Source of the DNA: Candidatus Mnemosynella biddleae
GTDB taxonomy: Archaea; Halobacteriota; Archaeoglobi; Mnemosynellales; Mnemosynellaceae
Direction of reading: 5' to 3'
NCBI GenBank assembly: GCA_002011165.2
Contig: MTMI02000007.1
Location: forward strand, 223,970 to 287,969
Length of the DNA: 64,000 nt
In this document: positions 1 through 64,000 of the stretch, piece by piece
Numbering within the stretch: position 1 is the stretch's first letter
How the letters are laid out: the number at the start of each line of letters is the position of its first letter
The notes under the pieces: model-generated
Database searches by the model: none
What the model saw: only the letters and a program-made list of their open reading frames with translations
Told to the model about the DNA's origin: nothing
Program-made: the position numbers and the translations under genes

Positions 1-193
1 TCTCCTCACCATTCAAAAAGATTCTTCCTGAGAATATTTTTGTGAGGCCGAAGATGGACTTGAGAAAGGTTGATTTACCTGAGCCATTTGGTCCGAGAAC
101 TGTAGTAATGCTACCTTCAACTATCTTTGCATTTACATCGAAGAGAATATGAAATTCCTTATAACCAGCGTTCAGATTTTCAATCCTCAGCAC
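1..193 (-). CDS. livF: Branched-chain amino acid-type ABC transporter ATPase, partial (LivF-like)
   Basis: This is the N-terminal 64 residues of an ABC ATPase that runs off the left edge of the window. It shows an intact Walker A (GPNGSGKST) about 33 residues in, preceded by the usual LivF opening in which a short beta strand leads to NAGY. The likely start is GTG at 191-193, inside the last codons of livG, a 14-bp overlap that suggests translational coupling. It would be the second cytoplasmic ATPase of the Liv importer encoded by its neighbours. The LivF assignment comes from position next to LivG; the signature and Walker B motifs lie outside the window. Confidence 0.85.
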
Positions 194-920
194 CAAGATA
201 CACCTCTACAACACGTGGATCTTCAACAACCTCTTCTTTTCCTTCCGCAATGACTCTTCCGTTTGCCATCACGTAAATGTAGTCAACATATTTCAGCACG
301 ATGTCAAGACGATGTTCCACAATAAGAAAGGTCATCTTCGATTTTAACTTTACGAATCTGTCAAGAATCTCATTAGCTAAAATAGGATTAACTCCTGCAA
401 TTGGTTCATCCGCTATCAAAAGTTTCGAATCTCTCATCATCGCTCTCCCGAGTTCCAAGAGTTTTAATTGTCCTCCACTTAGATTTTGAGCTGGAGAATC
501 CCATAAATGGTCAAGATTTAAAAATTCCAGAATTTTAAATGCTTTTTCAACAAAATCCTCCTCTTTTTTCATCCACCCATTCCTCAAGGATTCCAAAACG
601 CTGGTTCCATAGTTCTCAGCTATGAGAAGATTCTCAAGAACTGTCATCTTCTTCAGAGGCTGAGGTATCTGGAAGGTTCTTGTTATTCCCAGTTTGCTAA
701 TTTCATGAGGAGGTCTGTTGGTTATCTCTTTATCCTCGAAAAGCACTCTTCCTTCATCAGCTTTGTAAAATCCACATATCGTGTTTATCAGTGTTGTTTT
801 CCCACTTCCATTCGGCCCTATCACAAGAGTTATGCTTCCCTCTTCAACTCCTATACTCACTTCATTCAGAGCTTTCAGACCATCAAAAAATTTAGAAAGG
901 GAGATGGTTTTTAAAATCAT
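180..920 (-). CDS. livG: Branched-chain amino acid-type ABC transporter ATPase LivG
   Basis: A 246-residue ABC ATPase of normal LivG length. Walker A is GPNGSGKT at residues 35-42, the signature LSGGQ at about 147-151, and Walker B LLIADEP at about 167-173. The GVNP following Walker B is typical of LivG. It energises import by the LivH/LivM membrane pair encoded divergently at 2472-4417. It overlaps the binding-protein gene by 4 bp and livF by 14 bp, so livK-livG-livF are one leftward operon. The substrate is not fixed by sequence: HAAT-family transporters move branched-chain amino acids, but also urea or short amides. Confidence 0.93.
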
Positions 921-2338
921 AGTCTTCTCAGAGCTATTCCTGCCAGTCCTATTGCCAGTATTCCCAGAATCACTTCGAATCCCGGTGTCTTCTTCTCTTC
1001 AGTTACCTGCACCTCTGGGGGCTGTGGCTTCGTAATCCACTCAATAGATCCATCAGAGAAATGCCAAGTTCCGGCTTTATCCCACTGTCCTTCTGAGGAG
1101 ACATACCAGATGGCGTAATCTCCAGTTGCTCTATCGTTCCATTCATTAAGTTCGATGTAACCACTCACTGGTTCCACTCCATACTCGCCCTCACTGTATT
1201 TCTTCGTGACTTCTGGAATCTTCTCCACCATTGCATCTGGGTCATAGCTTCCCTTCTCTTCAACTACTTCAACATAGGAAAGAGCCAAGACCCAACCTGC
1301 ATCATAGGCATTCATCGCATACTGATAGGGCTCACCCGTGAATCCTTTTTCCTCGTATTTCTTTGCAAGCTTTTCTAGACCTGCTCCTTTGGACTCAAAG
1401 AGTGTGCTCAAAAGCCCCACTCTCGATGCCTTATCCAGAGCATCCTCAATGACTTTATCGCTTTTCGCAGTTCCATCGCAACCGAACCAGAGGACATTCA
1501 GGAGTGGACTATCGGATTTCATCTGAGCGAGCATGGTGGCAACTTCTTCGTAGCTGAAAGCTACCACCGCAACTTCATCATTGCTGTAAGTCTTCAGAGC
1601 ATTAGTCAAGGCATTCTCGAGTTCAGTGATATATGGTGAGAAATCTGCTGGCGGAGGATCTGGATACTCCACATAGCTCACGATTTCTATACCATTCGCT
1701 TCAAGCTTTGGTTTTATCGTATCGTAGAGACCTTTACCCCATGGATTTCCGATATAAGTTATGAGAACCGCTTTAATTCCGTAATCCTTGAGCTCTCCCA
1801 GTATTGCATCTGTCTGAAGGTCATCTGTTCCCACAAATCTGAAGATGTATTTCTTCTCCTCTGGAGTAGTCACACCTATGAGAGATGGCAGGGCTGTTGA
1901 AGATGGAGAGACTATTATCAGCTTGTTTGAAGTTACATAGCTCTTCACGTTAGATACTTCTCCACTACCCATCGGACCAACGATCAACTTAATTCCTCTG
2001 CTGTGCAATGTTTGAACCTTTTCAAGCGCTATATTCGGATTCACTTTGGTATCCTCATAGTAAAATTTCACTTCATAGGGAAGTCCCTTTTCAGCGAAAT
2101 AACTGTTTATATCCTCCTCTGCTATCATCATCGTATTTTTTATGTTTGTTCCATAGGTCGTTAGCGGTCCCGAGAGATCAACTAGAACTCCAATTTCGAT
2201 GACTTCTTTGGAATCTGTTCCTTGAGCGCTTGCTGGAACCACAAGTGCTGAGAACAGAAGAAGGGTGGAGACAACGACTGCAAGAGCTGTCAGGCTGACA
2301 CTCCTTATATCAGCACTTCGAATACGCTTCATCATCAT
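917..2338 (-). CDS. livK: Secreted substrate-binding protein of Liv-type ABC importer, PGF-CTERM anchored
   Basis: A 473-residue extracellular solute-binding protein of the periplasmic-binding type I (Leu/Ile/Val) family. The N-terminus has a charged start, a long hydrophobic stretch and a likely signal cleavage after PASAQ near residue 39. The mature domain opens with EIGVLVDLSGPL, typical of the family. The C-terminus is a tripartite sorting signal: the motif PGF at about 452-454, a hydrophobic helix, and terminal RRL. This matches PGF-CTERM proteins, which archaeosortase ArtA cleaves and attaches to a membrane lipid, so the protein is probably surface-anchored. Three consecutive ATG codons make the exact start uncertain by two residues. 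Confidence 0.92.
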   Translation of the reverse strand: MMMKRIRSADIRSVSLTALAVVVSTLLLFSALVVPASAQGTDSKEVIEIGVLVDLSGPLTTYGTNIKNTMMIAEEDINSYFAEKGLPYEVKFYYEDTKVNPNIALEKVQTLHSRGIKLIVGPMGSGEVSNVKSYVTSNKLIIVSPSSTALPSLIGVTTPEEKKYIFRFVGTDDLQTDAILGELKDYGIKAVLITYIGNPWGKGLYDTIKPKLEANGIEIVSYVEYPDPPPADFSPYITELENALTNALKTYSNDEVAVVAFSYEEVATMLAQMKSDSPLLNVLWFGCDGTAKSDKVIEDALDKASRVGLLSTLFESKGAGLEKLAKKYEEKGFTGEPYQYAMNAYDAGWVLALSYVEVVEEKGSYDPDAMVEKIPEVTKKYSEGEYGVEPVSGYIELNEWNDRATGDYAIWYVSSEGQWDKAGTWHFSDGSIEWITKPQPPEVQVTEEKKTPGFEVILGILAIGLAGIALRRL

Positions 2339-2419
2339 GAGTGGATATTTTTACCTTCATCCAATTTTAATATTTCTCCAGATCTCTATATCAGACTGAA
2401 TGGTATTCAATGTCTTTGT

Positions 2420-2443
2420 AATACGAAATCTTTTTATCGTATT
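2420..2443. promoter_or_regulatory. Inverted repeat over the livHM promoter
   Basis: The arms AATACGA (2420-2426) and TCGTATT (2437-2443) are a perfect 7-bp inverted repeat with a 10-bp spacer. The T-rich spacer and right arm contain the TATA-like TTTTTATCG, placed 30-40 bp before the livH ATG. A dimeric repressor bound here would block TBP on the livHM side. It also lies in the divergent gap shared with livK. Operator function is inferred. Confidence 0.5.
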
Positions 2444-2471
2444 TTTCAAAAATGTTAGAGAGGTTTTGTTT

Positions 2472-3413
2472 ATGAGCGTGGTCGAGGGAGCCTTGGTATA
2501 TTCAAACCTCTTGGCTATGCTGAGCATAGGATTGACAATAACTTATATCACCACCTCTGTTCCCAACTTCGCTCAGGGCTCCTTTGCAATTTTCGGTTCC
2601 TACATATCTTTCACTCTCTTCAGAATGTACTCAACGCATCCCTATTTTTCACTCCCCTTTGCAGCACTTGGTGGAGCTCTCTTGGGAGTTGCGGTGTATT
2701 TGTTCATCCTCCGTCCACTGATAAGAAGGGAGGCTTCTGGAGTCATCCTCATGATCGCAACTTTAGCTTTAGATCTGGTACTCCTCGGTTTCATCGGAGC
2801 TTATTCAGAAATCCTCAGAGCAATAACCAGAAAATCAACAACGAAATTTATATTCACTCCCTACGATTTCGAGCTCTTCGGCTTTTCTGGGATATTTTTC
2901 ATCTCAACTCTCGTGATGTGCCTTCTCCTTCTTTTCCTTCTCGTTCTCCTCTATAGAACTAAATTCGGAGTGGCTTTGAGAGCATCTATGGAGAATCCCT
3001 CTCTCGCTGAAGTTATGGGTGTGAATGTGGAATACACGAGAATTTTTGCATGGACGCTCTCGGGAGCTCTTGCAGCAATAGCAGGATGCCTTCTTCCCTT
3101 CAGGCAGGAGATAGTCCCTGCTACCGGAGGAATACTCATAGTCTCTATATTTGCTGCGAGCATTGTTGGAGGTATTTCGAACCTTTCTGGAGCTATAATA
3201 GGAGCTTATCTGATAGGATTCTCCGAGTCGTTCATAACCTATAATCTGAGTTCGATTTTCGGAACTTCAATTCTCCTTTACAGCAGAGTTATTTCTCTTG
3301 CAATCCTTGTAATCACTCTTGTACTGGCTCCTAAGGGTTTAGCAAGCGTGAGGTGGAGAAAAATATGGAAATCATTGCTGTCATCGCTCTCTGGTTCGGG
3401 CTCTACGCAATAG
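2472..3413 (+). CDS. livH: Liv-type ABC transporter membrane permease LivH
   Basis: A very hydrophobic permease with about eight membrane segments, of the LivH/BPD_transp_2 family. Motifs include the N-terminal SIGLTITYITTSVPNFAQG and the EAA-like cytoplasmic loop GVALRASMENPSLAEVMGVN around residues 180-200. I chose ATG 2472, giving 313 residues, because GAGAGG sits 8 bp upstream; the open frame extends to 2400 with an unlikely extra N-terminus. It pairs with LivM (overlapping start) as the translocation pore for the LivK-captured substrate, powered by LivG and LivF. Confidence 0.92.
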   Translation: MSVVEGALVYSNLLAMLSIGLTITYITTSVPNFAQGSFAIFGSYISFTLFRMYSTHPYFSLPFAALGGALLGVAVYLFILRPLIRREASGVILMIATLALDLVLLGFIGAYSEILRAITRKSTTKFIFTPYDFELFGFSGIFFISTLVMCLLLLFLLVLLYRTKFGVALRASMENPSLAEVMGVNVEYTRIFAWTLSGALAAIAGCLLPFRQEIVPATGGILIVSIFAASIVGGISNLSGAIIGAYLIGFSESFITYNLSSIFGTSILLYSRVISLAILVITLVLAPKGLASVRWRKIWKSLLSSLSGSGSTQ

Positions 3414-4417
3414 TCTCACTGAGCCTCAATCTGGAATATGGTTACGCGGGAATTCCCAACTTTGGAAGAGCCTTAGCAGTTCTTATAGGAGCTATAAGCG
3501 TAGGAGGAATCCTTAACAGAATTCTCATTTTCTATTTCGGCGTTAAGGGTGTGAATATCATTGATGCGAGTGGAAAAGTTAAAACCTTGGTTAACGGGAT
3601 AATCGCAAACGATCCTCTTTTTGGATTATTCCTTCTTGTAACTTCTCTGATCATTGCTGGAGTCGTTGGAGCTCTTACAGGAGCTCTCTTTATTCTTCCG
3701 AGTGCAAAGCTGAGGGAAGACTATCTCGCAATTACTCTTCTGGCAATAAGCGAAGTCGTCTTCATGATCAGCAATTATGATGTGGATATAATAGGAGGTT
3801 ACTACGGAGTCTCAATTCCAGATGTTCTGGCATTCTATGCGGGAGAGGAGAGAATCTATCTCTTCTCACTCATCGTTCTTTTTATTCTTGCTCTCGTTTA
3901 CATTTTTTTGGAAAAAATCACGAATTCTCCCTTCGGAAGAATTCTTAGGGCCATGAGAGAGAACGAAGATGTGGTGAAAGCTTTTGGAAAAGATGTTATG
4001 ATTTTGAGGATAAAAGCTGCTGCAATAGGTTCTGCCATCGCATCAATAGCAGGAGCACTTTATTCGCTGTACTCCGTGAATGTAATAGCTTCTAGTTTTG
4101 CAAGAGTTGAATGGACGTTTTATCCTTTCCTTATGGTGCTCCTCGGAGGTGCGGGCAATAACAAAGGGGTTTTGGCGGGAACGCTGACTTTTGTGGTTGT
4201 GAAGATATTTTTAACGATGTATAAACATGAGCTTAGAGAGCTTCTTCACTTACCTTTCGAGGCAGTGTGGTTGGAATACATGATGTTCGGTATATTGATG
4301 TATCTAGTGCTTCTTTACAAACCAGAAGGAATCTTCAAAGAAAAACCAATCTTCACGAAACCTCTAAGATATGTTGTTGCGAAGTTCAGGAGCTCTTCTG
4401 AGTCCGAGGAAATCTAA
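3365..4417 (+). CDS. livM: Liv-type ABC transporter membrane permease LivM
   Basis: A 350-residue hydrophobic permease, the second pore subunit of the Liv importer. The family-typical loop FGRILRAMRENEDVVKAFGKDV lies near residue 190 and a glycine-rich LLGGAGNNKGVLAGT segment near 260. ATG 3365 is preferred because GAGGTGGAG stands 6-8 bp upstream; an in-frame GTG at 3353 is the alternative. The gene begins inside the end of livH, so the two permeases are probably translated in a coupled way. It ends 1 bp before the convergent chorismate-lyase-like gene. Confidence 0.92.
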   Translation: MEIIAVIALWFGLYAIVSLSLNLEYGYAGIPNFGRALAVLIGAISVGGILNRILIFYFGVKGVNIIDASGKVKTLVNGIIANDPLFGLFLLVTSLIIAGVVGALTGALFILPSAKLREDYLAITLLAISEVVFMISNYDVDIIGGYYGVSIPDVLAFYAGEERIYLFSLIVLFILALVYIFLEKITNSPFGRILRAMRENEDVVKAFGKDVMILRIKAAAIGSAIASIAGALYSLYSVNVIASSFARVEWTFYPFLMVLLGGAGNNKGVLAGTLTFVVVKIFLTMYKHELRELLHLPFEAVWLEYMMFGILMYLVLLYKPEGIFKEKPIFTKPLRYVVAKFRSSSESEEI

Positions 4418-4903
4418 TCAGCGTCTCTTTATGAAGCTCTCAAATACCGATATCGGAAAAATCTCGGTTATATTCATAAGTATCTCCCCTCGATGAATGA
4501 TGTTGTAGTTCCTCACCAAACACTTCCCAAACTTTTCAAGTTCTTTTATTTCCGCTTTTAAAATCTCTCTTCTGACCTCAAGTTTATGCTTTTTTATGAT
4601 CTTCCCAATGGGAATTTCCGCTTTCATCAAATCATCTTTGAAACTCTCATCCAGTCTCTTGAGAGGAGTAAGGGAAGTTGCTATCGCAAAAGTAATTCCT
4701 TTGGATTTTATCTCAACCACTCTATAATTCACTTCATCTCCTTCTGAAATTTTGAGTTTCTTTGCAATCTCTTCATTCGCTTTCACCACTTTGCGTTCAA
4801 GAGTTTTTATTTTAGCTTCTTCACCAGTTAGAGCTTCTATTATTGCAGTAACACTTCCATCTGTTTTTTGAAGAATTCTCACGATAGGGTTCAAGAATCT
4901 CAA
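4418..4903 (-). CDS. Chorismate pyruvate-lyase-like protein (DUF98/UbiC-like)
   Basis: A 161-residue protein with the C-terminal pattern RNYNIIHRGEILMNITEIFP, which resembles the substrate-binding end of UbiC-like chorismate lyases (an Arg, then a Glu near the end of the fold). Archaeal members of this family are proposed to release pyruvate from chorismate to give 4-hydroxybenzoate, a precursor considered for methanopterin. That role would fit the ftr gene at 29.3 kb, which shows this organism uses H4MPT. The family call rests on motif recall; the substrate is inferred. It stands alone, convergent with livM and divergent from cas4. Confidence 0.62.
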   Translation of the reverse strand: MRFLNPIVRILQKTDGSVTAIIEALTGEEAKIKTLERKVVKANEEIAKKLKISEGDEVNYRVVEIKSKGITFAIATSLTPLKRLDESFKDDLMKAEIPIGKIIKKHKLEVRREILKAEIKELEKFGKCLVRNYNIIHRGEILMNITEIFPISVFESFIKRR

Positions 4904-5060
4904 CCTCTGTGCTATAAAAGAGAGGGGATGGACTTCTATGAAAAACTTTTCCTAAACGCATTTAAAGAGCTTTTGTGTGTGATCCGAAAGTGTTCGATCC
5001 CTTCGATTTTTCGATTTTTAAGAGAAAATGTTACATTATAGAATTAAGAAAAATTCTATT

Positions 5061-5576
5061 ATGAATTTCTCTGAACCGGAAATGGCGGAGATGTATATCA
5101 GGGGCACAGAAGTGAACTACTATTTTGTGTGTAAAACAAAACTCTGGCTCTTCAGCCACAATGTTTCGATGGAACGAGAGAGCGATCTTGTAAGGCTTGG
5201 AAGGCTTTTACATCGAGAATTTTTCAAAAGAGATGAGAAAGATGTACGTGTTGGCCCAATAGCGGTTGATGTTTTGAAAAAAGGTAACAAGCTTGAGATC
5301 GTCGAGATCAAAAAGTCCTCTTCAGAAGAAGAAGCTGACTTTTATCAAACACTCTATTATCTCTATTACCTCAGGAAACTCGGGATCAAAGCAAGTGGAA
5401 AAATAAGTTATCCGAAAAATAAGAAGATTGTGAAAGTAGAGCTGAATGGTGAAAAAGAGAGAGAAATTGAAGATATTCTTAGGAGAGTTAGAGAGGTGGC
5501 GGAAGGAAAGATGCCATCTCCAGAAAAGAAGAAAAAATGCAGAAAGTGCGCATATCTTGAGTTCTGTTTCTCATGA
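5061..5576 (+). CDS. cas4: CRISPR-associated exonuclease Cas4
   Basis: A RecB-like PD-(D/E)xK nuclease with an iron-sulfur cluster, acting in spacer acquisition. Visible are the N-terminal GTEVNYYFVCKTKLWLFS with the first cluster cysteine, the nuclease core with D in GPIAVDV and the catalytic EIVEIKKS strand, a QTLYYLYYL helix, and the C-terminal cysteine group CRKCAYLEFC. The start is uncertain: in-frame ATGs are at 5028, 5061, 5082 and 5091, and Cas4 proteins usually begin only a few residues before the GTEVNYYF segment. A TATA-like ATTATAG at about 5036 would suit a leaderless 5061 start. It is the first gene of a cas4-cas1-cas2 adaptation operon. Confidence 0.92.
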   Translation: MNFSEPEMAEMYIRGTEVNYYFVCKTKLWLFSHNVSMERESDLVRLGRLLHREFFKRDEKDVRVGPIAVDVLKKGNKLEIVEIKKSSSEEEADFYQTLYYLYYLRKLGIKASGKISYPKNKKIVKVELNGEKEREIEDILRRVREVAEGKMPSPEKKKKCRKCAYLEFCFS

Positions 5577-5587
5577 GGTGAGATGAA

Positions 5588-6550
5588 GTGAGAAAGAAGA
5601 ACTACTACATTTTATCCGATGGGTGGTTGAGAAGGAAAGAAAATACCATTTACTTCGAGAACGAAGATGGAAGAAGACCGATACCGGTTAATGCCATTCA
5701 TTCAATCTATGCTCTTGGATCTCTCTCTATAACCTCCGGGGCTCTCTCACTTTTCTCGAAAGAGGGAATTTGCATTCATTTCTTCAATCGATACGGCTTT
5801 TACGAGGGGAGTTTTTATCCCAGAGAATCTCTCATCTCAGGAGATCTCTTGGTTAAGCAGGTGGAGCATTATCTGGACGAGGAGAAAAGGAGAAATCTCG
5901 CTAGAGCTTTTGTTGAAGGAGCAATCTTGAATATGGGAAGAAATCTCTCAAATTACGGATTTGAGGAAAATTTTCTTCAGCTTCTCGAAGATCTAAAGGG
6001 ATGTTCGAAAATTGAGGAGATTATGGGAATTGAAGCAATTGCAAGAAATCGGTACTATTCTCACTTCGATGAGATTCTAAAGATGGAATTTGGAGCAAGG
6101 AGCAGAAGACCACCAAAGAATGAAGTTAATGCGATGATAAGTTTTGGGAACTCTCTGCTTTACTCTTCAATCATCTCAGAGATCTATCATACTCAGCTCA
6201 ATCCCACGATAAGCTATTTGCATGAGCCATCTGAAAGGAGATTCAGTTTAGCTCTTGATATCTCGGAGGTCTTCAAGCCAATCATCGTTGACAGACTCAT
6301 TTTCAATCTCGTAAATAAGAGGATTGTAAAAGAAGAGGATTTCAACTCTGAACTGGAGGGAGTTCTGCTGAATGAAGAGGGAAAGAGAAAATTCATAAAA
6401 GCTTTTAACGAAAAGCTGGAGCAGACGATAAAGCACAGAAAACTGAAGAGAAATGTCTCTTATCAGAGGCTCATGAGATTGGAATGCTATAAGCTTGTGA
6501 AGCACTTTTTTGGAGCCGAGGAATATCGTCCTCTGGTTGCGTGGTGGTAG
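5588..6550 (+). CDS. cas1: CRISPR-associated integrase Cas1 (type I-B)
   Basis: A 320-residue metal-dependent integrase that inserts spacers into CRISPR arrays together with Cas2. It has the beta-rich N-terminal domain (opening [20 protein letters not shown]) and the helical catalytic domain. The three conserved metal ligands are visible as E in [12 protein letters not shown] in YLHEPSERR, and D in [11 protein letters not shown]. The start is GTG 5588 with GAGGTGA just upstream, 11 bp after cas4 ends. Length and sequence fit the subtype I-B Cas1 group. Confidence 0.95.
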
Positions 6551-6816
6551 AGGTGTATGTGATAATAGCTTATGATGTTAGCGTTGAAAGAGTGAACAGG
6601 GTGAAGAAGTTTCTGAGAAGATATCTTAATTGGATTCAGAACTCTCTTTTTGAAGGCGAGCTCAGCGAAGCCGATCTTGAAGAAGTTAAAAGCGGATTGA
6701 GGGGAATAATAAACGAAGATGCAGATATGATCGTGATCTACAAATTCAGAAGCAGAGATGCAATGAAGAGAGAGGTTGTGGGGACTGAGAAGAGTATGAT
6801 AGATGAGGTGATTTGA
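6541..6816 (+). CDS. cas2: CRISPR-associated protein Cas2
   Basis: A 91-residue ferredoxin-fold protein that forms the central dimer of the Cas1-Cas2 integration complex. The opening [24 protein letters not shown] and the following [12 protein letters not shown] are typical Cas2 signatures; D in AYDV is the conserved acidic residue. The frame opens with tandem GTG codons at 6541 and 6544, inside the end of cas1; GTG 6553, giving the short YVII start common in the family, is equally possible. The gene ends 3 bp before the convergent vapC stop. Confidence 0.94.
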
Positions 6817-6819
6817 AAT

Positions 6820-7203
6820 TTAAATCAGATCAGAAACTGATATGGAGTCGATCACCCTTTTCGCTTTATTTCTCAGTTTTTCATCTTCTGTGACAAGTGG
6901 TTCATTCTTGCTTAAAGCAAGTTGCACATAAGAGGCATCGTAAAAGGTTAGATTCAACTCTGAGGAGACTCTTAGAGACTCTTTCCACTCTGGTTTCTCG
7001 AGATTCATGAGTTGAATCGCTCTCAAAATAACATCCATTAGTCTCTCTGCTTCGTGAAACTTCAAAGTTTTATGCAAATTTACCTCTTTCCACAAAGCGT
7101 TTCCTATCTCGTATCTCGCAAGCTCGGAGGTTGTGTTGTTTTTGAGTATCTCTGGTCTGAAAGTTCTTATCGCAACAAAAATTGAACTTGCGTCAAAGAT
7201 CAT
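6820..7203 (-). CDS. vapC: VapC-type PIN-domain toxin ribonuclease
   Basis: A 127-residue PIN-domain protein, normal VapC length. The acidic metal site is visible: D4 in MIFDASS, E in ELARYEIGNALWKE, D in LTFYDASYVQLAL, and the acidic cluster in PLVTEDEKLRNKA. VapC toxins cleave tRNA or rRNA when free of their VapB partner. It overlaps vapB by 4 bp and lies between the convergent cas2 and cas3 genes, inside the CRISPR-Cas locus. There it may act as an addiction module; the RNA target cannot be read from sequence. Confidence 0.9.
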   Translation of the reverse strand: MIFDASSIFVAIRTFRPEILKNNTTSELARYEIGNALWKEVNLHKTLKFHEAERLMDVILRAIQLMNLEKPEWKESLRVSSELNLTFYDASYVQLALSKNEPLVTEDEKLRNKAKRVIDSISVSDLI

Positions 7204-7430
7204 CTCTCTCTGTCCTCCCTTATGCTTTCTGTGATCCTCTCAGGAGATATTTTTTCCATAGTTTTCTGCAATTCTTTTATAGATTTTTTTATCTCTTCAA
7301 GCTCAATCTCCTCAACAGCCCTGATCAAAGCTTCTTTAGCAATTCTTCCCGGTTTTTTCCCAGCTTTTTCAAGCTTTTCTTTAATCTCCCTAGGCAATTT
7401 AACCGAAATGGTAACATACTTTGTAGACAT
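7200..7430 (-). CDS. vapB: VapB-type antitoxin
   Basis: A 76-residue protein with an N-terminal DNA-binding strand and helix of ribbon-helix-helix type (KYVTISVKLPREIKEKLEKAG) and a charged helical C-terminus that would wrap around VapC. It precedes vapC with a 4-bp overlap, the standard antitoxin-first order. On the minus strand a TATA-like CCTTATATTCC stands about 25 bp before the ATG and no Shine-Dalgarno is present, so the transcript is probably leaderless. It is expected to repress its own promoter. Confidence 0.88.
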   Translation of the reverse strand: MSTKYVTISVKLPREIKEKLEKAGKKPGRIAKEALIRAVEEIELEEIKKSIKELQKTMEKISPERITESIREDRER

Positions 7431-7537
7431 TAATGGTAGTTATGATAAGTAGGAATATAAGGTTTACCTTTAGAGGATGTGAATTATTGATTAAATCAGA
7501 GAATAAATTTGGTTGTTAACTTCATGTGATAGCATCA

Positions 7538-10000
7538 TTATAGCATAACGAAATTTAAAGATCTGTCTCCTAAATTAAGTCCAGAATCTATTTTGTAGTA
7601 TTTGTCCAACTCACTCTTTTTAATATATCTGTACTCTTCTAAGCCATCAATAGGATTTAGATTTAAAAATAGCATCCAGTATTTTTCGGAACATCGTACT
7701 TGAATCGTATAATTGTTTATTTCTTTCCTCATCTCTAGTATCTCCAACTTCTGTGTAAAACCTTTTTTGCTTTCGAATATTTCCTCCATTTTCTTTCTAA
7801 TCTCTTCAGCTATGTCGTTAATTTCAACAAATAAAGAGACTGTAGGTAACTTTTCCTGAATTAAATTAAATTCAGAGGTTTTTGAGAAATCCAACTTAAC
7901 AATTGAGTCTAGGATATTTTTGGAATCCTTTTTGGATCCCCTTTTTAGCACGATCTTATAATACTCATCAACGGAACTTAAGACAAAGTCTTTTTCTTCA
8001 ACTGTTCCACTAAATGTCCCAATAACATCCCTCGTAGCGTCTATAAGCGTGGAGTCATAGATGTATTTGTAAAACTCTTGTCTTTTATTCTTCAGAATGA
8101 CAATATTAACATAGCCTTCATCACTCTCGTCGTTCCTGTTACACCGACCAGCGGTTTGGATTAAGCAATCTAATGGAGCAAAATCTCTATAAACGATATC
8201 TATGCTAATATCAACTCCTGCTTCGATCAATTGGGTGGTTACTATTATCTTCCTCTTCTTGCCACCACCATTTTTGATTCTGTTTATTCTTCTTAGTCGA
8301 TAACTTGGAAGAATGTGTGTTGATAAGTTAATTAACTCCAAATCAGGAAAATTAGCAATTCCATCTTTATCGATACTGACATCTTTTTTGTCTACCCCAT
8401 AAAATAGTGCAAGCTCTTTTTTTAGGAATTCGTATAGTTCCTTACAAGAATTTATTGTATTTAAAACAATTAGTATATTTTTGTCTCCGTATAATATCTT
8501 ATTCAAGATTTCATATTTAAACTCCTCGAGATCTCTAATCTTTAGATCAAAATTAAAAACAACTCTATTAAAGGCATTAAAGTACTCTTTAGGATTCGTT
8601 ACCAACTCTTTAATCTCTTCGTCTCTAAAAATAAGTGGCCTAGTAGCGGTCATCAAAATTATCCAACAATTGAAATCACATGCTAAATGTTTTAGGACTT
8701 TATTAATCAGTAACCAATATTTATGCGGGACTGACTGGATCTCGTCAAGGATAAGTATAGAGTTGGTAATATTGTGGAATTTTCTTGCAGCCCTATTTTT
8801 ATTCGTAATCAAACTATGAAATAACTGGACGAATGTGGTTATTACTATTTCCGAGTGCCAACCCTCTGTAAGCAATAGAGACCTATTAAGTTCCTCAATA
8901 TTTAATTCACCGTCTTTGATTTCTTTGTATTTTATATCTGCGAGGTGATGATGAATTAAAAGCAAGTTAGATGGAATTTCCTCGTGATTAAGTTTCAGGA
9001 TGTCTTCAATAATTTTAGTGTTTTGATCGATAATACTGAGAAATGGCAAAGAATAAATGATCTTAGGAGTGAAACCAAAACTTGTTTTTATTCTTTCCCT
9101 TAATTTAAGGGCGAATGATAAACCAATTAGAGTTTTACCACACCCTGTGGGCAAGTTTATTGAGAGAATTCTTTCGTAAGTTAGGTCAATATCGCTAACT
9201 TTTGCAATAACTTCGTTGTAAGCTTTTTCTCGTATAATGTCCACTTCTGTCTTAGGCTTCCCAAACTTCTTTTTCTTGTACTCATCAACGATATCGCTTG
9301 GTATATCCTCTCTTTTAGGAAGATTTCTTCTTCCAGAAGCATCTAATTTGTCTGCATCGAGTAGTATTGAGTAAAAAAGGAGGATTAAAAAGTAGTATCT
9401 TACGTCATAGTCTTTGAAACTATTTTTACAAATTTTCTTAATATCTTTTCGTATTTGTTGTGTTAAGTTTTCTAAATTCTTAATCTCGATTAATATTTTT
9501 GATATATCTGAATAATCTAGAGAATTATAGATTTCAACAACTTCAGTCAAGTTATTAGAAAATATATCATTCAATTGTTCTTTTACTATCTCTAACTCAC
9601 TTTGATCTTTTAGTTTCTCTGCTTCTTCATTTAGAATATCTCTTAAATTACCATGGTGTTTATTTATCACAATCCATGCCACTGCAGGCAAATACCAAAA
9701 TTCATCGAGTTTTTGAGCACCCGATAAAAAATTCCTGACAACCAAATACCCAACTAAACTCGATAGAAAACCATGTTGGGCATATTGTGTTTTTCTCCCG
9801 TTTTCCAACCAATTTTGGAAGTAACTAGTAGCTTTACCAAAGTCGTGTGTAATTCCAATCAAATATGCAACTTCAGTAAAAACTTCTTTACTCTTTATTG
9901 TTTTTGATTTAAGTATCTCTTTGGATAATCTGCCCACATTTTCCAGATGCTCTTTTAATAATTTGTCTGGATGAGACTTCAGTTTAAAGGAATGAGACAT
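7538..10000 (-). CDS. cas3: CRISPR-associated nuclease-helicase Cas3 (HD + DExH helicase)
   Basis: An 820-residue effector that unwinds and degrades DNA marked by Cascade. The N-terminal HD nuclease shows H in KEHLENVGRL, the HD pair in ITHDFGKATSYF and KHHGNL. The helicase has motif I LPTGCGKT, motif II ILDEIQSVP, motif III MTATRP and motif VI QTAGRCNR. I chose ATG 10000; the frame also opens at TTG 10012. It overlaps the end of cas5. The gene is visibly more AT-rich than the cas4-cas1-cas2 operon or cas6. It is the last gene of the leftward interference operon and ends 107 bp from vapB on the same strand. Confidence 0.95.
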   Translation of the reverse strand: MSHSFKLKSHPDKLLKEHLENVGRLSKEILKSKTIKSKEVFTEVAYLIGITHDFGKATSYFQNWLENGRKTQYAQHGFLSSLVGYLVVRNFLSGAQKLDEFWYLPAVAWIVINKHHGNLRDILNEEAEKLKDQSELEIVKEQLNDIFSNNLTEVVEIYNSLDYSDISKILIEIKNLENLTQQIRKDIKKICKNSFKDYDVRYYFLILLFYSILLDADKLDASGRRNLPKREDIPSDIVDEYKKKKFGKPKTEVDIIREKAYNEVIAKVSDIDLTYERILSINLPTGCGKTLIGLSFALKLRERIKTSFGFTPKIIYSLPFLSIIDQNTKIIEDILKLNHEEIPSNLLLIHHHLADIKYKEIKDGELNIEELNRSLLLTEGWHSEIVITTFVQLFHSLITNKNRAARKFHNITNSILILDEIQSVPHKYWLLINKVLKHLACDFNCWIILMTATRPLIFRDEEIKELVTNPKEYFNAFNRVVFNFDLKIRDLEEFKYEILNKILYGDKNILIVLNTINSCKELYEFLKKELALFYGVDKKDVSIDKDGIANFPDLELINLSTHILPSYRLRRINRIKNGGGKKRKIIVTTQLIEAGVDISIDIVYRDFAPLDCLIQTAGRCNRNDESDEGYVNIVILKNKRQEFYKYIYDSTLIDATRDVIGTFSGTVEEKDFVLSSVDEYYKIVLKRGSKKDSKNILDSIVKLDFSKTSEFNLIQEKLPTVSLFVEINDIAEEIRKKMEEIFESKKGFTQKLEILEMRKEINNYTIQVRCSEKYWMLFLNLNPIDGLEEYRYIKKSELDKYYKIDSGLNLGDRSLNFVML

Positions 10001-10706
10001 ATTCGTCCCCAACTTCGTAAATTGTGCCGCTTCGAATTTTTATTGGTTTGCCATTTACTTCATAAACGACATTACAATACTCAAGAACTTTTCTGTCGTT
10101 ATCCATGTAGAGTGGCACTGTTTCTCTACCGTATCTTTTTCCTTCCTCTGGAATTATTTTAATCGTGTCTATTCTAGCAACGCTGTGTAAATCTTTGATT
10201 TCATCTTTAATCGAGAGAGGGACAGCTGAGAAATCATCAATAAACTTGAAATTGGCAATCATTTCAGTAATACCAAGATAAGGTGTATAAACTGTCTGAT
10301 GGTTTTCTAGGAATCGTTTTAATTTCTCATATAATTTTTTAAGGGTTGAATTTTTGAATCGTACGTATATTCTGTATTTAGGCTCTTTAACAAATTCATA
10401 TGGTGTAGGTGCTCTTGGATCTTTGAGTTTCCATAGGAAAAACCAATTTGGTTCATCTGTTTTTACTATACTGATCGGGATAACTATTTTCTTTACTGGA
10501 TTCAGGATTCTAATAGAGAATTCCATGTTATCTCTGGAAAATAAAGAATAGTATGAGTCTCTTGGGAGACCAGCTATTGCTGCGAGGAGACCAGCTATTG
10601 TTGTCCCTGTAGGAAAAGGATAAGTAAGTGGAGATGTTGTAGTTTCAAATCTTCTAAAATGTGCAAAATCACTCCAAATATCAAAAACTAATACTCTGTC
10701 CTTCAT
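9984..10706 (-). CDS. cas5: CRISPR-associated protein Cas5 (type I-B)
   Basis: A 240-residue RAMP-fold Cascade subunit that caps the 5' handle of the crRNA. The N-terminal RVLVFDIWSDFAHFRRFETT and the glycine-rich FPTGTTIAGLLAAIAG are characteristic of Cas5 of the I-B (Cas5h) group. It lies between cas7 (6 bp gap) and cas3 (overlap), as in canonical type I-B operons. Confidence 0.92.
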   Translation of the reverse strand: MKDRVLVFDIWSDFAHFRRFETTTSPLTYPFPTGTTIAGLLAAIAGLPRDSYYSLFSRDNMEFSIRILNPVKKIVIPISIVKTDEPNWFFLWKLKDPRAPTPYEFVKEPKYRIYVRFKNSTLKKLYEKLKRFLENHQTVYTPYLGITEMIANFKFIDDFSAVPLSIKDEIKDLHSVARIDTIKIIPEEGKRYGRETVPLYMDNDRKVLEYCNVVYEVNGKPIKIRSGTIYEVGDEYVSFL

Positions 10707-10712
10707 ATTTCT

Positions 10713-11882
10713 TCACAGTTCTAGCTCAATTACTTGGTTGTTCTGTAAGCCAACCTTCCTAATAAACTCATTTTTCAGTCCATCATTTGTTAAAACTGAT
10801 CCGTTTACTACGAATGTCACTCTCTTGTCAGCTTTGAATTCTATTCTCTCTATCTTATCTTTGTAGTCGTTTAGAGCGCCTATTAATTCTGAAATATCTA
10901 CTTTCACTTCTGAAATATCCCTTATTTTTTCTTGTTCTTCTTCGCTGAGATCGTTGCCATCCTTATTTTTGAGCTTAATCATTTTATCCAAATCCCCGAT
11001 ATGGAAATTATTCTCTTTATACACCACTCTTAACAGAAATCTAGGCATTTGACCTATTTTTGATCTTGTTATCAAGTTCTTAGTTCCATTCCAGATACCG
11101 TCTAGAAGCAATTTTATGTCGTCTTCTGATAAACCAGTATTTTTCGCTGCATTCTCATTTACAATCCCATAGAAGCATATTAACGAATACGGTAACTTGT
11201 ATTCCTCAGAAAACTCTGCTTGTCTTTTTCCTTTCCTGAAACCCTCACCCGGTTCTACTGGCATTGTAATTGATCCTTTGTAGAAATTTACATCTACTTT
11301 ATGTAATGACTTTCCAAACTTGAATTGTATGGGTCCCGTTTCCTGAACACCAATGTTTGCAACTGCCAAGGTTGCACCAAAAAGCCTTAAGTCAATGAAT
11401 TTGTCAAATAGTTTCTCTCTCAACTTCTTTGTCCTAATTTCTTCAAATTTCTCAAATAGTTCCATTTTTCTTTCCTCATCTACAGCGTCGCCAAGAGCTT
11501 CATTGAATTTTTCCAGTCTATTCCCCTTACTTCCCTCCTTAAGAATTTCATCAAGCTTTTCTACGATTTTCTTAGCTTCGTCACCACCTATTTCGTCTTC
11601 CAATATTTTTTCAATTTCCTCTATTAGTTTTGCCCCTCTTGCTTTGATGAGTTCTGTACCTTCTTCAATTACTTTTTCAGCTTGGATGAAGATGTTTTGT
11701 CCCTTAAAATCTCTAAGGTAGTCTCTTATCGTCCTCTTTAGGCGCACATCAGTTACTATGTTAACTCCAGTTTCTTCATCAATTCTTGGCCTATTTTCTT
11801 CCATTGGATCTCCATTCGGGTTTGCATCAGTTACATCATACAAAAACAAAATTTCCGACCTATTTTTTATGATATCACTCAT
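10713..11882 (-). CDS. cas7: CRISPR-associated protein Cas7/Csh2 (type I-B)
   Basis: The backbone subunit of Cascade that coats crRNA. The N-terminal FLYDVTDANPNGDPMEENRPR and TDVRLKRTIRDYL, and the later FIDLRLFGATLAVANIGVQETGPIQF, identify the Csh2/DevR group. ATG 11882 is preferred: it overlaps the cas8b stop and has GGGGGTG a few bases upstream; an in-frame start at 11912 is less likely. At 389 residues it seems longer than most Csh2 proteins. Between the RDYL and FIDLRLFGAT motifs lies a run of roughly 100 highly charged, helical residues rich in Glu and Lys. Confidence 0.94.
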   Translation of the reverse strand: MSDIIKNRSEILFLYDVTDANPNGDPMEENRPRIDEETGVNIVTDVRLKRTIRDYLRDFKGQNIFIQAEKVIEEGTELIKARGAKLIEEIEKILEDEIGGDEAKKIVEKLDEILKEGSKGNRLEKFNEALGDAVDEERKMELFEKFEEIRTKKLREKLFDKFIDLRLFGATLAVANIGVQETGPIQFKFGKSLHKVDVNFYKGSITMPVEPGEGFRKGKRQAEFSEEYKLPYSLICFYGIVNENAAKNTGLSEDDIKLLLDGIWNGTKNLITRSKIGQMPRFLLRVVYKENNFHIGDLDKMIKLKNKDGNDLSEEEQEKIRDISEVKVDISELIGALNDYKDKIERIEFKADKRVTFVVNGSVLTNDGLKNEFIRKVGLQNNQVIELEL

Positions 11883-13722
11883 TTCGTTCACCCCCTTTGA
11901 ATACTCTACCAAAATTCAATCCAAGAGCAAAATAATAGCTTATTTCATCATCAGAGATAGCCCAGCCATTTTCATCAGCTTCGATAAGATATTTAGAGAT
12001 CAAAGTTTCAAGCCAAGGATAACCTGCATCATATTGTTTTAGTTTTTCTATTACTTCCGGAAGTAGCCTTTTTATAAGTCTTTTATTTAATTTCAATCCG
12101 TGCAATTTCTTCCTAAACGGCGTATCTTTCCTTTTTGCATATTGTATATCTAAAAGGAAGCTCACTAGAATACCCTCCAAGAAAACTGCTTTCTTATCTG
12201 GGGTGTCGAAAGCTCTTGAAAATTCGCTAAAAAAGTTCTCCACTTTTTCAGAATCTTTTATTTTTATCTCTTCCATAAGTTTCACCTCCTTAAATTTCTC
12301 AGCTCTAAAATCTGAACAAACTAAACCCAACTCCAAAAGAAAATTAAGCAGATATAAGGATTTGAGGGACAGTAGTTTTTCACTCCACTCATATCCCCTT
12401 TCATGTTCTTCTCTGATAGCTGCAATCAAATGTCTAATAAAATATCTTTTGTCTACCTGTTTAGCTTCTAAGATATCCCCTAAAATGTTTAAACTCGATT
12501 TATCAAAGATTTTTCTATCCTTTTCCCTATGATAAAAGAAATCCCCAATCATTCCTGCTAAGTTAAGTTTCGGAATTGATTCTCCATTCCACATTCCTTT
12601 TGTAAAATCACCAGACCACTTTTCACCTAAAATAATTTTTAATCGGCCCTCTTTGAAAATACTTTTTTGATTAATATTACGAAAAGTATCGTAAATTCTC
12701 TTTATCCAAGATGGTGGAACTTCCTCAACATATCTTAAAATATCAAAAAAGTCATCCTTGCCTTTTGTTTTGTAGAAAATGAAAATCAGATTAAACACAT
12801 CCTTCTTTTCCTTCAATATTTCCAAAATGTCTTCTTCAGCGTTAATTAGGCCTTCTCTGTAATCACTACTTCTTCTACGTAACTCAATTTCATTAATTAT
12901 TTCGGCTAAAGTTTCTTTTTGTATTGCAAAAGGTATAACAAAGTATTGATACCCATAAAGTTGAAATGATAGTTGGCTCTTCAAAAATTCTTTACCTACT
13001 TGTAAATCAAGAGCACAATCAAAACAGATAGGTAATTGTTTCCAAGAATTGGCTCGATCGAATTCATACGCAAAACCAACTTTATCCACAGTAAAAACAA
13101 AAAAGGGAGAAGCGGGGATTACAGTTTTTCTTTGCATACATAAGCAACAAACACCTTCCCCTATAGATTCTACTTTATGTTTATAGTAAAAATCTTCCAT
13201 AGATGTGATTTTAAAAATTTCAACAAATTCTGGAATTTCCGCTAGATACATCTCACTGTCTTTATTATCCCTTATTTTGATTGTTGCAAGACAACCACGC
13301 TTTTCTTGTTTATTAAGTTGATTGTATTTTTCTGATATCCCTTCAAAAATTTTATTTTTATTTTCTTCAATGGCATTTTTTATCAGCTTGAGGGATATAA
13401 TGTTATCAAATTTCTCCAGATATCTACTAAACCAAAGCCTCCACCTTTTTTCTAATTTGTCAGGACTTGTTAATTTTGCAGACAAAGTAGCATCATACTG
13501 GGCATGCCCAAACGTTCTATAGAGTATTTTTCTTGCTTTTTCTTGATCAAAATCCTCAATATGGACGCCATCAAATACTAAACTATCATCTTCCCTCCTA
13601 AAGACTACACAAATCATCTTTTTCGTGTTTGCTAGCTTAGACGATTCAGTTAGAACTTGAATGTCATCTAAATTTTTATTTTCCCTTATGTATTGTCCCA
13701 ATTCTTTAATGGCTTTTAACAT
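11875..13722 (-). CDS. cas8b: CRISPR-associated large subunit Cas8b/Csh1 (type I-B)
   Basis: A 615-residue large Cascade subunit, the signature protein of type I-B, which recognises the PAM. A zinc-binding pair is visible: CCLCMQRKTV in the first third and CFDCALDLQVG shortly after, as in Csh1 (TM1802-type) proteins. The N-terminal FRREDDSLVFDGVHIEDFD is also family-like. The start codon immediately follows the cas6 stop, and its end overlaps cas7. Like cas7, cas5 and cas3, it is markedly AT-rich. Confidence 0.92.
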   Translation of the reverse strand: MLKAIKELGQYIRENKNLDDIQVLTESSKLANTKKMICVVFRREDDSLVFDGVHIEDFDQEKARKILYRTFGHAQYDATLSAKLTSPDKLEKRWRLWFSRYLEKFDNIISLKLIKNAIEENKNKIFEGISEKYNQLNKQEKRGCLATIKIRDNKDSEMYLAEIPEFVEIFKITSMEDFYYKHKVESIGEGVCCLCMQRKTVIPASPFFVFTVDKVGFAYEFDRANSWKQLPICFDCALDLQVGKEFLKSQLSFQLYGYQYFVIPFAIQKETLAEIINEIELRRRSSDYREGLINAEEDILEILKEKKDVFNLIFIFYKTKGKDDFFDILRYVEEVPPSWIKRIYDTFRNINQKSIFKEGRLKIILGEKWSGDFTKGMWNGESIPKLNLAGMIGDFFYHREKDRKIFDKSSLNILGDILEAKQVDKRYFIRHLIAAIREEHERGYEWSEKLLSLKSLYLLNFLLELGLVCSDFRAEKFKEVKLMEEIKIKDSEKVENFFSEFSRAFDTPDKKAVFLEGILVSFLLDIQYAKRKDTPFRKKLHGLKLNKRLIKRLLPEVIEKLKQYDAGYPWLETLISKYLIEADENGWAISDDEISYYFALGLNFGRVFKGGERNE

Positions 13723-14433
13723 TCATACCACCTTCACCATCCCAAACCCCATCGAATTTCTCTCGCCGAAACCAGCTTGATAGCCGAGTTTCAGGAGCTC
13801 TGGAGATCCTCGAGCCAAAAAAACCATATCAACGCATCTGTGGTGCGTGTTCTTTATCGTTATCTTCTTTGCCTTTGCTTCAATCACTTCAATTTCAAGT
13901 TCATCGTTTTCAGGTTCTCTTTTATATAATGTGACATACTTTTTAATAAGATTTTTCCTTATGTTTTCATAAAACTTTGGATCTTTTGGATAGAGATCTA
14001 AAATTCTCCCATCTCTGAAAGTTGTGACACTTATTGGAGACATCGTAATGAATTTGGCTTCACTCTTTATTTCAGGCTCTCTCATAACCTGAATGCTTCT
14101 AATCACAAACGGAAGCCTCTCAATTCTCCCCTCAGGTCTTTCAAGAGCTCCAGAAACAAAAGCTTCTGCTATCTCTTTTTTCGGAGTGGAGAAGAAGAGA
14201 TAAGCAAAATCACTCTCTACTTTCATCCTTCCATCTAAGATCTGAAAGCGACTCTCTGGGATTTGAAGTCTGCTGAAGGTAAAGAGCTTCATAGTTCTGG
14301 GTTTGTGCAGTTCTAAAGAAAGATCAGGGTCAGCTCTCTCAACGCATCTATAGATCCAGCTCGCGATGTAATAGTTGTAGTTAATTGTCAGGTCTTTGGG
14401 TTCGAAGAGTTCAAACTCTATTTTGAACCTCAC
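13723..14433 (-). CDS. cas6: CRISPR RNA-processing endoribonuclease Cas6
   Basis: A 236-residue RAMP endoribonuclease that cuts precursor crRNA within the repeat. The C-terminal glycine-rich loop AGFGERNSMGFGMVKV is diagnostic of Cas6. A histidine in LELHKPR around residue 43 is a candidate general base. The start is GTG 14431-14433. It heads the interference operon and is directly followed by cas8b. Its base composition looks like the host genes to its right rather than the AT-rich cas8b-cas3 block. Confidence 0.92.
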   Translation of the reverse strand: MRFKIEFELFEPKDLTINYNYYIASWIYRCVERADPDLSLELHKPRTMKLFTFSRLQIPESRFQILDGRMKVESDFAYLFFSTPKKEIAEAFVSGALERPEGRIERLPFVIRSIQVMREPEIKSEAKFITMSPISVTTFRDGRILDLYPKDPKFYENIRKNLIKKYVTLYKREPENDELEIEVIEAKAKKITIKNTHHRCVDMVFLARGSPELLKLGYQAGFGERNSMGFGMVKVV

Positions 14434-14522
14434 AATTATTAATTTTCAAATCCTCAACTATAAATCTGATCCGTGCTCTCAGAAAGTATTATTATATGTC
14501 TCACTCTCACGAGGTTTCTGGA

Positions 14523-15743
14523 ATGATTGTTGCAATTGGGAGAGCCAGAAAGGATGCAAAAGCTCTTGGTCATGCTCTGAGAATAGAGTGCTTGAGTCTC
14601 GGAGGCATCAGAAGAGCAGAAGAGCTCGATTTCCCAGATCTCAAAGAGACAATTCCAATTTTCTTTTTCGGAAGAGATGATATTAAGCTGATAAGGGAGG
14701 TTGAAAAGAGAATCAGAGAAATCACACCTGTTTATCAGATTGCGATTCTTAGGAAAAAAGAGGTGAGAAATGCAAGAATGGAGGAACTCAGAAACGCTTT
14801 TGAATTTGCGAAGGCTAAGATGAGAATTGGAATGAAATTTAGCGATGTTTTTCAGTTCTCCGTCAGAAACGAGATGAACCTCGAAGTCCATCCTGATTAT
14901 GACACCTATTTCATTCTCGGAGATGGATTTGTAGAGAATACTAAAAGCATTCTCGGTTTTGAAGTCAAAAAAGGAAATCTCATTCTTAGAGGATTGAAGA
15001 ATGAGGAAAGAATTTATGTCCCTGAGCTCAAGGCTGTAGTGAGCAAGAAAATAGGAGAAAGTCTCGAAGTCAAATATCTTAGCGAAGTCTCGCCAAGAGA
15101 AATTGATCTGAAGAGGATGATAGAGACGAATAAGGAATTCCTCAAAACTCTTGAGAGGATTTCGGTGAAGTTCATAGAGAAGAGCTCTGATGGGTGTGTT
15201 GGGGTTCCTTTCAGCGGAGGAAAGGACAGTTTGGCATCTCTGATACTTGCTAAAAAGGCTCTGAAAGATGTTAAAGCCATTTACATCAGAACAAACTATG
15301 AGATGCCCTATACAGAAGAATATGTGGAGGAAATCTGCAAAAAACTGAATGTCGAGCTTTTGGTTGAGGATGCATTTCTTGATGTCTCTTTGTTTGGTAT
15401 ACCAACCCATGAGAATCGGTGGTGCACTGCAAAGAAGCTTGAAGCTTTAAAAAGAGTTGTAGAAGAGGAGAGAATCAGAACACTCATCGTTGGGGATAGA
15501 GATGGAGAGAGCAGAGTAAGAAGAATGAGAGGTTTTGTACTTCAGAGAGTTGCAAAAGAGATCTTTCCAATAAAACATTGGAGTGGTGCAATGGTTCAGC
15601 TCTATGATCTCATGAACGGTTTTGAGTTACATCCTCTTTACTATGAAGGATTCTATAGACTTGGATGTACGATCTGTCCTTCTCTGAGTCCTTGGGAAAG
15701 AGCTCTTCTCGATGTGCACAAAGTGCAGGAGGAGATAAATTGA
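14523..15743 (+). CDS. PP-loop ATPase of the PAPS reductase family, function unknown
   Basis: A roughly 406-residue protein. The N-terminal half is an archaeal domain I cannot name. The C-terminal half is an adenine nucleotide alpha-hydrolase with P-loop PFSGGKDSLASLILA, a downstream RWCTAKKLEAL, and a C-terminal cysteine pair in GCTICPSLSPWE that could hold a metal or iron-sulfur site. Such enzymes adenylate a substrate for sulfuration or reduction; CysH is one member, but others modify tRNA. ATG 14523 has GAGG 7 bp upstream; ATG 14496 overlaps the TATA-like TATTATTATATG. The stop overlaps the trmY start, so the enzyme shares an operon with a tRNA methyltransferase. Confidence 0.75.
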   Translation: MIVAIGRARKDAKALGHALRIECLSLGGIRRAEELDFPDLKETIPIFFFGRDDIKLIREVEKRIREITPVYQIAILRKKEVRNARMEELRNAFEFAKAKMRIGMKFSDVFQFSVRNEMNLEVHPDYDTYFILGDGFVENTKSILGFEVKKGNLILRGLKNEERIYVPELKAVVSKKIGESLEVKYLSEVSPREIDLKRMIETNKEFLKTLERISVKFIEKSSDGCVGVPFSGGKDSLASLILAKKALKDVKAIYIRTNYEMPYTEEYVEEICKKLNVELLVEDAFLDVSLFGIPTHENRWCTAKKLEALKRVVEEERIRTLIVGDRDGESRVRRMRGFVLQRVAKEIFPIKHWSGAMVQLYDLMNGFELHPLYYEGFYRLGCTICPSLSPWERALLDVHKVQEEIN

Positions 15744-16342
15744 GTGAGAGAGCATTCATAATCTATTCAAGAAAGGGTGTCACAACCCCAAAATTCTCTT
15801 TAAATGATCTCCCCGGAGCAGGAAGAATGGATCTCGTTGCGAGATGCGTCATCTACGCTCTCTGGCTCTCACATAAGCTGAGAGATGATTCAAAAATTTA
15901 CTGCATTCTTGAAGGTCCTCCAAAACCTCCAAAAACAATTCTCTTCACACCGACAATGAGGAGAGTTTATCCAAATGAAAGGGGGGTTGCCTCTTGGATA
16001 AGAATAGCTCTGAAAGCTGAAGAAAGTGAAGAGTGGATTGAAGTCAATCCTGGAATAAGGATTGCGAAGAAAAGTATAAAAGGTGTCTCGGAAGAGTTAA
16101 AGGACGAAGGATTCGAGTTTTACGTTCTCCATGAGGATGGAGAAGATGTTAGAAACATAGAATTCGGAGATAAAGTTGCTTTCTTCCTCGGAGATCATAT
16201 TGGTCTTCCTGAAAGAGTTGAAGAGACTCTTAAGAGAAAATATCACGCAAAGAGTATCTCTCTCGGAAAGAGAAGTTATCTGTCCTCTGCTTGTATTTCT
16301 ATTGTGCACAACGAACTTGATAGAAGGGAAAATTTTATTTAG
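15740..16342 (+). CDS. trmY: tRNA (pseudouridine(54)-N1)-methyltransferase TrmY
   Basis: A 200-residue SPOUT methyltransferase that converts pseudouridine 54 of archaeal tRNA to N1-methylpseudouridine with SAM. The trefoil-knot SAM site shows as VAFFLGDHIGLPE, and the family N-terminal AFIIYSRKG...FSLNDLPGAGRMDL is clear. The start is TTG 15740, overlapping the preceding stop, with AGGAGGAGA upstream; there is no ATG in the right place. The last codons contain the palindrome TTGTGCACAA, possibly part of the operator of the next gene. Confidence 0.92.
   Translation: MSERAFIIYSRKGVTTPKFSLNDLPGAGRMDLVARCVIYALWLSHKLRDDSKIYCILEGPPKPPKTILFTPTMRRVYPNERGVASWIRIALKAEESEEWIEVNPGIRIAKKSIKGVSEELKDEGFEFYVLHEDGEDVRNIEFGDKVAFFLGDHIGLPERVEETLKRKYHAKSISLGKRSYLSSACISIVHNELDRRENFI
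16302..16311. promoter_or_regulatory. Palindrome TTGTGCACAA, possible secondary operator
   Basis: A perfect 10-bp palindrome inside the 3' end of trmY, about 40 bp upstream of the TGTGCA inverted repeat at 16345-16361 and sharing its core TGTGCA. It could be an auxiliary site for the RHH protein encoded at 16365. It is short enough that chance remains possible. Confidence 0.35.
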
Positions 16343-16344
16343 TT

Positions 16345-16361
16345 TGTGCACATATTGCACA
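16345..16361. promoter_or_regulatory. Inverted repeat TGTGCA-N5-TGCACA, probable operator of the RHH gene
   Basis: Perfect 6-bp arms separated by CATAT, ending 3 bp before the ATG at 16365. A TATA-like TTTTATTT lies just upstream (about 16333-16340). The repeat therefore covers the expected transcription start of a leaderless mRNA, where a repressor would block initiation. The arm centres are 11 bp apart, about one helical turn, suiting a ribbon-helix-helix dimer pair. Confidence 0.6.
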
Positions 16362-16364
16362 CCC

Positions 16365-16571
16365 ATGGTTGAAACCAAGAGCTTCGGGATAAGAATTGAA
16401 AAAAACGTTGTTGATAGAGTTGACGAGATATGTGAGAAGTTAAAGGATTTGAATGCAAGCAGGTCTGAGGTAATTGAAGTCATCCTGAAGTCATTTTTCA
16501 ACACAAAAATAAATCACGAACAAGTGCTGAGAAGCTTAATAACAAAAAATAGATTGGAAAAGAGATCATAG
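16365..16571 (+). CDS. Ribbon-helix-helix DNA-binding protein
   Basis: A 68-residue small protein that opens SFGIRIEKNVVDRVDEICEKL and continues LNASRSEVIEVILKSFF, a strand-helix-turn-helix order with an acidic/SRSEVI helix start typical of RHH/CopG regulators. ATG 16365 is preferred over the long upstream frame because a TATA box and an inverted repeat lie directly before it and no Shine-Dalgarno is present, so it is probably leaderless and self-repressed. No toxin gene follows; the next gene converges on it. It may be an autonomous regulator. Confidence 0.72.
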   Translation: MVETKSFGIRIEKNVVDRVDEICEKLKDLNASRSEVIEVILKSFFNTKINHEQVLRSLITKNRLEKRS

Positions 16572-17429
16572 GGAAGGAAGCTCTATTGCATTCATCGCCT
16601 CTTCTGGAAGCTCTATTTCAATCACTTCATTGTAATCATAGAAGTGCATTACCATCCTCATTTCCATCCTCATCGTGAAGTTCAGATCTTCTGAATTTTC
16701 AACGGATATGTTGAAGTCCTCAGGTGAAATCGTCATGAGCATGTAAATCTCTGATTTCATCGGAAGCTTTGAATCTTTAGCTATCCATTCTTTCATACTG
16801 ATTTCCGAGTTCTTCAGAGCCTCCTCCAAAATAGCCTCATTCATCCCCTGAAGCTCTCCAAGTGAGTATTGGGATTTTATAGCTTCCCAGAACTTCTGAA
16901 GATCTGGTTTGACCTCAAGCACATAGCATTCCACTCCATTCACCTTTTCATCAGGAAGTCTTCTAACTTCAGAAGAATTCAAAAGCATCATCTGTTGCTT
17001 AATCTGATCTTCCGAGCTCCAAGACTGTTCAACGAGCTCTTCAGGCAACTTCATTTTCATCCATTGTTCTCCCATCTCTGGCGATCTCATTTTCATGTAC
17101 ATTGTATCGTTCATCAGGTAGACATCACTTTCAATACTCATGTCTCCTTCTTCACCATGGATCTCTGAGATTGTGCTCACGAAAATCTTCCTTTCCCCAT
17201 AGTTTACTGCTCCTTCTCCTCTCATTTTCATCAAGATGCTTGCTGTCTTCTCTCCTATTGTGCTCATGTTCATTTCAGAATCCATGGAAAATCTGTAGCT
17301 TTTAACATTCTCCATTGAATTCAGTGTCATCTCAACTATTTCTCCCGCACTGGGTGTCGAAAGAATAAGATAACCTGCTGAAACTGCGAGAATTACAATA
17401 ACGAGAATTCCGAGAGCTCTAGTCTTCAT
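16566..17429 (-). CDS. Secreted or membrane-anchored LolA/LppX-like protein
   Basis: A 287-residue protein with an N-terminal hydrophobic segment (ALGILVIVILAVSAGYLIL) that acts as signal or anchor; no lipobox cysteine is seen. The rest is a beta-rich domain full of Met and Glu, with repeats of the pattern 'SYRFSMDSEMNMS', 'MYMKMRSPEMGEQWMKMKLP' and 'PMKSEIYMLMTISPEDFN'. This is the style of the LolA/LppX/DUF6612 superfamily of hydrophobic-ligand carriers outside the membrane. Ligand and role are unknown. Several N-glycosylation sequons (NSS, NMS, NIS, NFT) fit an extracellular location. Confidence 0.6.
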   Translation of the reverse strand: MKTRALGILVIVILAVSAGYLILSTPSAGEIVEMTLNSMENVKSYRFSMDSEMNMSTIGEKTASILMKMRGEGAVNYGERKIFVSTISEIHGEEGDMSIESDVYLMNDTMYMKMRSPEMGEQWMKMKLPEELVEQSWSSEDQIKQQMMLLNSSEVRRLPDEKVNGVECYVLEVKPDLQKFWEAIKSQYSLGELQGMNEAILEEALKNSEISMKEWIAKDSKLPMKSEIYMLMTISPEDFNISVENSEDLNFTMRMEMRMVMHFYDYNEVIEIELPEEAMNAIELPSL

Positions 17430-17502
17430 TTCAGTTCACCAGATAGAAATTTACATGATATGTTAAAAAATTTGTGGTTTAGCTGAAAATAATTTTTAAT
17501 CA

Positions 17503-18504
17503 TTAACTCTTAACCAGTAGCATCTTGCCTTTTGAGGTCACTCTGTAAATACCTTCATCATCTCTTTCCACGAGCATTTTTGATTCAAGCTCTCTGAGGT
17601 GTTGATAGACTGCTTGAACCGAAATCGGTTTGTATTCTCTTAATCTTTTCCAGAGTGCATAGCCATGAGAAGGAGTCTCAAGAAGAAGGTGGAGTATGAT
17701 TTCTTTAGTTCCAGAAACTTCCAGGGCAACTCCTCTGAAGCTTCCGGTGAGGAGGAGAACTGCTTTTCTTCCCTTCACTTCAGAGAGAGCGGAATATGCT
17801 ATAGCTCCTGAAGGACTCAGTAAAAATCCCATTTTGGCTAGGGATCTCTGAGCTCTCAGAATCTCCTCCTCACTAACCGATATTAACTTTCCATTCGATT
17901 CTTTAATCGCTTTCAGAGCACTCTTCTTGAAAATCGGTTTTTGAATTAATTCTCTTGCAATACTATCTTTTGGAAACTTCGGTTTGACTGCAATGATCTT
18001 GGGAAGTCTTTCGCTCATACCGCTATCAAGAGCAATCTTAAACCCTTCCCAGATCATCGAAACATTCGATCCACTCCCCATAGGGAGAACAATCACTTCT
18101 GGATCGATTCTCTCTGCAATCTCAAAAGCTATAGTCATCTCTCCGATATGGTAAAATCTTTCTTTGAGAATCTCTCCTCTTTTTGTGTACTTAGCTCCTA
18201 GAAGCGAAAGAGAGAGATTCATTATTGGAGTGAGACACTCCATCCCTGCTTTTGCAGCATAAGTTGCTAGGGAGAGACATCTGTCTAAATCCTCATCGCA
18301 GATCACCTTGGTCTCACCTCTGTCTAAAAGCCAAGAAATTGCAAATGCAGAAGCACGATCTTCAAAAGATCCCGTCGGATTTCTAGATTCATCCTTCAGA
18401 AAAATTTCTGAGGAGAGTTGAAAGAGAGGGGTATCACCCTCGCCCAGACTTATCCTTCTTTCCACAGGAGGTAGAAGATCTTCATACTTCCATATTCCTT
18501 TCAT
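17503..18504 (-). CDS. Threonine-synthase-like pseudoenzyme fused to a PadR-like winged helix; candidate PLP-pathway regulator
   Basis: A 333-residue protein. Residues 1 to about 260 follow the fold-type-II PLP enzyme threonine synthase: [11 protein letters not shown], then [19 protein letters not shown], then a glycine-rich [18 protein letters not shown]. In true enzymes the motif is NPTGSFKDR and its Lys binds PLP; here it is Glu (about residue 48, codon GAA). The usual ASTGN substrate loop is replaced by [18 protein letters not shown]. Residues 265-333 form a winged helix of PadR type ([20 protein letters not shown], then [17 protein letters not shown]). It is divergent from pdxST across a gap with a perfect palindrome, so I infer a transcription regulator of PLP synthesis. 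The start is ATG 18504 or TTG 18507. The enzyme-only reading is unlikely given the lost lysine. Confidence 0.7.
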
Positions 18505-18530
18505 CAAAAGCTTTATTACTTCTTTGGGAA

Positions 18531-18552
18531 TATTAAAGTATGCGCTTTAATA
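18531..18552. promoter_or_regulatory. Perfect 8-6-8 palindrome between the regulator and pdxS
   Basis: TATTAAAG (18531-18538), spacer TATGCG, CTTTAATA (18545-18552). The right arm abuts the pdxS Shine-Dalgarno GAGGTG at 18553. The AT-rich arms could double as TATA elements for the two divergent genes. It is the obvious candidate site for the winged-helix fusion protein encoded at 17503-18504. Confidence 0.65.
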
Positions 18553-18564
18553 GAGGTGGTGCTA

Positions 18565-19575
18565 ATGGTTAAGCTTGAAAATCTGAGACATGGAACAGAG
18601 CTTCTGAAAAGAGGTTTTGCGAAGATGCAAAAGGGTGGAGTGATTATGGATGTCACTAACGCTGATCAGGCCATCATAGCGGAAGAAGCTGGAGCTGTTG
18701 CGGTCATGGCTCTTCAGAAGGTTCCAGCAGATATCAGAGCATCTGGAGGCGTTGCGAGGATGGCTGATCCAACTAAAATTCAGGAGATTATGGATGCAGT
18801 TACGATTCCAGTTATGGCAAAAGTTAGAATCGGTCATAGTGCAGAAGCCCTCATTCTCGAAGCTCTTGGAGTGGACATGATAGATGAGAGTGAAGTTCTT
18901 ACTCCTGCTGATCCATTTTTCCACATAGATAAAAGGAAATTCACAGTTCCTTTTGTCTGCGGAGCAAGAAATCTCGGAGAGGCAGTGAGAAGAATATGGG
19001 AAGGAGCTGCTATGATAAGAACAAAAGGAGAGGCCGGAACAGGAAACATCATTGAAGCAGTCAGACATGTGAGGCTTGTAAACGAAAACATAAGAGTTCT
19101 TCAGAGAACGAGCGACGATCAGATTTATGGGGTTGCGAAGAAATTTGCAGAAGCATATCTAAGACCTCTCTCAGAGGTCAGAGATGTGAGCGGGCTCTCG
19201 GAGAGAGTTCTTGAAAACGAAAAGGTCTACGAGGATTACACGTATCATGAAATCATCAGCGGAATTTACGAGATCCTTCTTGAGATTAAGAAACTCGGAA
19301 GACTTCCGGTTGTGAACTTTGCAGCAGGGGGAGTTGCAACTCCAGCCGACGCTGCTCTCATGATGCAGATGGGAATGGATGGAGTTTTCGTGGGAAGCGG
19401 AATATTCAAGTCCGAGAATCCCGAGAGGATGGCAAGGGCGATTGTTGAGGCGGTGAACAATTATGATAAGCCAGATGTTCTTGCCGAGATCTCGAAAGGA
19501 CTTGGAGAACCAATGAGAGGAATTGATGTGAAGGAAATCGAGGAAGGAGAGAAATTGCAGGTAAGAGGATGGTAA
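18565..19575 (+). CDS. pdxS: Pyridoxal 5'-phosphate synthase lyase subunit PdxS
   Basis: A 336-residue (beta/alpha)8 enzyme that builds PLP from ribose 5-phosphate, glyceraldehyde 3-phosphate and ammonia from PdxT. Visible are the opening [20 protein letters not shown], the catalytic Lys in [10 protein letters not shown], Lys in GEAGTGN-adjacent [12 protein letters not shown], and the phosphate site [21 protein letters not shown] with [12 protein letters not shown] 18565 has GAGGTG 6 bp upstream; the frame also opens at GTG 18556. It is followed without a gap by pdxT. Confidence 0.97.
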
Positions 19576-20160
19576 ATGAGAGTCGGAATACTGGCTCTCC
19601 AAGGTGATGTAGAGGAGCACGTAGAAGCAACCAAAAGAGCAATGGAGAAAAAAGAAATCTCAGGAGAGATCGTGAAAATCAAGCATAGTGGAGTGCTCAA
19701 AGATTGCGATGCTCTAATCATTCCAGGGGGAGAGAGTACAACGCTCAGCAGACTGATGATCAGAGAGGGGATTTTTGAAGAAGTGAAAAAATTCGCAGAG
19801 GAAGGAAAACCTATCATGGGAGTTTGTGCGGGATTGGTTCTTCTTGCGAAGAGATGCGAGAATCCTCAGAAGAACCAGAAACTCCTCGAGCTCATGGACA
19901 TAACTATAAGGAGAAATGCTTTTGGAAGACAGAGGGAATCTTTCGAAGCAGTTCTGGAAATAGACGGAAAGCCATATAACTGTGTGTTCATAAGAGCACC
20001 AGCCGTCGTGGACGTCGGAAAGAATGTGAAAGTTCGAGGAAGATTCAATGACGTGATTGTTGCGGTTGAGGAAGAAAACCTCATTGGTCTGGCTTTCCAT
20101 CCAGAGCTCACCGAAGATACAAGATTTCACGAAGAACTTATTCAGAGGGCTAGAACTTGA
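19576..20160 (+). CDS. pdxT: Pyridoxal 5'-phosphate synthase glutaminase subunit PdxT
   Basis: A 194-residue class I glutamine amidotransferase that feeds ammonia to PdxS. It shows GILALQGDVEEH at the N-terminus, the oxyanion motif PGGESTTLSRL, the nucleophile Cys in MGVCAGLVLLAK, and the His-Glu pair in AFHPELTED. Its ATG directly follows the pdxS stop. The 3' end overlaps the convergent RPA-associated gene by 11 bp. Confidence 0.97.
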   Translation: MRVGILALQGDVEEHVEATKRAMEKKEISGEIVKIKHSGVLKDCDALIIPGGESTTLSRLMIREGIFEEVKKFAEEGKPIMGVCAGLVLLAKRCENPQKNQKLLELMDITIRRNAFGRQRESFEAVLEIDGKPYNCVFIRAPAVVDVGKNVKVRGRFNDVIVAVEEENLIGLAFHPELTEDTRFHEELIQRART

Positions 20161-20734
20161 ATTCCTCAATCTCTGCGAAGTCCATTTCAAGGGAAGAAAG
20201 GGCTTTTTTCACCATTTCTTTATATTTCTCTCTTCTGTCTCCATAGTGTTTTCTCGCAGTTTCGTATGGTTCCTCTCCAGATTCGAATTTTTTCAATCTT
20301 TCGAGAGTTGCTTTTGCGGTGTCAAAAACCCAAAAATCTCTTGAACCCTCATCAGATAAAGCTATTCTCTCTCCTCTTATTGCTGAAAGAGCTTCATTTC
20401 CCTCTCTACTGAGAATAAATGGCTTTCCAATAAGGGAAATGAATGAGGGAGCTTCAACTTCTCCCAGAGCTCTTAGGGCTTCAGGCTGAAATTGGCCCAC
20501 ATAAGCAATGAATATTCCAGTCGGATCAGAAATTCTCAATCTCCAGTATTCGGACTCACTTCCTATATCATCCTTCTCCAGAAGAACCCCCACAATAAAA
20601 AGACGATTGCATTTCGCTCCAGTGGGAGTTATCACGTAAGAAGGTGCGTATTGTCCCTCTCCCTCCTTATATGAGAGGTTGCTGTCTCTGAACTCTTCTG
20701 CAAAAACTCTTCTTGCTGGTTCTCTCTTCATCAT
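20150..20734 (-). CDS. RPA-associated OB-fold protein (COG3390 type)
   Basis: A 194-residue protein encoded directly after the RPA gene with a 4-bp overlap. Archaeal RPA genes are commonly followed by a gene for an associated OB-fold protein that co-purifies with RPA; this one has the matching opening REPARRVFAEEF, a central strand-rich YWRLRISDPTGIFIAYVGQFQPEA typical of that fold, and a helical charged C-terminus. It probably helps bind single-stranded DNA in replication and repair. Confidence 0.82.
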   Translation of the reverse strand: MMKREPARRVFAEEFRDSNLSYKEGEGQYAPSYVITPTGAKCNRLFIVGVLLEKDDIGSESEYWRLRISDPTGIFIAYVGQFQPEALRALGEVEAPSFISLIGKPFILSREGNEALSAIRGERIALSDEGSRDFWVFDTAKATLERLKKFESGEEPYETARKHYGDRREKYKEMVKKALSSLEMDFAEIEEFKF

Positions 20735-21651
20735 AAACTCTCCACCTCTTCTATCAGTTTCTCCACTTCTTCAGGAGAGATTTCGAGAGACCTCATGTTC
20801 TCCACGAAAAAGTATCTTCCAAAGATTCTTCCTGTGACTTTGAAATATCTTCCCAGAAGTTTCGAGGCAATATAATCCTCAACAACAGTTCTATCGAGAG
20901 ATTCAGCAATCATTTTCTTCGCCTTTTCAACTGTTAGATCACAAATTCTCTCAATTCGTTCTCTGTCTATGAAAAGATCATAGGTCTCTTCACCGTCATC
21001 AAGCACTACACGGACTCTCAGATCATAAACTCCAATAACTTTTCCATGAGTTGAGCAAATTCCCTTGTTCACAATTCTTCCGCACTCAGGACACCTTTGA
21101 ATCAGTCCACTTCCAGAGTAAATATCAATAATCGCTCCAGTGATCTCCATCTCTCTTGGTTTTGTGGAAACGTCCTCTTTAAGCTCAATTATCTCGCTAT
21201 TTCTGTTAATGTTCACCTGAGTTCTTCCCTGATACACATCGCTCACTACGTTCTTAAAAAGGTAGCTTTTGCCTTCCTCCACGTCTGGAAGATCGGATTT
21301 TGCCCATATGACAAATTTGATCACTCCCGTATCATCTCCAAGAAGTCCAACCTGAGAGACACTCTCACTCCTCGGTTCCCAGAGTTCGAGAACCTTAGCT
21401 TTGAGAGAAATCCACCTGCCACCTTCCTTTATTTCCGAGATCTTTACGAGCTCCGAGTCTCTTTGTAATGGAAGACTTTTAAGGTTCAGTTCCTTCAGGA
21501 AGTAGTTGTGAACACTCCTCTTTGCTTCATCTTCTGGAACCTTGAAATCAATTATCAGCTTTCTTAGTCTATCTTCAACTTCTTCAAGCGGTATTTCATA
21601 TCCTGCCAAGAGGAATTGCCTTCTTATCTCTTCCGCCATTTCTCTAATCAT
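20731..21651 (-). CDS. rpa: Replication protein A (single-stranded DNA-binding protein) with zinc finger
   Basis: A 306-residue euryarchaeal RPA. A helical N-terminal segment (AEEIRRQFLLAGYEIPLEEVEDRLRK) precedes an OB fold (ISLKAKVLELWEP, then DDTGVIKFVIWAKSD). A zinc-binding region follows, CPECGRIVNKGICSTHG, with further strands after it. I start at ATG 21651 because the upstream extension would run into the divergent guaA gene; ATG 21639 is an alternative. It protects single-stranded DNA during replication and repair, and is co-transcribed with its partner at 20150-20734. Confidence 0.92.
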   Translation of the reverse strand: MIREMAEEIRRQFLLAGYEIPLEEVEDRLRKLIIDFKVPEDEAKRSVHNYFLKELNLKSLPLQRDSELVKISEIKEGGRWISLKAKVLELWEPRSESVSQVGLLGDDTGVIKFVIWAKSDLPDVEEGKSYLFKNVVSDVYQGRTQVNINRNSEIIELKEDVSTKPREMEITGAIIDIYSGSGLIQRCPECGRIVNKGICSTHGKVIGVYDLRVRVVLDDGEETYDLFIDRERIERICDLTVEKAKKMIAESLDRTVVEDYIASKLLGRYFKVTGRIFGRYFFVENMRSLEISPEEVEKLIEEVESL

Positions 21652-21705
21652 CAATGAGGAGTGGGAAGAGAAGATTAATATAATTATGGTTAAGACTCGA
21701 AAGTG

Positions 21706-22269
21706 ATGAGTACAAGAATTCTTGTTGTCAATAACTACGGTCAATACTGTCATCTGATTTTCAGAACTCTAAGAGATCTCGGAGTTGAGACAAAACTCGT
21801 GAGCAATGAGCTAGCTGTTGAGGAGATTGAAGCAATGGAACCAGATGGCATCGTTCTAAGCGGTGGCCCCTCATTAGAGAGGAGCGGTAGATGCGAGGAA
21901 TATGTGTTGAAGCTGAATATACCAATTCTTGGAATTTGTCTCGGACATCAAATAATCGGAAAGGCTTACGGAGGAGGAGTAAGGAGAGGTAGACAAGGAG
22001 GATATGCAGAGGTTGTTGTCGAGATTCTCGATGAAGATGAAATTTTCAGAGGACTTCCGAAATATCTGAAAACATGGTCCTCTCATGCGGATGAGGTGGC
22101 GGAACTTCCTGAAAACTTCGAAATTCTTGCAAAGTCTGAGATCTGCGAAATTGAAGCGATGAGACACAAGGAGAAGGATCTCTTCGGAATTCAATGGCAT
22201 CCAGAGGTGGCGCATACCGAGAGAGGAGAGGACATCTTCAAGAATTTCATGAGGATTTGCAAGATTTGA
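21706..22269 (+). CDS. guaAA: GMP synthase glutamine amidotransferase subunit A
   Basis: A 187-residue class I amidotransferase of the split archaeal GMP synthase; it releases ammonia from glutamine for the separate ATP-pyrophosphatase subunit, which is not in this window. The nucleophile is Cys in [10 protein letters not shown], and the His/Glu pair is in [12 protein letters not shown]. The short [14 protein letters not shown] loop and the length are typical of the stand-alone archaeal subunit. ATG 21706; a GTG lies 3 bp earlier. It is divergent from rpa across about 54 bp. Confidence 0.94.
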
Positions 22270-22313
22270 GCCTTTCGAAAGATGTATATATGATTGGGGT
22301 GAGTTGAAAAAGC

Positions 22314-22664
22314 ATGAAGAGGGAAGAAATATTGGAAATTCTCAAGAAAATTTACGATCCAGAGCATCCACTATCTGTTGTCGATATGGGAATTGTGAGC
22401 GAAGAAGATATAGAAGTGAATGATGAAATAAAAGTGAGATTCAAGCCTACAAGTCCTTTCTGTCCTATGGGTGCTCTCATAGGTGTCGCGATAAAGTATG
22501 GGTTGGAGAAAGCTCTCAAAAGAGAGGTCGAAGTTACAGTAAAACCCGGAACTCATGTTAATGAAGATATGGTTAATTCCATGATGAGGGATAGAAGGAG
22601 ATATGAGGAGATTGTGAACAAGCTCATATCCTCGGGACAGATGGAGAAGTTTGTGAAAATATGA
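22314..22664 (+). CDS. MIP18/DUF59-family iron-sulfur assembly factor
   Basis: A 116-residue protein with the DUF59 core IYDPEHPLSVVDMGIV and the reactive cysteine in FKPTSPFCPMGALIG. Members (SufT, CIA2/MIP18) help mature iron-sulfur proteins. The charged C-terminal extension HVNEDMVNSMMRDRRRYEEIV is an archaeal feature. Its own promoter is visible: TATA TGTATATATGA at about 22283-22292 and GGGGTGA before the ATG. A palindrome CTTTCGAAAG lies just upstream at 22272-22281. Confidence 0.85.
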   Translation: MKREEILEILKKIYDPEHPLSVVDMGIVSEEDIEVNDEIKVRFKPTSPFCPMGALIGVAIKYGLEKALKREVEVTVKPGTHVNEDMVNSMMRDRRRYEEIVNKLISSGQMEKFVKI

Positions 22665-22740
22665 GGGATCATTTGCAGAAGTTTTTAATGATTGGGATGA
22701 GTGTTTAGTTTAGAAAGAAGTGAGAGGAGGTCTTGAAAGA

Positions 22741-23967
22741 GTGCCCCAGTCCGTTGTTAATATCGGTCTCGTCGGTCATGTTGATCACGGAAAGACAACT
22801 CTGGTTAAAGCTCTTTCTGGAGTCTGGACAGATCAGCACAGCGAGGAGATAAAAAGAGGAATTTCGATAAGATTGGGTTATGCCGATGCAATCTTCAGAA
22901 TCTGCCCAGAGTGTCCAGATCCTCAGAGGTATACGGTGAAGGAAGTCTGTCCGAATTGTGGGAGTAAAACAGAGGAGCTCAGAAGAGTCTCTTTCGTTGA
23001 TTCCCCGGGTCATGAGACGCTCATGGCAACAATGCTCAGCGGAGCTGCATTAATGGATGGAGCAATCTTGGTCATCTCTGCAACAGAACCTTGTCCTCAG
23101 CCCCAAACAAAGGAGCATCTTATGGCTCTCGAGATAATTGGGGTGAAGAACATAGTTATTGCCCAGAATAAGATAGATATTGTGAGCAAAGAAGAGGCGA
23201 TTGAGCACTATAGACAGATTAAAGAATTTGTGAGAGGAACAATAGCCGAAAGCGCTCCAATAGTTCCAATTTCCGCACAGCAGGAGCTTAACATAGATAT
23301 TCTTATTAAGGCAATTGAAGAGACGATTCCGACACCTAAAAGAGATCCGACAAAACCTCCATTGATGTATGTCGCAAGATCGTTTGATGTGAACAAACCG
23401 GGAACCAAACCAGAGAGTTTGAAAGGAGGCGTTCTAGGAGGCTCGCTCATGCAAGGAATTCTCAGAGAGGGGGACGAAATTGAGTTAAGACCTGGGAGGA
23501 GAGTGGAAGCTGAGAATAAAGTCAGCTGGGTTCCCATAAGGACAAAAATTTCAAGTTTGATGGCTGGAGGAGAAAGAGTTGAAGAAGTTCGTCCTGGAGG
23601 TCTCATAGGGGTTGCAACAACTCTGGATCCAGCAATGACCAAGAGTGATGCAATGGTAGGTCAAATAGTCGGACATCCAGATCACATGCCTCCTGTTTGG
23701 AATTCGATAACCTTGGATGTTCAGCTTCTTGAAAGAGTTGTTGGAACAGCGGAGGAAAGAGAAGTAGAGAAGCTGAAGAAGGGAGAAATGCTCATGATAA
23801 CGGTTGGAACCTCAACGACGGTAGGGGTGGTGCAGAACGTGAAGAAAGATGTTGCTGAGGTCTCGCTCAGAAGGCCGATATGTGCTCTTGTTGGCTCCAG
23901 AGCGGCGATAAGCAGGAGAATAGGTTCAAGATGGAGGTTAATAGGAGTAGGAGAGATAAAAGATTGA
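22741..23967 (+). CDS. eif2g: Translation initiation factor aIF2 subunit gamma
   Basis: A 408-residue GTPase that delivers initiator tRNA to the small ribosomal subunit. Visible G motifs are [18 protein letters not shown] and AQNKIDIV. A zinc knuckle follows switch I ([10 protein letters not shown], then VCPNCG), as in other aIF2-gamma. GTG 22741 is chosen because GAGGAGG lies 10 bp upstream; the frame is open from GTG 22720. A TATA-like GTTTTTAATG at 22680-22689 probably drives the long operon that runs to 28187. Confidence 0.96.
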
Positions 23968-24311
23968 AGGTAATCCTCGATACGAGCATTTTAATGGCAA
24001 TAAATGAATTTAGAGTGGATGTCCTCTCTTTACTTGAGGATGAAGGATTCACGGAATTTCTTGTTCCTGAAGCGGTGGTGGAAGAGCTCGAAAAAATGAA
24101 AGATAACGTGAATGCAAGAGTCGCTCTCATGTTATTAGATAGAATGAAAATCATTCCCGGAAGAGGTTATGCGGATGATGTGATAGTGAAGGTTGCGAAA
24201 AAGGAGGGAGCACCCGTTTGCACGTCCGACAGGGAGCTCATAGAAAAGTTAAAAAGAGAAAAGATAAATGTTATATACCTGCGTCAGAGAAAACGGCTTG
24301 AGAGTTGTTGA
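23964..24311 (+). CDS. PIN-domain protein in the aIF2-gamma operon
   Basis: A 115-residue PIN ribonuclease-like protein. The metal-binding acids appear as D in [12 protein letters not shown] in VVEELEKMK and D in [11 protein letters not shown]. The TTG at 23964 overlaps the aIF2-gamma stop and has AGGAGAG upstream; an ATG at 23931 would give an odd extension. A PIN gene at this place, between aIF2-gamma and rpoE', is a conserved archaeal arrangement, which argues for a housekeeping role in RNA processing (Fcf1-like) rather than a toxin. No antitoxin is beside it. Confidence 0.82.
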
Positions 24312-24313
24312 AC

Positions 24314-24880
24314 ATGTATAAAAGGATGAGGCTTGAAACAGTTGTTAGAGTTCCTCCAGAGAAACTCGGAATGAAGCTAGAGGACGCTATAAAGGAGGGA
24401 CTTATGGAAGAGCTTCAGGGAAGGATAGACAGAAGTATTGGAATGATCGTAGCAATTTTGGATGTTGTTGACATAGGAGAGGGAAAAATTCTAGTGGGTG
24501 ACGGAGGAGTTTATTATGATACTGTTTTTGATGCACTCGTTTTTAAGCCAGAGCTACAAGAGATAGTGGAAGGAGAAGTCGTAGAAATTGTTGAATTTGG
24601 GGCATTCGTTTCAATCGGACCCCTTGACGGTTTGATCCATGTATCTCAAATAATGGATGATTATATCTCTTATGATCAGAAGAGCTCCAGACTCATAGGA
24701 AAAGAGGGTAAGAAGTCACTTTCTGAAGGAGATAAAGTCAGAGCAAGAATAGTAACCGTGAGTCTCAATGAAAGAGATCCAAAAGAGAGTAAAATTGGAT
24801 TAACCATGAGGCAACCGGGTTTGGGTAAATTCGAGTGGATTGAGGACGAGAGAAAGAAGGAGATGAAAGAGAATGCCTGA
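24314..24880 (+). CDS. rpo7: DNA-directed RNA polymerase subunit E' (Rpo7/Rpb7)
   Basis: A 188-residue stalk subunit of archaeal RNA polymerase. It has the N-terminal tip domain (TVVRVPPEKLG) and a C-terminal S1/OB domain: GEVVEIVEFGAFVSIGPLDGLIHVSQIMDDY. With Rpo4 it binds nascent RNA and aids promoter opening and processivity. ATG 24314 gives the standard MYKRMRLE opening. It overlaps the spt4 gene. Confidence 0.96.
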   Translation: MYKRMRLETVVRVPPEKLGMKLEDAIKEGLMEELQGRIDRSIGMIVAILDVVDIGEGKILVGDGGVYYDTVFDALVFKPELQEIVEGEVVEIVEFGAFVSIGPLDGLIHVSQIMDDYISYDQKSSRLIGKEGKKSLSEGDKVRARIVTVSLNERDPKESKIGLTMRQPGLGKFEWIEDERKKEMKENA

Positions 24881-25058
24881 AAAAGTTTGCAAGACTTGCC
24901 ACAGAGTCGTCGAAGGCAAGATATGTCCGGTTTGTAAAACCTCCTCTTTTAGTACAGATTGGAGTGGATACGTGATCATTCTCGATCCAAAAAGATCGGA
25001 AATAGCCAAGAAGATGGGAGTTGATATAAAGGGAAAGTATGCTCTGAAGGTGCGTTAG
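24873..25058 (+). CDS. spt4: Transcription elongation factor Spt4 (RpoE'')
   Basis: A 61-residue zinc protein with four cysteines in two CxxC pairs (CKTCH near residue 6 and CPVCK near 18). The ending DWSGYVIILDPKRSEIAKKM is the Spt4/RpoE'' signature. It pairs with Spt5 as a processivity factor. It overlaps rpo7 by 8 bp. Confidence 0.95.
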   Translation: MPEKVCKTCHRVVEGKICPVCKTSSFSTDWSGYVIILDPKRSEIAKKMGVDIKGKYALKVR

Positions 25059-25059
25059 T

Positions 25060-25623
25060 TTGAGGGAGATAGTGATTCCGGAATGGATGAGGAAGGAATT
25101 GAAGAGGCCTCTTGGAAGACTTTATTCTGGAGGTTGTAATCCAATCGAGAGTCTGAAAAAGGAGATGGGAACTCCCGAAATGCTCGTGACAGTGGGAGAT
25201 GTCGTAACAGTAAGCGCCCTGAAATCCGAGATCTCTCCAGATCTCTGTATCGTGGATTACAGAACAAAAAGAGAAGAAGTCTCTGAAGAGGTAAAGAGCG
25301 CCCTTTTAATGTCGGAATTCGAAGAAATTAGAGTGAGAAATCCAGCGGGAAGGATAACCTCAGATCTTGTTTCTGGTATAAGGAAAGGAATGGAAAGAAA
25401 GAGAAAAGTTAAGATTACAGTGGAAGGAGAAGAGGATTTAGCAACACTTCCCGCTCTTCTGTTAGCTCCTGAAGGAGCTCTGATACTCTACGGACAACCA
25501 GATGAGGGGGTTGTTGCTATAAAGGTCACAAGAGAGAAGAAAGAGGAGACAAAAGATCTTTTCAGAAAAATGGGAATTAAAAAAGAAGAGCTTGATGAAG
25601 AACTGAAAATATTCGTGGAGTGA
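25060..25623 (+). CDS. GTP-dependent dephospho-CoA kinase (DUF359)
   Basis: A 187-residue protein of the DUF359 family, shown in Thermococcus to be the archaeal dephospho-CoA kinase using GTP for the last step of CoA synthesis. Family motifs seen are PLGRLYSGG, VGDVVTVSAL, DYRTKRE, NPAGRITSD, VEGEEDLATLPA and YGQPDEGVVAIKV. The start is TTG 25060, 1 bp after the spt4 stop. Its position between spt4 and rps24e is conserved in many euryarchaea. Confidence 0.9.
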   Translation: MREIVIPEWMRKELKRPLGRLYSGGCNPIESLKKEMGTPEMLVTVGDVVTVSALKSEISPDLCIVDYRTKREEVSEEVKSALLMSEFEEIRVRNPAGRITSDLVSGIRKGMERKRKVKITVEGEEDLATLPALLLAPEGALILYGQPDEGVVAIKVTREKKEETKDLFRKMGIKKEELDEELKIFVE

Positions 25624-25628
25624 TGTGT

Positions 25629-25934
25629 ATGGAGATAGAAATCACTGCTGAAAAAGAGAACAAATTACTCAAAAGAAAGGAAATAAGCTTCAGAGTAAAG
25701 TTTGAGGGACCAACACCAAAGAGAGAAGATGTGAAAAAGAAGCTCTGTGCAATGCTTGGAGCTCCAGAGAACCTTACTGTAGTTCAATCGCTCAAAGGCA
25801 TCTTTGGAAAGAGCGAATGTATGGGGTTTGCGAAGGTTTATGAGAGCGAAGAGGATCTCAAGAGCACTGAAGAGGAACATATCATCAGAAAGAACTTCAA
25901 GGTTGAAGAGAAGGAAGAGGGTGATGAGGAATGA
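25629..25934 (+). CDS. rps24e: Small ribosomal subunit protein S24e (eS24)
   Basis: A 101-residue ribosomal protein with the classic opening [20 protein letters not shown], the [15 protein letters not shown] segment and a charged acidic tail. ATG 25629 has GGAGTGATG just upstream; in-frame GTG 25620 and ATG 25623 are less likely. It overlaps rps27ae by 4 bp (ATGA). Confidence 0.95.
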
Positions 25935-26080
25935 GTCACAAACATTACGAAATTAAAGATGGAAAGGTTGTGAGAAAAAACCCTTTTTGCCCTAAGTGTG
26001 GGGCGGGAGTCTTCCTTGCGAGACATAAAGATAGACTCTCCTGTGGAAAGTGTGGATATACGGAATTCATCAAGAAGTGA
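25931..26080 (+). CDS. rps27ae: Small ribosomal subunit protein S27ae (eS31)
   Basis: A 49-residue zinc ribosomal protein. It opens [18 protein letters not shown] and carries two zinc pairs, CPKCG and CGKCG, ending YTEFIKK. The ATGA overlap with rps24e shows coupled translation. Its last codons overlap the start of kae1 in another frame. Confidence 0.95.
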
Positions 26081-27062
26081 ACTTATTCTCGGAATTGAGG
26101 GCACTGCATGGAACCTTAGCGTTGGGATAGTTAGCGAAGAGGAAGTCATCTCATTTGCTGAATCCGCATATCTTCCAAAATCCGGTGGGATTCATCCAAG
26201 AGAAGCTGCACAGCATCATGCAGAAAAAATCGTCGACGTTCTCAGAGAAGCACTGAAAAAGATGAAGGAAAAAGGGTTTTCCGAGGAGGATATTCGAGGA
26301 GTTGCATTTTCAATCGGTCCCGGTCTTGGTCAATCCCTCAGAATAGTTGCTACTGCAGCAAGATCTCTTGCGCTGAAGTGGAGAGTCTCCCTAATAGGAG
26401 TGAATCACTGTATCGCTCATATAGAGGTTGGAAGATGGATGTGCGGAACCGAGGATCCAATAGTTCTCTATCTCAGTGGAGCGAACTCTCAGGTTCTTGG
26501 ATATATGGCAGGAAGATATAGGATATTCGGAGAGACTCTTGATATTGGACTTGGAAACGCCCTCGATAAATTTGCCAGATCAGTTGGTCTGAAACATCCT
26601 GGAGGGCCTGAAATTGAAAGGCTCGCTCAGAAATCATCGAGATATATAGAGTTGCCATATACTGTCAAGGGCATGGATTTTGCATTTTCGGGAATACTCT
26701 CGGCTGCAAAGAAACTTGCGGAGAAATATCCTCTGGAGGACGTGTGTTACAGCCTCCAGGAAACAGTCTTTGCTATGTGCACTGAAGTTGCTGAAAGAGC
26801 TCTCGCTCATACTCAAAAAGATGAGCTCCTCTTAGTTGGAGGAGTCGGGATGAACAAAAGACTTCAGAAGATGCTCAAAGATATGTGCGAGGACAGAGGA
26901 GCGAGATTCTATACGCCTCCACCAGAGTACACGAAGGATAATGGGGTTATGATAGCGTATACAGGGTTACTTATGATGAGAAGTGGATGCACAATTCCAA
27001 TCGAGAAATCACGAGTCAATCCAGATTTCAGACCAGATGAGGTGGAGGTTAAATGGAAGTAA
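26052..27062 (+). CDS. kae1: tRNA N6-threonylcarbamoyladenosine synthase Kae1
   Basis: The catalytic subunit of the archaeal KEOPS complex, which makes t6A37 in ANN-decoding tRNAs. It shows [16 protein letters not shown], the metal-binding HxxxH in [11 protein letters not shown], the nucleotide site [23 protein letters not shown], and the metal Asp in [13 protein letters not shown]. The start is unclear: the only normal codon between the S27ae zinc region and ILGIEG is GTG 26052 (with GTG 26043 just before), giving about 336 residues and a 29-bp overlap with rps27ae. Bud32 is a separate overlapping gene, not fused. Confidence 0.95.
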
Positions 27063-27625
27063 TCTCTCACTGTGCGGAAGCCATCATCCTGAGAGATGGG
27101 GATAATGTTGTGAAGAGGAGACTTCCCAAGAGATACAGAATAAGAGAGCTGGACGAGATGATAAGGAGACAAAGAACTAAAAGCGAAGCTAAGCTAATCG
27201 TTGAAGCTAGAAAAGCTGGAGTTCCCACTCCAGTGATAAAGGATTTAAGTGATTTTGAAATTGTGATGGAATATATAGATGGGAGACCTCTGAAAGAAGT
27301 TATGTCCGAGGAGCTAGTGAGAAAAGCAGGAGAACTCGTTGCAAAACTTCATGAGAGAAACATAATTCATGGAGATCTTACGACAACAAATATACTTGTG
27401 AGAGGTGACAGAATTTATTTAATAGATTTTGGTCTCGGTTATTTTGATGAAGATGTTGAGTCTAAAGCAGTTGATCTCCACGTTTTTTTCCAGACTCTTG
27501 AAAGCACCGAGATAAAAGCTGAGGAGCTGAAAAAAAGCTTTTTAGAGGGTTATAAGAGATATAAAGGTTGGAAAGCGGTTGTTGAAAGAGAAAAAGAGAT
27601 ACGGAAGAGGGTTAGATATGCCTGA
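27053..27625 (+). CDS. bud32: KEOPS complex kinase Bud32
   Basis: A 190-residue small atypical protein kinase/ATPase of KEOPS. Visible are the nucleotide Lys in [13 protein letters not shown], the catalytic [13 protein letters not shown] and the metal DFGLGYF, with the Lys/Arg-rich C-terminal tail [11 protein letters not shown]. It overlaps kae1 by 10 bp. Many euryarchaea fuse the two genes; here they are only translationally coupled. Confidence 0.95.
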
Positions 27626-28187
27626 TTTCTATTTTGTGACTTCCAACAGAGGAAAATACGAGGAGGTCAGGTTGATATTTGAGGAGAGAGGCCTTGAACT
27701 CGGTTTGATTGAGGAGAGCTACCCCGAAATACAATCCGAAAGTCTGAGGGATATTGCAAGATTTTCCGCAAAATATTGTGCTGAAAAATTTAATAGAGAC
27801 GTTCTTGTTGAAGATTCGGGATTATTCATCAGAGCTCTCAGGGGATTTCCAGGCCCATATTCCTCCTACATTCTCAAAACAATTTCACTTGAAGGAATTC
27901 TTAAACTGATGGAAGGAGTTAAAGACAGAAGTGCGTATTTCCAAGCGTGTGTTGGTTTCTGTTCTCCGGGAAAGGAGCCTGAGATTTTCTCTGGATATGT
28001 GGAGGGAAGAATCTCTGAAGAAATCAGAGGAGAAGGAGGTTTTGGTTACGATCCAATATTTCTTTATGGAGACAGAACCTTTGCTGAGATGAGTAAAGAG
28101 GAAAAGAATAAAGTATCCCATAGAAGAAAAGCTTTTGAGAGTTTTTTGAATTCCAGAAACACCTCTTCTAAGGGAAGGATTATATAG
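27618..28187 (+). CDS. rdgB: XTP/dITP diphosphatase (RdgB/HAM1)
   Basis: A 189-residue house-cleaning nucleotide pyrophosphatase that removes deaminated purine triphosphates. It shows the N-terminal [16 protein letters not shown], the active-site [21 protein letters not shown], and the C-terminal [11 protein letters not shown] and [14 protein letters not shown] 27618 overlaps the bud32 end by 8 bp. It is the last gene of the aIF2-gamma operon; a new TATA box follows at its 3' end. Confidence 0.95.
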
Positions 28188-28221
28188 AAGAGGGAAGAAG
28201 AATTTTTCGAGGAGATGTAAA

Positions 28222-28443
28222 ATGAGAACTCTCGAAATTGAGGACGAAACCGGATTGATTTTCGATAGTATAAGGAAGAATATGGAAATGGAATATGGAG
28301 AAGATATTTCAGAAGATGAAGTCGTGAGGTCAATGATCTCAAGCTACATCTACCTCATAAGGGCGATTGAGACGGGAGAAGCTGTTATAGAGCTAACAGA
28401 TGGGAAGAAACTAATTATAACTGTTAGTGAAGTCGAAGAGTGA
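28222..28443 (+). CDS. Small conserved-looking protein of unknown function
   Basis: A 73-residue acidic protein I do not recognise. The N-terminal half is helical (EDETGLIFDSIRKNMEMEYG, then SEDEVVRSMISSYIYLIRAIETG) and the end is a beta strand with KKLIITVSEVEE. Its own expression signals are good: TATA GATTATATAG at 28179-28188 and GAGGAGATG ending a few bases before the ATG. This supports a real gene. It ends next to the convergent kinase gene. Confidence 0.6.
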   Translation: MRTLEIEDETGLIFDSIRKNMEMEYGEDISEDEVVRSMISSYIYLIRAIETGEAVIELTDGKKLIITVSEVEE

Positions 28444-29343
28444 TTAAAAAGGTAGTTCTTCCTTTCTCGGAAGATTGGCTCTTGCACCGTAACCTTGGAT
28501 GATTTTTGATGCTAGGAAGTTTCCGATAATTCCACATTCTTTTAGAGACTTTCTTCTTAGCAATCCGTAGATGAATCCTGCAGAAAAGGCGTCTCCTGCA
28601 CCGGTTGTATCAATTACCTTAACCTTAAAAGGTTTGATGTGGTGCGTTTCCTCTCCGTCACTCACATAGCATCCTCTTTCTCCAAGTTTCACAGCTACGA
28701 TCTTCACCCCCTCTTCATGGAGGATTTTAACAGCCTCTTCATAATTCTCTCCCGTCAGCAGTTCTATCTCTGCTTTACTTGGAAGAAAAGCAAAACACTT
28801 TCTTAAAATAGGTCTGAGCTTCTTCAGTCCTTTTCTTGCGTATATCATTCCGGGATCGAATGTTACATTTACTCCTCTTAGGACATCCACGAGCCTCTTC
28901 TGAGCTTCAAATGGTCTCTCTCCTACAAAAGAGCTCAGGTGAAGAAATTTAGAACTCCTAACGTATTTTTGATCAATTTCAGAGAATTCCAGTTCATCAT
29001 TTACTCCCGGAGAAACATAAAGAGCTCTATCACCCCTTCTATCTACAAATCCGAGAACGAAACCAGAGTGCCCTTCTTTCGAGATAATAATCTTAGAGGT
29101 GTCCACACCCTCTTCTTTGAGAGCAGAGAGGAGAAGCCCTCCCTCTCTATCATCAGAAACTTTGCCTATAAATCCAACTTTTGCACCGAGTTTCGAAAGT
29201 GCAACTGCAGTATTAGCTGCTGAACCTCCAGGGAAAAATTTTAACTCCAAAATCGTACTCTCTTCATCTTCTCTTGCGATATGATCGACTTTAAAGATCT
29301 TATCCACGTTTAAAGCACCAAAACAAACCACATCAAACTTCAT
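28444..29343 (-). CDS. PfkB-family carbohydrate kinase
   Basis: A 299-residue sugar or nucleoside kinase. Motif 1 is [20 protein letters not shown], and the ATP/anion-hole motif 2 is [16 protein letters not shown] with the catalytic Asp. Archaeal members include ribokinase, nucleoside kinase and 2-keto-sugar kinases; sequence alone does not choose. It overlaps ftr by 4 bp, so it is co-transcribed in the leftward purD-HAD-ftr-kinase operon. Confidence 0.85.
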
Positions 29344-30242
29344 TGAAAGAGCTCCTTGAGATGTATCTCGTACTTCCCAAGTTTTCCTCCATAATTTCCA
29401 GCTGAGATCCTCAGAACTCCTTCAACTTCTGAAACTGCTTCAATTCCCCTTCTCATCGCTTCTTTTACCGCTTCCAGATCAATTCCGTTTATCACTATCT
29501 CAGGAATATAATTAACTCCTTCTGGAACTTTCGAAAGTCCTTCGAACCTCTTTTTCAGTGAAGGACAATAAAGGTGGTTTGTTGTAGGACCTATCTCGGG
29601 ATAGTTTGTCTCTGCTTTGGATCCAGCAGAACAGATGTCGAAGGGGGTAATAACGCCTTCAACTTCATGTATTGCTTTTAAAGCCCTTTTTCCAGCTTCC
29701 ATCACCGCATTTTTAGTTTCACACATATACCAGAAGTTACCTCCCGTTATTCCCTTCGAGTAGCCAAGATATCTCTCAATCTGGAAATCGGGAACCATGA
29801 TAGGCACAATAATCATCTCTCTTCCGTATCTTTTCTCTATCCACTCGTATCCATCTCCACAGTGACCGATCCTTTCCATCGCATCAACTCTTCCTATAGG
29901 ATTTTCACAGGCATTGAAAACCGCTGTAAAAGGCTTCACCAAGATATCCTGTCGGATTCTGTAAGACATCTCTCTGTAAAACCTCTCAACCTGCTCTTCT
30001 AACGATTTTTTATCATCAAAAGCATACCAGAACTGAATTACTGCACCAATCCTTCCATCGGGAGTCTCATTCTCTGAGAGATATCTCTCTATTCCTCCTT
30101 CAACTCTTCCTATGACAATTGAAGGAGTTGCGGTTGCATCGTTAACAGCACTTCTCAAAACTTCATCATCATCTGCAGTAACTATGAGTCTGAAATAAAG
30201 ACCATCAAATGCTTCCGCATATGTGTCCTCTATTTCCACCAT
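29340..30242 (-). CDS. ftr: Formylmethanofuran:tetrahydromethanopterin N-formyltransferase
   Basis: A 300-residue cytoplasmic enzyme that moves the formyl group between methanofuran and H4MPT, the second step of CO2 reduction to methyl (or its reverse). Family motifs include the opening [67 protein letters not shown] and [22 protein letters not shown]. This is the clearest metabolic marker in the window and places the organism among archaea with the H4MPT C1 pathway. Confidence 0.96.
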
Positions 30243-30257
30243 TCCCTCTCACCTCTT

Positions 30258-31298
30258 TTAACCCAGATTTCCGATCTTCTCCCCTCTAACCGTTTTTCTC
30301 ATCTCTTTGCTTCTCTGCACTATTTCATCGAAATTTTCTCGAGTGATTAAGTGAATTTCTACAGTTTCATTCGATGAGCTCCTTAATCCTTCGGGAAAGC
30401 TCTTCACAAAGTCTAAAAGTCCATCTTTACCATATTCGCAGAAGATTCTCGCTAATAAGAGAGTTATTGATGCCTGATTCGAGATTATTGCTATTTCAGC
30501 CTCTCTCAGAGCATATCCATTTCCGTTGAAAGAGATTGCCACGCCACCATTCTCTCTTACGAACCTCAGAGATTCCACATCAGTTATGCTATCACCAACA
30601 TAAATGGTCTCTGAGACGTCAAGATTGAGTTTTTCGAGAATTTCTTTAACAGCTCTTACCTTCTCATTCCCTCCAATCGGGTTAACCTCCTCAAAAATTC
30701 TTCCTATCTTCATATGTTTGATCTCTTCCCAGAAGATCATATCCAGTTTTTCAACTGCTTTTTGCGTCTTAGAGGAAAGATCCTCAAAAGAAACAGCTCC
30801 TTCTGGGATATCTATTTCGAGTTCAAGGATCTCTCTCTGGAGCTCTTTTAGCCTTTGGGCTTCGTCATACTGTATTTTGTAAGAATTGAGAGAGACTCTC
30901 GTGGAATAGGTGTTCTCGAAAGGGAAACCCAAAAGTTCACAGAGAGCGGAAATGTAATGCTCGTAACTAGTGCTGACTATGAATGAGGGCATCAGATCTT
31001 TTACGGATTTCAACAGTTCATCTGCTTTTGGAACTAAGAGAAGGGATTTTTTGGAGAACTCTTTCATACTTTCATCTCTCACTCCGTAGGCTTTGAGAAA
31101 TGGAAGAATAAGCTTCAAAGTATCACCAGGTTTATAGTTTTCTCTCTTTACAATATCTGCAAGAATGTCATCGTATCTGCTTATCAGAGTGAAAAAGCGA
31201 TCTCCCTGAGGAAGGAAATGAGTGCAGAGTTCAAATGCGTTGTCGTTCTTCGTTATTGGACCCTCACAATCCGTTATGAAAACACCTTTACATTTCAT
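30258..31298 (-). CDS. HAD-superfamily archaeal hydrolase (COG4030/EhaR-like)
   Basis: A 346-residue HAD protein. The nucleophile motif appears as VFITDCEGPITKNDNAFEL (DxE instead of the usual DxD), motif II as SFIVSTSYEHYI, and motifs III/IV as GGNEKVRAVKE, then YVGDSITDVESLRFVREN. The DCEGPI form is the one I associate with the archaeal COG4030 family, sometimes labelled EhaR in methanogens. No hydrogenase gene is near, so an Eha role is not supported here. It is co-transcribed with purD (4-bp overlap) and lies upstream of ftr. Confidence 0.72.
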   Translation of the reverse strand: MKCKGVFITDCEGPITKNDNAFELCTHFLPQGDRFFTLISRYDDILADIVKRENYKPGDTLKLILPFLKAYGVRDESMKEFSKKSLLLVPKADELLKSVKDLMPSFIVSTSYEHYISALCELLGFPFENTYSTRVSLNSYKIQYDEAQRLKELQREILELEIDIPEGAVSFEDLSSKTQKAVEKLDMIFWEEIKHMKIGRIFEEVNPIGGNEKVRAVKEILEKLNLDVSETIYVGDSITDVESLRFVRENGGVAISFNGNGYALREAEIAIISNQASITLLLARIFCEYGKDGLLDFVKSFPEGLRSSSNETVEIHLITRENFDEIVQRSKEMRKTVRGEKIGNLG

Positions 31299-32707
31299 TG
31301 AGATCGCAACCTCTTCATATGTTCAATACTTCTTTTTATGTGCTCTCTGGAAGCTATGTCAGAGCGATACCATAAAGCTCCACCTTTTATGGCTTTTATC
31401 CCTTCAATAGAGATTTCTCTAGCATCCTGAATTTCCTCTGAAATTCCAACCACTGCAACCGTTCTTGAGCTCAGAGCGTAAAACTTTCCGTCCTCCCTCA
31501 TCTCCATTGATCCGGGATAGATTCTTATATTATCTCCATACTTTTCTCTAAGCTTTTCGACTGAACTTAGATCAATTGGAGTCCCAATTTCATCTTTTCT
31601 GACTTTTTCAGGAAATGTCTCAGAAAATCCGCCATAGCTTGGTGGAACTTTATAAGTTACGACTGAAGCTCTTTTTTCGATGGAAATTCTATTAAGGTTT
31701 CCTTCAAGAATTCTGAAACACAACTCGACAAAATCCTCCTTTAGAAGTGGAAGGATATTCATAATTTCTGGATCTCCAGGTCTGCTGTTGATTTCGAGAA
31801 TCATCGGACCTTTTGATGTATGCATAAACGCTAAATAGAATGGGACACCGAGGAGCCCCTCATCACGCTCTTCCTTTTTCATCCCCTTGAAAATCTTCTT
31901 TGCTATTTCCACTTCTTTCTCATAATCCAATTCGCTCAGGAACGGAAGATAGTCCTCTTTGGATTTATATGATCCCATTCCACCGGTATTCGGACCTCGA
32001 TCCTCATCAAAAGCTCTTTTATAGTCTCTTGTGTCTGGAAGTGGAACTAAATTCTTTCCATCACAGAAAGCTTGAAAACTCGACTCCTCGCCCTCAATCT
32101 TCTCCTCAACAATTACCGCACCCTCTCTGAAACATGAGAGGAAATGCTCCCACACTTCCTCTCTTGTGGAAAAGTGATCTCCCCACACACCAACGCCTTT
32201 TCCAGCTGCAGGAGCGTCTGGTTTAACTGCAACTTCATTTTCGAGTTCATCCAACCACTCGTAAAGATCTCTTTTCACATCTCTTTCATCCGAATAATCT
32301 TCTGGTTTGAAAACTCTGAATCTTGGATTAACTTCTGGAACAAGTTTTTGAAGGATCTCTCTTTGGTTAACTTTACTCCCTTCTATTGCGTAATCTTTTC
32401 GAGGACAGATAACAGGAATTCCACATTTTTCCTCGATTAGATCTCTTACTCCAAGAATAATCGGCTTTTCAGGGCCAACTATTCCAAAATCTATCTCATC
32501 TTTCCTTTTCTCCACAAAGTTGGCTATTCTCTCCGGATCGAGATCTTTGATGACTGTATGCTCCGTCGACCTCTTAATATTGAAAGGATTTCTCTGTCTG
32601 TCCACAATGTAGAGATTAACATCGTATTCTTCACTCCTACTCAGTGCGTCCACGATTGCAGCTTCACGAGATCCGTAAGATACAACAAAAATTCCAACAC
32701 GCTCCAT
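31295..32707 (-). CDS. purD: Phosphoribosylamine-glycine ligase PurD
   Basis: A 470-residue ATP-grasp enzyme, second step of purine synthesis, making GAR. It has the N-terminal FVVSYGSREAAIVDAL, the ATP loop VAVKPDAPAAGKGVGVW, the family signature DYKRAFDEDRGPNTGGMGSY, and FMHTSKGPMILEINSRPGDPE. An extended N-terminal region relative to bacterial enzymes is common in archaea. The ATG has GGTGATT just upstream. It heads the leftward operon with the HAD gene, ftr and the sugar kinase. Confidence 0.94.
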   Translation of the reverse strand: MERVGIFVVSYGSREAAIVDALSRSEEYDVNLYIVDRQRNPFNIKRSTEHTVIKDLDPERIANFVEKRKDEIDFGIVGPEKPIILGVRDLIEEKCGIPVICPRKDYAIEGSKVNQREILQKLVPEVNPRFRVFKPEDYSDERDVKRDLYEWLDELENEVAVKPDAPAAGKGVGVWGDHFSTREEVWEHFLSCFREGAVIVEEKIEGEESSFQAFCDGKNLVPLPDTRDYKRAFDEDRGPNTGGMGSYKSKEDYLPFLSELDYEKEVEIAKKIFKGMKKEERDEGLLGVPFYLAFMHTSKGPMILEINSRPGDPEIMNILPLLKEDFVELCFRILEGNLNRISIEKRASVVTYKVPPSYGGFSETFPEKVRKDEIGTPIDLSSVEKLREKYGDNIRIYPGSMEMREDGKFYALSSRTVAVVGISEEIQDAREISIEGIKAIKGGALWYRSDIASREHIKRSIEHMKRLRSQ

Positions 32708-33001
32708 TTAATCACCCACGTTAAAGTTAAAGATTTTGACGTTGAACAATCATCTTTTATCTTTTACCTCTTTAAATTCTTTACGAACTTCCTTTTCCCC
32801 CTTCATGAAGGGAAATTTAGGAGATGGTGTTTGGCTCGTTTTGGGAGAAGGAAGATTAGGTGGGAAATGTGAAAATTAGTTGTTCCGCATTATTAGGGTT
32901 AATAATTTCTTAGGCATCACAGCAAAATTTATATAGAACCACATACTTCCCTGAATATTAGATAAAGAAGTTATATAGAAGTGCTTAGCGAGGTGATAAG
33001 G
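32708..33001. promoter_or_regulatory. Divergent promoter region of purD and thermosome
   Basis: 294 bp without a supported gene. For the thermosome a strong TATA element with upstream purines (GCAAAATTTATATAG, 32922-32935) would give a start near 32960, and a second TATA-like TTATATAG lies at 32971-32978. GAGGTG at 32990-32995 is the Shine-Dalgarno. The left part (32720-32880) is plain AT-rich sequence with no RNA or repeat I can support. I do not see a recognisable heat-shock operator. Confidence 0.6.
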
Positions 33002-34642
33002 ATGGTGATGGGAGGACAGCCGATTTTGATATTGAAAGAGGGAACCACAAGAACAAGAGGTAGAGATGCACAGTCGTCGAACATTCTTGCTGCGAGAGCT
33101 GTTGCTGAAGCAATCAGAAGCACTCTCGGACCAAGAGGAATGGACAAGATGCTCGTCGACTCTCTCGGAGACGTCGTGATAACAAATGATGGAGCAACAA
33201 TTCTTAAAGAGATCGACATTCAGCATCCCGCTGCGAAGATGATCGTAGAAGTTGCAAAGACTCAGGATGAGGAAGTTGGGGATGGAACTACAACTGCAGT
33301 AGTTCTTGCGGGAGAGCTTCTGAAGAAAGCTGAGGAGCTTCTGGACCAGGAAATTCATCCCACTGTGATCACAAAAGGATATAAGTTAGCTTCCGACAAG
33401 GCGGTTGAAATCCTCGAGAACTCTGCTATTAGCGTCTCTTCAGAGGATAAGGAGAAACTGAAGGTTGTAGCGTCAACAGCTCTCACTGGAAAGGGAGTTG
33501 AGTATGCAAAAGATAGAATAGCGGAACTTGTAGTAGATGCAGTCCTCGCAGTTGCGGAGAAGGTCGAAGGGAAATACAAAGTAGATGTAGATACAATTAA
33601 AGTGGAGAAGAAAACTGGAGGATCAGTAGAAGACACTCAACTCATTAGAGGTATAGTGATTGACAAAGAAGTTGTCCATCCAGGAATGCCAAAGAGAGTT
33701 GAAAATGCGAGAATCGCTTTAATCAAATCAGAGCTTGAACCAAAGAAGACAGAAACCGATGCAGAGATACAGATAACTTCTCCAGAACAACTCAAAGCAT
33801 TCCTCGACGAAGAAGAAAGAATCCTAAAAGAGATGGTTGAAAAGATCAAAGAAAGCGGAGCAAATGTAGTCTTCTGTCAGAAGGGAATTGACGATCTGGC
33901 TCAGCACTATCTCGCGAAGGCCGGAATCCTCGCAGTGAGAAGAGTCAAGGAATCAGATATGAAGAAACTCTCAAGAGCGACTGGTGCAAAGATAGTGACG
34001 AGTATTGAAGATCTTACTGCGGATGATCTCGGTAAAGCAGGACTCGTTGAGGAGAGAAAGATCGCCGGTGATGAGATGATCTTCGTTGAGGACTGTGAGA
34101 ATCCGAAGTCTATAACGATACTCGCTCGTGGTGGAACTGAGCACGTTGTGGATGAACTTGAGAGAGGTATAAACGATGCAATCAGAGTAGTCCAAGCGGT
34201 TGTTGAGGATGAAAAGATCCTCCCCGGAGGAGGAGCTCCAGAAATCGAACTCTCTCTGAGACTGAGAGAGTTTGCATCAACTCTCTCAGGTAGAGAACAG
34301 CTTGCAGCTGAAGCATTTGCAGAGGCTATGGAGATCATTCCAAAGACTCTCGCAGAGAATGCAGGATTGGATCCAATTGACGCAATCGTTGATCTCAAAG
34401 CAGCTCACGAAAGAGGAGATAAATCCGCCGGATTAAATGTCTTTACTGGAGAAGTCGTTGACATGGTTAAAGAAGGAGTGATTGAGCCACTCAGATCAAA
34501 GGTGCAAGCCATCAGATCTGCGACAGAAGCTGCAGTGATGATTCTGAGGATTGATGATGTCATAGCAGCGACAACTGAGGAGAAAGGCAAAGAAGGCAAA
34601 GGAGGAGAAGAGGACTTCGAAACCAGCAGTGATGAAGACTGA
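33002..34642 (+). CDS. ths: Thermosome subunit (group II chaperonin)
   Basis: A 546-residue ATP-dependent chaperonin that folds proteins in the cytoplasm. It has the opening [21 protein letters not shown], the ATP site [28 protein letters not shown], the catalytic [14 protein letters not shown], and the late [22 protein letters not shown] 33002 lies 6 bp after GAGGTG; the frame is open from GTG 32981. The C-terminal tail is Gly/Lys/Glu-rich and ends ETSSDED. A T-run at 34661-34666 follows. Confidence 0.97.
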
Positions 34643-34660
34643 ACCCCCTCCATTTCTAAA

Positions 34661-34666
34661 TTTTTT
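34661..34666 (+). terminator. T-run after the thermosome gene
   Basis: Six Ts, about 19 bp past the thermosome stop and within an AT-rich stretch, the usual form of archaeal transcription termination. It overlaps the last codons of the convergent gene at 34665. No hairpin is needed or seen. Confidence 0.45.
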
Positions 34667-35549
34667 ATATAAACTCTACATCCGCTGTTGGAACTTCTTC
34701 AAGTGGTTTTCCGTCATATCCATTTATCTCAATTCTTTTATCTTTATAACGAACTTCCCAGATGGGTAAATAAATCATCTCCATTTTCAAGCTTATCTCG
34801 TGATCTTCAGGATAGAATCTCTTCATTTCGGAGATCAAAGATTCTCTAACAATTCTGTTGAATGATCTTTTCACCACATGCCTCTCTTTAATCTTCTTTT
34901 TCGCCTCCTTTAACGCATCTTCCATGTCCAATTCTGGCAAAAGGACCTCTCCCTCCGGTTCATTCACTCTCTCCATATTCTTCACGCTTATCCAGTGATT
35001 CTCACCAGTCACTGCATTTATTGCCCCCTCCCCTCTTCCAACTATCCTAATCTCCTTTCCTTCGTATTCTTTGAACCCTCTCACCTCGTATTCATAAATC
35101 CAAAAAGGAATATAACGGAGAATAGCAGCATCACACTTCCCGAAGAAGCTTCTACAGATCCACATTGCATCTTCTGAGGAAATACAGAGTTTCACGTATT
35201 CTCCGGTCTTCTTGCTTCTAATTTCCCCAACTTTCTCATCACCCAAAATCTCGAAAAGAATTGCTCTTCCAACTTCTCTTTCCAGAGTCTCTCTATCCCA
35301 TACTTCAATATTCTGGTCTTTGAGATCTTCTTTAATCTTCTCTGGAATTCGTGAAGGTGTTATGAGAAGACACGTTGAATCCAATTTTTGAAATCTTCTG
35401 ACATCTCTCTCGCCTATTTTCTCCATAACATATACTCCAAGTTCTTTTTCGTCTCTCTTTGCAACGAAGTCAAAGACCTCGTCTCTCCTCACTTCATATC
35501 CGTAGATTTTGAAGACATCTTCAAGAAGCTTTACAAGGTCTTTCATCAT
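34665..35549 (-). CDS. Archaeal protein with a degenerate Mrr-like N-terminal domain
   Basis: A 294-residue protein I cannot name. Residues 1-95 resemble the Mrr/RecB-like restriction-endonuclease fold: a first helix, EVFDFVAKRDEKELGVYV in the strand position where active enzymes have D...ExK, then TCLLITPSRIPEKIKEDL and IEVWDRETLEREVG. The ExK lysine is not evident, so it is probably inactive. The C-terminal part has two similar segments, YIPFWIYEYEVRG and YLPIWEVRYKDK, suggesting an internal repeat. It overlaps the RecJ-like nuclease gene by 4 bp (ATGA), hinting at a nucleic-acid role. Confidence 0.5.
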   Translation of the reverse strand: MMKDLVKLLEDVFKIYGYEVRRDEVFDFVAKRDEKELGVYVMEKIGERDVRRFQKLDSTCLLITPSRIPEKIKEDLKDQNIEVWDRETLEREVGRAILFEILGDEKVGEIRSKKTGEYVKLCISSEDAMWICRSFFGKCDAAILRYIPFWIYEYEVRGFKEYEGKEIRIVGRGEGAINAVTGENHWISVKNMERVNEPEGEVLLPELDMEDALKEAKKKIKERHVVKRSFNRIVRESLISEMKRFYPEDHEISLKMEMIYLPIWEVRYKDKRIEINGYDGKPLEEVPTADVEFI

Positions 35550-36925
35550 TTTTTATCCCCTCTCAATTGTTTTCCTATGACGTCATTCAAATACTCAAGA
35601 AATTCAATCTCTTTTCCTCTTGGGATTAAGGCTCCTGCTGCTATGTCGTGACCTCCACCTGAACCGCCAACCAGTTCAGCAGACATCTTTATGGCTTCTC
35701 CCAAATTCAACCCCCTCCTCACGAGTTCTAAAGTTCCTCTTGCAGAGACCTTGATTCCTTCATCACTCTCAGCAAAAGCAACAATCGGTTTATCTCCTGA
35801 GGAGTGTGTATTCAGAGTCATTCCAGCAACTATTCCAACAATTGTATCCTTTATCGCTTCTCCAGCATGGAAATATCTTAAATTTTCCATCTCTTTGACT
35901 CCCTCTTCTATCACAAAGCTTAATCCGTTCACAAGATTTTTCCTGTGCTCATTTAATAGAGTTCTCGCTCTTTTAAGAGCATCTCCTCGATCTCCCATAC
36001 AAACTTTAAGTCCAATTTCTGCTTCATCGTATCTTGCAGTGGCATTCAGAATAGTAGAGAACTCCATCGCATCCCTTAACTCAGTCCCTTCTTCTTCGTT
36101 GAGGAGAATGTAAACTTCTCCGAATAACCTTTTGATGTTCTCAGGGTGCTCTCCGAAGCTAATCAACCTTTCCACAATCCCGGAGACTATTTTTCTCTTC
36201 TCCTCTTCCTCGAGGTCTATCCATCTTCTCCACTTTTCATTCTTTAGAGGTATTCCAAGAGATGTGAGAAATTCTATTGCTCCTTTTTCCGAACCACTAA
36301 CGCCAGGAATGAAAGGATTTGAAGAAAATTCCAGCATTTTAAAAATCGGTCTAGTCTGTTTACCGAAGAGAAGAATATCTTTCTTTATTTCGAGAAATCC
36401 TCTTTCCACCCCTTCGTCCAGTATAACTCTGTTCAAGCCTTGGAGTCTACAGTCTCTTACGTGCTGGAGATCTCCAAGAGCTCCTACAATTGCGAGAGGA
36501 GAAAGATCGTAGTTCTCATCTATTGAAGTCGCAACAAAGTATGCAACTCCTGCACCGCTTATTTCGATACTTCCGTTAAGACCGAAAAGATGGGGATTGA
36601 GATGATATTTGACTCCCTCTCCCCTCACCTGATGATGATCTAGAATAACTGCATCGAGCTTTTCCGCAATTTCAGAGGTCATTCCGCTTCCGAGATCGGT
36701 GAATACTGTCATTTCCGGGTTCTCATCTGCAATCTCCTCTATAACTTTCGGTTCAAGTTGTTTCACGAATTTTGCTTGATACTCAATTCCAGCTCTTTCA
36801 AGAGCTTTGCAGATGATACCTGCTGAGGTCAGTCCGTCTGCATCAATGTGGGATACTACAGTTACCTCAGAAGATCTCTTTATTCGTTCCGCACACATTT
36901 CTGCAGTTTCAAGAAAACCCAGCAT
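35546..36925 (-). CDS. RecJ-like DHH-family single-strand exonuclease (archaeal GAN type)
   Basis: A 459-residue DHH phosphoesterase. DHH motifs are VVSHIDADGLTSAGI, FTDLGSGM, LDHHQVRGEG and GALGDLQHVRD; the C-terminal DHHA1 motif is GGSGGGHDIAAGALIP. Archaeal RecJ-like proteins of this length act as 5'-3' (or 3'-5') exonucleases and may bind the GINS/MCM helicase (GAN, Cdc45-like). The catalytic acids are all present, so it should be active. It is divergent from argC across 40 bp. Confidence 0.88.
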   Translation of the reverse strand: MLGFLETAEMCAERIKRSSEVTVVSHIDADGLTSAGIICKALERAGIEYQAKFVKQLEPKVIEEIADENPEMTVFTDLGSGMTSEIAEKLDAVILDHHQVRGEGVKYHLNPHLFGLNGSIEISGAGVAYFVATSIDENYDLSPLAIVGALGDLQHVRDCRLQGLNRVILDEGVERGFLEIKKDILLFGKQTRPIFKMLEFSSNPFIPGVSGSEKGAIEFLTSLGIPLKNEKWRRWIDLEEEEKRKIVSGIVERLISFGEHPENIKRLFGEVYILLNEEEGTELRDAMEFSTILNATARYDEAEIGLKVCMGDRGDALKRARTLLNEHRKNLVNGLSFVIEEGVKEMENLRYFHAGEAIKDTIVGIVAGMTLNTHSSGDKPIVAFAESDEGIKVSARGTLELVRRGLNLGEAIKMSAELVGGSGGGHDIAAGALIPRGKEIEFLEYLNDVIGKQLRGDKK

Positions 36926-36965
36926 CCAAAAGATTATTATGAGACCAGAATAAAAATACTATGCC

Positions 36966-37964
36966 ATGCTCCAAGTTGGGATTATCGGAGCTTCTGGATA
37001 CATAGGAGTTGAGCTGGTCAGACTTCTTTTGATTCACCCCGAGGCTGAAATCAAACTCATAACTTCGAGGAGATTTGCCGGAAAGAAAATCTCAGAAGTT
37101 TATCCTGCTTTTAAGGGTCTTTCAGACCTCGCTTTCTCCGATGTGAATCTCCAAGAGTTCAGCAAGCTTGATCTGGTGTTCACTTCTGTGCCCCATGGAA
37201 AGGCAATGGAATATGTACCAGAGCTCAGAGAAATGGGAATAAAAGTTGTAGATCTCAGTGCTGATTATAGACTTTCAAAAGAGGTCTACGAGAAAGTTTA
37301 CGGGGAACACAGAGGATATCTTAAAGCAGTTTATGGACTCCCCGAGCTTCATCCTGAAGTTAGGAATGCAGAGCTTGTTGCCAATCCTGGATGCTATCCT
37401 ACGGGAGCAATCCTTGCAACTGCTCCTCTCGTGAAGCTCGGAATTGTGAGCGAGATCATCTTTGATTCGAAGTCGGGAATATCTGGAGCCGGGAATGAAC
37501 CTAGTGAGAGGTCCCATTATCCTAACCTCGCAGAAAATATTTTGGCTTATAACATTACGAGGCACAGACACAGAGCAGAGATGGTTCAGGAACTTGAAAA
37601 ATTCGGAAAGGTTAAAATTCACTTCACTCCTCATGTAATTCCTTCAATAAGAGGAATTCTTACGACAGCTCACGTTCTCCTTAAAGAGTCGATTTCAGAA
37701 GAAGAAGTCAGAAGAGCTTTTAAGGAGTTCTATAAAGATACTTCATTCATAAGATTCGTTGAACTCCCCAAGCTGAATGACGTCAGAGGCTCGAACTTCT
37801 GCGATATAGGATGGAGAATTGATGAGGAGAATCAGAGAATTGTGGTTCTCTCAGCTATCGATAATCTCATAAAGGGTGGAGCTGGGCAGGCAATTCAGAA
37901 TATGAATTTGATGTGCGGGCTTGACGAGACGACAGGTCTTATGTTTCCTCCGCTTCATCCATGA
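36966..37964 (+). CDS. argC: N-acetyl-gamma-glutamyl-phosphate reductase ArgC
   Basis: A 332-residue NADPH-dependent dehydrogenase, third step of arginine synthesis. It has the dinucleotide loop VGIIGASGYIGVELVRLL, the catalytic Cys in NPGCYPTGAILA, and the signature SGISGAGNEPSERSHY. It starts the argC-argJ-argB operon. The length is normal for ArgC. Confidence 0.95.
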   Translation: MLQVGIIGASGYIGVELVRLLLIHPEAEIKLITSRRFAGKKISEVYPAFKGLSDLAFSDVNLQEFSKLDLVFTSVPHGKAMEYVPELREMGIKVVDLSADYRLSKEVYEKVYGEHRGYLKAVYGLPELHPEVRNAELVANPGCYPTGAILATAPLVKLGIVSEIIFDSKSGISGAGNEPSERSHYPNLAENILAYNITRHRHRAEMVQELEKFGKVKIHFTPHVIPSIRGILTTAHVLLKESISEEEVRRAFKEFYKDTSFIRFVELPKLNDVRGSNFCDIGWRIDEENQRIVVLSAIDNLIKGGAGQAIQNMNLMCGLDETTGLMFPPLHP

Positions 37965-37973
37965 GGTGATATT

Positions 37974-39116
37974 GTGAAGATTGTAAGAGGAGTATTTAGA
38001 ACTCAGAATGTTATTTCTGCGGGAGTAAAAGAAGGAAAGCATGGCCTCGCACTTATCAAAGCCTCTGGAACTTCCGCAGGAGTTTTCACAACGAATGCTC
38101 TTCCCGCAGCACCTGTGAGGGTTACCAAAGATCATCTTTCGGATGGATATCTTGATGGTATAATTGCGAATTCTGGATGTGCAAATGCTATGACTGGTGA
38201 GAGAGGGTTGAGGGATGCGGAGAAGATGTGTGAGATTGCAGCCGAGATTTTCGGAACATCTCCAAATAATATTGGAGTTGCCTCAACTGGAGTAATAGGG
38301 AAATATCTTGACATGGAGCTTATCAAAAGTCAATCCAAAATAGTTGCAACAAAACTGGGCCCGGAAGGAATGAAGGACGTTGCCAGAGCTATTATGACCA
38401 CTGATACGAAGGAGAAGATCGTCACGATTGAGATGGATGATTATAGGATTGCTGGAATAGCCAAAGGAGCCGGAATGATAGCACCGAGAATGGCAACGAT
38501 GTTATCTTTTCTTTACGTAGACGCAAATGTTACGAGAAAGAGGCTCGAAAAAGCTCTAAGGGATGCAGTGGATGATAGCTTCAATATGGTGGTTGTGGAT
38601 GCGGACACAAGTACAAATGACACGGTTCTCATAACTTCAACTTCTGAAGAAAGAGAAGTTGATGAGAATTTTGAGAAGGCGCTGAAATTGGCTTGTGTTG
38701 AACTTGCGAAGATGATAGCAGAAGACGGAGAAGGGGCAACTGCTTTTATAGAGGTCATCGTTAAGGGTGCAAAGAAGAGTGAAGAAGCTAAAAGGGTTTG
38801 TAGAAGCGTTTTAAGCTCACCTCTAGTAAAAACTGCAGTTTTTGGAAGAGATCCTAACTGGGGAAGAATTGCTTGTGCAATAGGAAATGCTGGGGTGGAG
38901 ATTGATGAGAACCTTTTGAGTATCTCTCTCTCTGATGGAGCAAGAACAATAACGGTTTATGAAAAGGGTAAACCTAAAGATGAAGTAGATAGAGGAATTA
39001 TAGGAGAAAAACTCTTCATAATCATCGACTTAGGAAAAGGAAACGAAGAGGCCAGAGCATGGGGATGTGATATGAGCTATGATTACGTGAAAATAAATGC
39101 AGAATATACCACGTGA
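37974..39116 (+). CDS. argJ: Glutamate N-acetyltransferase ArgJ
   Basis: A 380-residue ornithine acetyltransferase that recycles the acetyl group in arginine synthesis. The self-cleavage site before the nucleophile Thr is in KGAGMIAPRMATMLSF. Also visible are NSGCANAMTGERG, VASTGVIGKYL, VVVDADTSTNDT and the C-terminal GRDPNWGRIACAIGNAG. The start is GTG 37974 after GAGGTGATATT, 9 bp past argC. Its 3' end is followed closely by argB. Confidence 0.95.
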   Translation: MKIVRGVFRTQNVISAGVKEGKHGLALIKASGTSAGVFTTNALPAAPVRVTKDHLSDGYLDGIIANSGCANAMTGERGLRDAEKMCEIAAEIFGTSPNNIGVASTGVIGKYLDMELIKSQSKIVATKLGPEGMKDVARAIMTTDTKEKIVTIEMDDYRIAGIAKGAGMIAPRMATMLSFLYVDANVTRKRLEKALRDAVDDSFNMVVVDADTSTNDTVLITSTSEEREVDENFEKALKLACVELAKMIAEDGEGATAFIEVIVKGAKKSEEAKRVCRSVLSSPLVKTAVFGRDPNWGRIACAIGNAGVEIDENLLSISLSDGARTITVYEKGKPKDEVDRGIIGEKLFIIIDLGKGNEEARAWGCDMSYDYVKINAEYTT

Positions 39117-39126
39117 GGTGAAGATA

Positions 39127-40005
39127 ATGGGGCGGGAGAAGATTTTGATTGAAGCTCTTCCATATATCAAAGAGTTCCACAACTCCATAATGGTCATCAA
39201 GATTGGAGGACATGCAATAGCGGATTACAAGGTCATGGAGTCTGTGATTCAAGATGTAATTCTTCTTCATTACATCGGAATACATCCTGTTATTGTCCAC
39301 GGAGGAGGGCCCGAGATAGATGAAAAAATGAGAAAATTTGGGAAGAAACCAGAGTTCATCCACGGAATAAGAGTGACAGATGAGGAAACTCTGGAAATTG
39401 CAAGAATGGTTCTCGTAGGAAACATAAACTCGAAGATTGTGTCCTTGATAAGTAAATATGGTGAAAAAGGGGTTGGACTTTCAGGAAAAGACGGAATGCT
39501 CATTGTTGCTAAGAAGAAGGAGCCCAAAAAAATAGTTGTGGAAGATAGGGTCGTAGAAGTTGATTATGGTCTTGTGGGAGAGATAGAAAGAATAAATCCT
39601 GAAATTGTTTCGATAATGCTCGAAAATAATTACATTCCTGTGATTTCGCCGATTGCTGTCGATAAAAATGGAAATAATCTGAATATAAATGCAGATACTG
39701 TTGCAGGAGAGCTCGCTGGAGTTCTGAAGGCCAAAAAATTCATCTCAATGACAGATGTAGATGGGTTGTTAAGAGATCCCTCTGACCCGAATTCTCTGAT
39801 AAGGAGTATATCTTTAAAAGAATTAGAAGAGATGATGAACTCTGGGATTATAAAAGGGGGAATGATTCCAAAATGCGAAAGCATCGTGAATGCGCTCGAG
39901 AAAGGAGTGGAAAAGGGACATATAATAAATGGAGAAATTCCGCATGCACTTCTTCTGGAACTCTTTACTGATGAGGGGATAGGGACGATGGTTTATAAGG
40001 AGTGA
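39127..40005 (+). CDS. argB: Acetylglutamate kinase ArgB
   Basis: A 292-residue amino acid kinase, the second step of arginine synthesis. It shows MVIKIGGHAI, PVIVHGGGPEIDEKM, VGLSGKDGMLIVAKK, NINADTVAGELAGVL and SGIIKGGMIPKCESIV. ATG 39127 has GAGGTGA about 6 bp upstream. The argJ stop lies just before. Its last 13 bp overlap a small zinc-ribbon gene on the other strand. Confidence 0.95.
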   Translation: MGREKILIEALPYIKEFHNSIMVIKIGGHAIADYKVMESVIQDVILLHYIGIHPVIVHGGGPEIDEKMRKFGKKPEFIHGIRVTDEETLEIARMVLVGNINSKIVSLISKYGEKGVGLSGKDGMLIVAKKKEPKKIVVEDRVVEVDYGLVGEIERINPEIVSIMLENNYIPVISPIAVDKNGNNLNINADTVAGELAGVLKAKKFISMTDVDGLLRDPSDPNSLIRSISLKELEEMMNSGIIKGGMIPKCESIVNALEKGVEKGHIINGEIPHALLLELFTDEGIGTMVYKE

Positions 40006-40112
40006 TCTTTCTTTTCTTCTCTCTTTCCACATCTCGGACAAACATAAACAAAAGTTCCCTTTATACCTTTTGAGATTAATACCATTATTGCACCATCTTC
40101 AGGGCATCTCAT
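39993..40112 (-). CDS. Tiny zinc-ribbon protein (39 residues)
   Basis: The minus-strand frame starts at ATG 40112 inside the end of the CinA-like gene and encodes MRCPEDGAIMVLISKG followed by VYVCPRCGKREEKK. One zinc half is atypical (CPEDG, one Cys) and the other standard (CPRCG), so zinc binding may need a partner or dimer. The overlap with the upstream gene suggests coupling. Function unknown; too short for certainty. Confidence 0.5.
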   Translation of the reverse strand: MRCPEDGAIMVLISKGIKGTFVYVCPRCGKREEKKDHSL

Positions 40113-40797
40113 ACTTCTTCAACCTCTTTTTTAGCCATTCGAAAGCCTTTCGAACTTTTTCATCATCTTTTCCGCTTATTTTTATCCTTACAGAATTCTC
40201 CTTAGGGTAAGACCCGATTTTGAGTTCTGGAAAATTTCTCGTGAATTCTTCGAGTAAATCACTGATCTTCATCTCTCTCGCACTTGTGACAACCTCTCTG
40301 ACAATTTCTTTCTCTCCCGCGAAAATTTTGGAGATCTCTTCGAACATCGTCATCATCTCTTTCGGGACTCCAGGCAAAACGATTACATTTCTTACAATGA
40401 AACCTGGTGCAGCACCAACCTTATTGCAGATAATTTGAGAGCCCTCTGGTAATGTCGCCATCTTCTTTATTTGATCGGTTAGACCGTACTTTTCAATATA
40501 TCTCTCCATGCATTTTAGAGCCTCCCTATTAAATTCAAGTTTCAGATTTAGAGCTTTTGCAACTCCTTCTCTCGTAACATCATCAGGTGTTGTTCCAAGC
40601 CCTCCAGTCACTATAATATAATCTGCTTTTGAATTTTTAATTTCCTCCGCAATAACATCAATGTCATCCGGTATCACAGTGATTTTAACAAGCGAAGACC
40701 CGAGTTCTTTTAAACGTCTTGCAATCCAAACCGCATTCGTGTTTTCTATATCTCCAGAGAGAATCTCATCTCCTACATTAATAAGAGAGACTTTCAT
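40099..40797 (-). CDS. CinA-like molybdopterin-binding-domain protein
   Basis: A 232-residue protein with the MoCF-binding/CinA N-terminal domain: INVGDEILSGDIENTNAVWIA, IIVTGGLGTTPDDVTREGVA, GSQIICNKVGAAPGF and VLPGVPKEMM. Family members hydrolyse damaged nucleotides (ADP-ribose, oxidised CoA or FAD) in bacteria; the archaeal function is not settled. It lacks the C-terminal NMN-deamidase domain. A TATA CTTATAAAG on the minus strand at 40820-40828, about 27 bp before the ATG, indicates a leaderless transcript. Confidence 0.82.
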   Translation of the reverse strand: MKVSLINVGDEILSGDIENTNAVWIARRLKELGSSLVKITVIPDDIDVIAEEIKNSKADYIIVTGGLGTTPDDVTREGVAKALNLKLEFNREALKCMERYIEKYGLTDQIKKMATLPEGSQIICNKVGAAPGFIVRNVIVLPGVPKEMMTMFEEISKIFAGEKEIVREVVTSAREMKISDLLEEFTRNFPELKIGSYPKENSVRIKISGKDDEKVRKAFEWLKKRLKKYEMP

Positions 40798-41194
40798 GAG
40801 TTTTATGTTAGTCTTCTCCCTTTATAAGTCTTTGATTTTGATTGTTTCACACTTTTGTGAAGATTTGAATGTGAAAATTCCTTGGAGAGAGGGATTTGAT
40901 AAATAAAATGTTTATATATCTCTTTATTTCTGTTTATGAGCGCTCATTTACTTCATTTTAGCAAAATTTATATTTCTATGATCTTTTAGATTCATGCTCA
41001 TTGGACATCATTCACAAAATTCGTGAAGTGAGAAAATAAACTCTACTATATCTTTCTTCTTATACACTTCATAACAATTCTAAGCCATCTTATTTAGTTA
41101 AACACATCTATTCACATCTATATCATGGAAAAAGTTTATATATAATGCGTTTAATATAACAATTCAGATTCACAAAGCGACAGTTCACGAGGGG
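40798..41194. promoter_or_regulatory. Long intergenic region rich in TTCAC/GTGAA motifs
   Basis: About 400 bp with no supported gene. It holds three TATA-like elements reading rightward (near 40912, 40970 and 41135-41143) and one leftward for the CinA-like gene. TTCAC or its complement GTGAA occurs at 40846, 40857, 40871, 41021, 41033, 41111, 41169 and 41184, plus 41208 just beyond. Two pairs form inverted repeats: TTCACA-N4-TGTGAA at 40846-40861 and TTCAC-N7-GTGAA at 41021-41037. ATGAGCGCTCAT at 40936-40947 is a 12-bp palindrome. No CRISPR periodicity is present. Confidence 0.5.
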
Positions 41195-41254
41195 ATGGAT
41201 AGCACCTGTGAAATATCGGGAGGCGTCGATGAGAGTAAAAATCGAGATATTTGA
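41195..41254 (+). CDS. Possible 19-codon leader ORF overlapping the winged-helix gene start
   Basis: ATG 41195 opens a 19-residue frame ([19 protein letters not shown]) that ends at TGA 41252-41254, passing in another frame through the start of the gene at 41229. GAGGGG is directly adjacent upstream, closer than an ideal Shine-Dalgarno. A ribosome on it would melt the left arm of the inverted repeat at 41213-41340. Speculative. Confidence 0.25.
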   Translation: MDSTCEISGGVDESKNRDI

Positions 41255-41340
41255 TGAAGATGGAACGAAAATCTCGATTGAGTTTGAAGGGGCTCGATGG
41301 AAGGAGAAACTACTTCAATTCATCGACGCCTTCCCGATAT
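41213..41340 (+). repeat. Long inverted repeat enclosing the start of the winged-helix gene
   Basis: The left arm 41213-41232 and right arm 41320-41340 are reverse complements over 20 bp with a single extra base in the right arm; the shared core is GGCGTCGATGA. The loop between them is 87 nt. In RNA the left arm contains both GGGAGG (41218-41223) and the ATG at 41229, so the stem would hide the ribosome-binding site. Confidence 0.75.
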
Positions 41341-41672
41341 CAGAAGGGGGGCGGGATGTATTTCATCCCGCTCAAAAACCTATTTTTCCCAGTTTTGAAC
41401 CTCTCTCAGTTAGAGAACGTTTAGAGTACTATCTGAAATATGAATTTCCTCCGATTTGGTTCACATCAAGAGACCTCAAAGAGGCGTATGAGAGGAAATA
41501 CGGGGAGGAGATAAAACTTAGCACAGTTTCCACTTATTTGGCGAGAATGCACAGAGAGGGGCTACTTGAGAGGAGAGGTAACAGGGCAAATAGGGAATAC
41601 AGATACATTCATCAGAGCTCTGAGAGAATAACTTCAGTAGATCAATTTGAGAGAACTAAAGAGAACCGATAA
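41229..41672 (+). CDS. Winged-helix DNA-binding protein
   Basis: A 147-residue protein. The N-terminal 30 residues are a beta hairpin ([20 protein letters not shown]), followed by a linker and a winged helix: [15 protein letters not shown], then [21 protein letters not shown], then REYRYIH. I choose ATG 41229 because GGGAGG stands 5 bp upstream; GTG 41208 is in frame but lacks a site. A TATA GTTTATATATA at about 41134-41143 gives a leader of roughly 60 nt, unusual among the leaderless genes here. Its start lies inside a 20-bp inverted repeat and it faces a motif-rich intergenic region, so autoregulation is likely. Confidence 0.72.
41351..41371 (+). repeat. GC-rich hairpin inside the winged-helix gene
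   Basis: GCGGGATG, loop TATTT, CATCCCGC: a perfect 8-bp stem, just 10 bp past the right arm of the long inverted repeat. A short T-run (41383-41387) follows. It is coding sequence, but the combination looks like an attenuator or folding switch. Confidence 0.45.
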
Positions 41673-41713
41673 ACTTTTCTTTAATACTCCCTCTTTCTCC
41701 TATGGTGAAGAGA

Positions 41714-42283
41714 ATGATGAAGAAAGAAATCATCTATTTTAAGTCCCCTGGCCCTCATAATACTGAGGAAGTTCTCAAGGCTGTAAAAGAAAGAGCAAAA
41801 GAACTGGGGATAAAGTATGTGGTGGTTGCAAGCACTACGGGAAAGACTGCTAAAAAAGCTCTTGAAGTTCTTGGAGATCTTGAAGTTAATCTGGTTGTCG
41901 TCTCACATCATACTGGATTTGAGTCCCCTGGAGCTCAACAGATGAGCGAAGAAGTGAGAAAAGAGCTTGAGAAGAAGGGTGTGAAAATCGTTACCGCAAC
42001 ACATGCTCTCTCGGGTCTCGAGAGATCAATTTCGAGGAGACTTGGAGGAGCTTCGAGAATAGAAGCTATTGCGGAGGCATTGAAATGCATTTTTGGGAGA
42101 GGTCTCAAGGTTTGTATTGAGATCACAGTTATGGCTGCAGACGCTGGAGTTATCCCTATAGAAGACATAATCGCAGTTGGAGGCACCAGCTCAGGTGCAG
42201 ATTCTGCTGCGGTAATTTTTCCTGCACATTCAAACAACTTCTTCGATCTTAAAGTGAAAGAAATAATAGCAAAGCCCCTGTGA
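41714..42283 (+). CDS. Pyruvate kinase alpha/beta (C-terminal) domain-like protein
   Basis: A roughly 189-residue protein resembling a stand-alone pyruvate kinase C-terminal domain: [51 protein letters not shown], and late [19 protein letters not shown]-like [17 protein letters not shown]. Such archaeal proteins are of unknown function; the SSGADSA segment resembles a phosphate-binding loop. ATG 41714 follows GGTGA; ATG 41702 is also in frame. The stop overlaps the tgtA region, so it leads the archaeosine operon. Confidence 0.75.
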
Positions 42284-42291
42284 GTGATGAT

Positions 42292-43764
42292 ATGGAATTT
42301 GAAGTTCTTCAGAAGGATCTATTGGGAAGAATTGGAAGGCTGAAGACAAAAAGAGGGATTGTGGAAACTCCAACTCTCCTCCCAGTTATCAATCCAAATC
42401 AGATCATCCTTACTCCAGAGGAAATTAAGAAATGCGGAGCAGAGATGCTAATTACAAATGCTTACATAATCTATAAAAGCAGAGATCTGAGGAAGAAAGC
42501 CAGAGAAAAAGGTGTTCATGAGCTTCTTGAAACAGATATGCCCGTGATGACGGATTCTGGTTCATATCAGCTCTCGGAATATGGGGATGTTGAAGTAAGC
42601 TCGGAAGAGATAGTAAGATTTCAAGTGGAAATCAAATCAGATATCATCGTTCCTCTGGATATTCCAACTCCTCCAGATGCAGAGTTCCAACAAGCAGAGA
42701 TGGAAATGATGATCTCTGTTGAAAGAGCTCTTGAAGCATTGAAAATAGCGAAAGGAAAGGATGTCGCAGGCGTCATTCAGGGTTCAATTTATGAAGAGCT
42801 TAGAGAAAGATGCGCATCACTTTTATCTCAATATCCATTTTCTATTTATCCCATTGGGGCTGCAGTGCCTTTGCTCGAGGAATACAGATTCTCAGAGATA
42901 GTTCGCATCATCATGGCATCTAAAAGAGCTCTCAGATTCGATGCACCAGTTCATCTTTTTGGGGCAGGACATCCCATGTTTCTCAGTCTTGCAGTTGCTA
43001 TGGGATGCGATCTTTTCGATTCGGCAGCATATGCACTTTACGCCAGAGATAATCGTTATCTGACTGAATATGGAACAGTCTATCTTGAAGATCTAAAATA
43101 TTTCCCATGTTCATGTCCGATTTGCTCTTCTTACACTCCCGATGAGCTCAGAAAGGATGAAGAGAAGTTCAAACTTCTTTCGATGCATAACCTCTATGTG
43201 ACCTTTGAGGAGCTCAGAAGGGTGAAACAGGCCATTGTTGAGGGATCTCTGAGTGAGCTCATTGAACAAAGAGTTCGTGCTCATCCCCTCCTTTTGAACG
43301 CTTACAGAGAGTTTCTTAAGTATTCTGAATTTATTGAGAAGTTTGATTCAGCAGTGAAATCCTCATTCTTTTACTCAGGTCTAGAGTCTTTCAGAAGACC
43401 GGAGGTCATTTTTCATGAGAAAAAATTGAAAAAAATGGGAATTGGCGGGAGAGTGCTGATAACAACTTGTAAAGATAACATTAAAAAAGAAAGTTACGAT
43501 TATGTGATGCTTGTTAAGATCCCCTTTGGAGTTCTTCCAGAAGAACTTGATGAGAGTTATCCTGCAGGCCAGTCTCTAGCTCCAGAGAATTTATATGAAG
43601 AAGAAAAGAGATTGGTTTTGAGAAAAGTCCTCAAATTCATTAAGAACTCTGAGGGAGAATTCACTTTCCTTTATGATCCTTCTTGGGAACTCGAGGAAAT
43701 AAACGAGATTAAAAAGTATGCGAAGGTGATTTGCTCGAATGAACTTTCAGATAAAAAGAATTGA
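42292..43764 (+). CDS. tgtA: tRNA-guanine(15) transglycosylase TgtA
   Basis: A 490-residue enzyme that swaps guanine 15 of tRNA for preQ0, the first committed step of archaeosine. Catalytic Asp residues are in MTDSGSYQLSEYG and PLDIPTPPDA; base recognition is in GVIQGSIYEE, and the zinc site is FPCSCPICSSYT with a later His. The C-terminus carries an extra region beyond the TGT barrel. ATG 42292 gives the typical EFEVLQKDLLGRIGRL opening; GTG 42280 is in frame. The gene overlaps arcS by 26 bp. Confidence 0.95.
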   Translation: MEFEVLQKDLLGRIGRLKTKRGIVETPTLLPVINPNQIILTPEEIKKCGAEMLITNAYIIYKSRDLRKKAREKGVHELLETDMPVMTDSGSYQLSEYGDVEVSSEEIVRFQVEIKSDIIVPLDIPTPPDAEFQQAEMEMMISVERALEALKIAKGKDVAGVIQGSIYEELRERCASLLSQYPFSIYPIGAAVPLLEEYRFSEIVRIIMASKRALRFDAPVHLFGAGHPMFLSLAVAMGCDLFDSAAYALYARDNRYLTEYGTVYLEDLKYFPCSCPICSSYTPDELRKDEEKFKLLSMHNLYVTFEELRRVKQAIVEGSLSELIEQRVRAHPLLLNAYREFLKYSEFIEKFDSAVKSSFFYSGLESFRRPEVIFHEKKLKKMGIGGRVLITTCKDNIKKESYDYVMLVKIPFGVLPEELDESYPAGQSLAPENLYEEEKRLVLRKVLKFIKNSEGEFTFLYDPSWELEEINEIKKYAKVICSNELSDKKN

Positions 43765-45376
43765 TGCAAGTGCTAGAATCGGGAAGCTTGGAAATCTAGA
43801 GACGCCTGCAGTTCTTCATCACAAAAAAATAAAAAAATTTCTCGAAGATCATGGGATTGAGATCCCAGAAATAATGACACCCTTTTCAGTCGCCCCTTTT
43901 GAGATTCAAAATGAGACATCATTAGTTCATCCAAAAAAGATTGAGAAAAGGGAGACTGAACTCCTTATTTTGTGCTCTTCTTCATACATGAGTGGAAAAG
44001 GAAGAGAACTTTTTGAGACAATGGAAAAGTTGAAAAAAACACTAAAGCCAAATACTGCAATTTATCTTCCAGCTCTTGCAACCCCGGAAAATATAGCTCT
44101 TTTAATTTTTCTCGGTGCAGATGTTTTCGATGATCTCAAATGTTTAAGTTCTGCGATGAAAGGAGAGTATCTTACAAGAGATGGCACTCTTAGCGTCTCT
44201 AATCTTGAGAGGTTTCCGTGTTCATGTCCGATTTGCTCTTCTTACACTACCGAAGAACTTGAAAGTAATTGGAGATTGATTTATTCTCACAACTTTAACG
44301 CTCTTTTGAATGAACTCGAAAATGTGAAGATCTTTATTCGAAAAGGGATGCTGAGAGAATACGTGAGCAAACAATGCAGAACTTCACCATGGTTAACAGT
44401 TGCTTTGAGACTCTATGATGGGAGCGAATACTACTTTAAGAGAGTTCCGATTCGAAGAACCTCTCAGTTTTACGCCAACTCTTCTGAGGAGATACAAAGA
44501 GCTGAGATCAGGAGATTTGCTTCAAGAGTCCTTGAAAGATACTATCCAAAGTCAAAAATCCTCCTGCTTTTACCTTGCAGTGCAGTTAAACCTTATTCTC
44601 TCTCCCCTTCTCATCGAAGGATCATAAAAAGCCTCGGAAAGTTGAGAAGAGGAGTTGATGAGCTCATCATAACCTCTCCTCTCGGAATTGTCCCTAGATT
44701 TCTTGAAACGGTTTATCCCGCAATGCATTACGATATCCCGGTGACGGGAAGATGGGACGAAGAAGAGAAGAAATGGGCATCATCACTTCTTAGAGAGTTT
44801 GTTGAGAGAAACCAGTATGAAAGGATTTTTGCATATGTGGAGGGTGACTACCGAGAGGTGTGCACTCTCTCTGAAATTGAGATTGAGTTTTTCAACACCC
44901 TCGAGGAGCTTAGAAAGGAATTGGAAAGTGAGATTGAGGATGTACCTACTCAAAAAAGTTACATGAGAGCTCAGATCTCTTCAATAGCTGATTATCAGTT
45001 CGGAAAAGGTACTGGAGAGAAGTTGGTTAAAGATGCGGAAATTAGGGGAAGATACCCAAAGCTTGATGTGATGGTTGACGGAAAAAAGCTTGCGTCGCTT
45101 CAAGGAGACGGAATGTTATCTTTGAGCGTCTTAGGAGGAGAGAGGTTAAAAGGATTAAAAGACTATACCGTAATCATAGATGATTTCATTCCCAGTGGAT
45201 CGATACTCTCTCCAGGGGTTCTGGAGGCAGGAAAGGAAATTTTGAGTGGGGATGAGGTTCTATTTGAAAATTCCAGAGTTTTCGGAGTCGGAAGGGCTGT
45301 AATGTGCTCCGAAGATATGCTGAAGGCTTCTTATGGAGTTGCTATAAATGTTAGGGAGAAGGTGGTGAAAGAGTGA
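43739..45376 (+). CDS. arcS: Archaeosine synthase subunit alpha ArcS
   Basis: A 545-residue TgtA paralog. It lacks the TGT catalytic Asp segment at the N-terminus (no DSGSYQ), keeps the zinc region FPCSCPICSSYT, and has the ArcS core LLLPCSAVKPYSLSPSHRR, then a C-terminal PUA domain (KLDVMVDGKKLASLQGDGM, then VGRAVMCSEDML). ArcS attaches lysine to preQ0 in tRNA; RaSEA then converts the adduct to archaeosine. It overlaps raSEA by 4 bp. A 30-bp stretch is identical to tgtA DNA. Confidence 0.94.
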   Translation: MNFQIKRIDASARIGKLGNLETPAVLHHKKIKKFLEDHGIEIPEIMTPFSVAPFEIQNETSLVHPKKIEKRETELLILCSSSYMSGKGRELFETMEKLKKTLKPNTAIYLPALATPENIALLIFLGADVFDDLKCLSSAMKGEYLTRDGTLSVSNLERFPCSCPICSSYTTEELESNWRLIYSHNFNALLNELENVKIFIRKGMLREYVSKQCRTSPWLTVALRLYDGSEYYFKRVPIRRTSQFYANSSEEIQRAEIRRFASRVLERYYPKSKILLLLPCSAVKPYSLSPSHRRIIKSLGKLRRGVDELIITSPLGIVPRFLETVYPAMHYDIPVTGRWDEEEKKWASSLLREFVERNQYERIFAYVEGDYREVCTLSEIEIEFFNTLEELRKELESEIEDVPTQKSYMRAQISSIADYQFGKGTGEKLVKDAEIRGRYPKLDVMVDGKKLASLQGDGMLSLSVLGGERLKGLKDYTVIIDDFIPSGSILSPGVLEAGKEILSGDEVLFENSRVFGVGRAVMCSEDMLKASYGVAINVREKVVKE

Positions 45377-46323
45377 AAAAAGCGAATGAACCAGCAGGAA
45401 TTTGGAGATCTGCAGATAGATTTGATGGAGAGACCCTCCCCACGATTACGGCAATTATGAGAACAAGGGGATGTCGCTGGAATAGCTGTAGGATGTGCGG
45501 GTATTTCGAGGAGCATGTGGAATCAACAGAAGAAGATCTTTTGAAGCAGTTTAAAGTCATTGAAAGAAATTTTCCAAAAGAAGAGTTTGCTTTGAAAATC
45601 TTCACTTCAGGTAGTTTTTTTGATCCAAGAGAGATCCCCGAAAATGTTCGAAGAGAAATATTAAGGATTTGTTCTTCTTACAAAAATCTTAGAAGGCTCA
45701 TCGTGGAATCAAGACCAGAGTTTGTGAAAGAGGAAATCTTAGAGGAGGCGTTATCTTTAATACCTTCTCTTGAAGTTGCTATAGGTCTCGAGACGAGCGA
45801 TGACTTCATAAGGAATTTCTGCATAAACAAAGGTTTTTCCTTTGATGATTTTCTTGAAGCCTCAAAAATCATCAAAAACTCAGGAGCATACTTACGAGTT
45901 TATCTTCTTCTCAAGCCACCCTTCCTCTCAGAAAATACCGCAATAAAAGATGTTCTCAGATCAATTAAGGCCATTTCTTGGGCTTCGACTATATCTATAA
46001 ATCCTGTCTCTGTTCACCGTGGTACAGAGGTCGAAAAACTTTTCAGACGTAGAGAATACAGGCCACCGTGGCTGTGGAGTGTCGTTGAAGTTTTAAGAAG
46101 ATGTGAAAAGAAAGCCAACATCATAAGCGACCCCACGGGAGGGGGAACTAAAAGAGGAGCTCACAACTGCGGAAAGTGTGATAATGATATACTCAGGGAG
46201 ATAAGGAAATTTTCACTCACTCAGGATGAAAGCGTATTTCAAAAAGAATGCGAATGTAAAGAAAAGTGGAAAGAAGTTTTAGAGCTTGAAGATTTAACTT
46301 TCGGAACGCCTCTTCTCTTTTAA
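45373..46323 (+). CDS. raSEA: Radical SAM archaeosine synthase subunit RaSEA
   Basis: A 316-residue radical SAM protein, partner of ArcS, that breaks the lysine adduct to form archaeosine (as shown in Thermococcus). The cluster-binding cysteines read CRWNSCRMC, a CX4CX2C spacing instead of the usual CX3CX2C. Also seen are [13 protein letters not shown], the glycine-rich [13 protein letters not shown], and cysteines near the C-terminus ([15 protein letters not shown]). GTG start overlapping arcS. It completes a tgtA-arcS-raSEA operon, and its 3' end overlaps the convergent gene. Confidence 0.92.
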
Positions 46324-47538
46324 TTTCCTAAGTTCTTCCGCCAAAGCTGGTATAAAAACTCCAACGTCTGTGACAATACCAATGGCTTGAGCAGTCCCTC
46401 GGTCAACGAGCTTGGTTACAGTTGCTGGATTTATATCTACACATACTGTCTTCACATAAGAGGGCAAGAGGTTTCCAACTGCAATGGAATGGAGCATTGT
46501 TGCCATCATGAGAACCATATCGACATCTTTAAGAGCTTCTGCCATTTTGTCTTGAGCAATCATCGTATCTGTTATCACTTCCGGAAGAGGTCCATCATCT
46601 CTGATTGATCCAGCAAGAACGAACTTCACATCATTCTTAACGCACTCATACATTATTCCCGCTGTGATTACTCCTTTTTCAACAGCTTTTTTTATTCCGC
46701 CGTGTGCTATAATCTCACTTATAGAATAGAGATGATGTCTGTGACCTCCAGGAACGGGCTCTCCCGTTTTTATATCCATCCCGAGGGAGGTACCAAAGAG
46801 ATTTGATTCGATATCGTGAACTGCGATTGCGTTTCCTCCGAGAACGACATCAACAAACCCCATCCTTATTATCTCTGCCATTTTGAGATTTGCTCCAGTA
46901 TGTACAACCGCTGGTCCGAGAACAACTGCTATTTTTCCACCTCTTTCTTTTATCTCGAACATCTCTCTTGCGATCTTCTTTACGAGAGTCATAGAAGGCC
47001 TCTCAGACGATACTGTACCACCCATGAAATGAAATATGCTCTTCTCTCTTGGTCTTTCGGGAGGAATAACTCTGACACCTTTTTCGCCAACAACAATGAG
47101 ATCTCCTTTCTTTATATGTGCTATTGGCTCGCAAAAGGCTCTATCTCCACGTATGACTATGAGGCAGTCCATTTCAATGTTTTCCACAGGAATCCATTTC
47201 CCTTTATACCTTACGAAGGTCGGATGATTTGTAGTTGAATAGAAATTCTTTGGAACAACTTTGTCATCTGGTGCAGGAACAAGAGTAACCTCTTCCGCTT
47301 CTGGAGCTCTTGCTCCAAATCTGTGAAGCTCGGAAACTATTTTATCCACGTGTTCTTCGCTCTCTCCTTTGACAATAATTCTCGCGTAGCTTGTATCAGT
47401 CTTCTTTTTACCTATTCTGAATTCAACGACTTCAAAGTCACCACCCATATCCATGATCTTATCGAAAACTTTGGGAAGGATGAGCGAATCTATTAAGTGT
47501 CCTTCAAGTTCTATCTCTCTCATCACTCTCATTTCCAT
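46294..47538 (-). CDS. LOR/SDH-domain protein, archaeal ornithine cyclodeaminase type
   Basis: A 414-residue TIGR00300-family protein. The N-terminal LOR/SDH domain opens [20 protein letters not shown] and continues [17 protein letters not shown]; the C-terminal nucleotide-binding domain has [42 protein letters not shown] and [11 protein letters not shown] homolog in Methanococcus maripaludis was reported as an ornithine cyclodeaminase making proline, which would link to the argC-argJ-argB operon. The start may be at 47538 or at ATG 47523. Confidence 0.85.
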
Positions 47539-47592
47539 CGAGATGGCATAAGAAGGCCAACCTTAAATACTTTTCACAAAGAGCTATGAATA

Positions 47593-48303
47593 ATGAAGGA
47601 TGATGAGGTCGCACAAGCGTCGCTTGATTTTCTCATAGCAATCTCAATATTTGCTCTCGTTTTAATATTCACAATATCCACAATTCACGATTTTCGTGGA
47701 TCTCTGATATCATCTTCTTCGGAGGATCTTAATTACGAGGCAAAGAAAATCTCATATATTCTCACGTTAAGCGAGGAATGGACTTCTGAACCTTACGTTC
47801 TCAATTCCTCAAAGCTTGAGGAGTTAAAGACTATGAGCTACGAAGATGCGAAAAACATTTTCAAAACTCAGAGGAATTTTCATATTTCCTTAAGAGACCG
47901 AAATGGATCTCTTCTAATGCTCAATGGCGAGCCTATATTGGATTTCGGTAAAACTCCTAGCGAATATTTGGAGGTTGGAGAATGGAGAACACCGGTGAGG
48001 ATTCTGAACGAAACTGTAATTGCAAAATACAACACCTCCTCTTTGTTTCTTACGCTTGAGTCTCCTCAGGAAGTCGTTGTGGAGGTCTCTCCACTTTCTC
48101 CAAGACCTGTGAAGGGATACAGAATAGTTGAGGTGAATGGAATCTCAAGGAACACGACGGAAGAAACTACATTCGTACTCTCCTCACCAACGTCTCTTGA
48201 AATAAACGTCCAAGTTAATACTCAGGGACCTGCCCTCAGCTATCTAACAGAAATAAGGGTAAAGGAGTATCGCAATGCTATACTGGTGGTGAGTGTGTGG
48301 TAG
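47593..48303 (+). CDS. Pilin-like membrane protein 1
   Basis: A 236-residue protein with one N-terminal transmembrane helix preceded by a short charged stretch (DDEVAQ, then ASLDFLIAISIFALVLIF), the plan of archaeal type IV pilins. The rest is an extracellular beta-rich domain with several N-glycosylation sequons (NSS, NGS, NET, NTS, NTT). It is the first of five overlapping or adjacent genes. A TATA-like CTTAAATAC lies about 25 bp upstream of the ATG region (near 47562). Confidence 0.65.
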   Translation: MKDDEVAQASLDFLIAISIFALVLIFTISTIHDFRGSLISSSSEDLNYEAKKISYILTLSEEWTSEPYVLNSSKLEELKTMSYEDAKNIFKTQRNFHISLRDRNGSLLMLNGEPILDFGKTPSEYLEVGEWRTPVRILNETVIAKYNTSSLFLTLESPQEVVVEVSPLSPRPVKGYRIVEVNGISRNTTEETTFVLSSPTSLEINVQVNTQGPALSYLTEIRVKEYRNAILVVSVW

Positions 48304-48809
48304 AGAAAGCTCAGATGAATACCATAGAGGCAATCATTGCATCTCTTTTAATTCTCTCTTCACTTTACTTTTTCATGAGTTTTCAGAATCCTCAGATCTC
48401 GCAAGAGTCAAATGAACTTGAAGAACAACTTAGAGATTACGGGATATCTATTTTAAATGCAATGGATACACAATACGGTTTAAATCACTCTTCGATTACC
48501 TTTCTTCAAAAAACTCTTGGAAACTGGAGTGAAGACGAGAGAATAAATTTAAAGAATAGAATTGAGGAGCTCCTCCCTGAGAACGTGAAGTTTGATGTTA
48601 TTCTCATTTTTGAAAGTAATAACGGAATAAAAGCAGTTGAAGTGATAGACGGAGGATCTCCGCACGATTTTGTGATTGTGGAGAAGTCGATATGGTTGAA
48701 GGATGAGATGGTTAAAAATCCTCTCGTGATAGGGGGAGAAGAGGTCAGAAATTTGAATGGGGATTATTACAATGTCATTCTCTTGAGGATGGTGATGTGG
48801 TATGCGTGA
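48297..48809 (+). CDS. Pilin-like membrane protein 2
   Basis: A 170-residue protein whose start VEKAQMNTIEAIIASLLILSS places a Lys-Ala pair directly before a hydrophobic helix, matching the class III signal cleaved by archaeal prepilin peptidase (cut after KA, before Q). The outer domain is small and acidic. GTG start 48297 overlaps gene 1 by 7 bp, and the end overlaps gene 3 by 8 bp. Confidence 0.65.
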   Translation: MVEKAQMNTIEAIIASLLILSSLYFFMSFQNPQISQESNELEEQLRDYGISILNAMDTQYGLNHSSITFLQKTLGNWSEDERINLKNRIEELLPENVKFDVILIFESNNGIKAVEVIDGGSPHDFVIVEKSIWLKDEMVKNPLVIGGEEVRNLNGDYYNVILLRMVMWYA

Positions 48810-49896
48810 CAGAGCTCAGATCATCCTCCTTTACGGAATCATCCTCTCTATTCTCATTTTAGGTGTCATTCTTACTCTTATAACCTCTTATAATTTTGAG
48901 ATCTCTTCTAACTCAAGAACTGAGATTTTCAGGAGCTCACTCGAAAAAGAAGTCTCCAAGCTTTGTGTTGGGTTAAATTCGAATACTTCATTAACTCTAG
49001 AGGAGAGATTACAGAGTTTCAATGAATCCTCGCGGGAAATCATAGAAGAGCTTGAAAAGGTTTATGGAATCTCTGGAATCCTTTTTTCGATAAATGTTAC
49101 ACCTCTTGTAGATGGAAATTATATTAAAGGGGCGTTTGTTCAAGGCAAGATAAGAAATGCATTTTCTGATGAGAATTTCAGTTATTTCATTCCTGCACCA
49201 CGTCTTTCTTTGAGCGTAGAGTATCCTGCCAATATATCTACTTCCGAATTCAACATAACTGCAGAATTGAGAAATGAAGGAGGAGAAAGTTTGAAAGACA
49301 TTTATGTTGGAATTTCTTATGATTCTGATAATTGGACGATAGACAGATCAAACTTGTTAGATGTGACACTCCTTCCAGAAAATTCCTCTCAGTCCTTTAC
49401 TTGGAACTTCTCTTCTGCATCCCCCTCTACGCTGAATATATCTCTTCTTGCTTTTGGTTATGGAGAGATCTCTAAAATCATGGTGAAAACGGCAGCCCTC
49501 CTTACTGTTGTGTATACTCCCCCAGCACCACAGCCAGAGGGTGCTTTAGAGTTTGTGGGTGGATGGATTTACAGTGGAATCTTCTTAGACATCATCTACT
49601 TCGAAGTTAGAAATACTGGAGATTCTCAGGTAAATATTGACGCTATGAAAGTTATATGGACACCGAATTATAACGAGACTCTTGAAATGATTAGTGTAGG
49701 GCCCAGAATCTGGATTGGCGAGCTTCAAAGCGGAGATACAATAAGTATAACACCTCCACTTCCAGTATCTCCAGGACAGACAATAATTGTCATGTTTTGG
49801 GACTTTGATTTTGAGGATAGTTTTTCAGGAAAGGCTTTCACAATTTACTTCTATTACACCGATGGAGGGTATGATATTGTTGAGTTCTCGACGTGA
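48802..49896 (+). CDS. Pilin-like membrane protein 3 (large)
   Basis: A 364-residue protein. The N-terminal RDRAQIILLYGIILSILILGVIL again gives an Arg-Ala before a hydrophobic helix, a class III signal. The long outer domain has a repeated beta-sandwich style with the spacing 'ELRNEGGESLKDIYVGISYDSDNW' and 'EVRNTGDSQVNIDAMKVIW', as in CARDB-like adhesion domains, and is dense in N-glycosylation sequons. It may be a surface adhesin or minor pilin. It overlaps gene 4. Confidence 0.65.
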   Translation: MRDRAQIILLYGIILSILILGVILTLITSYNFEISSNSRTEIFRSSLEKEVSKLCVGLNSNTSLTLEERLQSFNESSREIIEELEKVYGISGILFSINVTPLVDGNYIKGAFVQGKIRNAFSDENFSYFIPAPRLSLSVEYPANISTSEFNITAELRNEGGESLKDIYVGISYDSDNWTIDRSNLLDVTLLPENSSQSFTWNFSSASPSTLNISLLAFGYGEISKIMVKTAALLTVVYTPPAPQPEGALEFVGGWIYSGIFLDIIYFEVRNTGDSQVNIDAMKVIWTPNYNETLEMISVGPRIWIGELQSGDTISITPPLPVSPGQTIIVMFWDFDFEDSFSGKAFTIYFYYTDGGYDIVEFST

Positions 49897-50323
49897 CTCT
49901 GGGATCTCATTCACCTTAGCAACAATCATGAATATTGTGGTAGCGTCAATCTTTCTAATAGCTGTTCTTTTAACCTTCAACAACCTCCTCCAGTCCTCCT
50001 CTGAATGGGCTGTTGAAAAAGAAATGAAGGAGATTGGATATGAACTTTCTAAGGAGATCACAGAGTTTTACATTCAGTATGGTGAGAAAAACATATCTGC
50101 ATCTAAAACAATTCTTATTCCAAAGATCGTCGGAAGAGGGACCTACATTTTGGAGCTCTCCAATAGTTCAAGAGCTCTATCAATCAAAAGCGGGACGTCT
50201 GAACTCCTAATATCCTTGAATCATATTCCAGAATCTATAAGGTTGAATGGAATTGCTCAGAGCTCTTCCGGGAAGCTGACCATGAGATATAATCCACTTG
50301 AGAGAGAGCTTTCAATCTCTTGA
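49871..50323 (+). CDS. Pilin-like membrane protein 4
   Basis: A 150-residue protein. After RRDSGISFTLATIMNIVVASIFLIAVLLTF comes a soluble domain with NIS and NSS sequons. The Gly before ISFTL is a plausible prepilin peptidase site. ATG 49871 overlaps gene 3 by 26 bp; longer upstream starts are shadows. It likely assembles with its neighbours. Confidence 0.6.
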   Translation: MILLSSRRDSGISFTLATIMNIVVASIFLIAVLLTFNNLLQSSSEWAVEKEMKEIGYELSKEITEFYIQYGEKNISASKTILIPKIVGRGTYILELSNSSRALSIKSGTSELLISLNHIPESIRLNGIAQSSSGKLTMRYNPLERELSIS

Positions 50324-50333
50324 GGTGAGTTTT

Positions 50334-51068
50334 ATGAAAGAAAAGGGTGTCTCTGAAGTTGTAGGATATGTTCTGATACTTGGAATTCTAACAACGTTCA
50401 TAACATTTGCCTATGTCTTCGCAATCCCTTCAATCGAGAATCAGAAAGATAACGTGGAATTCGAGAATGCAAAAAATTTAATGATTCAGCTGACAGAGAA
50501 AATCAATACTGTCGCTCTGATCTCCTTACCCAATAACTCTGAGTACTCAAAGTCCATTGATATTCCTCTCTCTCCATCTCTCTATCTTTACGAAGGAGCG
50601 AAAATAAACATATCTGCAGATGGTTTCCAGAAAAACACCACAATTCAATCGCTGATTTACGAGAGTCCAAAAGGAATCATTGGATATGAGAACACTGGGT
50701 GCTTTTTAGCATCCTCGCAGAACTCTCTTGTTCTGGTGGCTCCAAGAGTATCTTTTCTCGAGGATTCTTCGGGTAATCTCTCAGTTTACATCCCTCTAGT
50801 GAAGATTGAAATGGAGAGCTCTTCTGCGTACGGAAGAGTTCTTGTGAGGAGTTTAGAAAGTAATCACAGTCTCATTGATGCGTCGAATTTTCATCTGCGA
50901 ATAGAGAGCGAGAGATTCGCAAAGGCTTGGGAAGAACATCTTCGAGGAGAGCTCGAAAACATCAACACCTCTTACACCATTTCAAGAAATGGCAATGTGG
51001 TTGAAGTGAACGTTTCGGGCACTATGAAGATCTTCCTTACAGAGTACCGCGTGAAGCTTATTTCATAA
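50334..51068 (+). CDS. Pilin-like membrane protein 5
   Basis: A 244-residue protein with the clearest archaeal pilin N-terminus of the group: KEKGVSEVVGYVLILGILTTF, close to the typical G-VSPVVG form, so cleavage should follow KEKG. The extracellular domain has many sequons (NSS, NIS, NTT, NLS, NHS, NTS, NVS). ATG 50334 follows GAGGTGAG. It ends the five-gene cluster. No assembly ATPase or platform protein is present here, so the machinery must be encoded elsewhere. Confidence 0.7.
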   Translation: MKEKGVSEVVGYVLILGILTTFITFAYVFAIPSIENQKDNVEFENAKNLMIQLTEKINTVALISLPNNSEYSKSIDIPLSPSLYLYEGAKINISADGFQKNTTIQSLIYESPKGIIGYENTGCFLASSQNSLVLVAPRVSFLEDSSGNLSVYIPLVKIEMESSSAYGRVLVRSLESNHSLIDASNFHLRIESERFAKAWEEHLRGELENINTSYTISRNGNVVEVNVSGTMKIFLTEYRVKLIS

Positions 51069-51111
51069 CAAATTTATATTTCCAAGAAGTCTTCATTTTA
51101 GAGGTGAGGGG

Positions 51112-51780
51112 ATGATCATTTATTTCCCTGGATGTACAACAAATCAGAGATTTCCTGAATTGAGAAAAAGGGTTGAGAGAATTCTCAGAAAGATGGAAGT
51201 CGATTACATATTATTCGATGAAGTTTGTTGCGGTTCAATTCTCAGAAATACGGGATACCGAGAAGAATTTGAAGAAAACAGGAAGAGGTTTCTTGAAAAA
51301 TTTCCCGAGGGAGATATGATCATAACGGGATGTCCGGGATGTCTCTCAACCTTCAGAGAGGAGTTTCCAGAGCTTCCAGAGGTTAAGCATATTTCAGAGT
51401 TTCTTTCTGAAAAGCTACCGGAAATGAAGGAAATAAAACTCAAAGTAGCCTATCATGATCCATGCCATCTTGGGAGAGGTCTTGGGATCTACGATGCTCC
51501 GAGAGAAGTTCTCAGGAAATGCGGTGTTGAAGTTGTGGAAATGGAAAGAAACAGAGAGCTCTCTTGGTGTTGTGGAGGTGGAGGAGGGGTAAGATTGGCT
51601 TATCCAGAGCTCTCAAGAAAGCTCTCTGAAATAAGAATGGAGGAGGCTAAGAAGGCTGGAGCATCAGTTCTTGTTACTTCTTGTCCCTTTTGTTTGAGAA
51701 ATCTTAATGATGTTAATAGCGAGGTTGAGGTTAAGGATTTGATTGAAATTGTAGAGGAGGCTCTCGATGATAGGAAATGA
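51112..51780 (+). CDS. CCG-domain iron-sulfur protein (LutA/GlpC-like)
   Basis: A 222-residue protein with two cysteine-rich CCG motifs: FPGCTTNQ with VCCGSIL and TGCPGCLSTF, then HDPCHLGRG, CCGGGGG and SCPFCLRN. The domain occurs in HdrB, GlpC and LutA/LldE, where it binds an iron-sulfur or related redox centre. The ATG follows GAGGTGAGGGG. It overlaps the LUD gene by 14 bp, as lutA and lutB are paired in lactate-oxidation operons. Confidence 0.85.
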   Translation: MIIYFPGCTTNQRFPELRKRVERILRKMEVDYILFDEVCCGSILRNTGYREEFEENRKRFLEKFPEGDMIITGCPGCLSTFREEFPELPEVKHISEFLSEKLPEMKEIKLKVAYHDPCHLGRGLGIYDAPREVLRKCGVEVVEMERNRELSWCCGGGGGVRLAYPELSRKLSEIRMEEAKKAGASVLVTSCPFCLRNLNDVNSEVEVKDLIEIVEEALDDRK

Positions 51781-53005
51781 ACTTGAAAAAATTTTGAAAG
51801 AGGAAGATAAAATAAGAACAAGGATGAAGAGTTTCTTTTTGGTTCTTCAGAGATTAAAAGATGAGATGAGTGATGAGCAGAGAGAGATGGTTGAAAAATT
51901 GAAAGAAAAGAGGAAGGAAGCGATAGAGAATGTTGAAGAACTTTTGAAGAGAGCAGAGGAGAACTTCATTTCGTCTGGATGCCAAGTTTTTCATGCAAAA
52001 AACGGAAAAGAGGCGTTAAATTACATTTTTAGCGAAATAGAAGATGAAGAGATGGTCGTGAAAGCAAAATCAAATGTTTTAAGAGAAATAAAGTTAGATG
52101 AAAAGGCAAGAGAAAAAGGAATAGAAGTCATTCCTACGGATGTTGGAGATAGAATTGTGGAGATTCTAAATGAAGACCTCACACATCCTACTGGACCAGC
52201 AGCACATCTTTCAGCGGAGCATATAGCATCACGATTGTCTGAGGTCTTCAATACAAAAATCCCTCCAACCCCAGAAGCAATTGCGAATTTCATAAGAGAT
52301 GATACGATGAAATATATTATGAAGGCAAAAGTCGGGATAAGTGGAGCCAACGCTTTTGCATCCGAAGGCATTATCTCTTTGGTTCATTCTGAAGGAAATA
52401 TAAGTCTCGTGACGAGAATTCCAGAAAAGCACATTGCAGTTTTGGGGATAGATAGAATTGTGAGGAGCGCAGAGGATACTGTAACATTTGCAAAAGTTCA
52501 ATCACTTTACGCTCTCGGAAAGCCAATTACAGCCTATGTGGATCTAATCTCAGGACCAAGTAAAACCGGGGATATTGAGAAAAAAATCGTTAAAGGTATG
52601 TACGGGCCAAGAGAGATGCACGTAATTTTTTTGGATAACGGAAGAAAAAAGCTTATGAAGAGATTTCCAGAGCTTGCAAGGTGTATAGGGTGTGGAGCTT
52701 GCGTGCTAGTTTGTCCAGCTGCAAACGTTGCAGCATCTCTGTTTGGACATTCCGGTCACAGAAGTGCGAGAGGTATAGCGTATTCTTACTTCATTGAAGG
52801 TCTGGAGAGTGCGATTTCAAGAGGATTGTTCTTATGCACCACTTGCCACTCATGCTCCGAGATATGTCCTATGGGAATAGAACTTCCAAAGATTATGAAA
52901 GAAATTAGAAGAGAAGCAGTTTCAAATAATCTTAGAATTGATGCTCATGAAAGAGTTGTGAAACTTATTTTAGAGGAGGGTTCGCCATATCCGAAGAAGT
53001 CATAA
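51767..53005 (+). CDS. LUD-domain ferredoxin protein (LutB/LldF-like)
   Basis: A 412-residue protein. The N-terminal LUD domain is seen in VKAKSNVLREIKLD, DLTHPTGPAAHLSAEHIA and GISGANAFASEGIISLVHSEGN. Two 4Fe-4S sites follow: CIGCGACVLVCPAANV and CTTCHSCSEICPMGIEL. Homologs oxidise L-lactate or pass electrons from a FAD dehydrogenase. No flavin dehydrogenase is nearby, so the electron donor is open. It is paired with the CCG gene upstream. Confidence 0.87.
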   Translation: MIGNELEKILKEEDKIRTRMKSFFLVLQRLKDEMSDEQREMVEKLKEKRKEAIENVEELLKRAEENFISSGCQVFHAKNGKEALNYIFSEIEDEEMVVKAKSNVLREIKLDEKAREKGIEVIPTDVGDRIVEILNEDLTHPTGPAAHLSAEHIASRLSEVFNTKIPPTPEAIANFIRDDTMKYIMKAKVGISGANAFASEGIISLVHSEGNISLVTRIPEKHIAVLGIDRIVRSAEDTVTFAKVQSLYALGKPITAYVDLISGPSKTGDIEKKIVKGMYGPREMHVIFLDNGRKKLMKRFPELARCIGCGACVLVCPAANVAASLFGHSGHRSARGIAYSYFIEGLESAISRGLFLCTTCHSCSEICPMGIELPKIMKEIRREAVSNNLRIDAHERVVKLILEEGSPYPKKS

Positions 53006-53067
53006 GAATTAGAAGTCTTGAAGAATACCTTAAAATTCTCGAAGAATATAATATAGAGGAGAGTTTT

Positions 53068-53229
53068 GTGGCATTAAGGAAACTCAGATTGAAAAGCGGG
53101 AAGCCCGTGGTTGTTAAAAGAAGTGTTGCTGAAGAGTTGAGAAAGAGATATAATAAGAGTGCGAGAGCTTTCTACGGAGCTAACAGGGATGTGCAATTTG
53201 AGATACACAGGACTCTCGATGAACTATGA
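53068..53229 (+). CDS. Small protein of unknown function, start uncertain (possibly ATA 52987)
   Basis: A 53-residue basic protein from GTG 53068, with GAGGAG about 5 bp upstream: ALRKLRLKSGKPVVVKRSVAE, ending FEIHRTLDEL. The same frame stays open back to 52951 and reads like protein (SEEVIRIRSLEEYLKILEEY), but contains no ATG, GTG or TTG. A strong GAGGAGGG at 52973-52980 is spaced 6 bp before ATA 52987, so a rare ATA start giving 80 residues is possible. The stop overlaps the next ATG (ATGA). I do not recognise the family. Confidence 0.5.
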   Translation: MALRKLRLKSGKPVVVKRSVAEELRKRYNKSARAFYGANRDVQFEIHRTLDEL

Positions 53230-53630
53230 AACCCAAATTCGTTGCTGACGAAATGCTAATCAAACTGGCGAGATGGATGAGAATATTTGGATACGATGTT
53301 TCTGAAGTTAAAGGCGATGAGAAACTTCTGAAAGAAGCAGAAAAAGGAAGAATTCTTTTAACGAGGGATAGAGAGCTTTTTAAAAAAGCACGTTTAAGGG
53401 GACTCTCAGTTTATTTTGTGAATTCCGATCAGATAGATGAACAGCTTTACGAGGTCTTCTACCACTTCAAGCTTAAACCCGAGGAACCAGAAAGATGCAC
53501 AATTTGTAACGGGGAGCTTGAAGAAAAAGGAGGTAGATGGATTTGCAAACTCTGCGGAAAGGAGTATTGGATAGGATCTCATTGGAAGGGAATAGAAAAG
53601 AGAAGAAAATATCTGGAGAAGAGACTCTGA
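53226..53630 (+). CDS. Mut7-C RNase-domain protein with zinc ribbon
   Basis: A 134-residue protein with the PIN-like Mut7-C fold: FVADEMLIKLARWMRIFGYDV, ILLTRDRELFKKARLRGLSVYFV, and a C-terminal zinc ribbon CTICNGELEEKGGRW followed by CKLCGKEYWIGSHW. The conserved acids (D in ADEM, D in TRDRE) fit a nuclease. The domain is common in archaea; the target RNA is unknown. Coupled to the small gene before it by an ATGA overlap. Confidence 0.88.
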   Translation: MKPKFVADEMLIKLARWMRIFGYDVSEVKGDEKLLKEAEKGRILLTRDRELFKKARLRGLSVYFVNSDQIDEQLYEVFYHFKLKPEEPERCTICNGELEEKGGRWICKLCGKEYWIGSHWKGIEKRRKYLEKRL

Positions 53631-53635
53631 TAGGG

Positions 53636-54352
53636 GTGAGTACTTCGAGTTTAAGAGAATTTCCTCTGGAGAAACGTTTTGAAATTATTCAGAGAGATGG
53701 ATTTCAAATAGTTGAGATAAATTTGAACTATGATCCTCTCGATACTGTTAAATCTCTTAAAGAAATTTTAAAAGAGCTCGAAATTAAGGTCGCAGTGCAT
53801 TCTGCGCATGATAAAATGGATTTTGATGATTGTTCACCAGAAACCTTCAGAAGATCTGTAGACAGCATAGAAGAGGAGATATCATTTGTTGAGGAAATAG
53901 GAGCTGAGTACTATGTATTTCATGTTACTAAAAATGGAGATCTTGAGAACATCCTCTCTGTTTTGAAAGAGTTAATTCCCAAAAGAATAAATGCGATTTA
54001 CGAGAATTCTGGAGTTGGAAATGGAGCATCTGAGAGAGAAATTCAGAGAATTCTCGAGTATCTGGATGTTCCTTTCAATCTTGACTTTGGACATCTCTGG
54101 AGAGCAATCAATAATGGTTTCGTTAGCTTAGATGTCTCAGAGTTTGTGAAAAAATTTAAAAAGAAAATTGTTTACGCTCATCTTCATGATAATGACGGAA
54201 TTCATGACAATCATTGGGCTCTCGGAAAGGGCACAGTTCCTTTTGCAAGAATTTTGGAAAATATTGACAAAAAAATACCTCTTGTGATCGAGACGAGAGG
54301 AAGTTATAGAGATGTAAAAGCCTCAAAAGAAATTTTGAAGAAGTGGATTTAA
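53636..54352 (+). CDS. Xylose-isomerase-like TIM-barrel protein (sugar phosphate isomerase/epimerase family)
   Basis: A roughly 238-residue AP-endonuclease-2/TIM barrel protein: GVSTSSLREFPLEKRF, VAVHSAHDKMDFDD, AEYYVFHVTK, AIYENSGVGNGASE, FNLDFGHLWRAINN, VYAHLHDNDGIHDNHWALGKG and PLVIETRGS. The metal-binding Glu, Asp, His and Glu are in the expected order. The start is unsure: GTG 53636, or CTG 53627 two codons before the usual IGVST opening, or an improbable ATG 53537. Substrate unknown. L40e is immediately convergent. Confidence 0.78.
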   Translation: MSTSSLREFPLEKRFEIIQRDGFQIVEINLNYDPLDTVKSLKEILKELEIKVAVHSAHDKMDFDDCSPETFRRSVDSIEEEISFVEEIGAEYYVFHVTKNGDLENILSVLKELIPKRINAIYENSGVGNGASEREIQRILEYLDVPFNLDFGHLWRAINNGFVSLDVSEFVKKFKKKIVYAHLHDNDGIHDNHWALGKGTVPFARILENIDKKIPLVIETRGSYRDVKASKEILKKWI

Positions 54353-54499
54353 TCATCTCTTTCTTTCCTTTGATTTCGGTCGCAATCCCTTATATCCACA
54401 TTTCCTACATTTTGTAGCTTTCATTGCATTTCTTGCGTTACATCTCATGCAGATCTTCACATTAAATAATCTATTCTCAGCTTCTGGAAATCGTGCCAT
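54353..54499 (-). CDS. rpl40e: Large ribosomal subunit protein L40e (eL40)
   Basis: A 48-residue zinc ribosomal protein: [22 protein letters not shown], then [22 protein letters not shown]. The four cysteines in two CxxC pairs are intact. It lies downstream of topA-DUF1786-tsr3 on the same strand, a likely last gene of that operon, 21 bp after tsr3. Confidence 0.95.
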
Positions 54500-54520
54500 G
54501 GAAGTTATGATGATACGGTT

Positions 54521-55036
54521 CTAAGATTTAATTCTTTCCATTTCCATATCTATCTTCTCTATTTCTTCCTTCGTGCTTCTGCTGTATTCCTCGAGAAGTT
54601 CTTCATTCATCGTAAGGAATGTAATACCCCACTTAAATTTGCTCATAAGTTCTGACGCAACTTCCTTATATCCTAAAATGTAAAGGGAGGCACTCAATGC
54701 TTCCGCAGTGCTCAATTCTCTGGGATGCCCGAAGTTCGTTGGATTTGCTGGAACAAGAAAAGGAAGTCTTCTATGAATAAACCTCCCGAGTTTAAATCGG
54801 GCTTTGTGCACTTTATTCCAAGAGCAATCGAAAGCGACAATCCCTCTTTTCAAATATCTCACATCTTCTGGAGAGAGAACCTCTTTTGCGTAGGGATTGA
54901 GCAATATACTCCTCGGAGGTATTTCCTTTATTCTTTTTTTCAGGGAGACCAATCCAAACTTTTCAAGCTTTTTTGCTGTGCACTTCATAGGATTGCACTC
55001 ATTTGCATGGTAGACGTAAATTCTAAAATTCATCAA
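54521..55036 (-). CDS. tsr3: rRNA aminocarboxypropyltransferase Tsr3
   Basis: A 171-residue SPOUT-like enzyme (DUF367) that moves the aminocarboxypropyl group of SAM to the small-subunit rRNA (acp modification of the helix 31 loop). It shows NPMKCTAKKLEKFG, LLNPYAKEVLSPED, VAFDCSWNKV, FLVPANPTNFGHPRELSTAEAL and ILGYKEVA. It overlaps the DUF1786 gene by 4 bp. Confidence 0.92.
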   Translation of the reverse strand: MMNFRIYVYHANECNPMKCTAKKLEKFGLVSLKKRIKEIPPRSILLNPYAKEVLSPEDVRYLKRGIVAFDCSWNKVHKARFKLGRFIHRRLPFLVPANPTNFGHPRELSTAEALSASLYILGYKEVASELMSKFKWGITFLTMNEELLEEYSRSTKEEIEKIDMEMERIKS

Positions 55037-56055
55037 ATTGGAATCTCACCTCTCTTCTTCCAGAAGAAAGATCTAACCAATCCAAAACATCCGACGAGCA
55101 TCATATCTCCATAAGGAGCGGGAAACTCAGCGTCAATTTTCATTCTTCTTAAGAGCTCTCTCTTAGGTCCAATTGCTAAGATTCTCTCCACATTCTTTGG
55201 TCTCTCAATAATCAGAGCACCATGTCCTCCGGATCGAAAGACTTCCTCGAAAGTTAGATCTCCTCTCACAAATTTTTCGAGCATTTTTGGATATTTCTCA
55301 TCGAGCATCCTTGTATGGTGCTCAAAAATACCAATGAGTCTCCCACTTTCAACGATTCCAGCCAGAGTGTGTCCGTTTCCAGCATTTATTATGAGAAGTC
55401 TTTCAGAAGTCCTTCCAGAGGCTCCAGCCAGAGCAGCAAATCCGGTGTCCATAACCATAACATTCTCGAATTCAGATTCAACGCTCTTGATCACAGCTCT
55501 CATCCTAGTGAGATATTCAGGAGGACTTTCAAAGGATAGATTGAATAAATCTCTCTCTTTTTCAAGCAGTTCCTTCATCCATTTAAATCTGAAGACTCTG
55601 TTACTCATATTGGTGGAGAATCCATGGTCCTGAACTGCTATCGCAATGTTATCAGGAATTTCGACTTCACTCTCTCTTAAGATGGTTTTTATTAATTCTA
55701 ATGGTATGTCACCTGTCTTGAAAGCAAGAGCATTTGCATCCTCTGTTATAATCACTCCCATTTTTTTTACAATCTCAAGATCATCGCGGATACTCTTTGC
55801 TGCATCTTCGGTTGCATAAACTTTAAGACCGCTTCTTATGTGTTCTTTTACAGCTTGAGAGAGGGGTCCACCCCCCATCACAGTTCCAAAGAGGAAAACA
55901 TCTTCTCCGAGCTCTCTCGCTTTTCTTATTTTCTGGGCGATAACTCTTGTTTGAGATGGCAGAATTAGCTTTACACAATTTTCAATTTTTTCTCCTTCTT
56001 TGTAAACCAGAATATCCGCAGTTCCAGTACCCACATCAATTGCGAGAAGATCCAT
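55033..56055 (-). CDS. DUF1786 protein with actin/HSP70-like ATPase fold
   Basis: A 340-residue protein opening [20 protein letters not shown], a phosphate-1 loop of the acetate/sugar kinase and actin superfamily, with a second loop VMDTGFAALAGASG and INAGNGHTLAGIV. Database entries for DUF1786 have sometimes been named pyruvate formate-lyase activating enzyme, but no radical SAM cysteines are present, so that name is wrong here. Start ATG 56055 after GGAGGGAGAG; it overlaps topA. Function unknown. Confidence 0.75.
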   Translation of the reverse strand: MDLLAIDVGTGTADILVYKEGEKIENCVKLILPSQTRVIAQKIRKARELGEDVFLFGTVMGGGPLSQAVKEHIRSGLKVYATEDAAKSIRDDLEIVKKMGVIITEDANALAFKTGDIPLELIKTILRESEVEIPDNIAIAVQDHGFSTNMSNRVFRFKWMKELLEKERDLFNLSFESPPEYLTRMRAVIKSVESEFENVMVMDTGFAALAGASGRTSERLLIINAGNGHTLAGIVESGRLIGIFEHHTRMLDEKYPKMLEKFVRGDLTFEEVFRSGGHGALIIERPKNVERILAIGPKRELLRRMKIDAEFPAPYGDMMLVGCFGLVRSFFWKKRGEIPI

Positions 56056-58042
56056 CGCTCTCCCTCCACTTCTCATAATTACATGCAATGCACCCAAAAT
56101 TCCACGTTCCCTTTTTGTTAATTATCTTTATCTTCTTCATTCCGTGTTTCTCACAAATCTCTCTTGTTATTAGGATCCTCCCAGAAGGTGGAAGAGGAAG
56201 AGTAAATTTACAATCTGGATAACCTTTACATCCCACAAATCTCTTCTTTTTGTTCGATTTTCTTATTACAAGATTTGAACCACAATTCGGACATTTCCCA
56301 AGAATTTTCTCATCAGCAAGCTCTTTAGTCATGGAGTCGGAGATCTCTCCTCTATTGCTGTATAGAAGCTCTATTATTTTTCTCAACATCTCCTTTGATT
56401 CTCTTATCACCTCTTCCTCACTTTTCTTTCCTTCTGCTATTCTGTCCATCTCCTCTTCGAGCATTCTTGTCATATCAGGTTTTGTGATGACCTCTGCATA
56501 CTTTTTCAACATTTCAACAACTAGGAAACCAGTTTTCGTAGGTCTCAGAGGATTTCCGTGAACGTATCCTCTAGAATAAATTTTGGAGATGATCTCGTGC
56601 CTTGTGGACTTCGTTCCAAGTCCAAGTCTCTCCATAAGCTTTATCAATCTACCTTGACCGTAGCGCTGGGGTGGCGAAGTCTCTTTTTCTTCTAGTCTCA
56701 GCTGTTCAACTTTCAATACGTCTCCTTCTCTCATCTCAGGAAGTAAGTTCTCGCTTTTTTGTGGATATGGATAGCATTTCAACCAACCTCTCTGTATGAT
56801 TCTCCTTCCGTTTGCGATGAAGATCTCTCCATCAATATCTATCTTAACTTTCATAATATCCCAGATGACATCTTCCGAGAGAGTAGCGAGAAACCTTCTT
56901 GCTATGAGTTCATAGATCTTCCAGTGATCTCCTCTCAGCTCATTTCTTGAAGCTGAAGCAACTGGATGAATTGGTGGATGATCTGTGGTCTCTTTTTTTC
57001 CTCTCGACGGAACGAGTCTCTCTTTCATCAGTAACTCCTCCGCGAGATCTCTGAATTCAGTTTTTTTGAGCTCTTCGAGAATACTTCTCAGATCTATACT
57101 CTTCGGATACACCGTATTATCTGTTCTGGGATACGAAATGTATCCAGAAGTGTAAAGATCCTCTGCTATTTGCATAGCTTTTGATGCACTAATTCCGATA
57201 GAGGACGCAGAGGCAAGAAATGCAGTTGTATCGAAAGGTGCAGGTGGACTCTCTTTTTTCCTTGATTTTTCAACCGAGAGAACAACTCCTTTATCACCGA
57301 GCTTCTTCAAGATGTTCTCCGCTTCACCCTTCTCCATAAATCTTCCTTTGATATGTTTTGCAGAGAAACCCTCATGAAAATCAGCGTAAATTTCCCAATA
57401 TGGTACTGGTTTGAAGTTTTCGATTTCGATTTCCCTATCTACAAGAAGTCTGAGCGTTGGAGATTGAACCCTCCCGGCAGAGAGAAAATTCTTACCATAT
57501 CTTCCTGCGGTCACAGAGAGAAATCTGGTTAGAACAGCTCCCCAGATAAGATCTATGATCTGTCTGGAGCGAGCTGCACTTGCAAGATTAAAATCAACCT
57601 CTTGAGGATTTGAAAAAGCCTCTCTGATCTCTTTTGGAGTTATTGCACTGTATTTCACTCTCTTGAACTTAACAGAAGGGTTTATGGATCTTATGATCTC
57701 CAAAGCTTCTACTCCAATCAGTTCACCTTCCCTGTCGTAATCCGTTGCAATAATCACTTCACTCACTTTCAGGGCAATATCTCTCAAAAAAGAGACAATC
57801 TCTTTCTCTGTAGGAATTACAATGATCTCTGAATCTATAAGATCTCTGAGATCCACCTTTCTCCAGTCCTTTAGATGATCTGGGAAATCAGGGGAGACGA
57901 TATGCCCCCGAAGTCCAAGAACAATCGTATTATCAAATGCGTAGTAATTTATCTTACCTCTCCTTTTTCCTTCAACTTTACTACTAAGGATCGAGGCAAT
58001 CCTCTTTGCGGTGTTGTGCTTCTCAGTTATTATCAATCTCAT
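56036..58042 (-). CDS. topA: DNA topoisomerase I (type IA)
   Basis: A 668-residue enzyme that relaxes negatively supercoiled DNA. The TOPRIM domain opens [21 protein letters not shown] with [12 protein letters not shown] as metal site. The catalytic Tyr is in [13 protein letters not shown]. The C-terminus carries a zinc ribbon [13 protein letters not shown] with [11 protein letters not shown], and a second Cys/His set CEKHG...[11 protein letters not shown]. There is no helicase part, so it is not reverse gyrase. It overlaps gatB by 20 bp. Confidence 0.95.
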
Positions 58043-59441
58043 TTAATCTCCTCTCAAGGAGATTGTAAACCTTGGAGGCATCGGCTCTTCCACGCACTTT
58101 CTTCATGACTTGACCAACTAGATAGTTTATTGCTTCTCTCTTTCCCGAGAGATAGTCTCTCACCGCTTTTTCGTTCTCTTCTATGACGGATTCAACAACA
58201 CCTGGGAGAATATCTTCTTTTATCTTCTGAAGTCCTTCTTTTTCCATGATCTCTTTTGGTCTCCCTCCCTCGTCAAGCATTCTCCTTATTATCATCACTG
58301 CAGCCTTATCCGATATCAAATCTTTTTCCAGAAGTTCTAGAAGTTCCACCATGTTTTCTGGTGAGAAGCAACCCTCAATCCTCATATCTCTGTAATTCAA
58401 CTCTCCTTTCAGAACATCTGCTATCCATGTCGCAGCAAGTTTTGGAGATGTTTTCGAGGCAACTTTTTCAAAATAATCTGCAAGAACTCTCTCTCCAGTC
58501 AATACTTTTGCATGTTCGACGGAAATCCCATATTGAGCAATAAGTCTCTCTCTCCTAGCATCTGGAAGCTCGGGAAGCTCTGCTTTAATTCTCTCTGTCC
58601 ATCCCTTCAAATTCATCGGAGGGAGATCTGGCTCTGGGAAGTAGCGATAGTCGCTCTCTTCTTCCTTAACTCTTAAACTCACAGTTATTTCCTGAGACTC
58701 ATCGAAATGTCTCGTCTCCATTTTAGCTTGTTGACCTCTTCTAAGAAGATTTTTCTGTCTCGTTATCTCGAAGGCAAGAGCCTTCTCAACCCCTCGGAAA
58801 GATGAAATGTTCTTTATTTCTACTCTCGAACCGCCTTCTATGGAGACATTTGCGTCTACTCTCATTGCACCTTCAAGAGAACCATCAAAAACATCAAGAT
58901 ATTCGAGAATTGTTCTAAGTTTTGAAACGAATGCTCTAGCCTCCTTGGGAGAGTTCATATCTGGCTCAGTAACTATTTCAAGAAGAGGCATTCCAGAGCG
59001 ATTGTAATCTATGAGCGTATACTTCGCTTTGTCTATTCTCCCCACATGGACAAGTCTCCCGGGATCTTCTTCCATATGAACTCTCTTTATCCTTACTTTC
59101 TTTTCACCTTCATCTCCGTCTATGATTACATAACCATCCTTTCCAATTGGAAAATCGTATTGAGAGATCTGAAATCCTCTCGGAAGATCCGGATAGAAGT
59201 AATTTTTTCTGTAAAACATTGTATTCTCCTGAACTTTGGCGTTTAAAGCCAGAGCAACTTTCACAGCTGCTTCAACAGCTTTCATGTTTATTGTTGGCAT
59301 CGCTCCAGGAAGTCCCAGACAGACAGGACAGACGTGAGTATTCGGAGGTGCATGCTGATAGGATGTTGGAGTTCCGCAAAACATCTTGGTTTTCAGCTTG
59401 TTTAGCTGAACGTGAACTTCGAGACCTATGAGCACTCTCAT
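58023..59441 (-). CDS. gatB: Asp/Glu-tRNA(Asn/Gln) amidotransferase subunit B
   Basis: A 472-residue GatB that binds the mischarged tRNA and activates the aspartyl or glutamyl group. It has [12 protein letters not shown], the metal/tRNA region [41 protein letters not shown], and the tail domain with [22 protein letters not shown] 59441 is preferred because a perfect AGGAGGTGG is just upstream and the ATGA overlaps the gatA stop; GTG 59450 is also in frame. Confidence 0.96.
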
Positions 59442-60799
59442 CAGCTCCACCTCCTGACTTTTGAGTTAACCTCGTACCATCTTGCGATTTCAAGAAGTCT
59501 TCTCTCATTGAACCTCTTACCGATAATCTGCATTCCAACAGGTAGAGCTTTTGAAAATCCACAGGGAACTGAAACTGCAGGAACTCCTGCAAGATTGACC
59601 GGTACTGTGTTTACGTCAGCCATATAAAGCGAGAGAGGATCTTTAATTTCTCCTATCTTCGGGGCTGTGAATGGCATAGTTGGAGTTACAAGAACATCGA
59701 ATTTACTGAGAACACGATCGAATTCCTCTTTTATCAATCTTCTCACTTTTAGAGCCTTCAAGTAATATCTTCCGTAATAGCCTTTTGAAAGGGCATAAGT
59801 TCCAAGTAGAATCCTCCTCTTGACCTCCTCTCCAAAGCCCTTGGCTCTTATTTTCGATATTGTTGTTTCAAAGTCCTCATCTTCTTCAAATCTCAAGCCA
59901 TATCTGATTCCGTCATATCTTGCTAAATTTGAAGATGCTTCACTCATAGCAATGATGTAATAAGCTGGAAGAGCATATTTCGTGTATTTCATCGAGATTT
60001 CCTCATATTCAGCTCCGAGATCTTCCATGAGCTTTATAGCTTTCCAGACCTCTCTTTCAACTCCTTCATCAACTCCCTCTCCGAAATACTCTCTTGGGAC
60101 TCCAACTCTTATTTTTCTTGGGTCCTCATTGAGGGGGAAAACGTCCTCAGAGTCTTGAGAGGTTGCATCCCTCTCGTCTTTTCCTTTTATTATGTTGTAG
60201 ATGAGAGCGACATCTTCGACTGTGTTGGCAAAGACACCTATTTGTTCAAGAGAATTTGCATAGGCAATAAGTCCATATCGTGAGACCGCTCCGTAAGTGG
60301 GTTTCAGTCCAACTATCCCGCAAAAAGAAGCAGGACATCTGACAGATCCTCCTGTATCTGATCCAAGCGCTACAGGAACAACACCACCTGCGACTGCAGC
60401 AGCACTCCCTCCCGAGGATCCTCCAGCCACTCTCTTCTTGTCCCAAGGATTCCTCACAACACCGAAATAACTCGTTTCCGAAGTTGTACCCATTGCAAAT
60501 TCATCCATATTCGTTTTACCTATTATTGATGCTTCAGCATTCTTCAGAAGTTCCACTACATGGGCATCATACGGAGGAACATAACCTCTGAGAATTAAAG
60601 ATGCACACGTTGTTTCGATACCTTTTGTAGATATGTTGTCTTTTATTGCAACTGGAAGGCCTTTAAGAGAGTCTTTTGAGATGAAAACATTCTCATTAAC
60701 CGTTATGAACTCGTTGTATTCGTTTTTCTTAGCCTTTCTCAAAACTTCTTCAAGAATTCTTTCTTTATCATCGCTCTCAATCCAATCTCTGATCCTCAT
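59441..60799 (-). CDS. gatA: Asp/Glu-tRNA(Asn/Gln) amidotransferase subunit A
   Basis: A 452-residue amidase that frees ammonia from glutamine for GatB. The Ser-Ser-Lys triad is visible: Lys in [10 protein letters not shown], Ser in [15 protein letters not shown] and the second Ser in [16 protein letters not shown]. The signature [21 protein letters not shown] is typical. It overlaps gatC by 4 bp and gatB by 3 bp or so. Confidence 0.96.
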
Positions 60800-61074
60800 A
60801 CTATTCTCGGCCCCCTAAAGTATCCGTTCTCTTTCTTTGGTGCGTTTCTCAGAATCTCATCTCTCGGTAGCGGATCTTCGGGCTCATCATCTCTAAAAAC
60901 ATTTTTCAGTTCGTTCACATGATAAAGAGGCTCTACATCTTCCTGAACTTCATCGAGAATCGAAAAATATTCGAGAATTTTGGTAAACTGGGGGATGAAC
61001 TTTTTCAATTCATCTTCTTCAAGTTGAATTCTTGCTAACCAAGCGACATGTCTCACAACATTTTCATCTATCAT
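60796..61074 (-). CDS. gatC: Asp/Glu-tRNA(Asn/Gln) amidotransferase subunit C
   Basis: A 92-residue helical belt protein that holds GatA and GatB together. It opens DENVVRHVAWLARIQLEEDEL, followed by QFTKILEYFSILDEV and the extended tail with VEPLYHVNELKNVFRDDEP. It overlaps the upstream AsnB-like gene by 11 bp. Confidence 0.94.
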   Translation of the reverse strand: MIDENVVRHVAWLARIQLEEDELKKFIPQFTKILEYFSILDEVQEDVEPLYHVNELKNVFRDDEPEDPLPRDEILRNAPKKENGYFRGPRIV

Positions 61075-62155
61075 CTCTATTCACCTCCAGGTACTCCTTC
61101 AATCTTTTAAAACCCTTCCTTTTAATGATTTTTCTTATCGTTTTTTGAACTCCCGAGCTGTACTGCACAGCTTTTTTATCTCTCCAAGCGAGTTCTTTGG
61201 GTATGAATTTCTCGGCAACTCTTCTGAGGATATATTTCCTGATCCCGTTCTTCACTTTCAGTGAAGGGGAAATCTTCAAAGCACACTCGATCATCTCTTC
61301 TTTAAGAAAAGGATATCTGGGAAGAAGATCTCTTGAGAGTATTATGGAACTATCTCTTGCCAGTCCAAGGTCTATTTCATTTAGATCTCTTAGAAGAGCT
61401 TTATCAAGATCTTCTTCCAAATATTTTGCATATCCGCCAAATAGTTCATCGGCTCCCTGACCGAGGATAAGAGTTTTAAATCCACTCTCCTTAACGAAAT
61501 CTGAGAGAAGAATCAGAGAAGTTCCTATGGAGACATCTATAGGATTTTTGAATCCAAAGTTAATAATCTCATCTAATGCTTCTTCAACTTTACTCTCTGA
61601 GGCTACATAAAGATTCACGTTTTTTCCAAGAAGTCTCGACGCTTTTGGAATCCATTCCTCGTCTTTACTTCCTTTCAAACAAATCGAAAATAGCTCTCCT
61701 TCGCAGATTGCACCGAGAAGAGAACTGTCAACACCTCCAGAGAAAGCAATTGCACCCCCCTCCTCTATATTATTCAGCACTTCAATAATCATTGAAATTG
61801 CCTCTTTTTCATCATCAATTCTCTCTTCAGGATATTCAAATGTCCTTTTATCTCTCAGTCTCTCTCCTGAAAGCTTGAGAATTTCTCCAGCTCTCACAGG
61901 TTTTGCGCCTCTTGATGGTATGGTGGAGAATCCTTTCGAGGAGAGAAAAAGCGGATAAACTCCTACGCCTCCACGAGCTCCGAGAATTTCCTCTCCAATT
62001 GCAGATGCTGAGTACTCCCCTCGTAGTTTTTGAAACCAGCTATAAGGATCTCGTCCTTCTGTGAATCTATCTCCGATGTAGTAGAACGTCCAATCTCCTC
62101 TTTTTACTTTTACCGCTCCTTTGGCAATTCTAGAAGCTGTGTCAAACCCTATCAT
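61064..62155 (-). CDS. Asparagine synthetase-like protein lacking the glutaminase active site
   Basis: A 363-residue protein. The C-terminal synthetase domain is intact: PP-loop IAFSGGVDSSLLGAI, LILGQGADELFGGYAKYL, LPRYPFLKEEMIECAL and WRDKKAVQYSSGVQ. The N-terminal 110 residues keep only a relic of the class II glutaminase (GARGGVGVYPLFLSSKGFSTIPSR) and begin MIGFD instead of the required MC, so there is no catalytic Cys. It could use free ammonia, or ammonia from GatA, since the gatC-gatA-gatB genes follow in the same operon. It overlaps purB by 4 bp and gatC by 11 bp. Confidence 0.85.
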   Translation of the reverse strand: MIGFDTASRIAKGAVKVKRGDWTFYYIGDRFTEGRDPYSWFQKLRGEYSASAIGEEILGARGGVGVYPLFLSSKGFSTIPSRGAKPVRAGEILKLSGERLRDKRTFEYPEERIDDEKEAISMIIEVLNNIEEGGAIAFSGGVDSSLLGAICEGELFSICLKGSKDEEWIPKASRLLGKNVNLYVASESKVEEALDEIINFGFKNPIDVSIGTSLILLSDFVKESGFKTLILGQGADELFGGYAKYLEEDLDKALLRDLNEIDLGLARDSSIILSRDLLPRYPFLKEEMIECALKISPSLKVKNGIRKYILRRVAEKFIPKELAWRDKKAVQYSSGVQKTIRKIIKRKGFKRLKEYLEVNRDDR

Positions 62156-63492
62156 GTGTCTTCTTTCCTTATTTTTCCAATCACCATCTCAATCTGCTGA
62201 ATTGCTGTTCCGAGATAGTTTTCGGGCATCATCAGATGATTTATTTCATCTTCGCTCAGATATTTTCTAACTTCTTCGTCTTCGAGTAGGATCTCCCTGA
62301 AATGCTTTCCTGTTTCGTATACCTTCATGGAGCATCTTCTGATAATCTCATGCGCCGTCTGTCTCCCAACTCCTTTTTTTGCGAGAGCTATCATCACGGC
62401 TTCAGCCATGTTCACGCCTTTCATCATCTCTAGGTTCCTTCTCATATTTTCCGAATAGATTTGGATTCCAGTGAAGATCTTTATACACTGCGTAAGGATG
62501 TGGTCAACGAGGACAAAAGCTTCAACAAACATAACTCTTTCTGCAGAGGAGTTTGTGAGATCTCTTTCTTCCCAAAGGACATTGTTCATGAGAGCAACTT
62601 CAACCATGCTTCTTATCACTCTTGCCAATCCACAAACGTTCTCACATCTGATTGGATTCCTCTTGTGGGGCATTGTCGAAGATCCAACTTGTTTCTTTCC
62701 AAATCCCTCCTCCATCTCCCTTATTTCACTTCTCTGAAGGTTTCTAACTGTGGTGCAGAACTTGTCAAGAGACGTTGCGATATTGGCAAGAAGCATTATA
62801 ACCTCTGCATGAATATCTCTTTGAATAACCTGATTCGCAATATCCACGGGTTTCAGGTCAAGAAGTTCCATGGTTATTCTTTGAACTTCAAGACCCCTCT
62901 CTCCCAGAGATGCTTGAGTCCCTACTGCTCCTCCAATCTTACCAACGAGAGCTCTCTCTTTAATCTCCTTTAACCTTTTCAGATGCCTCTGAAGTTCTGA
63001 TGCCCATAAAGCAAATCTGTGGCCAACTGTTGTTGGAATCCCTATTTGACCGTGAGTTCTTCCAGCACAAACAGTTCTCTTGTGCTTTTCTGCGAGTTCA
63101 AGAAAAAGATCTCTAAGATTTTTGAGCTTTTTTTCAATGATTTCAAGACTTTCTTTTATCTGAAGAGCTAAAGAAGTATCGAGAATATCGTTTGAGGTTG
63201 CTCCAAAGTGAATCCACTCTCCAGCTTCTCCACATTGTTCAGCCATAGCCCTTACAACAGACATAACATCGTGATGTATTTCAGCCTCGATCTCCCTAAC
63301 TCTCTGAGGAGTTACCTTTCCTCTACATTTTTCAATTTCTTCGGATGCCCATTTCGGAATCAATCCAATTTCGGCTTCAGCTTTGGCAAGAGCAATTTCA
63401 ACTTCAATCATCAATCTGAGCTTGTTCTCTTCACTCCAGATTTTTTTCATTTCTTCAGTTCCATATCTGTATTCTATAGGATGAACCGCCAT
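62152..63492 (-). CDS. purB: Adenylosuccinate lyase PurB
   Basis: A 446-residue fumarase-superfamily enzyme acting twice in purine synthesis. It has AVHPIEYRYGTEEMKKIWSE, EIHHDVMSVVRAM, HFGATSNDILDTSLALQ, RTHGQIGIPTTVGHRF and the signature SSTMPHKRNPIRCENVCG. ATG 63492 gives the usual MAVHPIEYRYG opening, with AAGGTGATG upstream; ATG 63498 and GTG 63501 are also in frame. Confidence 0.95.
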   Translation of the reverse strand: MAVHPIEYRYGTEEMKKIWSEENKLRLMIEVEIALAKAEAEIGLIPKWASEEIEKCRGKVTPQRVREIEAEIHHDVMSVVRAMAEQCGEAGEWIHFGATSNDILDTSLALQIKESLEIIEKKLKNLRDLFLELAEKHKRTVCAGRTHGQIGIPTTVGHRFALWASELQRHLKRLKEIKERALVGKIGGAVGTQASLGERGLEVQRITMELLDLKPVDIANQVIQRDIHAEVIMLLANIATSLDKFCTTVRNLQRSEIREMEEGFGKKQVGSSTMPHKRNPIRCENVCGLARVIRSMVEVALMNNVLWEERDLTNSSAERVMFVEAFVLVDHILTQCIKIFTGIQIYSENMRRNLEMMKGVNMAEAVMIALAKKGVGRQTAHEIIRRCSMKVYETGKHFREILLEDEEVRKYLSEDEINHLMMPENYLGTAIQQIEMVIGKIRKEDT

Positions 63493-63592
63493 CAACATCA
63501 CCTTCCAAGAGTTCTCAACAAACTCTTTAAAAACTTTTTAGCACCCAAACCTTTAATAGTTCCTCAGGAAGAGAACATCAAACGAAATTTTT

Positions 63593-63678
63593 GCCGGGGT
63601 AGCTAAGTGGACCAAAGCGCCGGCCTTGAGAGCCGGTGGTGCTTATGCACCGCGTGGGTTCGAATCCCACCCCCGGCG
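63593..63678 (+). tRNA. tRNA-Ser (anticodon UGA)
   Basis: The 7-bp acceptor stem GCCGGGG pairs with CCCCGGC, followed by discriminator G. The anticodon stem CCGGC/GCCGG encloses the loop CTTGAGA with anticodon TGA. A long variable arm GGTGC-TTAT-GCACC makes it class II, and the T stem GTGGG/CCCAC holds TTCGAAT. CCA is not encoded. A TATA-like CCTTTAATAG lies about 35 bp upstream (63549-63560). Confidence 0.96.
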
Positions 63679-63818
63679 TTTTCCAGTTGATTTAGAAACT
63701 CTATGAGCTTTTCTTCAAGAAACTGGCTGAGATTTGGAATGTATTGCCGTGAAACGTCGAGGACGTCTTTGTTTATGGTGAGGTGAACTCTCGTTTTGTT
63801 ATGGTTAGGCCTCGGCAT
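63603..63818 (-). CDS. CcdA/RHH-like small DNA-binding protein whose 3' end runs into the tRNA gene
   Basis: From ATG 63818 the frame encodes PRPNHNKTRVHLTINKDVLD and then QYIPNLSQFLEEKLIEFLNQL, a ribbon-helix-helix pattern like archaeal CcdA-type antitoxins. About 46 residues lie outside the tRNA; the tail AGGGIRTHAVHKHH and onward is the antisense of tRNA-Ser and is the well-known artefact of such overlaps. So the gene may be truncated, or it ends within the tRNA by accident. It may be the edge of an element integrated at the tRNA 3' end. ATG 63836 overlaps a palindromic operator and is less likely. Confidence 0.45.
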   Translation of the reverse strand: MPRPNHNKTRVHLTINKDVLDVSRQYIPNLSQFLEEKLIEFLNQLENAGGGIRTHAVHKHHRLSRPALWST

Positions 63819-63824
63819 GATTAG

Positions 63825-63851
63825 TTTTATGCGCATAAAATACGCATAAAA
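63825..63851. promoter_or_regulatory. Palindrome TTTTATGCGCATAAAA plus a third GCATAAAA half-site
   Basis: A perfect 16-bp palindrome at 63825-63840 is followed by TACGCATAAAA, which repeats its half-site GCATAAAA at 63844-63851. The cluster sits 7-33 bp upstream of ATG 63818 on the minus strand, the position expected for autorepression by an RHH antitoxin. Confidence 0.6.
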
Positions 63852-64000
63852 CCTTTCCCTATCCCATTTTATTATAAAAATTCGAATTTAACATTAAAAT
63901 GGGTTGCGGAAAATCGGGTGTTTTCGAGGGGGTCTTTCTTTATTCATTTTTTTCTCTGCACACACATATTTTTCCTCTCTTTTCGAGTTTTCTATATTTG
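63852..64000. other. AT-rich end of the window without a supported gene
   Basis: 149 bp with no convincing frame. It holds a 12-bp palindrome AAATTCGAATTT at 63878-63889 and T-rich runs. It may be the interior of an element integrated at the tRNA, but no integrase sequence is in view. Confidence 0.4.

Follow-up and report, generated by a model that had tools for sequence, protein, structure and literature searches.

In the 64,000-nucleotide stretch of the Candidatus Mnemosynella biddleae genome analysed here (the window), a gene that diverges from the PLP synthase pair pdxS-pdxT encodes a threonine-synthase-like protein with a glutamate in place of the Schiff-base lysine and a winged helix at its C-terminus (Table 1). 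Comparison with its orthologs favors, with rather more confidence than doubt, a role as a non-catalytic regulator that responds to a B6 vitamer, binds an inverted repeat in the intervening DNA, and controls both pdxST and itself. The protein is probably a switch for the B6 synthesis genes. Within this reading, the regulation of pdxST appears well supported by conservation, and the sensing of PLP is plausible; we further infer that the protein binds DNA, that it acts as a repressor and not an activator, and which ligand it takes. The repeat, a deletion in the small domain, the loss of the NPFRLEG motif, and an already annotated architecture of this kind (NF004170) all go beyond the original prediction.

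Table 1. Features of the candidate regulator-pdxST locus, in window coordinates.
Feature	Position	Strand	Basis
Candidate regulator gene, encoding a PALP domain (fold type II, like threonine synthase) and a C-terminal PadR-like winged helix	17503..18504	-	ORF, profiles, structure model
PALP-like sensor domain, residues 2-256 (P0001 numbering)	17740..18504	-	alignment, structure model
PadR-like winged helix, residues 267-334	17506..17709	-	PF03551, alignment, structure model
Possible TATA box for pdxS, GCTTTATTA	18510..18518	+	read by eye
Putative operator, inverted repeat ATTAAAGT-ATGC-GCTTTAAT	18532..18551	.	conservation, motif search, intergenic alignment
pdxS, PLP synthase lyase subunit	18565..19575	+	TIGR00343, 507 bits
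pdxT, PLP synthase glutaminase subunit	19576..20160	+	TIGR03800, 204 bits

Candidate regulator protein and its altered pocket

The reading frame of the regulator is intact, running for 333 codons from an ATG at 18502-18504 to a stop at 17503 on the minus strand, and a TTG at 18505-18507, one codon upstream of the ATG, offers an alternative start. Profile searches identify a PALP domain (PF00291, 122 bits) and, as originally predicted, a C-terminal PadR-like winged helix (PF03551, 30.6 bits against a cut-off of 27). The winged-helix profile likewise scores 34.8 and 31.9 bits in two orthologs and 25.3 bits, below the cut-off, in the third, from the congener Candidatus Mnemosynella bozhongmuii. 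The putative recognition helix (residues 297-309) is among the best-conserved parts of the protein in an alignment of the four orthologs, with seven of its 13 columns invariant. The remainder of the protein is of fold type II and resembles threonine synthase (phmmer E = 8.9e-24), whose order of motifs it keeps. The AlphaFold model has a pLDDT of 90.6, with only the linker at residues 259-264 poorly modeled, and the solved structures closest to it are those of threonine synthases, several of them PLP-bound (Foldseek E = 3e-21, TM 0.70). As threonine synthases were part of the input alignment for AlphaFold, this match cannot be counted as separate from the sequence similarity. A stand-alone PadR-like winged helix of 75 amino acids is also encoded on contig C3 of genome G000 (locus L108, 1280-1507, plus strand); it scores 40.5 bits against PF03551, matches the winged-helix portion of the PRK05638 profile, and is possibly the source or a relative of the fused domain.

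In threonine synthases, general structural knowledge assigns roles to the Schiff-base lysine, to the O3' Asn of the ASTGN motif, to a Thr at the pyridine nitrogen, and to the motif NPFRLEG, in degenerate form N(P)xRLEG, which is used around the substrate phosphate. The lysine position is occupied by Glu49 in all four regulators, compared with Lys, within the motif (S/T)GSFKDR, in 18 of 18 aligned threonine-synthase-type sequences. The original prediction, which had read a preserved motif order with Glu at the PLP lysine (NPTGSFEDR) and a replaced ASTGN loop from the window alone, therefore holds well: the glutamate is found in every ortholog, none of the full-length homologs found retains the lysine (0/4), and in the window protein DEDLD stands in place of ASTGN. 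Because the glutamate recurs in all four orthologs, encoded by either GAA or GAG, it is not attributable to chance or to sequencing error. Comparison of the four regulators with the 18 Lys-bearing sequences reveals a set of invariant pocket replacements (K49E, T73D, N75D, T76R, Q123E, N145S, A146G, G147S, E231S and A233S). The O3' Asn has become Asp, and the pocket as a whole is acidic, with Arg76 and His120 as new invariant residues.

Other parts of the enzyme have been lost or retained selectively. Approximately 45 residues of the small domain are deleted after residue 95, and NPFRLEG is gone, with F(Y)H(I/V)GE or MHVGE found instead. The pyridine-N Thr is kept in two regulators and is Ala in the other two. 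The phosphate loop is kept, as PMGSGSN in the window protein, and is enriched in Ser, with its Gly-x-Gly retained in all four regulators. Since the replacements are invariant at an overall identity of 40%, they indicate a new conserved use rather than decay. The best reading of these sequences is that the fold cannot form a Schiff base with PLP and would act as a non-catalytic sensor. The Mnemosynella biddleae genome also encodes two further threonine-synthase-like enzymes, both of which keep the lysine, one scoring far over the TIGR00260 cut-off and the other over that of PRK06450, so that the regulator copy was free to change.

Conservation of the candidate regulator and the intergenic repeat

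Four full-length members were found in all, from 60 close genomes, 394 genomes of the phylum, and a pattern scan of GTDB with one genome per species, in which only the motif NPTGSFED and an N-terminal MKGIWKY-type motif were used, and which, even with the phylum sample, could miss distant members. In addition to the window protein, these are the ortholog from the congener, which is 66% identical to it, and two from a second Archaeoglobi family, JdFR-42 (44%) and the isolate S009_4_esom (40%). All of these archaea are uncultured, and they make up a small group. A search of viral contigs for regulator orthologs found none. The four regulators form a single clade (support 100/100), separate from the two groups of threonine synthases that these archaea have, on a long stem branch of 2.26 changes per column. 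As dS is saturated and dN/dS not computable, selection was assessed from codon-position counts; between the two Mnemosynella species, differences at positions 1, 2 and 3 amount to 0.24, 0.17 and 0.59, a pattern indicating that the gene is under purifying selection.

The divergent arrangement that had been described for the window, where the TIGR00343 and TIGR03800 matches lie on the strand opposite to the regulator, recurs at pdxS in every full-length homolog (4/4), and pdxT follows pdxS in both loci examined, those of the window and JdFR-42. On the 3' side of the regulator gene lies a DUF6612 protein in Mnemosynella and, in the other family, a protein labeled as NADHX epimerase/dehydratase-like from a reading of the ORF with no profile behind it. 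As these downstream neighbors differ between the families, pdxS is the sole conserved neighbor among those seen. The DUF6612 protein of the window (16566-17429, same strand as the regulator) begins with a signal-like stretch, and its counterpart in the congener lies at 539-1429 of locus L010.

The regulator and pdxS are separated by approximately 60 bp, and the pdxS start is more likely the ATG at 18565 than the GTG at 18556, as judged by homology. Located 12-13 bp upstream of the pdxS start codon is the inverted repeat, whose arms can be extended to TATTAAAG and CTTTAATA at 18531-18552. No conserved block in the otherwise drifting intergenic alignment is longer, and the repeat has zero or one mismatch in all four regulator-bearing loci, being perfect in the congener (ATTAAAGT-ATGC-ACTTTAAT) and taking the form ATTAAAGT-GTTT-ACTTGAAT in JdFR-42 and S009_4_esom. 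Each of the four genomes contains a single exact match to the degenerate form, ATTAAAGT-N4-RCTTKAAT, always at pdxS. Upstream of pdxS in the 29 Archaeoglobaceae that have no regulator, the repeat is absent in every case (29/29), the best match having at least four mismatches and mostly six to eight. When this short, AT-rich stretch was shuffled by dinucleotides, 81 of 5000 replicates also gave a palindrome with 8/8 matching arms; the argument therefore rests on the conservation of the repeat and not on the palindrome itself. The conservation of this palindrome between the two divergent genes, with one copy per genome, lends direct support to the predicted binding of the regulator to DNA at this site. 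In a search of the window genome for other targets, only sites with two mismatches were found, and these did not rise above a reversed-pattern control. A site with one mismatch in genome G038 was also considered as a further target; it falls within a coding ORF and appears to be a chance match.

The joint distribution of regulator and repeat, seen in only four genomes, tracks family lines (families f1 and f3 versus f2), and their association could be due in part to shared ancestry; the PdxS tree (support 88/87, unrooted) is compatible with the regulator-bearing lineages being related. Within PdxS, an insert of approximately 30 residues near residues 195-230 is common to the window protein and the 29 Archaeoglobaceae sequences (approximately 333-336 amino acids) and is absent from the JdFR-42 family (300-303 amino acids). 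Because this insert groups the window with the 29 regulator-less Archaeoglobaceae, the repeat goes with the regulator and not with the insert. In the congener assembly, contigs C116 and C127 each carry a 3' part of pdxS and the 5' part is found on C66, which probably reflects a contig end duplicated during assembly.

Proposed mechanism and rival explanations

In the mechanism that we envisage, the former threonine-synthase fold would serve as a ligand-binding domain, and a regulator dimer would bind the repeat via its PadR-like winged helices and thereby keep both pdxST and its own gene from being transcribed. The TATA-like motif is carried by the congener as well, and it would possibly place the pdxS transcription start inside the repeat. 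As the repeat lies between this possible TATA box and the pdxS start, beside the regulator's own start, repression of both genes would be the simplest reading. The signal would be a phosphorylated B6 vitamer that occupies the former PLP cup, where the surviving phosphate loop would hold it, resulting in feedback control. This ligand, probably PLP or PMP, would be either the product of the neighboring genes or a vitamer whose amine could pair with Glu49. Given that two orthologs have Ala for the pyridine-N Thr and that the pocket has turned acidic, PLP is no more plausible a ligand than PMP or some other phosphorylated compound. These two features also count against the B6-sensor reading itself, as they do not describe the usual PLP site.

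It is conceivable, if rather unlikely, that the protein regulates pdxST in response to a ligand unrelated to B6, such as threonine, O-phosphohomoserine, a phospho-amino acid, or one of the PdxST substrates (glutamine, ribose 5-phosphate or glyceraldehyde 3-phosphate). The parent fold binds O-phosphohomoserine, and changes have affected the lysine and the O3' Asn in all four proteins and the pyridine-N Thr in two of them, in a pocket that is now acidic and contains the new invariant residues Arg76 and His120. However, the NPFRLEG motif has been lost, the only operator-like site is found at pdxS with none at threonine genes, and the loop that holds the phosphate of PLP has been kept and enriched in Ser.

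Less probable still is that the gene is a decaying pseudogene or an unrelated neighbor, and that something else reads the palindrome, as part of the pdxS promoter or as an RNA element. While the length of the stem branch and the AT-richness of a palindrome within a probable promoter would fit such an explanation, the ORF is intact in four genomes down to 40% identity with the codon-position bias of purifying selection, the new pocket residues are invariant, and the recognition helix is among the best-kept parts of the protein. Furthermore, the repeat is missing where the regulator is missing, and no Rfam family scores above its gathering threshold at the repeat. The annotation of PRK05638 implies another possibility, in which the protein would be a winged-helix enzyme of fold type II, still active or altered in its specificity, or else would serve as a trigger enzyme. 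Its best NCBIfam match is indeed to a threonine synthase (NF004170), a model of 442 positions that spans the winged helix. Yet that match, at 208 bits, falls short of the 421-bit cut-off, all four proteins have Glu where the Schiff-base lysine would be, ASTGN, NPFRLEG and the 45 or so small-domain residues are lost, and two lysine-keeping enzymes are available elsewhere in the genome, which together make enzymatic activity very improbable.

Relation to known systems and neighboring genes

The bacterial MocR/PdxR regulators similarly combine a PLP-enzyme fold with a winged helix, are divergent from pdxST, and have a palindromic or repeated intergenic site (PMC5320631). At the level of sequence, the regulator described here has the same arrangement, its gene pointing away from pdxST across an operator-like repeat. 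The construction is different, in that MocR/PdxR proteins join an N-terminal GntR winged helix to a fold type I aminotransferase, whereas the regulator joins a fold type II domain to a C-terminal PadR-like one and has lost the lysine. The original prediction that this design was made independently is likely to be correct with respect to MocR, which is reported to be missing from Archaea (PMC5320631), but the winged-helix fusion as such is not unique.

The fusion of threonine synthase to a winged helix is already a curated architecture in NCBIfam NF004170 (PRK05638, 'threonine synthase'), in which PALP is followed by a C-terminal winged helix as in the regulator. This is the best family match of all four orthologs (208.5, 198.5, 164.6 and 144.8 bits), and the window protein aligns to profile positions 198-436, running through the winged helix. 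Compared by profile, the regulator differs from this family in its sub-cut-off scores, the loss of the lysine and substrate motifs, and its shortened domain; the inactivated, pdxST-linked version of the fusion appears to be new. ThrC (TIGR00260; PDB 1uim, 2zsj, 6cgq) shares the fold and motif order, but it lacks the winged helix and retains the cofactor lysine and the other elements missing from the regulator. With the PadR family the regulator has the winged helix in common, its sensor being instead a PALP fold, and no PadR C-terminal dimerization part was seen in it.

Among archaeal regulators, those of the RbkR type consist of a CTP-dependent riboflavin kinase and a winged helix. They are likewise a cofactor-enzyme fold joined to a winged helix that controls the genes for that cofactor, yet they involve a different enzyme and cofactor, and their kinase is active.

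Neither the regulator protein nor any archaeal pdxST regulator was found to be described in the open-access literature, and a survey of the PLP pathway in bacteria and archaea, in which regulators were not analysed, names only those of the PdxR type (PMC9997740). As MocR/PdxR is reported absent and no archaeal regulator was found, the control of vitamin B6 synthesis in archaea appears to have no known regulator, and the present locus offers a concrete protein, a 20-bp site, and a guess at the ligand. There is about an even chance that the protein is an archaeal repressor that senses B6 vitamers, perhaps PMP via the glutamate, and that a fold type II enzyme gave rise to it on losing its lysine. 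Archaea would then have their first known regulator of PLP synthesis, evolved in parallel to PdxR/MocR and independently of it. If so, the combination of a PLP enzyme and a winged helix as a B6 sensor would have at least two origins in unrelated PLP folds, the present one involving removal of the cofactor lysine instead of its retention.

Elsewhere in the window, a Cas6 gene (PF01881 and PF21350) is located at 13723-14433, and a repeat search of positions 6000-16000 found no CRISPR array. An ORF with a PAPS-reductase domain (14496-15743) overlaps at its end, by 79 bp and in another frame, the start of an ORF for a putative SAM-dependent RNA methyltransferase (PF04013, 15665-16342), whose true start is probably further in.

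Follow-up and report, generated by a model that had tools for sequence, protein, structure and literature searches.

A winged-helix regulator gene with a conserved start hairpin and a possible leader-ORF attenuator in Candidatus Mnemosynella biddleae

In the window, i.e., the whole stretch of 64,000 nucleotides from Candidatus Mnemosynella biddleae (contig MTMI02000007.1) that was analysed, a gene for a putative regulator is preceded by a predicted promoter, a short leader ORF and a set of repeated boxes. Its mRNA is predicted to fold over its own start codon. The features of the locus, numbered from the first letter of the window, are as follows:

40846..41116, either strand: upstream TTCACA boxes (40846, 40856, 40870, 41011, 41111), likely distal operator sites (putative)
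41135..41145, forward strand: TATA box TTTATATATAA, conserved in the congener, with a predicted transcription start at ~41165
41169..41188, forward strand: putative proximal operator boxes (TTCACA at 41169-41174, TTCAC at 41184-41188), located at the predicted transcription start or shortly after it
41189..41197, forward strand: leader motif GAGGGGATG, conserved, containing the start of the leader ORF
41195..41254, forward strand: leader ORF, running through the left arm and beyond the main start in another frame
41213..41232, forward strand: left arm of the start hairpin, holding the SD GGGAGG (41218-41223) and ATG 41229-41231
41229..41672, forward strand: regulator gene, 147 aa, with a beta-beta-alpha N-terminal domain, a disordered linker and a winged helix at about residues 61-126
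41240..41279, forward strand: inner hairpin in the loop, 41240-41251 pairing with 41268-41279
41320..41340, forward strand: right arm of the start hairpin, spanning codons 31-38, with T41331 as the bulged base
41351..41371, forward strand: second hairpin, GCGGGATG-TATTT-CATCCCGC, within the coding region

The 147 residues are encoded by ORF 41229-41669. An earlier reading made from the letters alone (hereafter the sequence-only reading) had proposed a winged-helix protein, and the predicted structure agrees with it: the low-confidence model, built from two sequences, has RosR and Fur-type winged helices as its best fold matches and places linker residues 36-57 at pLDDT < 50. Searches with this structure returned generic winged helices only, at E above 0.009 (none below E 0.001), Pfam and NCBIfam gave sub-threshold matches only for the regulator, and a sequence search for a homolog of solved structure found none. 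A profile built from four orthologs detected the gene family in 144 of the 394 genomes of the phylum. One further match (L010) was to Clostridia (30% over part of the query), and a pattern scan of viral contigs found no homolog of the gene, on which a viral origin was rejected. An alternative start, GTG 41208, gives a longer in-frame ORF; it was rejected since the counterpart extension is absent in Candidatus Mnemosynella bozhongmuii, the nearest relative among the genomes compared (hereafter the congener), and ATG 41229 is thus likely the true start.

The start hairpin described in the sequence-only reading is real and exactly placed. The two arms, 41213-41232 and 41320-41340, are joined by 20 Watson-Crick pairs around one bulged base, and because the left arm contains both the SD and the ATG, folding would hide the translation start; the right arm lies inside the coding region, as claimed. 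We obtained a folding energy of -82 kcal/mol for 41165-41375 compared with -53.8 +/- 4.3 kcal/mol for 200 dinucleotide shuffles (z -6.6), none of which folded as low. The duplex of the start with the coding sequence in the window gave p 0.002 against synonymous-codon shuffles, and Rfam covariance models searched against 40800-41700 returned no match at E up to 1. The second hairpin was also confirmed, with 8 perfect pairs (41351-41358 with 41364-41371) that become 10 once flanking pairs are counted; it falls in linker codons 41-48, and the congener has the same stem and an altered loop.

In the congener, 34 of 170 positions differ in the stretch of coding sequence that was compared, and 20/20 pairs of the start hairpin are retained. 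Changes in the left arm at 41216 and 41225 are compensated at 41337 and 41327, respectively, and none of the four changes in the right arm breaks a pair, two of them merely shifting the bulge by one base. The stem of the inner hairpin is identical in both species.

The sequence-only reading would have failed if orthologs lacked complementary arms, and we found such arms in orthologs across the phylum. Seven further families (f3, f5, f8, f12, f14, f17, f18) pair the start with the coding sequence through arms of different sequence, the partner of the start region lying at about +90 to +165. Six of them (f18, f8, f14, f12, f17, f5) have contiguous helices at +123 to +153 where measurable, and helices of 11-16 contiguous pairs occur in several families. 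In f3, a stem of unrelated sequence covers the start (GAGCTGAGGGGATGAGGG with CCCTCACCCCTCAGCTC in L013; a similar stem with an internal loop in L014). Pairing between -12 to +6 and +80 to +186, expressed as a mean probability, had a median of 0.83 and a minimum of 0.48 in 22 orthologs of 8 families (0.84 or more in 10 of the 22), compared with a median of 0.05 and a maximum of 0.79 in 98 control genes, a comparison that is not free of choice because the hairpin families were named after inspection. Most members of f7 have no comparable start stem, and in f26 (L023, L026) the start codon is predicted to be enclosed by a local hairpin formed with the sequence upstream, not by a long-range one.

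Covariation was assessed with RNAalifold on a plain MAFFT alignment of 10 sequences. The start stem was recovered, and all six pairs with two-sided changes (6/6) fell within it. The covariation score was 0.268 compared with 0.170 +/- 0.023 for shuffled alignments (0/500) and 0.06-0.12 in slide controls, although the tool warns that relatedness inflates such shuffle tests. Contiguous start helices tested against synonymous-codon shuffles in six families gave a combined p of 3e-6 with one representative each and 8e-4 with the worst member of each; in several families the shuffles themselves pair well, so that part of the pairing is fixed by the amino acids. Comparison shows that compensatory changes have preserved the pairing of the start with the coding sequence in distant archaeal families; the ribosome-binding site and start lie within a conserved RNA stem that sequesters them, as expected of an attenuator. 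On the gene tree the hairpin label is clustered and not single (5 changes, at least 3 forced), a pattern consistent either with an old trait that has been lost in places or with one gained several times.

The leader ORF runs through the left arm as the sequence-only reading had it, with 19 codons at 41195-41254. Its start motif and its position stood up in the comparison and its exact length did not, a single-base deletion having shortened the ORF of the congener to 6 codons (MDSTCE). GAGGGGATG, exact or slightly altered, precedes the stem in all 22 hairpin loci, the variants including GGGGGGATG and TGGGGATG in f12 and GAGGGGATAGATG in L052 and L083. The leaders range from about 5 to 33 codons; across the hairpin families they overlap the left arm or terminate at it, and that of the congener ends just before it. 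In most hairpin loci the stop lies between -15 and +24 relative to the main ATG, often overlapping it as ATGA and in some loci adjoining it, so that most are within the overlap or spacing of about 30 nt that termination-reinitiation calls for. In f18, some leader ORFs extend far beyond the main start (stops at +33 to +72), and the leader start of L013, L014 and L083 shares the reading frame of the gene, yielding an N-terminal extension instead of a separate ORF. An SD-like GAGG stands only 2 nt from the leader ATG in most members. In 15 of 21 loci the leader start was predicted to be more accessible than the main start (0.41 vs 0.00 in the window).

A conserved leader peptide was considered and rejected, since the peptides vary in sequence, length and frame, with no conservation beyond M-G or M-D across the hairpin loci; neither a conserved stalling peptide nor an inducer, such as attenuators may use, was found. 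GAGGGGATGG alone was likewise rejected as a specific marker because a second exact copy in the window (4922-4931) precedes no such gene; this copy lies ~100 nt before an ORF (5028-5576) that looks Cas4-like by its cysteines. A similar leader occurs in f9 without a strong hairpin, and in f5 (L083, L098, L099) the leader motif TCTGAGGGGATRAATGG occurs twice, ~34 bp apart, with TTTGTGA between the copies.

With the TATA box at 41135-41145 predicting transcription from ~41165, the mRNA should carry the leader ORF and both arms of the hairpin. Seven TTCACA boxes (including those at 41169 and 41207) lie in the 431 nt of 40798-41228, where 0.38 are expected, and 40846-40861 is a palindrome, TTCACACTTTTGTGAA. 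TTCAC boxes were found near the predicted transcription start in every hairpin family, and 28 of 85 tandem TTCACA sites sit just upstream of the regulator gene (16 genomes with the gene). The gene thus has, as sequence sites, the repeated DNA elements at its own promoter that autoregulation implies, and this clustering points to control of the regulator by its own product at the DNA level. Three genomes (G072, G090, G097) have two tandem TTCACA clusters ~170 bp apart upstream of the gene, which could permit looping. Leaders in f7 (L038-L043, L057-L097) contain, at intervals of ~8-10 nt, GTGAA repeats (the TTCAC box in reverse complement); they replace the GAGGGGATG leader and run into the SD, and operator and SD may coincide there.

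Taken together, these observations partly support the interpretation given in the sequence-only reading. We consider it somewhat probable that the winged-helix gene is autoregulated and carries a translational attenuator, which translation of the leader ORF would open, and the phylum-wide comparison lends support to the claim that the leader ORF could open the start hairpin. In the free mRNA, the main start would be closed by coding sequence from the linker or its immediate neighbourhood, which pairs with the SD and start codon. A ribosome would enter at the GAGGGGATG leader start, melt the left arm as it moves along the short leader ORF and terminate at or near the main start, and the main ORF would then be initiated by coupling or by reinitiation. 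An untranslated leader would yield little regulator protein. Since the leader peptide is not conserved, the act of translation and not the peptide would matter; in the congener, where the leader ORF stops before the left arm, coupling would rely on the ribosome footprint or on reinitiation 15 nt on. At the DNA level, the protein would repress its own promoter through the TTCACA boxes.

The main rival is a constitutive damper, in which the hairpin would keep the regulator, itself autoregulated, translated at a low and steady rate, the leader motif and ORF being by-products of a second SD. The variable leader peptides, the great stability of the hairpin and the lack of a conserved ligand-binding or alternative fold are all consistent with it, but a damper requires neither the leader start motif nor the position of the leader ORF, yet both are kept with the hairpin across families, and we regard this explanation as unlikely. 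Next comes protein-mediated translational autorepression, where the regulator or another protein would bind and stabilise the hairpin. Archaeal ribosomal protein L1 acts on its own mRNA in this manner of self-control, and here the gene is apparently autoregulated at the DNA level and the hairpin belongs specifically to the mRNA of this gene; however, the arms share no motif between families, so that no common protein-binding site is evident, and the stem stays closed without help, which makes this explanation rather improbable.

A third possibility, considerably less probable again, is that coding constraint produces the pairing as a side effect, Ser-rich linker codons TCTTCATC happening to complement ATGAAGA, or that, as the sequence-only reading had allowed, the repeat is a duplicated fragment. 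Linker serines do supply TCTTCA, and synonymous shuffles retain part of the pairing in several families, but compensatory changes in two data sets and the 11-16 contiguous pairs in helices of several families argue against a coding by-product, as do the arms of f1 and f3, which use other codons and are entirely different from each other in sequence. Duplication does not account for arms that differ between families and covary while their pairing is kept, and from these comparisons the start hairpin is neither chance nor duplication. The thermosensor that had been suggested fared worst and appears very improbable: the topology, with SD and AUG within the stem, suits an RNA thermometer, but when the window was folded from 37 to 90 C the predicted pairing held to 80-90 C, the ATG having an unpaired probability of 0.05 at 80 C and 0.14 at 90 C (with energy models that are extrapolated at 80-90 C). 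Most relatives are also predicted to be closed to 80 C, and by folding energies we saw no graded melting, nor is the stem predicted to melt within the presumed growth range.

The proposed leader-ORF attenuator resembles several known systems in part. In the MS2 phage, a long-distance interaction closes the replicase start and translation opens it. There, as proposed here, a start region pairs with distant coding sequence and is opened by translation, but the partner in MS2 is the upstream coat gene and not the same gene further downstream. RNA thermometers also hold the SD and AUG inside a stem; the stem described here is far too stable and is not predicted to melt. Translational coupling has been reviewed under an RNA-unfolding model with a spacing limit of ~30 nt (PMC12548453), and termination-reinitiation at ATGA overlaps was shown in Haloferax volcanii (PMC6728339). 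These systems share with ours a downstream start closed in RNA structure and an upstream ORF that overlaps or touches it, with ATGA; they differ in that their upstream ORF is an ordinary gene instead of a short leader without a conserved peptide, and here the strand that closes the start belongs to the coding sequence of the downstream gene itself, 90-165 nt further on. Bacterial leader-peptide attenuators (ermC; the Salmonella Mg2+ transporter uORF, PMC8092293) likewise place a short ORF before a hairpin that sequesters the ribosome-binding site and start, whereas the present case is archaeal, has a long-range stem into the coding region and yielded neither a stalling peptide nor an inducer. 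At the promoter, the closest likeness is to Stf76, an autoregulated archaeal winged helix with repeated sites at its own promoter, which belongs to a different sequence family and for which the available part of the report describes no mRNA hairpin (PMC4027180).

Bacteria are well known to control translation through mRNA structure and leader ORFs, and in the literature searched we found no described archaeal counterpart with comparative support. More tentatively, the locus may represent an ancient, phylum-wide archaeal leader-ORF attenuator in which linker coding sequence evolved as the anti-start strand, combined with autorepression at the DNA level, i.e., a two-layer self-control undescribed in archaea. 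If true, this would provide an archaeal attenuator, conserved and testable, that recurs across a large phylum, and it would show selection acting on the codons of a protein linker for their pairing in RNA. Whether archaeal ribosomes open start hairpins through translation of a leader could then be tested directly.
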